This document shows, in pieces, positions 1-33,960 of a DNA stretch of 33,960 nt; the first letter of the stretch is position 1, and each line of letters starts with the position of its first letter. Source of the stretch: Patescibacteria group bacterium (GTDB taxonomy: Bacteria > Patescibacteriota > Microgenomatia > UBA1406 > GWC2-37-13); NCBI GenBank assembly GCA_026416375.1, contig JAOAFI010000036.1:1-33960 (forward strand). The letters run 5' to 3'. Both the position numbers and the translations under genes were made by a program. The notes beneath the pieces are model-generated. The model was not told where the DNA came from, did no database searches, and saw only the letters and a list, made by a program, of their open reading frames with translations.

Positions 1-978
1 ATTTAATTGGTCAAATAAAAAACCATTTTTTCCATCAATAATATATTCAGGTATTCCGCCGGAATTATAAGCAATGACAGGAATGCCATATCCCATTGCC
101 TCAACGCAGGCAATACCAAACTCTTCATCGCGGGAAGCAAAGAAAAAAGCTTTCGCGCCTGAGATGATTTTTTCAAACTGGCTGTCAGGAAGATTGCCTA
201 AAAATTCAACGGTTTTGCCGGCAATTGAGCGAAGATATTTTTCCTCCCGGCCAGTACCGATGATTTTTAAATTAAATTTTTCTTTGTTGGCAGCGTGAAT
301 TAAAATATCAATGTGTTTTGGCCGGGTAAGACGAGAGATGGTAATAAAATAATTTGAAATTTTAAATTTTAAATTTGAAGTTTTTTTAGGGATTGATACT
401 GGCGGATAAATAACAGTTGATTTTCGGCGATAAAATTTTTCAATTCGGCGTTGAGTTTCTTTAGAGTTGGCGATTAAAAAGTCAGGCCTTTGGCTTGATT
501 GATAGTCCCAAAGACGCAAAAAATGATTAACAATCATGCCGTATATTTTTATTGGTAGATATTTTTGCCATTCAATAGCTGTTTCATAGCCGTATAAATA
601 ACGGGGAGGATGATGGATATAGCTTATATGGATTGTCGGCTTTTTAGTGATTATTCCTTTTGACATCCAGCTTCCTGATGAAGATATAACTAAATCATAT
701 TTTGAAAAATTAAAACTTTCCCAGATTAAAGGAGTTAAAAAACGAAATGGAGAATAAAAGCGATTAATAATTGGAATTTTTCCAAACCAAGAAACATATA
801 TTTTCCAATTTTTAAATAAATTTTTATGAGAACCAAGAGAGTTTATATTAAATGATGTTGTGTAAATATCAGCTTGGGGAAAAATTTTTTTAAAAGAAAC
901 AAGAACTCTTTCTGCACCGCCAAATTCTAAGAGTTGATCATGAACAAGAGCGACTTTTAATTTTTTAATATTTTTCAT
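1..978 (-). CDS. Glycosyltransferase family 4 (partial, C-terminus outside window)
   Basis: The gene reads leftwards from ATG at 978 and is still open at base 1, so about 326 residues are visible and the C-terminal tail is missing. The N-terminus KVALVHDQLLEFGGAERVL is the typical first Rossmann strand and GGAER loop of GT4 (GT-B) enzymes. Near the visible end is the EX7E-type motif DEEFGIACVEAMGYGIPVIA, which binds the nucleotide-sugar donor. These enzymes transfer a sugar from a nucleotide donor to a polysaccharide or lipid-linked acceptor at the cytoplasmic membrane face. The acceptor cannot be told from sequence. It diverges from uppP, which fits an envelope role. A 7-bp tandem array (352-379) encodes the in-frame stretch SNLKFKISN between the two domains. 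Family assignment is firm; substrate is unknown. Confidence 0.9.
   Translation of the reverse strand, partial: MKNIKKLKVALVHDQLLEFGGAERVLVSFKKIFPQADIYTTSFNINSLGSHKNLFKNWKIYVSWFGKIPIINRFYSPFRFLTPLIWESFNFSKYDLVISSSGSWMSKGIITKKPTIHISYIHHPPRYLYGYETAIEWQKYLPIKIYGMIVNHFLRLWDYQSSQRPDFLIANSKETQRRIEKFYRRKSTVIYPPVSIPKKTSNLKFKISNYFITISRLTRPKHIDILIHAANKEKFNLKIIGTGREEKYLRSIAGKTVEFLGNLPDSQFEKIISGAKAFFFASRDEEFGIACVEAMGYGIPVIAYNSGGIPEYIIDGKNGFLFDQLN
352..379. repeat. Heptamer tandem array inside the GT4 gene (4 units)
   Basis: Four contiguous 7-bp units read ATTTGAA, ATTTTAA, ATTTTAA and ATTTGAA. The 30-base block 351-380 differs at only one position from 31151-31180 inside recJ, an unrelated gene. On the coding strand it gives SNLKFKISN without breaking the frame. 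Confidence 0.85.
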
Positions 979-1017
979 TTTTTAGGTTTATTTTTAATAA
1001 GATAAGTTTTTTTATAT

Positions 1018-1023
1018 TATAAT
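1018..1023 (+). promoter_or_regulatory. -10 box of uppP predicting a leaderless mRNA
   Basis: A perfect TATAAT ends six bases before the uppP ATG at 1030, so the usual start point (seven bases past the box) falls on the A of the start codon. No Shine-Dalgarno is present. The same geometry recurs before rmuC and, within 2-3 bases, before dedA, aspS and recJ. Confidence 0.6.
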
Positions 1024-1029
1024 TTATAA

Positions 1030-1812
1030 ATGGATTTTATTCATGTTTTGATTTTAGGGGCGGTTGAGGGGTTGACTGAATTTTTACCTGTATCTTCAAC
1101 CGCTCATTTAATTATTACTTCAAAATTATTAAAAATTCCTCAGAGCGATTTTTTAAAAGTTTTTGAGGTGGTGATTCAGTCGGGAGCGATATTGTCAGTA
1201 ATTTTTTTATATTTTAATTATTTGCTGAAAAATAGAAAAATTATAAGACATATTTTAATTTCATTTTTGCCAACAGCAGTTATTGGATTTTTTCTTCATA
1301 AGATAATTAAAAATATTTTTTTTGAGTCTTTTGCTTTGATTGTTTTTAGTTTGTTTTTAGTTGGTGTTTTTTTTATTATTTTTGAAAAATTAGCAGAAAA
1401 AAAGAAAATTATTTTAAAGAAGGAATTAAAAGAATTAAATTTTTTTGATAGTTTTTTGATTGGTTTTTTTCAGTCATTGGCGGTTGTTCCTGGAGTGTCA
1501 AGAGCTGGAGCAGTGATTTTGGGAATGATGGGGTTGGAGTATAGGCGGGAGGAAGCAACTACTTATTCTTTTTTGCTGGCAGTGCCAACAATTATTTCAG
1601 CTGGAGCGCTTGATATTTATAAAGAAAAAGAATTGATTTTTTCAAGTTTAGATAATTTTTGGATTTTGTCTTTTGGTTTTTTAGTTTCTTTTGTTTTTGC
1701 TTTTTTTTCAGTAAAGTGGTTTATTGATTTTGTTAAAAAAAAATCTTTAGTTATTTTTGGAGTTTATAGAATAATTTTAGCTTTTGTTTTGTTTTTAATA
1801 GTTTTTATGTAA
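1030..1812 (+). CDS. uppP: Undecaprenyl-diphosphatase UppP/BacA
   Basis: This 260-residue polytopic membrane protein has both UppP signatures: EGLTEFLPVSSTAHL at about residues 13-27 and PGVSRAGAVILG at about 154-165. The conserved Glu of the first motif and the Ser-Arg of the second form the active site. The enzyme dephosphorylates undecaprenyl diphosphate to the monophosphate carrier used for peptidoglycan and surface glycan export. Length matches the family (about 265-275). It sits opposite a GT4 glycosyltransferase, and ddl and dacA elsewhere in the window also point to a peptidoglycan wall. The start codon is fixed by the -10 box that ends six bases upstream. No gene overlaps it. Confidence 0.95.
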   Translation: MDFIHVLILGAVEGLTEFLPVSSTAHLIITSKLLKIPQSDFLKVFEVVIQSGAILSVIFLYFNYLLKNRKIIRHILISFLPTAVIGFFLHKIIKNIFFESFALIVFSLFLVGVFFIIFEKLAEKKKIILKKELKELNFFDSFLIGFFQSLAVVPGVSRAGAVILGMMGLEYRREEATTYSFLLAVPTIISAGALDIYKEKELIFSSLDNFWILSFGFLVSFVFAFFSVKWFIDFVKKKSLVIFGVYRIILAFVLFLIVFM

Positions 1813-1892
1813 ATTAATTTTTTTCTTGCTTTTTTTAAATTAAGTTGGTGTTCGATATCATAATTGTTTAAAAACTCTGCTTTTTCTCATAG

Positions 1893-1901
1893 TGATATAA
1901 T
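1893..1901 (+). promoter_or_regulatory. Extended -10 promoter of tRNA-Arg/tRNA-Ala
   Basis: TGATATAAT is an extended -10 (TGn before TATAAT). The predicted start near 1908 leaves about ten bases before the tRNA-Arg 5' end. The 12-base block TGATATAATTAT recurs exactly before tRNA-Ile, and its first 11 bases recur in both arms of the palindrome at 2839-2878. Confidence 0.6.
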
Positions 1902-1917
1902 TATAAAATAATTTTTT

Positions 1918-1989
1918 GTCTCCGTAGTTTAATGGATAGAATAAGGGCTTCCGGAGCCTTTGATGAGAGTTCGATTCTCTCCGGAGACA
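1918..1989 (+). tRNA. tRNA-Arg (CCG)
   Basis: The cloverleaf closes with acceptor arms GTCTCCG (1918-1924) and CGGAGAC (1982-1988) and discriminator A. The anticodon loop TTCCGGA gives CCG, reading CGG. The T-loop is TTCGATT. The 3' CCA is not encoded. It is followed 16 bases later by tRNA-Ala and probably shares its transcript. Confidence 0.93.
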
Positions 1990-2005
1990 CTTATAATTTT
2001 TTTTT

Positions 2006-2076
2006 GGGCCTATGGTTTAACGGCAGAACGCAGCGTTCGCATCGCTGAGATCGGAGTTCAATTCTCCGTAGGTCCA
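2006..2076 (+). tRNA. tRNA-Ala (CGC)
   Basis: Acceptor arms GGGCCTA and TAGGTCC contain the G3:U70 wobble pair that is the alanine identity element. Anticodon loop TTCGCAT gives CGC, reading GCG. T-arm is CGGAG/CTCCG around TTCAATT; discriminator is A; no encoded CCA. It lies between tRNA-Arg and yjbQ, which starts 27 bases downstream and is probably cotranscribed. Confidence 0.93.
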
Positions 2077-2103
2077 CTAGTTTATTAGTTAGTAAAAATT
2101 TTT

Positions 2104-2520
2104 ATGAAATCATATACAAAATACTTAACAATAAAAACTAATAAAAAAATCGAAATTATTAATATCACTAAACAAGTAAAAGAAGCCTTAGAAGAAAGTG
2201 GAATAAAAGAAGGATTGTGTTTGATAAATTCAATGCACATTACTTCGTCTGTTTTTATCAATGATGAAGAAGAGGGTTTAAAAAAAGATTTTATTGATTG
2301 GCTTGAAAATCTAGCCCCTTATGATTATCATCGATGGAAGCATAATTTAACAGGTGAAGATAATGCCCACGTTCATTTAAAAAGAACAATAATGGGTAGA
2401 GAAGTGGTTATAGCTATAACAGAGGGTAATTTTGATTTTGGTCCTTGGGAAGAAATTTTTTATGGAGAGTTTGATGGAAATCGTGAAAAAAAAGTGCTTA
2501 TCAAAATTATTGGAGAATGA
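2104..2520 (+). CDS. yjbQ: YjbQ / UPF0047 family protein
   Basis: At 138 residues this matches the length of the YjbQ (UPF0047) family, small trimeric proteins with a conserved His-rich pocket. Visible hallmarks are [13 protein letters not shown] (about 44-56), YDYHRWKHN (about 73-81), [12 protein letters not shown] (about 87-98) and the C-terminal [15 protein letters not shown]. Some members show weak thiamine-phosphate-synthase-like activity, but the physiological function is unsettled, so only the family is claimed. It lies inside a tRNA cluster with no Shine-Dalgarno and is probably expressed from the tRNA-Arg promoter. Its TGA stop (2518-2520) forms the first three bases of the extended -10 of the next tRNA unit and shows that TGA terminates translation in this genome. 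Confidence 0.88.
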
Positions 2521-2526
2521 TATAAT
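2518..2526 (+). promoter_or_regulatory. Extended -10 promoter of tRNA-Ile-Phe-Gly, overlapping the yjbQ stop
   Basis: TGATATAAT begins exactly at the yjbQ stop codon. The predicted start near 2533 lies seven bases before tRNA-Ile. The box and its downstream bases match the tRNA-Arg promoter. Confidence 0.6.
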
Positions 2527-2539
2527 TATTTTATTATAA

Positions 2540-2611
2540 GCGTCTGTAGCTCAGCGGTAGAGCACTACTCTTATAAAGTAGGAGTCCTTGGTTCGAATCC
2601 AAGCAGACGCA
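2540..2611 (+). tRNA. tRNA-Ile (UAU)
   Basis: Acceptor arms GCGTCTG (2540-2546) and CAGACGC (2604-2610) pair perfectly, with discriminator A. The anticodon stem CTACT/AGTAG encloses loop CTTATAA, so U33 precedes anticodon TAT. T-arm is CTTGG/CCAAG around TTCGAAT. Most bacteria read AUA with a CAU-anticodon tRNA modified to lysidine by TilS; a genomically encoded UAU is uncommon and could make TilS dispensable. CCA is not encoded. Confidence 0.92.
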
Positions 2612-2630
2612 CATTTAATTTTTTAAAAAT

Positions 2631-2703
2631 GCCGAGGTAGCCAAGGTGGTCACGGCGGGGGTCTGAAAAACCTCAGATGTCAGTTCGACTCTGACCCTCG
2701 GCA
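2631..2703 (+). tRNA. tRNA-Phe (GAA)
   Basis: Acceptor arms GCCGAGG and CCTCGGC pair perfectly with discriminator A. The anticodon stem GGGGT/ACCTC (one G:U pair) encloses CTGAAAA, giving GAA. T-arm is GTCAG/CTGAC around TTCGACT. No encoded CCA. It is 19 bases after tRNA-Ile in the same unit. Confidence 0.9.
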
Positions 2704-2708
2704 CAAAA

Positions 2709-2780
2709 GCGGTGGTAGTTCAGTGGTAGAATGTCTCCTTGCCAAGGAGAAGGTCGTGGGTTCAAATCCCATCCACCGCT
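2709..2780 (+). tRNA. tRNA-Gly (GCC)
   Basis: Acceptor arms GCGGTGG and CCACCGC pair perfectly and the discriminator is T, as in bacterial tRNA-Gly. The anticodon stem TCTCC/GGAGA encloses TTGCCAA, giving GCC. It closes the tRNA unit; a run of seven T follows at once (about 2784-2790). No encoded CCA. Confidence 0.93.
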
Positions 2781-2838
2781 CATTTTTTTATTTTTTAAGC
2801 TTTCGTTTTATTTTTTTAATAATAAAAAATAAATGTAA

Positions 2839-2878
2839 ATTGATATAATTACACGCGATCGCGTGTAATTATATCAAT
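2839..2878. repeat. 40-bp perfect palindrome with GC-rich core
   Basis: Every base from 2839 to 2858 pairs with 2859 to 2878, with no spacer. The core ACACGCGATCGCGTGT (2851-2866) is strikingly GC-rich in this AT-rich DNA. Each arm holds TGATATAATTA, an extended -10 motif, pointing into the core from both sides. In minus-strand transcripts the hairpin would be followed by U-rich sequence, so it may terminate the operon ending at 2907. It may equally be an operator or a pair of facing promoters. Confidence 0.9.
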
Positions 2879-2906
2879 AAAAAAATGTATCAAAAAAATA
2901 CGGAGA

Positions 2907-3479
2907 TTATTTTAAGTGGTTTTTTATAAAAATCATTAACCACAAAAATCCAATTAACATATAAAAAATTTCAAAAACACCATTAAAATTTCCGCTTAAA
3001 AAAAATAAAAAAATACTAATAATTTGAATTATTAAAAGATTATTTGTAAAGTAAATGAATTTTTCGCTTTTAGTTAATTTTGCCATTAAAAATTCGCTTA
3101 TTGAAAAAGTAATAAATAATATACTGACAATTATTATGTGAATTATTTCATATTGAGATGATGGAAAAAACCCAAGCGCCCCAAAACACATAACCGCCGT
3201 TATCCAAAAAATTGCTGTTGGCGAATAAAAAGGGAGTTTAAAATATTTAAAAACATATAAACCAAAACTCAAATCCATAAGCGATTTTATAAAAAAAGTA
3301 GCATTAAAATAACTAAGTTTTTCTTGATTTAAAAATTTGCTTAATGCGGAGATAGTATATTGCTTAAAGTCATAATTTTCTATATTTTGGCTAAAATAAA
3401 AACTTGAGGTAATAAAAAAAATAATTGATAAAATAGCATTGTATTTAAAAATTATTAATTTTGATTTTTTACCTTCCAT
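2907..3479 (-). CDS. Six-TM membrane protein, DUF998-like
   Basis: This 190-residue protein is almost entirely hydrophobic, with about six membrane segments joined by short charged loops. The stretch YTISALSKF after the first segment and the SLMDLSFGLYVF segment resemble the DUF998 family of integral membrane proteins, whose function is not established. That resemblance is from memory of the pattern and is tentative. The gene starts at ATG 3479, 15 bases after the Nudix stop, and is the last gene of the unit tRNA-Ser - GT2 - Nudix - this gene. The 40-bp palindrome lies 28 bases beyond its stop. There is no signal peptide cleavage motif and no Shine-Dalgarno. Confidence 0.7.
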   Translation of the reverse strand: MEGKKSKLIIFKYNAILSIIFFITSSFYFSQNIENYDFKQYTISALSKFLNQEKLSYFNATFFIKSLMDLSFGLYVFKYFKLPFYSPTAIFWITAVMCFGALGFFPSSQYEIIHIIIVSILFITFSISEFLMAKLTKSEKFIYFTNNLLIIQIISIFLFFLSGNFNGVFEIFYMLIGFLWLMIFIKNHLK

Positions 3480-3494
3480 TTTTAATTTTTTTGT

Positions 3495-3992
3495 TTAAAT
3501 AGATAAGATCTTTTTTAATTTTAATATTTCATTAAAAGCTTTTTTATCAGAAGAATAAGAAAGTGTTTTTTTTATTTCTTTTTCAGTTAAGAATTTAGCA
3601 TCACTCATTTCCCAATCATGATTTTTAGGATCGCCTGACAAATATTCCATTAAAAAATAATAAACAGTTTTTTTTACCAGAATATTTTCATTTGTTTTTC
3701 CTCCATGAGGAGAGTTTTTCCATTGATATTGATAAAAAACTTTGATAGGTTTGGGATAAACGATCTTAGCTTTTACTCCGCCTTCTTCTTCAACTTCTCT
3801 TAAAGCTGCTTCCTCCATTAATTCATTATTTTTTTTATCTGCAATAAGTCCTTTCGGAAAAACCCAGCCTTTATGTTGGGAATGCTGACAAATAAGCCAA
3901 AGAGTTTTATTTTCTGTTTTTTTAAAAACAATTCCTCCAGCTGATATTTCATATTTAATTTTTAATTTATTGTTTTTATTTTTTGCTTCCAT
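3495..3992 (-). CDS. Nudix hydrolase
   Basis: The 165-residue protein opens its domain with ISAGGIVFKK and carries a Nudix box running from PKGLIADKKNNELM to AALREVEEEGGV (about 60-85). Compared with the canonical GX5EX7REUXEEXGU spacing, the distance from the first Gly to the Arg-Glu pair is three residues longer, a loop insertion seen in some family branches. The REVEEEGG core that binds the metal ions is intact. Nudix enzymes hydrolyse a nucleoside diphosphate linked to another group; the substrate (for example a dinucleoside polyphosphate, oxidised dNTP or nucleotide sugar) cannot be told here. It lies 15 bases downstream of a GT2 glycosyltransferase gene, in the same direction. Confidence 0.88.
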   Translation of the reverse strand: MEAKNKNNKLKIKYEISAGGIVFKKTENKTLWLICQHSQHKGWVFPKGLIADKKNNELMEEAALREVEEEGGVKAKIVYPKPIKVFYQYQWKNSPHGGKTNENILVKKTVYYFLMEYLSGDPKNHDWEMSDAKFLTEKEIKKTLSYSSDKKAFNEILKLKKILSI

Positions 3993-4007
3993 AATAAAAT
4001 TAATATT

Positions 4008-4757
4008 TTAATTTTTGATATTTTTATAATATTCTCCTCCCATTTGATAATCAAAAATTGGTTTTTTAATTGGTCCAAAAAATAATTGATATAAAATTGC
4101 TTTAATTGATTTATAAAGGCTTTTTATAATTCCTTCCTTTTCAAATCGTCGAGTAGAAACATAAAGAATAGGATAAGAAAAGACTTTAAATTTAGCTTTA
4201 TTTTTAACTAATCTTTGAATTAATTCAAAATCTTCTCCAAAAATTATTTGTTCATCAAATCCTTTAACTTTATCAAAAAATGTTTTTTTTATTATTATAC
4301 AAGGGCCATTAGCAGAAGGTTTTATTTTTTCAAATAAACTCATAGCTAAATTCATCAAAAAAAATATAATTTTTCCTTTTATTCCTTTTTTTGCTCTATT
4401 CCAGACAGTTAAAGCATCAAGATTATATTTTTGAATTTTTTTATTTATTTCTTCTAAAAAATTTTTTTCTCCAATTTCAACATCAGCATCAAAAAAAATT
4501 AAAAAATCTTTTTTAGCATTTTTAGCGCCAAAATTTCTGGCTTGGGCGACGTTTTTATTTTTTCTTTGAAGAAATAAAAGAGGAATTTGTTTTTTGAAAT
4601 TTAAAGCAATTTCTTTTGTTTTGTCTTTTGAAAAACTATCAACAATAATTACTTGATAATTTTTGTAATTTTGATTTTTAATTGAAGAGAGAAGTATTGA
4701 TAGATTTTTTTCTTCATTTAAAGTTGGGATAACTATTGAAAAAAATATTTTTTTCAT
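4008..4757 (-). CDS. Glycosyltransferase family 2
   Basis: From ATG 4757 the protein is 249 residues and begins MKKIFFSIVIPTLNEEKNL, the standard GT2 (GT-A) N-terminus. Donor-binding VDSFSKDKT, the DxD-type metal site FFDADVEIG (about 90-98) and the acidic GEDFELIQR motif (about 170) are present. The enzyme should transfer a sugar from a nucleotide donor, probably to a surface glycan or lipid carrier. An upstream in-frame ATG would add 27 residues, but those are only a translation of the tRNA-Ser gene, so the start at 4757 is chosen. That start is just two bases past the tRNA 3' end, with no room for a Shine-Dalgarno. Nudix and DUF998-like genes follow 15 bases apart. Confidence 0.9.
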   Translation of the reverse strand: MKKIFFSIVIPTLNEEKNLSILLSSIKNQNYKNYQVIIVDSFSKDKTKEIALNFKKQIPLLFLQRKNKNVAQARNFGAKNAKKDFLIFFDADVEIGEKNFLEEINKKIQKYNLDALTVWNRAKKGIKGKIIFFLMNLAMSLFEKIKPSANGPCIIIKKTFFDKVKGFDEQIIFGEDFELIQRLVKNKAKFKVFSYPILYVSTRRFEKEGIIKSLYKSIKAILYQLFFGPIKKPIFDYQMGGEYYKNIKN

Positions 4758-4759
4758 AG

Positions 4760-4844
4760 CGGAGGGTAGAGGATTTGAACCTCTGTAGGGATTGCTCCCT
4801 CGAGTTTTCGAAACTCGTGCAATTGGCCTCTCTGCCAACCCTCC
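4760..4844 (-). tRNA. tRNA-Ser (CGA)
   Basis: Reading from 4844 to 4760, acceptor arms GGAGGGT and ACCCTCC pair, discriminator is G, and the anticodon stem CGAGT/ACTCG encloses TTCGAAA, giving CGA for UCG codons. A long variable arm marks it as type II. CCA is not encoded. A GT2 gene begins two bases after the 3' end, so tRNA processing would release a nearly leaderless mRNA. Confidence 0.93.
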
Positions 4845-4860
4845 AATTAAAAATTGATAT

Positions 4861-4866
4861 ATTATA
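4861..4866 (-). promoter_or_regulatory. -10 box of the tRNA-Ser/GT2 operon
   Basis: TATAAT on the minus strand puts the start near 4854, ten bases before tRNA-Ser. It is the only visible promoter for the GT2-Nudix-DUF998-like unit. Confidence 0.55.
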
Positions 4867-4909
4867 TTTTACTTTAATCTTAATAAATTTAAAAATAGCT
4901 TTGGTAAAA

Positions 4910-4915
4910 TATAAT
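4910..4915 (+). promoter_or_regulatory. -10 box of tRNA-Cys
   Basis: TATAAT predicts a start near 4922, eleven bases before tRNA-Cys. With the minus-strand box it makes the 88-base gap between the two tRNAs a divergent promoter region. Confidence 0.5.
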
Positions 4916-4932
4916 AAATAAAATAAAAAAAA

Positions 4933-5004
4933 GGCGCGTTGGCGAAGAGGTAACGCAGCTGTCTGCAAAACAGCTATGCGCCGGTTCAAGTCCGGCACGC
5001 GCCT
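4933..5004 (+). tRNA. tRNA-Cys (GCA)
   Basis: Acceptor arms GGCGCGT and ACGCGCC pair perfectly, discriminator is T as expected for Cys, and stem GCTGT/ACAGC encloses CTGCAAA, giving GCA. T-arm is GCCGG/CCGGC around TTCAAGT. No encoded CCA. tRNA-Ser(UGA) follows after 17 bases. Confidence 0.93.
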
Positions 5005-5021
5005 CAAAATATTTTTTTAAA

Positions 5022-5108
5022 GGAGATGTGCCGGAGTGGTTGAACGGGCTGGTCTTGAAAACCAGTATGGCTGAAAGGTCATCGGGGGTTCGAATCCCTC
5101 CATCTCCG
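5022..5108 (+). tRNA. tRNA-Ser (UGA)
   Basis: Acceptor arms GGAGATG and CATCTCC pair, discriminator is G, and stem CTGGT/ACCAG encloses CTTGAAA, giving TGA. A long variable arm is present. T-loop TTCGAAT. No encoded CCA. Probably cotranscribed with tRNA-Cys. Confidence 0.93.
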
Positions 5109-5117
5109 CTTTAAAGA

Positions 5118-5324
5118 CTATTTTTTTATTATTTCTTTTGTTTTATTAATACTTCTAGTTATTTTTATAATTAAAACAAAATTTAATAAAATATAAGAAA
5201 TATTTAATAAAGAATAAAAGAATAAAAATTTTCGGTTAATAATTTCAATTATTAAAACTATTAAGAAAATAAATAGAATTAATATTTCAATAATTTTTAA
5301 CTCTTTTAATTTGTTTTTTTTCAA
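5118..5324 (-). CDS. Small two-TM protein, hypothetical
   Basis: This possible 68-residue protein has a Lys-rich start (MKKNKLKELK), two hydrophobic segments (about 11-28 and 33-54) and a basic tail (RSINKTKEIIKK). That layout suits a small membrane hairpin protein. I do not recognise a family. AT-rich DNA can give Lys/Ile/Phe-rich reading frames by chance, and no promoter or ribosome site is evident. It ends nine bases from tRNA-Ser on the opposite strand. Treat it as a candidate only. Confidence 0.4.
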   Translation of the reverse strand: MKKNKLKELKIIEILILFIFLIVLIIEIINRKFLFFYSLLNISYILLNFVLIIKITRSINKTKEIIKK

Positions 5325-5786
5325 TAAAAATAGATAAAATTATTAAAAATATTAAAAAATAATTAATCTTTATATTTATTATTATGATAATAAATATATA
5401 GTAACAAAACTTTTAAGTTTTATTTTTGAGAAAAAATAAATAAGAATGATTATTCTTTTGAAACAATTGCGCTTTTTGATGGAGGAGAATATCATATCTT
5501 TTAATTAATAAAATTAATAATTAAGAATTTGATTGATAGTATTTAGGATGTATTATTGAGTCTATTTTTAGTGATGATTTTAAAATCAAATCTAAATATT
5601 ATTAAAAAAATAAATACTTAAATTATTTTTATAATTTTTTATAAATAAAAAAAATATTTAATTAAAATTAATTTTTAAATAATAAAAAATAATTTTTTCC
5701 TATTGACATTAATGAAAAATTATTTTAATATATTTTATATTAAAAATTTTAAAATTTATTATAAATTTATTAAAAAATAATATAAA
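5325..5786. other. AT-extreme intergenic region upstream of glnA
   Basis: About 460 bases without a convincing gene. Most is nearly pure A/T. One island, about 5445-5505, has more G and C and includes a short open stretch reading ALFDGGEYHIF before a stop; it may be a decayed gene fragment, but I cannot identify it. The 3' part carries the glnA promoter candidate. Confidence 0.6.
5703..5731 (+). promoter_or_regulatory. Candidate glnA promoter
   Basis: A perfect -35 TTGACA (5703-5708) is followed after 17 bases by TAATAT (5726-5731), a weak -10; TATATT at 5729-5734 is an alternative. It would leave a leader of about 50 bases of almost pure A/T before the ATG at 5787. Confidence 0.5.
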
Positions 5787-7229
5787 ATGGATAAAAATAA
5801 TTTTAATCTTAGAAATTTTTTAGAAATTTCTTATGATGAATTAGAAGAATTAAATTTAGAAGCTAAGAGAAAAAGAATTTCTTATTATCCACAAGAAGAA
5901 TTAAAAGAATTTTATCTTGATTATTTAAAGAAAGAAAAAAGACTTAAAGCAGTAACTATTGGATTTTCTGATATAGAAGGTAGGTTTCATATGCTTGATT
6001 ATGATAAAAAGTTTTTTATAAAAAATTACGATAATCTGACTTTTGATGGTTCATCAATTAGGGGTTTTTCAAGGCAAGCAGAATCAGATTTGAGATTAAA
6101 AGTAGATTGGTCTGCTTTTTGGTGGTTGCCTTCAGATGTTTTTGGTCCTGGAAAAGTTTTAATGATGGCTGAAATTTATGATCAAGATAATACTCCATAC
6201 AAAATGGATTCTAGAGGAATTTTAAAATCTTATGTAAAAAAACTAAAAGAAAAAAATGATTATACAATATATGCTTCTAATGAAATTGAAGGTTTTTTAG
6301 TAAAAGGAATTGACGCAGAAAAAAATTTTAATGAAAGAATAGGATTTGAACTTGTAGCAAATGGAGGATATTATCATTCGTTACCAAATGATATTTTAAG
6401 AATTTTTATAGATAAAACCGCTGAAGCTCAAAGAGCAATGGGTTTTGAAAATGAAAAAGATCATCCAGAAGTTGCTCCTTCTCAATTTGAGCTTAATTAT
6501 TCTTATTCTGAAGTTGTTAATGCTGCTGATCAGATACAATTATATAAACTTACCGCAAGACAAATAGCTAGAAATATGGGAATGACAGCAACATTTTTGC
6601 CAAAACCGATTACTGGAATTAATGGAAGCGGAATGCATACTAATTTTTCTATTTCAAAAAATGGAAAAAATCTTTTTTATGATAAAAAAGGAAAAGCTCA
6701 ACTTTCAAATTTTGGCTGGGAGATTGTAAGTAAAATTTTAAATCATGCTAATGATATTTGTCTTATTTTAAATAGTTCTGTTAATTCATATCGTCGACTT
6801 GATCCTCATTTTGAAGCGCCAAATGAAATAAAAGTATCAGAAACTGATAGAGGCGCAATGATAAGAATTCCAATATTTAATGAAAGATCTGCTAGAATTG
6901 AAATAAGAAGTGTTGCACCTGATGCAAATCCATATTTAATGATGTATGCTTTGACAAAAACCGCTCTTGAAGGAGAAACTAAAAAAGAAAATTTTGATAA
7001 AAGAGAAAGAACTAGTTATTTACCTTCAAATATAAATGTAGCTATTAAACAATTTAGAACAAGCGATTTTATTAGTAAGATTTTAGGAGAAGAGTTTAAA
7101 GAAAAATTCGTTGAATTAAAACAAGCAGTTGCTGATAGAAGTCCTGTTGAGCTTGGAACTAGGGTTAAAAATGGAGAGGTAATATATCATCATGAAGTTT
7201 ATAATCAAATAATTTGGAATAGTTTTTAA
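5787..7229 (+). CDS. glnA: Glutamine synthetase, type I, divergent
   Basis: The 480-residue protein has the type-I glutamine synthetase layout: N-terminal beta-grasp with FDGSSIRGF (about 89-97), then the catalytic barrel with NEIEGFLV (metal Glu pair), HPEVAPSQFEL, NGSGMHTN, SYRRLDPHFEAP, RGAMIRIP and RIEIRSVAPDANPYL. These supply the metal-binding Glu, ATP and ammonium sites. It ligates ammonia to glutamate using ATP in the cytoplasm. Departures from common GSI are Ser for Gly in the PGQ loop and Asn for the second His of the GMHxH motif. The NLYxLP adenylylation site is not seen, so GlnE control is unlikely. No ammonium transporter or GlnB is nearby. The stop codon lies in a hairpin shared with the convergent gene. 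Confidence 0.92.
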   Translation: MDKNNFNLRNFLEISYDELEELNLEAKRKRISYYPQEELKEFYLDYLKKEKRLKAVTIGFSDIEGRFHMLDYDKKFFIKNYDNLTFDGSSIRGFSRQAESDLRLKVDWSAFWWLPSDVFGPGKVLMMAEIYDQDNTPYKMDSRGILKSYVKKLKEKNDYTIYASNEIEGFLVKGIDAEKNFNERIGFELVANGGYYHSLPNDILRIFIDKTAEAQRAMGFENEKDHPEVAPSQFELNYSYSEVVNAADQIQLYKLTARQIARNMGMTATFLPKPITGINGSGMHTNFSISKNGKNLFYDKKGKAQLSNFGWEIVSKILNHANDICLILNSSVNSYRRLDPHFEAPNEIKVSETDRGAMIRIPIFNERSARIEIRSVAPDANPYLMMYALTKTALEGETKKENFDKRERTSYLPSNINVAIKQFRTSDFISKILGEEFKEKFVELKQAVADRSPVELGTRVKNGEVIYHHEVYNQIIWNSF

Positions 7230-7242
7230 AACTTAAAAACTA
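7220..7242. terminator. Bidirectional terminator containing both stop codons
   Basis: A perfect 10-bp stem, TAGTTTTTAA paired with TTAAAAACTA, closes a 3-base AAC loop. The plus arm contains the glnA TAA and the other arm contains the stop of the convergent FN3-like gene. T-rich sequence follows on the plus side. The stem is all weak pairs except two G:C, so strength is uncertain. Confidence 0.55.
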
Positions 7243-7871
7243 ATTTTTATTATATTTCCGCACCAAGATTCACCGTTTTTTTCAAGCGAACATATTCGAT
7301 AATAATAATTTTTTCCATTTTCGACATTTGTATCTAAAAAACTTAAAATTTCTTGATTTGAAATTGAAGCAATTGCTCCATCTCTTGGAAAATACACATC
7401 GCTTGCATTTTCTGATCGGGCAATTTTATAAGCAACAAACTGATCACTATTGCATTTACTCCAATTTAATTTAATACCATTGTTTTCTTTTGATGCTGAA
7501 ACTTGAAGTTCATTATTAATGAAAACAAATTCTCCAGGACGAGGATAGTCTGAATAATTATTTTGAGTTTTAATTTTTGTTGGAGATAATGATAATGTTG
7601 GAAATAAATCTTGATAGATATTATCAATTTTATCTTTATTGTTTTTTTCTTTAATAAAAGAATCTTTTTTTTCTTCTTGGTTTTTTATGTTATTTAATTC
7701 TTTTTTTGTTTCGTTTAAAAAATATTCTTCTTTATTTATTTTTTCTTGTTTTGTTGAATTATTATTTAAGTTTTTAAATATTTTATTTTTTACAATAAAA
7801 TAGGTAACTGCAACCGATGTTGTTGTTATTATACTAAATATTATTATTGGCAAAATAAAAGCTTTTTTCAT
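7233..7871 (-). CDS. Membrane-anchored protein with FN3-like domain
   Basis: The 212-residue protein starts MKKAFILPIIIFSIITTTS, a signal anchor or single membrane helix (about 5-27). A Lys/Glu/Asn-rich linker (about 30-90) follows, then a beta-sandwich-like domain (about 118-212). That domain has the strand pattern of fibronectin type III repeats: GIKLNWSKC, VAYKIARSEN, SFLDTNVENGKNYYYRICSL. Two or three Cys in the domain could form a disulfide outside the cell. Such anchored single-FN3 proteins suit surface adhesion or protein contacts, but no function is shown. It converges on glnA with only three bases between stops. The sialidase-like gene lies 42 bases upstream on the same strand. Confidence 0.7.
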   Translation of the reverse strand: MKKAFILPIIIFSIITTTSVAVTYFIVKNKIFKNLNNNSTKQEKINKEEYFLNETKKELNNIKNQEEKKDSFIKEKNNKDKIDNIYQDLFPTLSLSPTKIKTQNNYSDYPRPGEFVFINNELQVSASKENNGIKLNWSKCNSDQFVAYKIARSENASDVYFPRDGAIASISNQEILSFLDTNVENGKNYYYRICSLEKNGESWCGNIIKISF

Positions 7872-7913
7872 ATAAATATTATATAAAATATTTAATATTT
7901 TTAAAATTATTTT

Positions 7914-8957
7914 TTATTGACTAAATTTTATTTTTATTTGATATATTTGAGTTTTTAAAAATTGTCCTATTATCCAAGGTAGATATTTTATTTTTTCATT
8001 ACCATAAGTATAAACTTCAAAAAAATTATTTTTAATTTTATTAATAACAGCATAACCAGTGTCTCCATAAACAGGAAAATCGCTTAAATGTTTTAATGTT
8101 AATTTTTTTATATTTAATTGCCAAAGAGCAAGTGTTTTTGGTGTTAACCAATATAAAATATTATTTAATATTTCTTTTATCTTTTTTGGAAAAAAAATCG
8201 GAAATAAATCAAATCTTGATTTAAAAAATAAATTTCTTCTTGCCAAAATAAATATTTTATTTTTATATATAAATAAAAAAGGACTATCTAATTTTATTCT
8301 TGTATTTTTTTCTAAGATTTTATTTTTTTTATTTAAAAATATTATTTTAGTTCCTAATTTTTTTTCTAAAGAAAAATCTTTTCTACTTATAAAATAATAA
8401 TTTTTTTTATATTTTATAAAATCTGTTTCAGTTCCTGATATTTTTATTTTTTCAAATTTATTATATTTTTTTAATTTTAAATTATTTTTCATTTCGTAAA
8501 AATATACTTTAGGATTATTGCTTTCTATAAAGCCACTTATTATTATTTTTGAATTAATATTTTTGATTTTATATAAATGAATTGGGTTTTTTATTTTTAT
8601 TAATTTTATACGAGTCCATTTTTTATTTTTATATTGACAAAAAAATATTTTTTTATTTTTATAATCTAAAATAGATTTATTTCCTGTAAAAATTATTGAT
8701 AAAAAATTATTAAATATAAAAAATTTTGGATCTCTTAAATCATAATTTTTTTTATGTATTTTTTTTAAAATAATCCATTTTTCGCTTTTTTTTCTAAGAA
8801 TAACTATTTTTGAATTTTTTTCTGGAAAATGATATTTTGCTGTTCTAAAAACTAAATAATTTATTTTTTTAAATTTAATAAAATCAGGAAAAGCATTTGA
8901 TTTATCTAATAATAAATTCTTAGTTATTATTTTTTTATTTATTATTTTTATTTTCAT
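7914..8957 (-). CDS. Sialidase-like beta-propeller protein, divergent
   Basis: The 347-residue protein has repeated short beta-strand blocks. Its N-terminal third matches the pattern of sialidase-superfamily propellers: NAFPDFIKFKKINYLVFRTA (about 21-40), SKIVILRKKSEKWIILKKI, then YDLRDPKFFIF (about 72-82), where the Asp-Leu-Arg-Asp-Pro motif is characteristic. No Asp-box repeat is clear, so enzymatic activity is doubtful. It has no signal peptide and is very rich in Lys, Asn and Ile, like its neighbours. It lies three bases downstream of the AbrB-PhoU gene and is probably translated from the same mRNA. A role as a glycan-binding or glycosidase-like protein is inference. Confidence 0.5.
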   Translation of the reverse strand: MKIKIINKKIITKNLLLDKSNAFPDFIKFKKINYLVFRTAKYHFPEKNSKIVILRKKSEKWIILKKIHKKNYDLRDPKFFIFNNFLSIIFTGNKSILDYKNKKIFFCQYKNKKWTRIKLIKIKNPIHLYKIKNINSKIIISGFIESNNPKVYFYEMKNNLKLKKYNKFEKIKISGTETDFIKYKKNYYFISRKDFSLEKKLGTKIIFLNKKNKILEKNTRIKLDSPFLFIYKNKIFILARRNLFFKSRFDLFPIFFPKKIKEILNNILYWLTPKTLALWQLNIKKLTLKHLSDFPVYGDTGYAVINKIKNNFFEVYTYGNEKIKYLPWIIGQFLKTQIYQIKIKFSQ

Positions 8958-8960
8958 TTT

Positions 8961-9962
8961 TTATTTTATTAAGGATGATTCTATTGATTTTAATAAAACA
9001 TTTTTTATATTTGAATAATTTATTGTTTCTTCTGCTATATTAGCAATATATCCATTTATTCTATTAATACTTTCTTGAATAATAAAATTTAAATCATTTT
9101 TTTTATTTATTTTTTCAAAAAATAAAAAATTTTTTTTATTATTGAAATAATTATCTAAATATTTATGAGAATTTTTTTTATCTTTTTCAAATATTATTTT
9201 ATTTAATAATAATATATTATTTAGAGTTTCATTAAATATTCTTTTTTCATAATGAGAAATATTTGTTTTTTCTTTATTTTTAATAAAAGCTTTGTTTATT
9301 TTTACAATATGATCAGCAATTCTTTCTATTCTTAATGCATTAACAACATAGTAGTGAGAATCTATAAGAGATATTTTTTCATTATTAATATAAGGATTGT
9401 TTAATTTTATATTATGAAAACGTGTTATTGCAATATGAAGTCTGTCTATTTCAATATCTCTTTCTATTATATCATTTGCTAATTCATAATTTTTATCTTT
9501 TAAAACATTAATCGTATCTTCAAACATTGAAAAAATAATAGTTATCATTTTTTTTAAATAGTCATTTATAAAAAAAGATATGTCTTTAATGATTATTTTT
9601 AATAATATTTTATTTGATAAACCCTCTAAGCACTCACAGCCAATTAATTTATAAGATATTTCTCTTACAGCTGATCTTTGTTGGTAGGTTATTTTTTCAG
9701 CTTTAATAATAATATTTTCTATTCCAGAAATATAATATCCAATAATTTCTCTAAAAATTTGGTTTTTATTTAAATTATTAATATCAAAAGAAATAAATTT
9801 TTCAGAATTTTTTATTTTTAAAGGCGATATAATTAAAAAATTTTTATAATCAAATATTTCTATTTTATCTTTATTTTTAATTAAATTTTTTTTAATCCAA
9901 ATTTTTGGTAAGGTTATTGAAAAACTTTTACCTCCAGTTTTTTGAATTTTTCTTATTTCCAT
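8961..9962 (-). CDS. AbrB-PhoU fusion, putative phosphate regulator
   Basis: Residues 1-50 form an AbrB/MazE-type swapped-hairpin DNA-binding domain, seen as RKIQKTGGKSFSITLPKIWI followed by KDKIEIFDYKNFLIISP. Residues about 70-333 are helical with two PhoU-like repeats, including ERDIEIDRLHIAITRFHN and VVNALRIERIADHIVKINKA, where the acidic ExxxD and ERIADH signatures bind metal in PhoU. The two-domain design is best known from archaea, where it is annotated as a phosphate-uptake regulator; the bacterial PhoU lacks the AbrB part. It may repress or modulate phosphate transport genes, none of which is visible here. It overlaps no gene and heads a two-gene unit with the propeller protein. Confidence 0.75.
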   Translation of the reverse strand: MEIRKIQKTGGKSFSITLPKIWIKKNLIKNKDKIEIFDYKNFLIISPLKIKNSEKFISFDINNLNKNQIFREIIGYYISGIENIIIKAEKITYQQRSAVREISYKLIGCECLEGLSNKILLKIIIKDISFFINDYLKKMITIIFSMFEDTINVLKDKNYELANDIIERDIEIDRLHIAITRFHNIKLNNPYINNEKISLIDSHYYVVNALRIERIADHIVKINKAFIKNKEKTNISHYEKRIFNETLNNILLLNKIIFEKDKKNSHKYLDNYFNNKKNFLFFEKINKKNDLNFIIQESINRINGYIANIAEETINYSNIKNVLLKSIESSLIK

Positions 9963-10113
9963 ATATACATATATATATTATATATAAAATATATATTTTT
10001 TAAAATATTATTTCTAAAAAAAAGCCAAATTATTACAAAAATATACAAAATCTTATAAAAAAAAATAGTTGAATATAAAAATATTTATTTATTAAATAAT
10101 ATATATATTTTTT
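9963..10113. promoter_or_regulatory. Divergent AT-rich promoter region (phoU-like / HNH)
   Basis: The 151-base gap is almost pure A/T with alternating TA runs. Several TATAAT-like boxes face each way: TATATA at 10102-10107 on the plus strand would start transcription at the HNH ATG (10114). No single promoter can be fixed because so many boxes fit. Confidence 0.4.
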
Positions 10114-10593
10114 ATGATTGAAAATAAAAGCATAATCGAATCTCTAACTTATTTAATTCCTTTATCTTCTTATGGTTTGTTTTTTTTAGGAATGGCTTTT
10201 AGTTCGTCTCAAAAAAAAGCCATAAAAGAAAGAGATAAGAATATTTGTCAATTTCCTGATCCTCATAATTGTTGTGGAGGTTTAGACAGATCTATAAAAG
10301 AAAGAAATCTTCATGTTCATCATATTATTCCTCAAAGATATGCTAAATATTTAGATATAGATCCTGATTTTTTAGAAAATGGAATTACTTTATGTCGTAA
10401 TGCCCATATGATTATTCATCCTGATATGAAACAAATAAGAAATAAGAGAGAATTTTTTAATGTTATAAATGAAAGAGAAGGAAAACTGAAAAAAGGTGAA
10501 ATATATTGGAATTCTACTTGGGATAGTTTATTTCATGATATTGTTTTAAGAAATTCTCAAAAATTAAATAAATCTACAGAAAATAAAGATTAA
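10114..10593 (+). CDS. HNH-type nuclease domain protein, possibly membrane-tethered
   Basis: The 159-residue protein has an HNH beta-beta-alpha metal core: KERDKNICQF (about 35-44), LHVHHIIPQRY (about 67-77) and NGITLCRNAHMIIHPD (about 90-105), giving the His pair, the Asn and the final His. One Cys of the usual second CxxC zinc pair is missing. The N-terminus has a hydrophobic stretch LIPLSSYGLFFLGMAF (about 14-29), which would tether the nuclease to the inner membrane face if the start at 10114 is right. If translation starts at the internal ATG at 10192 (MAFSSSQKKAIKERD), the protein is soluble and 133 residues. Substrate and partners are unknown. ddl follows in the same direction. Confidence 0.75.
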   Translation: MIENKSIIESLTYLIPLSSYGLFFLGMAFSSSQKKAIKERDKNICQFPDPHNCCGGLDRSIKERNLHVHHIIPQRYAKYLDIDPDFLENGITLCRNAHMIIHPDMKQIRNKREFFNVINEREGKLKKGEIYWNSTWDSLFHDIVLRNSQKLNKSTENKD

Positions 10594-10631
10594 AGATGAG
10601 TTTTATTTATAAAAAAAGTATAATATTTTTG

Positions 10632-11732
10632 ATGAAAAAAATTAATTTAGCTTTAGTTTTTGGTGGAAAAAGCGGAGAACACGAAGTGTCTTTATTGTCA
10701 GCAAAATCTATTTTTTTAGCTCTTGATAAAAATAAATATAATATTTTTCTTTTAGGCCTTGATAAAAATAATAATTGGTTTTTATTTCCTCAAAATAATT
10801 TTTTATTAAATGAAAACAATCCAAAAAAAATTTCTTTAAATATTAAAAAAGGAAAAAGAATTTTTATTGTAAAAAATAAAAACAAAATAAATATTATTAA
10901 TTTGAATAATAATAAAGTTTTAGGAGAGATAGATGTTTTTTTTCCAATTATTCATGGAAGTTATGGAGAAGATGGAAGTCTTCAAGGATTTTTTGAGATG
11001 ATTGACTCTTGTTATGTAGGCGCTGGAGTTTTAGGATCAGCATTGGGAATGGATAAAGATGTTCAAAAAAGACTTTTAAACTATTCAGGTATTAAAACAG
11101 CAAAATTTTTTGTTATCAAAAAATATGAATATAAAAAAATTGATTTAAAAAAAATATTGAAAAAATTTAAATTTCCACTTTTTGTTAAGCCTGCTTGTTT
11201 AGGTTCATCAGTTGGAGTTTCAAAAGTTCATAATCTTGAAGAATTATGCAAGGCTATTGAAAAAGCTTTTGTTTATGATAACAAAATAATGATTGAAGAG
11301 TATATAAAAGGAAGAGAAATTGAATGTTCAGTTATGGGCAATGATTTTCCAATCGCTTCTTTGCCTGGGGAAGTAATTCCTCATCATGATTTTTATTCAT
11401 ATGAGGCAAAATATATCGATGAAAAAGGAGCAGATTTAATAATTCCTGCTAAATTGTCTCAAAAAATTATTAAAAAAATTCAAAATATTGCTATTAAAGT
11501 TTTTCAAACTCTTAATTGTTTTGGTTTTTCCAGAATTGACTTTTTCTTGACAGAAAATAATGAAATTTATGTTAATGAAATAAATACGTTGCCTGGATTT
11601 ACTAAAATAAGTATGTTTCCAAAACTTTTTGAAATTTCAGGAATAAAGTATTCGCAAATTTTAGATAATTTAATTAATTTAGCATTTGAAAAACACAAAG
11701 AAAAACAAAGTTTAAAAAGAGTTTATGATTAA
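10632..11732 (+). CDS. ddl: D-alanine--D-alanine ligase
   Basis: From ATG 10632 the protein is 366 residues and begins MKKINLALVFGGKSGEHEVS, the Ddl N-terminal signature. The ATP-grasp features follow: DGSLQGFFEM, GSALGMDKD, FVKPACLGSSVGVSK, EEYIKGREIECSV and INTLPGFT. The omega-loop reads FYSYEAKYID, whose Tyr predicts D-Ala rather than D-lactate as second substrate. The enzyme joins two D-alanines for the peptidoglycan stem peptide. An in-frame ATG at 10596 would add twelve residues (MSFIYKKSIIFL), which match no Ddl start, so the internal ATG is preferred. It overlaps the DUF2905 gene by eight bases. dacA (28100-29011) would act on its product in the wall. Confidence 0.95.
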   Translation: MKKINLALVFGGKSGEHEVSLLSAKSIFLALDKNKYNIFLLGLDKNNNWFLFPQNNFLLNENNPKKISLNIKKGKRIFIVKNKNKINIINLNNNKVLGEIDVFFPIIHGSYGEDGSLQGFFEMIDSCYVGAGVLGSALGMDKDVQKRLLNYSGIKTAKFFVIKKYEYKKIDLKKILKKFKFPLFVKPACLGSSVGVSKVHNLEELCKAIEKAFVYDNKIMIEEYIKGREIECSVMGNDFPIASLPGEVIPHHDFYSYEAKYIDEKGADLIIPAKLSQKIIKKIQNIAIKVFQTLNCFGFSRIDFFLTENNEIYVNEINTLPGFTKISMFPKLFEISGIKYSQILDNLINLAFEKHKEKQSLKRVYD

Positions 11733-11928
11733 TTTTGGAAATATTTTTATAAAAATAGGAATTTTTCTTATAATTTTAGGATTAATAATTAATTTTTTGC
11801 CTAAGAAATTTCCATTTTTGCCCGGTGATATTTTTTATCAAAAAGATAATTTTACTTTTTACTTTCCTCTTGCAACATCTATTATTATTAGTTTATTATT
11901 AACTTTAATTGTTAATTTGTTTAAATAA
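11725..11928 (+). CDS. DUF2905 small membrane protein
   Basis: The 67-residue protein has two membrane helices (about 5-24 and 46-65) joined by the family motif PFLPGDIFYQKDNFTFYFPLATS. That Leu-Pro-Gly-Asp-Ile and Phe-Thr-Phe-Tyr-Phe-Pro pattern is diagnostic of DUF2905, a conserved bacterial family of unknown function. The start overlaps the end of ddl by eight bases, so translation is probably coupled. Length agrees with the family (about 65-75). Confidence 0.85.
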   Translation: MINFGNIFIKIGIFLIILGLIINFLPKKFPFLPGDIFYQKDNFTFYFPLATSIIISLLLTLIVNLFK

Positions 11929-11932
11929 CCCT

Positions 11933-12382
11933 ATGAAAATTCTCATTGTTTATGCCACATATTCAGGCGGAACTCAAATGGCATCGGAGTTTGTTAAACA
12001 AAAATTAGATGAAAAAAATCATCAAACTGACTTAAAGACAATAAGCGAAATATCTTCAGATGATTTTAAAAATTATGATTTTTTTATTTTTGGTTCTCCT
12101 TCATGGAATTATGATGGCAAAGAAGGCCAGCCACATCAAGATTTTGTTTTTTGGATGGAAAATAACCAAAATGTAGATTTATCAGGAAAAAAAATCGCTG
12201 TTTTTGGGCTTGGCGATTCATCTTATACTTATTTTTGTGGCGCAGTTGATATTTTAGTTGAGTTTTTTAAGAATAACAAAGCTGAGGTTGTTGCTGAGTA
12301 TTTAAAAATTGACAACTATCTTTTTGATACGGAAAAAAATAATAAATTAATTGAAGATTGGCTTACAAAAATAATCGTTTAA
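11933..12382 (+). CDS. Flavodoxin
   Basis: From ATG 11933 the protein is 149 residues, the length of short-chain flavodoxins. It shows the FMN phosphate loop YATYSGGTQMA (about 7-17), the first isoalloxazine loop GSPSWNYDGKEGQPH (about 54-68) and the second loop GLGDSSYTYFCGAVD (about 91-105). It is a cytoplasmic one-electron carrier; the redox partner is not in the window. An ATG 24 bases upstream lies inside the preceding gene and would add MLICLNNP, which no flavodoxin has, so the start at 11933 is chosen. It lies four bases after DUF2905 and converges with the Lon-like gene, with four bases between stops. Confidence 0.93.
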   Translation: MKILIVYATYSGGTQMASEFVKQKLDEKNHQTDLKTISEISSDDFKNYDFFIFGSPSWNYDGKEGQPHQDFVFWMENNQNVDLSGKKIAVFGLGDSSYTYFCGAVDILVEFFKNNKAEVVAEYLKIDNYLFDTEKNNKLIEDWLTKIIV

Positions 12383-12386
12383 TTTT

Positions 12387-13433
12387 TTAATATAAATATT
12401 CTTTTATATTTGTTTCGTTTATGATAAAACTTGTTCCTTCGCCTTTGACTATTTTTAAAGCCACTTTTCTTATTATTCCCTCAATTGTTCGCTCAAGAGT
12501 ACGAATACCGGCATCAAATCCTAAAGGCCTGGTAATTTTTGGCCAAAGAGAATCCTCAATTTTTATATTTTCAGCTGTTAAGCCGGCATATTTTAAATAA
12601 CGCGGAAAAACATAACTTTTGGCAATAGCAATTTTTTCTTCATCGGTATAAGAGGGCATTGAGATAACTTCAAGTCTGTCCATAACTGCAGTTGAGATAT
12701 TATTAGTATTATTGGCTGTGGCAATAAACAAAACTTGGGATAAATCAAAAGGATAATCAATAAAATAATCAGTAAAAGCATTGTTTTGTCCTGGATCTAA
12801 AAGTTCAATTAGAACACCCATGATTGAAGCTCTGGCTTCAGGAGTTATCCTGTCAAGCTCATCAAGAAGAATAACTGGATTTTTTGTTTGAGCTCGTCTT
12901 AATGCTTTTATAATCATTCCAGGTTCAGCTTGGGGCGATGTTTTTGTTTGGCCTCTAAGATCCAAAGCAGATGATAATCCACCAAATGGAATTCTAACCA
13001 TTTTTTTACCCAATGCTTCAGCTACAGATTTTGCTAAAGTTGTTTTTCCGGTTCCAGCAAGCCCAACAAAAAAAAGAATTGGCGCCCGGTAAAGATCGTC
13101 ATTATTTTTTTGTTTTTGAAGGATAATTATTGATAAATATTCTAAAATTCTTTGTTTTATTTTTTCAAGTCCATAATGATTTTCATCCAATATTTTTTTA
13201 GCAAGATTAATATCTAAAATGTCATTAGTTTTTTTATTCCAAGGAAGATTAACAATCCAATCTATATATTTGGCGGTAATGTCAAGTTGAGAAAAATTAG
13301 CACTGTATTTTAAAGCCAAAGAAACTCTTTCAATCTGCTCAAGCGCTTTTTCTTGTAAGTTAGCAGGCAAATCAGCAGATTGCAAATTATTTTTTAATTT
13401 TTCTATTTCTGACAATGTTTTTTTATCATCCAT
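12387..13433 (-). CDS. Lon-type AAA+ ATPase lacking the protease domain
   Basis: From ATG 13433 the protein is 348 residues. It begins in the coiled-coil segment that precedes the Lon ATPase (LPANLQEKALEQIERV, YIDWIVNLPWNK, LDENHYGLEKIKQRILEYL). The AAA+ module follows with Walker A GLAGTGKT (124-131), Walker B VILLDELDRI and sensor region FIATANNTNNI, then the small domain ending LGFDAGIRTLERTIEGIIRKVA. It stops where Lon normally continues into the Ser-Lys protease domain, and the N-terminal substrate domain is also absent. The opposite-strand flavodoxin fills the following DNA, so no protease remnant exists. A TTG at 13478 could extend it by 15 residues unlike Lon. It may act as an unfoldase beside the divergent groES-groEL; that is inference. 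Confidence 0.88.
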   Translation of the reverse strand: MDDKKTLSEIEKLKNNLQSADLPANLQEKALEQIERVSLALKYSANFSQLDITAKYIDWIVNLPWNKKTNDILDINLAKKILDENHYGLEKIKQRILEYLSIIILQKQKNNDDLYRAPILFFVGLAGTGKTTLAKSVAEALGKKMVRIPFGGLSSALDLRGQTKTSPQAEPGMIIKALRRAQTKNPVILLDELDRITPEARASIMGVLIELLDPGQNNAFTDYFIDYPFDLSQVLFIATANNTNNISTAVMDRLEVISMPSYTDEEKIAIAKSYVFPRYLKYAGLTAENIKIEDSLWPKITRPLGFDAGIRTLERTIEGIIRKVALKIVKGEGTSFIINETNIKEYLY

Positions 13434-13471
13434 ACTATTAGCAGACTTAAACTTCAATTGATAAATTCCTC

Positions 13472-13500
13472 TTGACAAATAAAAATTTATTAGTTATTAT
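13472..13500 (+). promoter_or_regulatory. groESL promoter (TTGACA-17-TATTAT)
   Basis: A perfect -35 TTGACA (13472-13477) is separated by 17 bases from TATTAT (13495-13500), a five-of-six -10. The start falls near 13507, giving a leader of about 63 bases. It is the best sigma70-type promoter in the window. Confidence 0.75.
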
Positions 13501-13519
13501 GTTATCAGTTAATTTACTT

Positions 13520-13541
13520 ATTTGCTAACAATTTAGCAAAT
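13520..13541. promoter_or_regulatory. Inverted repeat in the groESL leader, operator candidate
   Basis: ATTTGCTAA and TTAGCAAAT form perfect 9-bp arms around CAAT, about 13 bases past the predicted transcription start. The site is not CIRCE: the arm order is everted and the spacer is four instead of nine. It could be a repressor site or an RNA hairpin; no T-run follows. Confidence 0.6.
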
Positions 13542-13569
13542 TAATTATAAGTTTATCTTAAATAAAATT

Positions 13570-13887
13570 ATGACAAAAAATAATGTCAATATCAAACCTC
13601 TTTTTGATTATGTATTAGTTAAGCCTTTGGAGGCAGAGACAAAAACTCCATCAGGCATAGTTCTTCCAGATACAGCTAAAGAAAAACCTCAAATGGGAGA
13701 AGTGATGGCTGTTGGGCCAGGCGATAATTGTTGTGAAGATTCTTGTTGCGGAAAAAAATCTTTAAAAATGGCTGTTAAAGTAGGAGATAAAGTTTTGTAT
13801 AAAAAATGGGGCGGAAATGAAGTAAAAGTAGGTACTGAAGAATGGCTTCTTATTGAACAAAAAGATATTATGGCAATTGTTGATTAA
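13570..13887 (+). CDS. groES: Co-chaperonin GroES
   Basis: The 105-residue protein has the GroES fold signatures IKPLFDYVLVKPLEAE, the mobile loop KTPSGIVLPDTAKEKPQMGEV that binds GroEL, and VKVGDKVLYKKWGGNEVK. It caps the GroEL chamber as a heptamer. It is about eight residues longer than the common 97 because the roof-hairpin region contains DNCCEDSCCGKK, a CC-x3-CC motif at residues 54-55 and 59-60. Four cysteines close together at the heptamer roof are unusual and could bind metal or respond to redox. groEL follows after 31 bases. No Shine-Dalgarno is visible. Confidence 0.95.
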   Translation: MTKNNVNIKPLFDYVLVKPLEAETKTPSGIVLPDTAKEKPQMGEVMAVGPGDNCCEDSCCGKKSLKMAVKVGDKVLYKKWGGNEVKVGTEEWLLIEQKDIMAIVD

Positions 13888-13912
13888 AAATTATAAGTTT
13901 TGTTTTTTTTAA

Positions 13913-15574
<1,662 letters not shown>

Positions 15575-15601
15575 AAGAAGCTTAAAAAATAAATAAGTTT
15601 A

Positions 15602-15634
15602 ACCCCGCCTTTATCAAAAGGCGGGGTATTTTTT
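15602..15634 (+). terminator. groESL rho-independent terminator
   Basis: An 11-bp stem, ACCCCGCCTTT paired with AAAGGCGGGGT, closes an ATCA loop and is followed by A and six T. It is the only strong GC-rich intrinsic terminator in the window. Confidence 0.95.
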
Positions 15635-15668
15635 AGATAAATTTTTATTCTCAAATTTTATCAAATTT

Positions 15669-15677
15669 TGTTATAAT
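15669..15677 (+). promoter_or_regulatory. Extended -10 promoter of tRNA-Tyr
   Basis: TGTTATAAT (TGn plus TATAAT) predicts a start near 15684, five bases before the tRNA, the same short-leader geometry as the other tRNA promoters. Confidence 0.55.
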
Positions 15678-15688
15678 TTTATGATTCA

Positions 15689-15775
15689 CCAGGGGTGCCG
15701 GAGTGGACAATCGGAACAGTCTGTAAAACTGTCGGGTCAAACCCTGCGGAGGTTCGAATCCTCCCCCCTGGACCA
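15689..15775 (+). tRNA. tRNA-Tyr (GTA), CCA encoded
   Basis: Acceptor arms CCAGGGG (15689-15695) and CCCCTGG (15765-15771) pair, the anticodon stem ACAGT/ACTGT encloses CTGTAAA giving GTA, and a long variable arm marks the bacterial type-II tRNA-Tyr. T-arm is GGAGG/CCTCC around TTCGAAT. After discriminator A (15772) the DNA reads CCA (15773-15775). It is the only one of nine tRNAs here with an encoded CCA. Confidence 0.94.
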
Positions 15776-16077
15776 TCCTTCGCTGAAGCTACGGATGTCA
15801 GGCCACAAGACTATAAAGTAATATGTACTATACTTATATATTGCGTTTATGTTTTGAAAAATTTAAAAAGCAATTTTTTATATATTATTTATATTTTTAA
15901 TCTTTATTCTTTTAAAAAATTATTTTAAAATTTTTTGTTCTATCTTTTATCCGATCGTGGTAAAAATAGAACAGTTTAAAAAATTTTGTTTAAGGTTATT
16001 AAGATGAAAAATTAAGATTGTGAAAAAAATTAAAGTAATGATAGATGATTGAAAAGATAATTGAAAAAACTTTTTTC
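15776..16077. other. Gene-poor gap after tRNA-Tyr with hairpins
   Basis: No convincing gene is seen. Just after the tRNA, 15777-15796 folds into an imperfect hairpin (TCC...GGA ends, TGAA loop) with sequence CTTCGCTGAAGC, more GC-rich than its surroundings. A long imperfect hairpin lies at 15927-15987. I looked for SRP RNA, tmRNA, RNase P and 6S RNA landmarks and saw none. Confidence 0.55.
15927..15987. repeat. Long imperfect inverted repeat
   Basis: Three nested arm pairs face each other: AAAATTTTTT with AAAAAATTTT, TGTTCTAT (15936-15943) with ATAGAACA (15966-15973), and TTTTA (15945-15949) with TAAAA (15961-15965). The loop is TCCGATCGTGG. The fold is suited to an RNA hairpin or a bidirectional terminator. 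Its CGATCG loop echoes the centre of the palindrome at 2839-2878. Confidence 0.6.
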
Positions 16078-16191
16078 TTATTTGAAAAATGATGCGAATA
16101 TTCTCGGTAAGAAAAAAAGAAACACAAAAATTGAGGCAATTATAGAAAGAGGAACTTCGAGTATAAAATTTATTATTAATTTTTTATCCAT
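16078..16191 (-). CDS. Possible 37-residue single-TM protein
   Basis: ATG at 16191 opens a 37-codon frame starting MDKKLIINFILEVPLSII and continuing as one hydrophobic helix to a short basic end, stopping at TAA (16078-16080). The layout (charged start, one membrane span) fits a small membrane protein, and it faces dedA across a shared AT-rich promoter region. No family is recognised and chance cannot be excluded. Confidence 0.3.
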   Translation of the reverse strand: MDKKLIINFILEVPLSIIASIFVFLFFLPRIFASFFK

Positions 16192-16200
16192 AAAATATTA

Positions 16201-16206
16201 TATAAT
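16201..16206 (+). promoter_or_regulatory. -10 box of dedA-like gene
   Basis: TATAAT predicts a start at 16213, three bases before the ATG at 16216, so the mRNA would be nearly leaderless. Confidence 0.5.
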
Positions 16207-16215
16207 TAATTTTCT

Positions 16216-16815
16216 ATGAAAGAATTTTTAATGAATTTTATAAACAATGCTATTTCTTCAAACAATGCTTTATTGATTTTATTTGTTCTATCTTTTGCTG
16301 AGTCTTCTTTTTTTCCAATTCCGCCAGATACTTTGATGATTCCTTTAGCTTTAATGAATCCAAAATTAGCTATTTTTTATGCTTTTTTAACAACTGTTTC
16401 ATCTGTCTTAGGTGGAGTTTTTGGCTATTTTATTGGTTTAAAAGGAGGTAGACCATTGGTTAAAAAGTTTATTTCTGACGAAAAACTTTATCAAGTAAAG
16501 CTTCTTTATCAAAAATATGATGTTTGGGCAGTGATTATTGCTGGTTTTTCACCGATTCCTTATAAAATTTTTACCATTGCTGCTGGTCTTTTTGAACTTG
16601 ATTTAAAAAGATTTGTTATTGCTTCATTTATTGGCCGGGGAGGAAGATTTTTTTTAGTCGGCACTCTTATCTTTATCTTTGGTGAAAAAATTAAATATTT
16701 TTTAACTCATTATCTTGAATGGGCAATTATTGGAATTACAGTTTTGTTTATTGGAGGCTTTGTTGTTGTTAATAAAGTCTTAAAAAAATCATCTTCTTTT
16801 ACTTCAGAAAAATAG
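16216..16815 (+). CDS. DedA/VTT-domain membrane protein
   Basis: The 199-residue protein has the VTT (DedA, SNARE-associated) pattern: ESSFFPIPPDTLMIPLAL (about 30-47), the re-entrant region GGVFGYFIGLKGG (about 75-87), AGFSPIPYKIFTIAAGLFEL (about 115-134) and the conserved Arg-rich FIGRGGRFFLVG (about 145-156). Four or so membrane helices surround them. DedA proteins are inner-membrane lipid scramblase or flippase-like proteins; some move undecaprenyl phosphate, which would complement UppP here, though the exact substrate cannot be assigned. The branch resembles the short YqaA type. It stands alone, 50 bases before uvrB in the same direction. Confidence 0.88.
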   Translation: MKEFLMNFINNAISSNNALLILFVLSFAESSFFPIPPDTLMIPLALMNPKLAIFYAFLTTVSSVLGGVFGYFIGLKGGRPLVKKFISDEKLYQVKLLYQKYDVWAVIIAGFSPIPYKIFTIAAGLFELDLKRFVIASFIGRGGRFFLVGTLIFIFGEKIKYFLTHYLEWAIIGITVLFIGGFVVVNKVLKKSSSFTSEK

Positions 16816-16865
16816 ATTTTTTTTATAAAAATTGATAAAATTAAAGGTTAATCGTTTTTTTATTT

Positions 16866-18905
16866 ATGTTTAATCTTTGTTCTGATTTTATTCCAACCGG
16901 CGATCAACCTCAGGCAATTGAAAAACTTGTTATTGGTATTGAAAATGATTTTAAAAATCAAATTCTTCTTGGAGTGACAGGAAGTGGAAAAACTTTTACA
17001 ATGGCCAATGTTATTGAAAAAACTCAACTTCCAACTCTTATTATTTCTCATAACAAGACTTTAGCCGGTCAGCTTTATCAAGAATTTCGCGATTTTTTTC
17101 CTGAAAATGCTGTTTCTTATTTTGTTTCTTATTATGATTATTATCAGCCAGAGGCTTATATTCCTTCAACTGATACTTATATTGAAAAAGAAGCCCAGAT
17201 AAATGAACTTATTGACAAGCTTCGTCTTCAGTCAACCACTAATATTATGACAAGAAAAGATGTCATTGTTGTTGCTTCAGTTTCCTGCATTTATAATATT
17301 GGCTCTCCTCTTGAATACGGCAAATTTATTTTAGAATTAAATGAAGGCCAAAAAATCAATCAAAAAGAAATTTTTATAAGATTATCAGAGCTTCAATATG
17401 AACGAAGCGAGTTTGATTTTAAGCGGGGCACTTTTCGAGTTAGAGGTGAAAATATTGATATTTATCCGGCTTATGAAGATTTTGGTTATAGACTAATAAT
17501 TGATTTAGGCAAAGTTAAAAAAATTGAAAAATTTGATCCATTAACTGGTCAATTAATTGATAATAATCAATTGCCAATAAAAAAATTAATTATTTATCCA
17601 GCTAAACATTATTTAATAGAAAAAAATGTTTTTGAAAATGTTGAAAAAAAAATTAGAGATGATTTAAAAAAAGAATCTCAAGAACTTAAAAATCAGGGAA
17701 AATTGATTGAGGCAGAAAGATTAATAAGAAGAGTGAATTATGATTTAGAGATGATAAAAGAGGTTGGATATGTTAATGGTATTGAAAATTATTCTCGTTA
17801 TTTTGACGGCCGAAATCCTGGAGATCCGCCTTATTCTCTTCTTCATTATTTTAAACAAGCATATGGAGATGACTGGCTTTTGTTTATTGATGAATCTCAT
17901 ATGACTGTGCCACAGCTTCGTGGTATGTATAACGGCGATTTTTCTAGAAAAAAAACCTTAGTTGAATTTGGATTTAGGTTAAAAGCAGCATTTGACAATC
18001 GGCCTTTAAAATTTGAAGAATTTTATCCAATTCCATCAAAGATTATTTATGTTTCAGCAACTCCTGATGAATGGGAGATAAATAAAGTTAAAAGTCAAAA
18101 TTTAAAATTTAAAAATTATTTTGGTTTGGCAGAACAGCTTATTAGGCCAACAGGTATTGTTGATCCAGAAATTATTGTCAGACCGGCAAAAAATGAAGTT
18201 TCTGATTTAATTGAAGAAATTAAAAAAAGAATAAAAAACAAAGAAAAAATTTTAGTGACAACTTTAACAAAAAAAATGGCTGAAGATTTATCAGGTTATT
18301 TAAAGGAAAAAAAAATTAAAGCTTCTTATCTTCACAGCGACATTGAGACTTTAGAAAGAAGTGATATCTTGGATAATCTTCGAAAAGGCGAATATGATGT
18401 TTTAATTGGCGTTAATCTTTTGCGTGAAGGTCTTGATTTGCCTGAAGTTTCGCTTGTGGCTATTTTAGATGCTGATAAAGAAGGATTTCTTCGCTCAAAA
18501 ACTTCTCTTATTCAAACAATGGGCCGGGCAGCTAGAAATATTAAATCACAAGTGATTTTATATGCTGATGAGATTACCAAATCAATGAAAGAAGCAATTG
18601 AGGAAATAAACAGGCGAAGAAAATATCAGCTTGAATACAATAAAAAACATAAAATAACTCCAAAAACAATTTACAAACCAATAAGAGAAAAAATTATTGA
18701 AAAAGAAGAAAAAAATGATATTTTTTCTGATATTAGTCGTGAATTTTTGAATTTAGAAAAAATTAAAACAGATTCTCTTACTCCTTATGACAAAAAGAAA
18801 ATTACTAAAAAGTTAAAACTTGAGATGAAAAAACAAGCAGAAGAACTAAATTTTGAAATGGCAATTAAAATAAGAGACAAAATTAAAGAACTTGAAAATA
18901 ATTAA
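16866..18905 (+). CDS. uvrB: Excinuclease ABC subunit UvrB
   Basis: The 679-residue protein has the full UvrB layout: [14 protein letters not shown] near the start, Walker [10 protein letters not shown] (about 36-44), the damage-probing beta-hairpin [20 protein letters not shown] (about 92-111), Walker B-like LFIDESH, the helicase motif [25 protein letters not shown], and a C-terminal UVR motif ([19 protein letters not shown]) that contacts UvrC. UvrB is loaded by UvrA at lesions and pries the strands apart. uvrA follows 18 bases later and uvrC is two genes further on. A 7-bp array at 18094-18114 encodes KSQNLKFKN in a surface region. No Shine-Dalgarno is seen. Confidence 0.98.
18094..18114. 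repeat. Heptamer array in uvrB (3 units)
   Basis: Three 7-bp units, GTCAAAA, TTTAAAA and TTTAAAA, are the reverse-complement form of the ATTTGAA/ATTTTAA unit in the GT4 gene and recJ. The 21 bases encode seven residues within KSQNLKFKN and keep the frame. Confidence 0.6.
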
Positions 18906-18923
18906 AATTTTTTATAAAAAAAT

Positions 18924-21809
18924 ATGGACTTTATAAAAATAAAAGGCGCAAGAGAACATAATTTAAAAAATATTTCTCTTGAAATTCCAAAAAACAAACT
19001 TGTAGTTATTACTGGTATTTCAGGAAGCGGAAAATCAAGTTTAGCTTTTGACACAATTTATGCTGAAGGACAGCGCCGTTATGTTGAGTCTTTGTCAGCC
19101 TATGCTCGCCAGTTTTTAGGCATAATGAACAAACCTGATGTTGATTTGATTGAGGGGTTATCGCCATCTATTTCAATTGATCAAAAAACTACTTCTCATA
19201 ATCCTCGCTCAACTGTTGGTACAATTACAGAGATTTATGATTATCTAAGACTTTTATTTGCTCGAATAGGCCATCCTCATTGTCCAAAATGTGGTATGGA
19301 AATTAACAAAATGTCTTTGGATGAGATTGTTGAAAAAATTTTAAATTTAATAAAAAAAGAAACAGAAAAAGAAAAAATAAAGCCATTATCATTTCAAATC
19401 TTATCGCCAATTATTCGTTCAAAAAAAGGAGAATTTAAAAATCTTTTTGAAAATCTTTTATCAAAAGGATTTTCGAGAATTTTAATTGATGATCAAGAGA
19501 AAAATTTAAATGATGAAATTAATTTAATAAAAACCAATAAACATGATATTGATGTTATTATTGATTCTTTTTCTTTATCCTACAAACAAATAAAAGATGA
19601 TGTTTTTTTTGCCAATCTTCGCTCTCGTCTTTCAAATTCAGTTGAGCAGTCTTTAAATCTTTCAGACGGATTAGTTATTGTTTTTTTTGATGGTAAAAAA
19701 AATCTCTTTTCAGAAAAATTTTCTTGTCCAGTCGATAATATTTCCTTAGCAGAGCTTGAACCAAGAATGTTTTCTTTTAATTCTCCTCTTGGAGCTTGTG
19801 ATCAATGCAAAGGCATTGGTACAATTTTTGTTGTTGATAAAGATTTAATTTTTAATAAAAACTTAAGTATTTTAGAAGGAGGAATTCTTCCTTTTAACCG
19901 ATTTTTTTTCAATGAAACTTGGTATATCAGGCTTTTAAAAAAAGTAGCAATTGAGGAAGGAATTGATTTAAATACACCTATTGGTCTTTTGCCAAAAGAT
20001 AAAATAGATATTCTTCTTTATGGAACAGATAAAGTTTATCAGGTTAGAGGAACAAATCGTTTTGGAAAACAAACATCTATTTATGAAAAATTTTGCGGAA
20101 TTATTGCAGAACTAGAAAAAAGATATTTTGAATCAGGAAGCGATTTAGCAGGTCTTGAGATTCAAAAATATTTAAAAGAAGAGATTTGTCCTAAATGCAA
20201 AGGAAAAAGATTAAAAGAAGAAGTTTTATCAGTGACAATTGACAAAAAAAACATTGCTCAGATTTCTGATTATTCAATAGATTTTCTTCTTAATTATTTT
20301 CAAAAAGAAATTTTAGATAAATTAACTGATTATGAAAAAGAAATTGCTAGACTAATTATAAAAGAGATTGTCAGCAGGCTAAATTTTTTAAATAATGTCG
20401 GTTTATCATATTTGACTATTAGCCGGACTGCCAAAACATTATCAGGTGGAGAACTTCAGAGAATAAGATTAGCATCGCAAATTGGCACAGGTCTAACTGG
20501 GGTTTTATATGTTTTAGATGAGCCGTCAATTGGTCTTCATCCAAAAGATGTTTCATCATTAATTATTACTTTAAAAAAATTAAGAGACTTGGGAAATAGT
20601 TTAATTGTTGTTGAGCATGATAAAGAGACGATTGAGTCCTCTGATTGGCTAATTGAACTTGGTCCAAAAGCTGGAAAAGAAGGTGGAAAAGTAGTTTTTA
20701 GCGGTGTTTTGGAAGAGGCTAAAAAGAACAAAAATTCTTTAACCGGTTTGTTTTTATCTGGAAAAAAAACTATTCAGTTAAACAAAAAAAATTTAATTAA
20801 AACAAAAGGCGAAATAATAATAAAAGGTGCAAAAGAGCATAATTTAAAAAATATCAATGTTAGATTTCCTCTTGGCAATTTAATTGCTGTCACTGGTGTT
20901 TCAGGAAGCGGAAAATCAACATTAATTACCGAAACTTTATATCCAGCCTTAAAATATCATCTTGATGGTTATTATTCTGAAAAAATAGGCGAATTTGAAA
21001 AACTTGAGGGTTTTCAATATCTAGATAGAGTTTATCTTGTTGATCAATCGCCAATTGGCCGGACTCCGCGTTCAAATCCAGCGACATACATTGGTTTTTT
21101 TGATGAGATAAGAGATATTTTTGCCTCAACAATTGAGGCAAAGGCCTTAGGATTTAAAAAAGGAAGGTTTTCTTTTAATGTTAAAGGAGGAAGATGTGAA
21201 AAATGTCAGGGAGCTGGAGTATTAAAAATTGAGATGCAGTTTTTATCTGATGTTTATATTAATTGCGATGTCTGCGGCGGACAAAGATACAACAAAGAAA
21301 CCTTAGATATAAGGTATAAAGGAAAAAATATTTATGAAATATTAAAGATGACAGTTGATGAAGCATTGGGGTTTTTTTCAAGTCATTTTAAAATTTTTTA
21401 TAAGCTTGAATTTTTAAAAAAAATTGGGTTAGGTTATATACAATTAGGTCAGCCGGCACCAACTTTATCAGGAGGCGAAGCTCAAAGATTAAAATTAGTT
21501 AATGAGTTGTCTCATCGTGATACCGGCAGAACTCTTTATATTTTAGACGAACCAACAACTGGTCTTCATTTTTATGATATTGAAAAATTATTATTTGCTT
21601 TAAGAGAATTAGTTGAAAAAGGCAATACTGTTATAGTAATTGAACACAATCTTGATATTATAAAAAACTGTCAATATATTATAGACTTGGGACCAGAAGG
21701 AGGAGATAAAGGAGGCAACATTGTTTATCAAGGAAAAACGGAGGGTATAATAAAAATAAAAGATTCATACACAGGAAAATATTTATCAAAAATATTAAAT
21801 AAAAATTAA
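18924..21809 (+). CDS. uvrA: Excinuclease ABC subunit UvrA
   Basis: The 961-residue protein carries two ABC ATPase modules: Walker [10 protein letters not shown] (about 31-39) with signature [12 protein letters not shown], and GVSGSGKST with [12 protein letters not shown]. Zinc modules are visible as [13 protein letters not shown] with CPKCKGKR, and CEKCQGAG with [10 protein letters not shown]. UvrA dimers scan DNA for bulky lesions and deliver UvrB. Length is normal. It is between uvrB (18 bases upstream) and the transglutaminase-like gene, whose ATG follows its TAA with no gap, so the two are probably cotranslated. Confidence 0.98.
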
Positions 21810-23633
21810 ATGATAAAAAAAAATAAAATATTAAAAATAATTTTTATTGTTTTTTTATTCTTTTTTTTGTTTATAAATTTAAAAATAGTTAAGGCTTCTG
21901 ATTATAAAACAGATTATTATGTGGATTATGATTTAAGAGATTTTATTAATACTCAAGAAGTTAAAGTTAGTTTTAATATTAAGATTACTAATTTAAGAAG
22001 TGATTTATATGTTAGTAAATTTTCTATTTCTTTTCCTGAATCTTTTAATATTAATGATTTTAAATCTTTTGATGATTATGGAGAAATAAATTCAAAAATA
22101 ACTTTAGTCGATAATTATAAAAAAGTAGAAATGATTTTTTCTAATCCAAATATTGGTAAAAATTTAGTTAATAATTTGTATTTAAAATTTAATCAAAAAA
22201 ATCTTTTTAAAATTAATGGAAAAATTTGGGAAGTAATTTTACCTGTAATAGAAACAAAAAATGATGATTTTTATAAAATTAAAGTTATTTTACCTGAAAA
22301 TAATGATAAAAAAATATCAATTGCTAAACCAAAACCAAACTATATTTATCAAAATGAAATTATTTGGGAAAATCCAAAAACAAAAACAATATATGCGGTT
22401 TTTGGAGAATCACAAATTTATAAAACAGAACTTGTTTATAATTTAAAAAACTCAGAAGTTTTTCCAATTTTTAAAGAGATAGCTTTTCCTCCAGATACTT
22501 TATATCAAAAAATATATTTTCAATCTATAAATTTATTCCCAAATGAAATATATCAGGATAATGATGGTAATTATTTAGGAAAATATTTTTTAAAACCTTT
22601 CGAATCAAAAAAAATTATTTTTAAAGGATATATTGAGATTTTTGCTAAACCAAGAGAAGAAATAATAGAAAAAATAAGAGAAGATTTTAAATTTCAAAAA
22701 AAATATTTATTAAAAAATCAACCATATTGGTCAATAAAAAATTTTGAAAGAATAAAAAATTTAAAAACAATTTCTGATATTTATTATTTTGTTGTTAATA
22801 ATCTTGAATATAATTATGATAAATTAAAATCGGAAAATAAACGAATTGGTGCGGAAAAAATCTTAGAAATTCCATCATATGCTGTTTGTCTTGAGTTTAC
22901 TGATTTATTTATTGCATTATCAAGAGAAAAAGGTTTTTATTCAAGGCAACTTAATGGTTATGGTTTTTCTTTTGATCCAAAACTTCAACCAATTTCTTTA
23001 AATAATGATGTTCTTCATGCCTGGCCTGAATATTATAATGAATCTTTAGGTCTTTGGATTCCTATTGATCCAACTTGGGAAAAAACTTCAGGAATTGATT
23101 ATTTTTCATCATTTGATTTAAATCATATTGTTTTTTCAATTCATGGAAAATCTTCTGATTATCCTTTGCCAGCCGGAATGTATAAGATTAATGATTCAAA
23201 AGATATTATTATTAATCCTTATTTTGATAATATTAAAGAAATTAAAAAAATAATAGTTAAAAATTTTAATTTTTATAAAAAAACAAATAATGAAAAATAT
23301 AATTATCAAATTAGTTTTAAAATAAAAAATGAGGGAAATGTTTATCTTTTTAAAATTCCAATCGAGATAAAAAATAAAAATTTAAATTTTGAAAGAAAAA
23401 ATTTTTTTATAAATTCTTTAGCTCCTTTTGAAGAAAAAGAAATTTTTGTTAATTTTTATTATCCTAAAAGAATTAATTTTCAAGATAAAAAAGAAATAAT
23501 CTATCTTTATGCAAATAATCAAAAAATTTTTGAAAAGGAAATAAAATTTTCTTTTAAGTTTAGATTTATTTTACTATTTATATTTTTTATTTTCTTAGTT
23601 TTATTTTTATTAAAAAAAATAATAAAAAAATGA
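21810..23633 (+). CDS. Anchored extracellular transglutaminase-like protein
   Basis: The 607-residue protein begins with a signal-like helix (about 5-29, ending VKASD) and ends with a membrane helix and basic tail (about 583-607), so the body should face outwards. Residues about 310-450 form a transglutaminase-like Cys-His-Asp fold: Cys360 in SYAVCLEFTDLF, His403 in LHAWPEYY and Asp420 in IPIDPTWE. Such domains are usually papain-like peptidases or amide-forming enzymes acting on proteins or peptidoglycan. The rest looks like beta-sandwich domains. It starts directly after the uvrA stop, and its TGA overlaps the uvrC ATG (ATGA), an odd position between two repair genes. Activity is inferred, not shown. 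Confidence 0.8.
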   Translation: MIKKNKILKIIFIVFLFFFLFINLKIVKASDYKTDYYVDYDLRDFINTQEVKVSFNIKITNLRSDLYVSKFSISFPESFNINDFKSFDDYGEINSKITLVDNYKKVEMIFSNPNIGKNLVNNLYLKFNQKNLFKINGKIWEVILPVIETKNDDFYKIKVILPENNDKKISIAKPKPNYIYQNEIIWENPKTKTIYAVFGESQIYKTELVYNLKNSEVFPIFKEIAFPPDTLYQKIYFQSINLFPNEIYQDNDGNYLGKYFLKPFESKKIIFKGYIEIFAKPREEIIEKIREDFKFQKKYLLKNQPYWSIKNFERIKNLKTISDIYYFVVNNLEYNYDKLKSENKRIGAEKILEIPSYAVCLEFTDLFIALSREKGFYSRQLNGYGFSFDPKLQPISLNNDVLHAWPEYYNESLGLWIPIDPTWEKTSGIDYFSSFDLNHIVFSIHGKSSDYPLPAGMYKINDSKDIIINPYFDNIKEIKKIIVKNFNFYKKTNNEKYNYQISFKIKNEGNVYLFKIPIEIKNKNLNFERKNFFINSLAPFEEKEIFVNFYYPKRINFQDKKEIIYLYANNQKIFEKEIKFSFKFRFILLFIFFIFLVLFLLKKIIKK

Positions 23634-24931
23634 TTGATAAAAAAAAATTAGAAAATCTTCCAACAACTTTTGGTGTTTATATTTTTAAAAAAAAAGAAAA
23701 ACCTTTATATATTGGTAAATCTGTCAATATTAAAGCAAGGGTTAGATCTCATTTTGAAAATGCTAAATTTGATAGAAAAGAATTTTTAATTATCAATCAA
23801 AGTGATAATATTGAAACAATTATTACGGAAAATGAATTTCAATCTTTAATTCTTGAGTCAGAATTGATTAAAAAATATCATTCAAAATACAATGTTATCT
23901 GGAAAGATGATAAAAGTTATCTTTATATTAAAATAAATTTTTTCGATGATTATCCAAAAATATTTTTAACAAGAAAAAAAGATATTAAAAAAGAAAAAAA
24001 CAAAAATAAATTTATATATTTTGGTCCTTTTTCTTCAACTAAATTAATTGAAAAAATTTTAAATGATATTCGTTATATTATTCCTTTTTGTAATGAGAAA
24101 AAAATATCAAAAAATCCTTGCTTTTATTCAAAAATTAATCTTTGTTCTCCATGTCCAAATTATATTGAATCTCAAAAAGATGAAGATTTAAAAATAAAAT
24201 TAAAAAAACAATATAAAAAAAATATTAAAAAAATAATAAAAATTTTTGAAGGAAAAATAACTTATATTTTAAATGATTTTTATAAAAAATTAAAAATACT
24301 TTCAAAAAAAGAAAAATTTGAAGAAGCGATTATTATTAGAGAAAAAATATTTCGCTTAGAAAGATTAATTAATAATCCAATAAGAGATTTTGAAATTAAT
24401 TTTATTGATAAAAATAATTTGTCTCTTTTAAAAAAAGAACTTTCTTTATATTTTAATTATTTAAATAGATTAAAAAGAATTGAGTGTTATGATATAAGTA
24501 ATTTAAAAGATAAAAATCAAACTGCTTCAATGGTAGTTATGATTGATGGAATTCTTAATAAAAAAGAATACCGAAGATTTAAAATAAAAAATCAAAATTT
24601 AAAATCTGATTTTGAAAGAATTGAAGAGATAATAGAAAGAAGATTTAAAAATAAATGGAGTGATCCTGATTTAATTGTTATTGATGGAGGACGGCCTCAG
24701 CTTGAAAAATTAATTAAAATATTAGAAAAAATTGGTAAAAAAATTCCTGCTATTGGAATTGCTAAAAATCCAGATAGAATTGTTATAAAAGATAAAAATA
24801 AAAAAATTATAACAATAAAATTTCCTCAAACTCATCAAGGATTCAAATTAATTTCTCTTATTAGAGACGAAGCTCATCGTTTTGCAAAAAAATATCATAT
24901 AAAATTAAGAGAAAAAGATTTTCTGATATAA
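23630..24931 (+). CDS. uvrC: Excinuclease ABC subunit UvrC, lacking the C-terminal HhH domain
   Basis: The 433-residue protein has the GIY-YIG nuclease (GVYIFKKKEKPLYIGKSVNIKARV, about 15-38), the Cys-rich region NPCFYSKINLCSPCPNY, a UVR motif (KKEKFEEAIIIREKIFRL) and the RNase H-like 5'-side nuclease (RIECYDISN, MVVMIDG, EYRRFKIK, DLIVIDGGRPQLEKL, LIRDEAHRFAKKYH). The usual protein is about 600 residues and ends in two helix-hairpin-helix motifs; this one stops about 12 residues after the RDEAHRFA helix. Both nuclease sites remain. It overlaps the upstream gene by four bases and is followed eight bases later by the holin-like gene. KNQNLKSDF lies at a weak heptamer array (24591-24604). Confidence 0.93.
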   Translation: MIDKKKLENLPTTFGVYIFKKKEKPLYIGKSVNIKARVRSHFENAKFDRKEFLIINQSDNIETIITENEFQSLILESELIKKYHSKYNVIWKDDKSYLYIKINFFDDYPKIFLTRKKDIKKEKNKNKFIYFGPFSSTKLIEKILNDIRYIIPFCNEKKISKNPCFYSKINLCSPCPNYIESQKDEDLKIKLKKQYKKNIKKIIKIFEGKITYILNDFYKKLKILSKKEKFEEAIIIREKIFRLERLINNPIRDFEINFIDKNNLSLLKKELSLYFNYLNRLKRIECYDISNLKDKNQTASMVVMIDGILNKKEYRRFKIKNQNLKSDFERIEEIIERRFKNKWSDPDLIVIDGGRPQLEKLIKILEKIGKKIPAIGIAKNPDRIVIKDKNKKIITIKFPQTHQGFKLISLIRDEAHRFAKKYHIKLREKDFLI

Positions 24932-24939
24932 TTTAATTT

Positions 24940-25338
24940 ATGAAAAAAATTTTTAGAATGATTATCTTTTCAGCAACAGCTATTTATTTGACTTCTTTAT
25001 GGAATAAAGGATTTGTGATTAATTTTGATTTTTTTTCTTTTTTAAAAGCATCGCTTTTTATTGCTTTAGCTTATTATCTTATTATTCCAACATCAAAAAT
25101 AATTTTTTTGCCTTTAAATTTTTTAACTTTAGGTTTATTTTCAGTTATTTTTTATGCATTAATTCTTTATTTTTTTTCTAATAATTTTGGTTTGATTACT
25201 ATAAAATCATGGTATTTTTCTGGTGAAAAATTTTTAAATTTTATTATCACTCCTATGAATATAAATTATTTAGTTAATATTTTTTTATCAGCTTTTTCTA
25301 TATCAACAATTATTAATTTATTAGAAAAAATTTTATGA
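24940..25338 (+). CDS. Phage-holin-4/YvlD-like membrane protein
   Basis: The 132-residue protein has about four membrane helices. The segment FLPLNFLTLGLFSVIFYALILYFFSN (about 66-91) matches the conserved PLNLLTLGLF core of the holin-superfamily-IV / YvlD family, and the later WYFSGEKF also fits. Despite the name, most chromosomal members are not shown to lyse cells, and the function is unknown. Its TGA stop overlaps the secG start as ATGA, implying translational coupling with secG. Confidence 0.7.
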   Translation: MKKIFRMIIFSATAIYLTSLWNKGFVINFDFFSFLKASLFIALAYYLIIPTSKIIFLPLNFLTLGLFSVIFYALILYFFSNNFGLITIKSWYFSGEKFLNFIITPMNINYLVNIFLSAFSISTIINLLEKIL

Positions 25339-25553
25339 AAAATCTTTTACTTGTAATTAATATAATTTTAAGCATTTTAATTATTATTTTTATTTTAATT
25401 CAAGGAAAAGGAGCGGGATTAGGAAGTGCTTGGGGTGGAGGAGGAGAAAGATATCAAACAAGAAGAGGAATGGAAAAAATTATTTTATGGTTAACTTCTT
25501 TTTTTATTTTTATTTTTTTTGTTATTTCAATGATTAATCTTTTTATTAAATAA
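25335..25553 (+). CDS. secG: Protein translocase subunit SecG
   Basis: The 72-residue protein has two membrane helices (about 3-22 and 48-70) joined by the SecG motif LIQGKGAGLGSAWGGGGE, followed by YQTRRGMEKI. SecG assists the SecYEG channel in exporting proteins and inserting membrane proteins. Size and topology are normal. It overlaps the holin-like gene by four bases and precedes the peptide-binding protein by six. Confidence 0.93.
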   Translation: MKNLLLVINIILSILIIIFILIQGKGAGLGSAWGGGGERYQTRRGMEKIILWLTSFFIFIFFVISMINLFIK

Positions 25554-25559
25554 TTTTTT

Positions 25560-26921
25560 ATGAATTCTAAAAAAAAGATATTTCGTTATTATTATTGGCT
25601 TTTTATTGAATTTTTTAAAAAACATATTAAATTAATTATTTTAAGTTTTTTAATTAGTTTTATTATATTTATATTTTTTTTATCGTTGTCTCCTTATATT
25701 AATTTTAATGTTTATAAAGAAAAAAAAATTGGTTTAATTGGTAATTATAAAATAGAAAATCCTCCAGATGAAATATTAAATAAAATTTCTAATGGTTTAA
25801 TATCAATTGATAATAAAGGAAAAATAATGACTATTTTATCGACTCATTGGGAAATAAAAGAAGAAGGAAAAAGATATGTTTTTTATTTAAAAAATAATTT
25901 ATTTTGGAACAATAATCAAAAATTTTCAGCATATGATATAAAATACAATTTTGAAGATGTTAGTATAAAAGTTATTAATGAAAGAACAATAGAATTTGTT
26001 TTAAATAAGCCATTGTCAATTTTTCCAGTTTATTTAAACAAACCAATTGTAAAATATCCTTTGATTGGTATTGGCGGTTATTATAAAACTGGAAAAATAA
26101 AGACTAAAAATAATTATTTAAAAGAAGTTTATTTAATTCCAAATATTAAAAACATACCTTCTTTAAGATATATTTTTTATCAAAATGAAAATCAATTAGT
26201 CAATGCTTATAAAAAAGGAGAAATTACTGAAATGACTGTTTTTAAAAAATCAATTGCTGAATCTTTTTCTAATTGGAAAAATACCAAAATAGAAAAAAAA
26301 GTTGATTATTCTAGATTGTTAACCATATTTTTTAACTTTAAAAATTCCATTTTTAATAATAAGAATATTCGTGATGCTTTATCGATGATAATTGATATCA
26401 AAAAACTATCTGATTATGGAGAGATAGCAAAAAGTCCAATTCCTCCAAATTCTTGGGCTTATAATCCTGATTTAAAAAATTATAATTATGATCCTGAAAC
26501 CGCTAAAAAAATTATTCAAAAAGAAAGGATTGCTAGCCTTTCATCAATATTAAATTTGGTTACATTTTTTGATTATTATCAAATTGCTGATAATTTTGTT
26601 GAAGAAATGAATAAAATTGGTTTGCCGACTGAAATTAAAATTTCTTCATTTGACAAACCAGAAAATTTTGATTTACTTGTTGGATTTTTAAAAATACCTT
26701 ATGATCCTGATCAATATTATTATTGGCATTCGACTCAAACAAAAGGGAATATTGGCTCTTATAAAAATCTTAAAGTTGATTTGCTTTTAGAGAAGGGAAG
26801 ATCAACAGTTAATATTCAAGAAAGGGAAAAAAATTATTTTGATTTTCAAAAAGTTATTCGTGATGATCCGCCAGCTTTGTTTTTATACTTTCCTTATAGT
26901 TATAAAATTGAAAGAAAATAA
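25560..26921 (+). CDS. Membrane-anchored peptide-type substrate-binding protein (SBP family 5)
   Basis: The 453-residue protein begins with a cytoplasmic basic stretch and one membrane helix (about 25-48) instead of a lipoprotein Cys. The body fits extracellular solute-binding family 5: NPPDEILNKISNGLISID, KRYVFYLKNNLFWNNNQKFSAYDIKYNFEDV, NNKNIRDALSMIIDIKKL and PPNSWAYNPDL. Family members deliver oligopeptides or nickel to ABC importers. No permease or ATPase gene is nearby, so the partner is elsewhere or the protein has another role. It follows secG by six bases. Confidence 0.85.
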   Translation: MNSKKKIFRYYYWLFIEFFKKHIKLIILSFLISFIIFIFFLSLSPYINFNVYKEKKIGLIGNYKIENPPDEILNKISNGLISIDNKGKIMTILSTHWEIKEEGKRYVFYLKNNLFWNNNQKFSAYDIKYNFEDVSIKVINERTIEFVLNKPLSIFPVYLNKPIVKYPLIGIGGYYKTGKIKTKNNYLKEVYLIPNIKNIPSLRYIFYQNENQLVNAYKKGEITEMTVFKKSIAESFSNWKNTKIEKKVDYSRLLTIFFNFKNSIFNNKNIRDALSMIIDIKKLSDYGEIAKSPIPPNSWAYNPDLKNYNYDPETAKKIIQKERIASLSSILNLVTFFDYYQIADNFVEEMNKIGLPTEIKISSFDKPENFDLLVGFLKIPYDPDQYYYWHSTQTKGNIGSYKNLKVDLLLEKGRSTVNIQEREKNYFDFQKVIRDDPPALFLYFPYSYKIERK

Positions 26922-26943
26922 GTTTTTTTTATAGAAAACACTT

Positions 26944-27045
26944 ATGATTTTTGCTATAAATAAATTTATGAATATTTTTTTTGATCAATTTATTAAATAT
27001 TTGTCAAATTTAATAAAAAAACTTTTTAGTTGTTGTAATGATTAA
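26944..27045 (+). CDS. Possible 33-residue amphipathic peptide
   Basis: A short frame (MIFAINKFMNIFFDQF, then a basic part and LFSCCND) fills the gap and stops two bases before the next gene's ATG. The pattern is amphipathic with a terminal Cys pair. No family or ribosome site is visible; chance is likely in such AT-rich DNA. Confidence 0.2.
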   Translation: MIFAINKFMNIFFDQFIKYLSNLIKKLFSCCND

Positions 27046-27047
27046 AT

Positions 27048-28103
27048 ATGTCTTTAACTGAGGTTTCTTATTATTTAAGAAAAGCTTTGCCTTTATTGTT
27101 GATTTTTGGAATATTTTTTTTAATTATTTTTTATTCTTTTAAATTGTTTTTATTATATTCAGAATTAAATAAACCAAAACCAGCTATTGCTCCAAAAAAT
27201 TTTGGAAGAATTAATGCTCCTGAGATTTTAGATTCAACTTCAAGTGCTAATTTTTCTTTTATTTTAGATAATATTGAAGGAAAACCAGTAACAACAACAG
27301 ATAGTGCAAAAGTTTATTTTGTTCCAAAGTCATCAACTCGTTTTGGTTATAGAGAAAAAATATATTTAATGGCAAAAACATTTGGATTTGATACAGAAAA
27401 AAATACTCATCGTCTTGTTGATAATTTTGCTTTTTTTGAAGATGATATTAAAAAACTTAAAATTGATATCACAAATTTTAATTTTACTTTTGAAAGTATT
27501 CCAAATAAAAATTATATTTTGAATTATCAAACACATATTCCTTCAGAAAAAGAAATCGAAAATAAAGCTATAGATTTTTTAAGAAAAATAAATAAATATC
27601 CTGATGAATTAGCTAAGGGAATATCTAAAATAATTTATATTAAATATGATCCAAATTTTGAAAGTTATGTAAATGTGGAAAATAAAAAAGATGCAAATTT
27701 AATTGAAGTTGATTTTTATCGTCAATATCCAGATGGTGTACCGGTATTTTCTCCAAAATTTTTTAATAGTCAAAACTATGTAGTTTTGATGTTTTTAAAT
27801 GAAAATAATGATTATCAAGTAATTAAATCTCAAATTGCTTTTTTTGAAAAATCTGATTCTCAATATGATATTTATCCGATAAAATCTGCAGAATTAGCTT
27901 GGGAAGAGCTTATAAAAGGAAAAGGAAAAGTAGTTGCTGCCACATTAGGTAAAAAAGATATTGTTATAAAAAAAATAGAAATAGGTTATTATGATTTTGA
28001 CAGCTATCAAAGTTTTTTACAGCCAGTATATCTTTTTTTAGGAGAAGATAATTTCGCCGCTTATGTTCCGGCAATTACTAGCCAGTGGCTTATTGAAAAT
28101 TAA
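27048..28103 (+). CDS. Anchored protein of unknown function
   Basis: I do not recognise this 351-residue protein. It has one N-terminal membrane helix (about 14-36), a Pro/Lys/Ala linker (LNKPKPAIAPKNFGRINAP) and a large soluble part of alternating strands and helices, presumably outside the cell. Features that could aid a search are FGYREKIYLMAKTFGFD (about 101-117), YQTHIPSEKEIENKAIDFLRK (about 165-185) and a C-terminal YYDFDSYQSFLQPVYLFLG (about 314-332). The ending resembles proteins with repeated PepSY-like folds, but that is only an impression. It has no Cys. Its stop shares a TTAA with the stop of dacA on the other strand. Confidence 0.75.
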   Translation: MSLTEVSYYLRKALPLLLIFGIFFLIIFYSFKLFLLYSELNKPKPAIAPKNFGRINAPEILDSTSSANFSFILDNIEGKPVTTTDSAKVYFVPKSSTRFGYREKIYLMAKTFGFDTEKNTHRLVDNFAFFEDDIKKLKIDITNFNFTFESIPNKNYILNYQTHIPSEKEIENKAIDFLRKINKYPDELAKGISKIIYIKYDPNFESYVNVENKKDANLIEVDFYRQYPDGVPVFSPKFFNSQNYVVLMFLNENNDYQVIKSQIAFFEKSDSQYDIYPIKSAELAWEELIKGKGKVVAATLGKKDIVIKKIEIGYYDFDSYQSFLQPVYLFLGEDNFAAYVPAITSQWLIEN

Positions 28104-29011
28104 ATATTTATATTTATATAATCAACGTTTTCCTTAATCCAATTTATAATATTGGCAGTATCAGCAAATCTGTTTTCACTTTTTAGAACAACAATAATAA
28201 ATTGATGATTATTATTTTTATAATAAGAGATTAAATTTTCGCCGGCATTTTCAGTATAGCCAGTTTTTAATCCTCCAAGTCCAGCAATTTCTCCCAAAAG
28301 TTTATTAATATTTGTTAGATGATGAAAATATTTAAAATCAACATCAGAAATTGTTATTTCTTTTATTGAAACAATTTTTGCTAAATAAGGATTTTTTAAA
28401 AGTTCTTTTCCTGCCAAAACTAAATCAAAAGGTGTAGTGTATTGATTATTTTCTTCAAGGCCTGATGGATCAATAAAATGAGTCCTTATCATTTTTAATT
28501 CTTTTGCTTTTTTGTTCATAAGATCAATAAATTTTTCATAACCATAATTTTGAGCCAAGACATAAGCAGCATCATTGGCTGAGTGAATCAAAATTCCATA
28601 AAGAAGATTTTCAACGCTGATTTTTTCTCCAATTTGAAGATTCATAAGCTGTCCCTCACTAATTGTTTTTTTGACAGTAATTATTTGATTTGGTTTGTAA
28701 ATATCATAAGCGACTAAGGCAGTGATAATTTTTGTGGTTGAAGCAGGAATGAATTTTTCTTTTGAATTTTTTTCATATATTGGCGTAAAAGAATCTAAAT
28801 CAACAACATATATTCCTTTAGCAGTTGTTTCAGGAAGATAATATGGATTTTTTAAATAAGGAACTGGTTTTATTTTTATGTTTATTTTTTCTTCTTTTTT
28901 TTCAAATAAACCTCTGTTATAAGCAAAAATATTTATATAATAAGAATTTCCAGGATAAAATAAAAATAAAAGAGTATAAAAAGTAAATAAAAACCAAGAT
29001 TTTTTGTTCAT
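28100..29011 (-). CDS. dacA: D-alanyl-D-alanine carboxypeptidase (peptidase S11)
   Basis: The 303-residue protein has a signal or anchor helix (about 5-29) and the three penicillin-binding motifs: S-T-T-K at 91-94 (FIPASTTKIITAL), the SxN motif in HSANDAAYVLAQ (about 147-158) and KTG in GLKTGYTENAGENL (about 237-250). It trims the terminal D-alanine from peptidoglycan stem peptides outside the membrane. The beta-rich C-terminal domain of PBP5 is absent or very short, giving a compact enzyme. It starts six bases after the aspS stop and is probably cotranscribed with it. Confidence 0.92.
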   Translation of the reverse strand: MNKKSWFLFTFYTLLFLFYPGNSYYINIFAYNRGLFEKKEEKINIKIKPVPYLKNPYYLPETTAKGIYVVDLDSFTPIYEKNSKEKFIPASTTKIITALVAYDIYKPNQIITVKKTISEGQLMNLQIGEKISVENLLYGILIHSANDAAYVLAQNYGYEKFIDLMNKKAKELKMIRTHFIDPSGLEENNQYTTPFDLVLAGKELLKNPYLAKIVSIKEITISDVDFKYFHHLTNINKLLGEIAGLGGLKTGYTENAGENLISYYKNNNHQFIIVVLKSENRFADTANIINWIKENVDYININI

Positions 29012-29017
29012 AAATGT

Positions 29018-30388
29018 TTATATTACTTTAATTCCAAGTTCTCTTAATTTTTCTTTATCAACAGGAGAAGGAGCATTCATAATTGCTGTTTTTCCGCCTG
29101 AGGTCATTGGCATAGCAATTACTTCTCTAACATTTTTTTCATTCATTATCGATGCAATTAATCTGTCAATTCCAAGAGCAATTCCGCCATGAGGAGGAGC
29201 TCCAAATCCTAAAGCTTCAATCATATGGCCAAATTTTAATTTTATTTCTTCTTCTTTTAGTCCCATAATTTCAAAAACTGCTTTTAAAGCTTGGGGTTGA
29301 TGATTTCTTATTGATCCGCCGCCAACCTCATATCCATTGCAGACTAAATCGTATTGAGTAGTTAAGATATTTTCAATATTTTTTTTATTTAAAAGATCAT
29401 TCATAAATTCAGGTTTGGGAGCAGAAAAAGGATTATGAGTAAAAGTCCAGCTTCCTTCTTCAGTTTTTTCAAAAAAAGGAAAATCAATTACCCAAGCAAA
29501 AGCTTGAATATTTTTTTTCTTTTCTTCATCTGTTCGCAAATCAAATTTATCAGCGCCAAATTTTTCTAAAGCTTGTTTATAGGTAAAAACAGGAAAAGGC
29601 TTTTCTTTTATTGGGATTTTAAGTTTTTGATAAACCTCAATAATCATTGTTTCAATAAGATTCATAATATCTTCTTTTTGAACAAAACTTGCCTCAATAT
29701 CAAGCTGGGTAAATTCGCCGTAAGCCCGATCAGCCCGCGGGTCTTCATCACGAAAACACCTGGCAATCTGAAAATATCTTTCAATGCCAGCTACCATCAA
29801 AAGCTGTTTGTACTGCTGGGGCGATTGGGGCAAAGCATAAAATTTGCCTGGCTGAAGGCGGGAAGGAACAATAAAATCTCTTGCTCCTTCAGGAGTTGTT
29901 TCTGATAAAATCGGCGTCTCAATTTCCAGAAAATCATTTTTGAAAAAAAATTGTCTGATTGTGTCGATAAATTTGCTTCTGAAGCTTAAATTTTTATAAA
30001 GTCTTGGACGCCGGATATCAAGATAGCGGTATTTAAGTCTTACTTCTTCATCTATTTCATAGCCGTCAGTATCAACCTGAAGAGGAAGGGGAGCGGTTTT
30101 ATTTAATATTTTTAATTCTTTGGCTTCAAGCTCAATTGAGCCGGTTAGAATGTTTGGATTAATTAGTTTTTCTGGTCTTTTTTTGACAATTCCTTTAATG
30201 TAAATAACATCTTCTTGGTTGATTTTTTGAAAATCTTCTGTTGTTCCAACAACTTGAATGATGTCAGTTCTGTCGCGAAGATCAATAAAAACAACACTTT
30301 TGTGTTTTCTTATTGACTGGGCCCAGCCGTAAAGCTCAACTTCCTGTCCGATTTTATTAATTGTTTGGAAAACAGACAATTTTTTCAT
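29018..30388 (-). CDS. aspS: Aspartyl-tRNA synthetase without GAD insertion
   Basis: The 456-residue protein has an OB-fold anticodon domain (VELYGWAQSIRKHKSVVFIDLRDR) and class II motifs: FLEIETPIL, FRDEDPRADRAYGEFTQLDIE and GGIALGIDRLIASIM. Bacterial-type features such as PQSPQQYKQLLMVAG and GGGSIRNH are clear. Bacterial AspRS is normally about 590 residues because of a GAD domain inserted between motifs 2 and 3; here DKFDLRTDEE passes within about ten residues to FAWVIDFPFFE, so that domain is missing. His in RKHKSVVF aligns with the residue linked to non-discriminating AspRS, hinting at tRNA-dependent Asn synthesis; this is tentative. The -10 box predicts a two-base leader. Confidence 0.95.
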   Translation of the reverse strand: MKKLSVFQTINKIGQEVELYGWAQSIRKHKSVVFIDLRDRTDIIQVVGTTEDFQKINQEDVIYIKGIVKKRPEKLINPNILTGSIELEAKELKILNKTAPLPLQVDTDGYEIDEEVRLKYRYLDIRRPRLYKNLSFRSKFIDTIRQFFFKNDFLEIETPILSETTPEGARDFIVPSRLQPGKFYALPQSPQQYKQLLMVAGIERYFQIARCFRDEDPRADRAYGEFTQLDIEASFVQKEDIMNLIETMIIEVYQKLKIPIKEKPFPVFTYKQALEKFGADKFDLRTDEEKKKNIQAFAWVIDFPFFEKTEEGSWTFTHNPFSAPKPEFMNDLLNKKNIENILTTQYDLVCNGYEVGGGSIRNHQPQALKAVFEIMGLKEEEIKLKFGHMIEALGFGAPPHGGIALGIDRLIASIMNEKNVREVIAMPMTSGGKTAIMNAPSPVDKEKLRELGIKVI

Positions 30389-30396
30389 ATTAAATT

Positions 30397-30402
30397 ATTA
30401 TA
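30397..30402 (-). promoter_or_regulatory. -10 box of aspS-dacA
   Basis: TATAAT on the minus strand predicts a start at 30390, two bases before the aspS ATG at 30388, hence an almost leaderless mRNA. Confidence 0.55.
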
Positions 30403-30475
30403 CTTTTTTCTCTTAAAAAAACAATTATTTTTTGGTATTATGTTTTTTAATATGATAAAAAACAGCATTAAAAAA

Positions 30476-30592
30476 CATTTTCACCTTTACCTTATTGCCA
30501 CCTTTAGGTGGGATAAAGGTTAAGGGTGAAGTGTTAAATAGTTAATTAAAATTAAAAATTCACATTTTCACCCTCCAAAAGGAGGTTTTTTT
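30476..30592 (+). promoter_or_regulatory. Structured leader with sequestered Shine-Dalgarno
   Basis: 30480-30530 folds into a long imperfect hairpin with three main helices (TTCACC/GGTGAA region, TTACC-like with GGTTAA region, CCACC/GGTGG) and a TTTA loop. A second hairpin, CCTCC (30572-30576) with GGAGG (30581-30585) around AAAA, is followed by seven T, so it resembles both a short terminator and a lock over the Shine-Dalgarno AAAGGAGGT. CCACCTTT (30498-30505) could pair with AAAGGAGG instead, with one mismatch. The 10-mer CATTTTCACC occurs at 30476 and 30563. TATGAT at 30451-30456 is a possible -10. Confidence 0.6.
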
Positions 30593-30928
30593 ATGGGAAA
30601 AGAAATACGCGGAGATATTTGTTTAAAAAATAACTGTAGTGCTTATTGTGGAGATATAAGAATAGAATTATCCTTAGATGGGGTAAGAAATTTAAGAAAA
30701 TTATGAACACTAATTACTGGATTATTTCATATAAATGATAGAAGAAATATACCTAGAGGTAGAGATAAACGCGCTTTTTATGATATGGAAGGTTCATGTG
30801 GTGCTTTAACAAACGATTTATGTAGCATTTATGAAAATAGACCTTTATCATGTAGACAATTTGAACCTGGTAGTTTGGAGTGTTTAAGAGTAAGAAAAGA
30901 AAATGGATTAGGTGATTTAAAAATTTAA
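30593..30928 (+). pseudogene. YkgJ-like CxxCxxCC metal-binding protein, interrupted by one in-frame TGA
   Basis: The frame from ATG 30593 to TAA 30926-30928 is intact for 111 codons apart from TGA at codon 38 (30704-30706). The protein has the zinc/iron-chelating YkgJ pattern: Cys10, Cys15 and Cys19 in ICLKNNCSAYCGD, then after the TGA, GSCGALTNDLCSIYENRPLSCRQFEPGSLEC with Cys69, 77, 87 and 97. All expected Cys and the YExRPxxCR core are kept and no frameshift is present, so the break is either recent or read through. The start has a perfect AAAGGAGGT seven bases upstream, unlike every other gene here, and a structured leader. TGA is a genuine stop elsewhere in the window. Family call is good; status as dead or recoded is open. 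Confidence 0.75.
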
Positions 30929-30942
30929 CTATATATTGTAAC

Positions 30943-30996
30943 TTTCGCTAGTCAATTAGCGGAAAATTAGTTATTTGCGCTTGACAAATAGCGGAA
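30943..30996. terminator. Two tandem hairpins between YkgJ-like gene and recJ
   Basis: TTTCGCTA (30943-30950) faces TAGCGGAAA (30957-30965), and a near copy follows, TTGCGCT facing TAGCGGAA (ending 30996). The two units share TAGCGGAA and a GACAA/GTCAA loop. They lie between convergent genes and may terminate both, though no strong T-run follows. Confidence 0.5.
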
Positions 30997-31004
30997 TTTA
31001 GATT

Positions 31005-32711
31005 TTATTTTATAATCTTTATCGTTCTTCCTCTTATTTTTTCTTTATCGCCCCATCTGTCAATTTCAATGGTGTAGACAATTTTTATTTTTTGATTGCG
31101 GGAAAGGGAGGAAAAAAGAGGAGATTGGTTAAAAGCAATAAGTTCAAGACAATTTGAAATTTGAAATTTTAAATTTGAAGAAAGGTTTTCATCTGTTACC
31201 CAGATTTTTAAATGCTCGTTTTTTTTGCCAAAGATTTTAGCGTCAAAAATTACAGCTTCGCTGTAAAAAACAGGTTGAGGGTTGCCTATTCCAAAAGGAG
31301 CAATAGACTCTATTTTTTTTGCTAAATCAAGATTTATTTTTGAGATTGGGATTTTTAAATCAGCAGTTATTTTTTTCTCTAAAATTTTTTCATTAATTTC
31401 CTCATTAGCTTTTTTTTGAGCTATTTCAATAAATTTTTTTAGCATTTTTTCCTCAATCGTAAATCCAGATGCCTGCTCATGACCGCCCACATCAACTAAA
31501 AAATCTTTTAAATTTCTTAAAAAATTAGTGATATGAAAATCTTTTATAGATCTTCCTGATCCTTTGTAGTGGCCGTCAGTTTTTGTCATTACAATTGTTG
31601 GCCGATAAAACTCTTCAGTGATTTTTGAAGCAATAAGACCAATTATTCCCTCATGCCAATTATCAGAGACTAAAATTATGATTTTTGAAATTTGAGATTT
31701 GAAATTTGAAATTTTTAATCTAGCTTCATCTACTGATTTTTCAACCAAATCCTGGCGTTCTCTATTTATTTTTCCAAGAGATAAAGCAATGTTTTTTGCT
31801 CTTTCCTCTTTTTTTGTGCATAAAAGTCTTAAAGCATCAAGAGCTGATTTTAGTCTTCCTGAGGCGTTAATTCTTGGCGCAATCATAAAGCCAATTTCAT
31901 AAGGAGTGATTTTTTTTCCTTCAATTCTTGCTTCTTTTAAAATATGGATGATGCCAAATCTTTTTATTTTTGGAAAAACCTCAAGTCCATATTTGACAAG
32001 AGAGCGGGAAGCGCCGGTTAAAGGTACTAAATCAGCAATTGTTCCAATTGAGGCCAAAGACATATAATCATTTTGAAAATTATTCTCTAACAGCTGAAAA
32101 TTTGAATTTTTAGATTTAAAATTTTTAAAAATTTCTTTAGCAAAAAAATAAGCCACTCCGCTTCCTGAAAGAGATGAAATATGAAAAATAGCTTCTGCTT
32201 TTGGAGTTTTTTCTGCCTTTAAATGGTGATCAGTAATGATGATTTTTATGTCTTTTTTTTGAGCGTATTCAGTCTCTTTTATTTTTGTTATACCATGGTC
32301 AACAGTTATGATTAACGATGGATTAAATTGTGAGATTACATTGTCAATTCCTTTAATTGAAAGTCCATACCCCTCTTTTATTCGGTCTGGCACATAAGGC
32401 ATAACATTAAAACCCAAAAGATACAAGGTTTCCCATAAAATTGCGCCTCCTGTGATTCCATCTGCGTCATAGTCAGTGTAGACAACAACTTTTTCATTTT
32501 TATTTTTTATTTCTTTTAAAATTTTTATAACTGTTTCAAACTCTTTTTTGTAATTCTTATCAAAATCAAAAAGAGAGATTTTTAAAGGATGAGGCGGATT
32601 TAAAAAATTTTTTAGATCAGTGATTTTTCTTTTTTCAAGAATAATTTTGATAATTTCATCATTAGTGATTTTTTCATCAGATTTTATTTCTTTAAAAAAA
32701 TTAATAAGCAT
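31005..32711 (-). CDS. recJ: Single-stranded-DNA exonuclease RecJ
   Basis: The 568-residue protein has the DHH phosphoesterase motifs: YTDYDADGITGG (about 77-88), TVDHGI, ITDHHLKAEKTP, GSGVAYFFAKE, and the DHHA1-type WHEGIIGLIASKITEEF with VGGHEQASGF. RecJ degrades single-stranded DNA 5' to 3' in recombination and mismatch repair. Motif II reads VDHG where VDNG is common. Three 7-bp arrays lie inside the gene and encode SNLKFQISN, ISNFKSQISK and SKNSNFQLLEN in loops, without breaking the frame. Length is normal. A TATAAT box on the minus strand (32726-32721) predicts a three-base leader before ATG 32711. It converges on the YkgJ-like gene. Confidence 0.95.
   Translation of the reverse strand: MLINFFKEIKSDEKITNDEIIKIILEKRKITDLKNFLNPPHPLKISLFDFDKNYKKEFETVIKILKEIKNKNEKVVVYTDYDADGITGGAILWETLYLLGFNVMPYVPDRIKEGYGLSIKGIDNVISQFNPSLIITVDHGITKIKETEYAQKKDIKIIITDHHLKAEKTPKAEAIFHISSLSGSGVAYFFAKEIFKNFKSKNSNFQLLENNFQNDYMSLASIGTIADLVPLTGASRSLVKYGLEVFPKIKRFGIIHILKEARIEGKKITPYEIGFMIAPRINASGRLKSALDALRLLCTKKEERAKNIALSLGKINRERQDLVEKSVDEARLKISNFKSQISKIIILVSDNWHEGIIGLIASKITEEFYRPTIVMTKTDGHYKGSGRSIKDFHITNFLRNLKDFLVDVGGHEQASGFTIEEKMLKKFIEIAQKKANEEINEKILEKKITADLKIPISKINLDLAKKIESIAPFGIGNPQPVFYSEAVIFDAKIFGKKNEHLKIWVTDENLSSNLKFQISNCLELIAFNQSPLFSSLSRNQKIKIVYTIEIDRWGDKEKIRGRTIKIIK
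31152..31179. repeat. Heptamer array 1 in recJ (4 units)
   Basis: Units are ATTTGAA, ATTTGAA, ATTTTAA and ATTTGAA. The block 31151-31180 matches 351-380 at 29 of 30 bases. It encodes SNLKFQISN. Confidence 0.85.
31683..31717. repeat. Heptamer array 2 in recJ (5 units)
   Basis: Units are TTTTGAA, ATTTGAG, ATTTGAA, ATTTGAA and ATTTTTA. They encode LKISNFKSQISK on the coding strand. Confidence 0.8.
32100..32127. repeat. Heptamer array 3 in recJ (4 degenerate units)
   Basis: Units are ATTTGAA, TTTTTAG, ATTTAAA and ATTTTTA. They encode KNFKSKNSNFQ. More diverged than the other two arrays. Confidence 0.55.
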
Positions 32712-32720
32712 GATTTAATC

Positions 32721-32726
32721 ATTATA
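32721..32726 (-). promoter_or_regulatory. -10 box of recJ
   Basis: TATAAT on the minus strand predicts transcription from 32714, three bases before the recJ ATG. It abuts the 7-bp array at 32725-32759, so array length would change promoter spacing. Confidence 0.55.
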
Positions 32727-32759
32727 ACATCTAACGCTTAACGTATAACGTGCAACATT
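32725..32759. repeat. Heptamer array TAACGNN (5 units)
   Basis: Five 7-bp units read TAACATC, TAACGCT, TAACGTA, TAACGTG and CAACATT. The unit differs from the ATTTGAA arrays but has the same length. It lies in the -10/-35 region of recJ. Confidence 0.75.
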
Positions 32760-32806
32760 ATTCATTATTAATTTATTAAAAATTAATTAGTTTATAATGT
32801 TTAGAA

Positions 32807-32861
32807 GGTTTTGAGAGTTTTGCGAGTTTTGATTTTTTTGAGATTTAAGATTTAAAATCTT
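32807..32861. repeat. Nonamer array followed by heptamers, upstream of rmuC
   Basis: 32807-32842 holds four 9-bp units (GGTTTTGAG, AGTTTTGCG, AGTTTTGAT, TTTTTTGAG). 32841-32861 holds three 7-bp units (AGATTTA, AGATTTA, AAATCTT). Both lie just upstream of the rmuC -10 box. Confidence 0.7.
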
Positions 32862-32872
32862 ATTATTTTTGT

Positions 32873-32878
32873 TAAAAT
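32873..32878 (+). promoter_or_regulatory. -10 box of rmuC predicting a leaderless mRNA
   Basis: TAAAAT ends six bases before ATG 32885, exactly the spacing seen at uppP, so transcription should start on the ATG. Confidence 0.5.
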
Positions 32879-32884
32879 TAGTTT

Positions 32885-33937
32885 ATGATTGTCTCAATTA
32901 TTATTGGCGTTGTTATTTCAGTTGTTGTTTCTTATCTTATTATTACTTTTTTTCTTCCAAAGTTTTTAGATCAGTTTTTAAAAATCGCCAAAGAAAAATT
33001 AGGGTCAGAAAAAGATGAGATAAAAACTGATTTGGAAAACAAAAAATCAGCCATTGAAAATATTTTTAAAGAAATAAAGACATTAATTAAAGAAACTGAA
33101 GAAAAATTAGATAAGACTGATAAAGACAGAATTAGTTCTTTCTCAAAATTAAGAGAAGCTCTTGAAAATCAGCTTTTAATGACAAAAGAGCTTCGGGCAA
33201 CAACTGAAAGTTTAAAGCGGGTGTTATCCAACAATCAAATGCGAGGTCAGTTTGGCGAACAAGTAGCAGAAAATCTTCTTAAAATGAGCGGATTTGTTAA
33301 AGGAGTAGATTATGACGCCAATAAAGAACAAAAATCATCCGGCACAAGACCAGATTTTGTTATTTATCTTCCCAATAAAACAAAAATCAACGTTGATGTA
33401 AAATTTCCTTATCAAAATCTTCAAAAAATGACTGAAACAGAAGATAGAGCAACAAAAAAGGAATTAGAAAAAGAGTTCGAAAAAGATGTCCGCGAGAAAG
33501 TAAAGCAAGTCTCCAACCGCGAATATATTAATCCAGATGAAAACACCGTTGATTTTGTTATTCTTTTTGTGCCAAACGAGATGATTTTTTCTTATATCTA
33601 TGAAAAACTAAATGATCTTTGGCTTGAGGCATTAAAACAAAAAGTGATTTTAGCCGGTCCTTTTAGTTTTACTGCGGTTTTGCGTTTGGTACGCCAGGCA
33701 TATGATAATTTTCGCTATCAAAAAAATGTTCAAAAAATCATTTCTTATATTAAAAATTTTGAAGTTGAGTTTAATAAATATAACGAAGAATTTTTAAAAA
33801 TCGGAGAGAGAATAGAGTCGCTTTCAAAACAATATTATATTGTTAATACTACTCGTACTAATCAATTAGTTCGTTCAATTGAAAAAATAAAATTAGAATC
33901 AGATGAAGAAAAACCTCTTTTGATTGAAAAAAACTAG
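32885..33937 (+). CDS. rmuC: DNA recombination protein RmuC
   Basis: The 350-residue protein has an N-terminal membrane helix (about 2-22), a coiled-coil (about 30-115, EKDEIKTDLENKKSAIENIF and following) and the RmuC nuclease-like domain: NNQMRGQFGEQVAENLL (about 116-132), PDFVIYLPN, INVDVKFPYQNL with the catalytic-type Asp and Lys, VDFVILFVPNEMIFSY and AGPFSFTAVLRLV. RmuC limits inversions at short repeats; its fold is related to PD-(D/E)XK nucleases. The membrane helix is common in this family. It diverges from recJ, another recombination gene, across a repeat-filled gap. The stop codon lies in the short palindrome at 33928-33943. Confidence 0.94.
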   Translation: MIVSIIIGVVISVVVSYLIITFFLPKFLDQFLKIAKEKLGSEKDEIKTDLENKKSAIENIFKEIKTLIKETEEKLDKTDKDRISSFSKLREALENQLLMTKELRATTESLKRVLSNNQMRGQFGEQVAENLLKMSGFVKGVDYDANKEQKSSGTRPDFVIYLPNKTKINVDVKFPYQNLQKMTETEDRATKKELEKEFEKDVREKVKQVSNREYINPDENTVDFVILFVPNEMIFSYIYEKLNDLWLEALKQKVILAGPFSFTAVLRLVRQAYDNFRYQKNVQKIISYIKNFEVEFNKYNEEFLKIGERIESLSKQYYIVNTTRTNQLVRSIEKIKLESDEEKPLLIEKN

Positions 33938-33943
33938 TTTTTT
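33928..33943. terminator. Short palindrome at the rmuC stop
   Basis: AAAAAACTAGTTTTTT spans the TAG stop. It has an A/T-only stem around CTAG and then T-rich sequence, so it is at best a weak terminator. The last bases of the window (to 33960) hold nothing else recognisable. Confidence 0.3.
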
Positions 33944-33960
33944 ATATTAATCCTCCGCCG

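Follow-up and report, generated by a model that had tools for sequence, protein, structure and literature searches.

In Patescibacteria, an in-frame TGA can be a stop codon that has broken a gene, a stop that is read through, or a sense codon carried over from a lineage with another genetic code. The question is raised by a reading frame in contig JAOAFI010000036.1 of the Patescibacteria group bacterium assembly GCA_026416375.1. We refer to this contig (C11 in our numbering) as the window, meaning the whole stretch of 33,960 nucleotides that was analyzed; it belongs to a draft genome of 764 kb in 63 contigs. The frame lies between aspS and a recJ-like gene and resembles metal-binding proteins of the YkgJ family, except that a single TGA interrupts it at codon 38. 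We present here an analysis of this frame, of its relatives, and of the chromosomal interval that contains it. The features are listed in Table 1.

Table 1. Features of the aspS-recJ interval and of related leaders (window coordinates unless a locus is named)
Feature	Position	Strand	Remark
aspS	29018..30388	-	One border of the interval
Strong leader hairpin	30480..30529	+	3' arm can pair instead with 30561-30574 (antiterminator-like)
Terminator-like hairpin, CCTCC-AAAA-GGAGG plus T7	30572..30592	+	3' arm is the apparent Shine-Dalgarno (30580-30585)
Interrupted YkgJ-like (PF03692) reading frame	30593..30928	+	112 codons including the TAA end
TAT (Tyr18)	30644..30646	+	First Cys of the CC pair in the family
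In-frame TGA, codon 38	30704..30706	+	Column is Gly in relatives
Tail with two 27-base imperfect repeats (78% alike)	30938..30996		Also beside recJ in congener G010
recJ-like gene	31005..32711	-	Other border of the interval
Switch-capable leader, window	30480-30592		Switch-capable leaders stand before different small genes
Switch-capable leader, L039	6780-6940	-	As above
Switch-capable leader, L064	560-680	+	As above
Switch-capable leader, L062	90-240	-	As above

The interrupted frame and its protein family

The extent of the frame, the lone TGA, and the absence of a frameshift were borne out when all 112 codons were read: the TGA is the sole internal stop, and the frame ends with TAA. The chance of 110 codons with no more than one stop, computed at the composition of the window, is about 4e-4. 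With odds this low and a Pfam match besides, the frame cannot be put down to chance and is real. With residue 38 filled as Gly, the product matches PF03692 (CxxCxxCC, a putative zinc- or iron-chelating domain) at 28.5 bits (E value, 2.6e-6), above the curated cut-off of 23 bits, which upholds the initial annotation of a YkgJ-like metal-binding gene. A six-frame search of the genome, with TGA counted as a stop, also recovered the PF03692 match in frame. No solved structure was matched when structures were searched by sequence for the window protein.

The product is similar in size to YkgJ family members and has the same C..C...C and CSIYxxRPxxCR spacing. The C-terminal core (C...CxIYxxRPxxC) is present; across the aligned homologues, C69, C77, R83-P84, and C87 are invariant or nearly so, and the YExRPxxCR motif noted initially is found at Y80-R88. 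The window gene differs from the family in that its frame is not uninterrupted under the code of its host, which has RF2, and in its N-terminal CC pair, which is kept in 13 of 13 aligned homologues and reads Tyr18-Cys19 (TAT TGT) here. The initial description of all seven expected cysteines as retained is accurate as a count, but one member of the family's CC pair is not among them. The gene also falls in a subfamily with an extra C-terminal Cys, common to two relatives (G032 and G278) and to a relic in congener G003.

Codon 38 in the relatives, and a relic in the aspS-recJ interval

Within the taxonomic family of the host, the best intact relative is G032 (L002). Its alignment with the window protein is free of gaps between Cys10 and the codon-38 column, at which G032 has Gly followed by Thr; Thr also follows the TGA in the window. 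Gly-Thr is likewise found at this column in G278 (L057). A profile made from three sequences (the window, G032, and G278) was run over 83 genomes of the order and matched congener G003 at C10:22761-22868, flanked by aspS and recJ just as the frame in the window is. The G003 relic (L064 1062-1250) gives NLCVMNNCHACCEETRLRLNFVEAAALRNLGTTLDNLIPGSSDCLRIRQERGLGPLINSKP when read in frame and has a TAA directly upstream. Its first part aligns to window residues 8-44 and its last part to the C-terminal PGSLECLRVRKENGLGDLK of the window protein, and the 47 codons between the two matching parts are deleted in frame. At the column of the window's TGA the relic has GGG, and at that of Tyr18 it has TGC (Cys).

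Both parts of the relic scored higher than all of 5000 shuffles (64 versus a maximum of 47, and 68 versus a maximum of 44). In the C-terminal part, the window and G003 differ at 6, 4, and 15 sites in codon positions 1, 2, and 3, respectively, a third-position excess that marks past coding constraint. The putative orthology of this short relic rests on similarity and position, not on a tree. The homologue alignment thus places the stop of the window gene at a column that is sense in G032, G278, and G003, and the residue guessed initially, a Gly before Thr, is the one found in all three. The upstream TAA and the 47-codon deletion mean that a relative at the same place carries further disabling changes, an outcome that the initial annotation itself had named as refuting its proposal.

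No intact copy of the YkgJ-like gene was found in the 19 congeners searched, and the gene is patchy in the genus. No relic was found in the aspS-recJ spot of G010, where the best local score (27) was within the range of shuffles. On these comparisons, the simplest history would be that the common ancestor already carried the gene at this spot and that separate changes have since disrupted it in each of the two species; a foreign donor would not be needed.

Readings of the TGA

A Gly column is equally expected of a gene written in code 25 (TGA as Gly) and of a GGN-to-TGA nonsense mutation, and other evidence decides between them. The host genome encodes RF2 (prfB, 416 bits). As had been observed initially, the window's own genes stop at TGA: it ends 3 of the 28, and two of these ends overlap the next start codon. 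The glycines of the interrupted gene are written with 11 GGN codons and one TGA. This single TGA in 12 Gly positions stands against code-25 hosts, in which TGA is described, qualitatively, as a highly used Gly codon (PMC10746230). The window gene is like the code-25 genes of Absconditabacteria and Gracilibacteria in that its TGA stands at a Gly of its relatives, and it differs from them in containing only one TGA, in belonging to a host that encodes RF2, and in having, in the same interval, a relative that uses the standard code and carries GGG.

Transfer from a lineage in which TGA codes for Gly, or for Trp under code 4, had been put forward initially as the most testable idea and would fit the Gly column, in the case of code 25, and the patchy distribution of the gene. 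It would also fit the AGA-dominated Arg codons, which are compatible with code-25 and code-4 donors and with the host alike. The Trp reading is out because the relatives (G032, G278, and G003) carry Gly at the column. Codon choice in the gene is ordinary for the host, with half of the host's 111-codon stretches fitting the host no better, and alien codon usage was not seen; the host codon table is slightly blurred by one gene out of frame (at 10630) and one off its start codon (4008-4760), which leaves this conclusion unaffected. Six peptide patterns, searched in 84,980 species genomes, returned no close relative and only four distant or partial ones. A close code-25 copy should have been detectable, because four of the six patterns are free of Gly. 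The nearest relatives found use the standard code, and no code-25 genome was recognized in the phylum sample. Among the matches listed for UvrB in 145 members of the phylum, an in-frame TGA was absent, and a TGA-bearing EF-Tu/IF-2 motif was matched in 0 of 380 genomes. Neither phages nor IMG/VR yielded a relative of the window gene, and plasmids gave only partial, distant matches, mostly to ordinary YkgJ proteins; a phage or plasmid carrier was rejected on these results. A code-25 or code-4 donor was rejected on the GGG that the G003 relic carries in the aspS-recJ interval, the Gly column, the density of TGA, the presence of RF2, and the lack of a close relative in the collections searched, and we regard such an origin as extremely improbable.

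Readthrough of the TGA in the host, giving a full-length protein, would account for the preserved downstream frame and cysteine core, and apparently retained bacterial genes with in-frame stops have been described (PMC7918605). It is opposed by the RF2 of the host, by the lack of a recoding structure after the TGA (z, -0.4), by the absence of this TGA from the G003 copy, G032, and G278, and by the additional loss of a ligand Cys, and we consider it very unlikely. An error of sequencing or assembly, or a minority strain variant, would mean that the population in nature still has an unbroken gene. The draft state of the genome (63 contigs) leaves room for this, as a single base change suffices and the rest of the frame is open, but the TGA at codon 38 and the Tyr at codon 18, two separate anomalies, together with an independently broken copy in G003, favor real decay. 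We consider such an error or variant unlikely, though less so than readthrough.

We find it highly probable that the frame is a decaying accessory YkgJ-like gene, resident between aspS and recJ, in which a nonsense mutation changed GGN to TGA at codon 38. Nonsense mutation was among the explanations offered initially, and it is supported by the stop itself, the Gly of the relatives, the broken G003 relic at the same place, and the RF2 of the host. The ancestral Gly codon, most simply GGA, would have become TGA through one base change, and one metal-ligand cysteine would probably have been lost too (Cys18 to Tyr). RF2 should terminate translation at codon 38, which would leave a 37-residue peptide without the second half of the cysteine cluster. 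We infer that the TGA is genuine, that the host makes the full-length protein in small amounts at most, and that the gene is no longer under selection. Weighing against this reading, the frame stays open for 73 more codons past the TGA and its CSIYxxRPxxC core is perfect, so that any loss must be recent. The window gene shares with ordinary nonsense-mutation pseudogenes a single premature stop, an otherwise open frame, and a disrupted counterpart at the same position in a sister species; nothing essential differs, and the latter half of its frame has been preserved to an unusual degree. An apparent case of gene transfer between genetic codes is thereby removed, as the code-25-like TGA is explained by the broken copy in a standard-code sister species.

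The leader and the aspS-recJ interval

The AGGAGG upstream of the frame had been described as the only strong Shine-Dalgarno in the window. Among the window genes examined, no other start has a GGAGG in the 20 bases that precede it, but this one forms the 3' arm of a terminator-like hairpin, CCTCCAAAAGGAGG-TTTTTTT. Folding of the leader far exceeds that of shuffles (z, -5.4), and nothing in Rfam came near the gathering score in the leader. Of 96 genomes, 3 contain the motif AAAAGGAGGTTTTT-N(0-3)-ATG; in two cases, the window and G010, it lies at the aspS-recJ spot, where it precedes different genes.

The leaders in the window, G010, G003, and G001 can form a hairpin and a terminator or, from the same segments, an antiterminator in the nascent RNA. 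In three of these leaders, antiterminator pairing outscored that of dinucleotide shuffles (p values of 0.014, 0.30, 0.024, and 0.002 for the four); the combined value of 1.5e-4 is to be read in light of the segments having been picked after the folds were seen and of the genomes being related. The predicted attenuator-like switching in these four leaders is a lead, not a demonstration.

The aspS-recJ interval (window 30389-31004; L039 and L062-L075) is hypervariable. It contains almost nothing in the congeners G017 and G018, and elsewhere its genes are unrelated: they encode long proteins in G009, G019, G004, G002, and G012 (in G012 at a contig edge), and the match of the G009 protein to NUDIX falls just short of the cut-off. 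Shorter proteins are found in G007, G013, and G015, and small genes in G001, G003, G005, G010, and G016. In G003 (L064 687-935) and G001 (L062 2-109), the interval includes a small gene rich in cysteine that matches nothing in Pfam, and the two copies are weakly similar.

The repeat tail (..AGCGGAA..CGCTTGACA..) adjoins recJ in the window (30938-31004) and in G010 (L039 5970-6035). A similar sequence makes up the promoter region directly ahead of an ATPase-like gene in G012 and G005 (L040 ~2015-2075; L041 ~1770-1810), and the tail may be the remnant of a lost gene's promoter.

We tentatively suggest, as a possibility that we rate below even, that aspS-recJ is a cargo spot at which interchangeable small accessory genes would sit behind a promoter and an attenuator leader, with the terminator arm doubling as a ribosome-binding site in the window and in G010. 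The interrupted YkgJ-like gene would then be cargo going out of use. A hypervariable spot with attenuator-like leaders may merit a study of its own.

Elsewhere in the window, the listed open reading frame 4008-4838, within 4008-4844 on the minus strand, extends back through a minus-strand tRNA-Ser gene (4759-4844). Because of this overlap, translation probably begins further along, near MKKIFFSIVIP.
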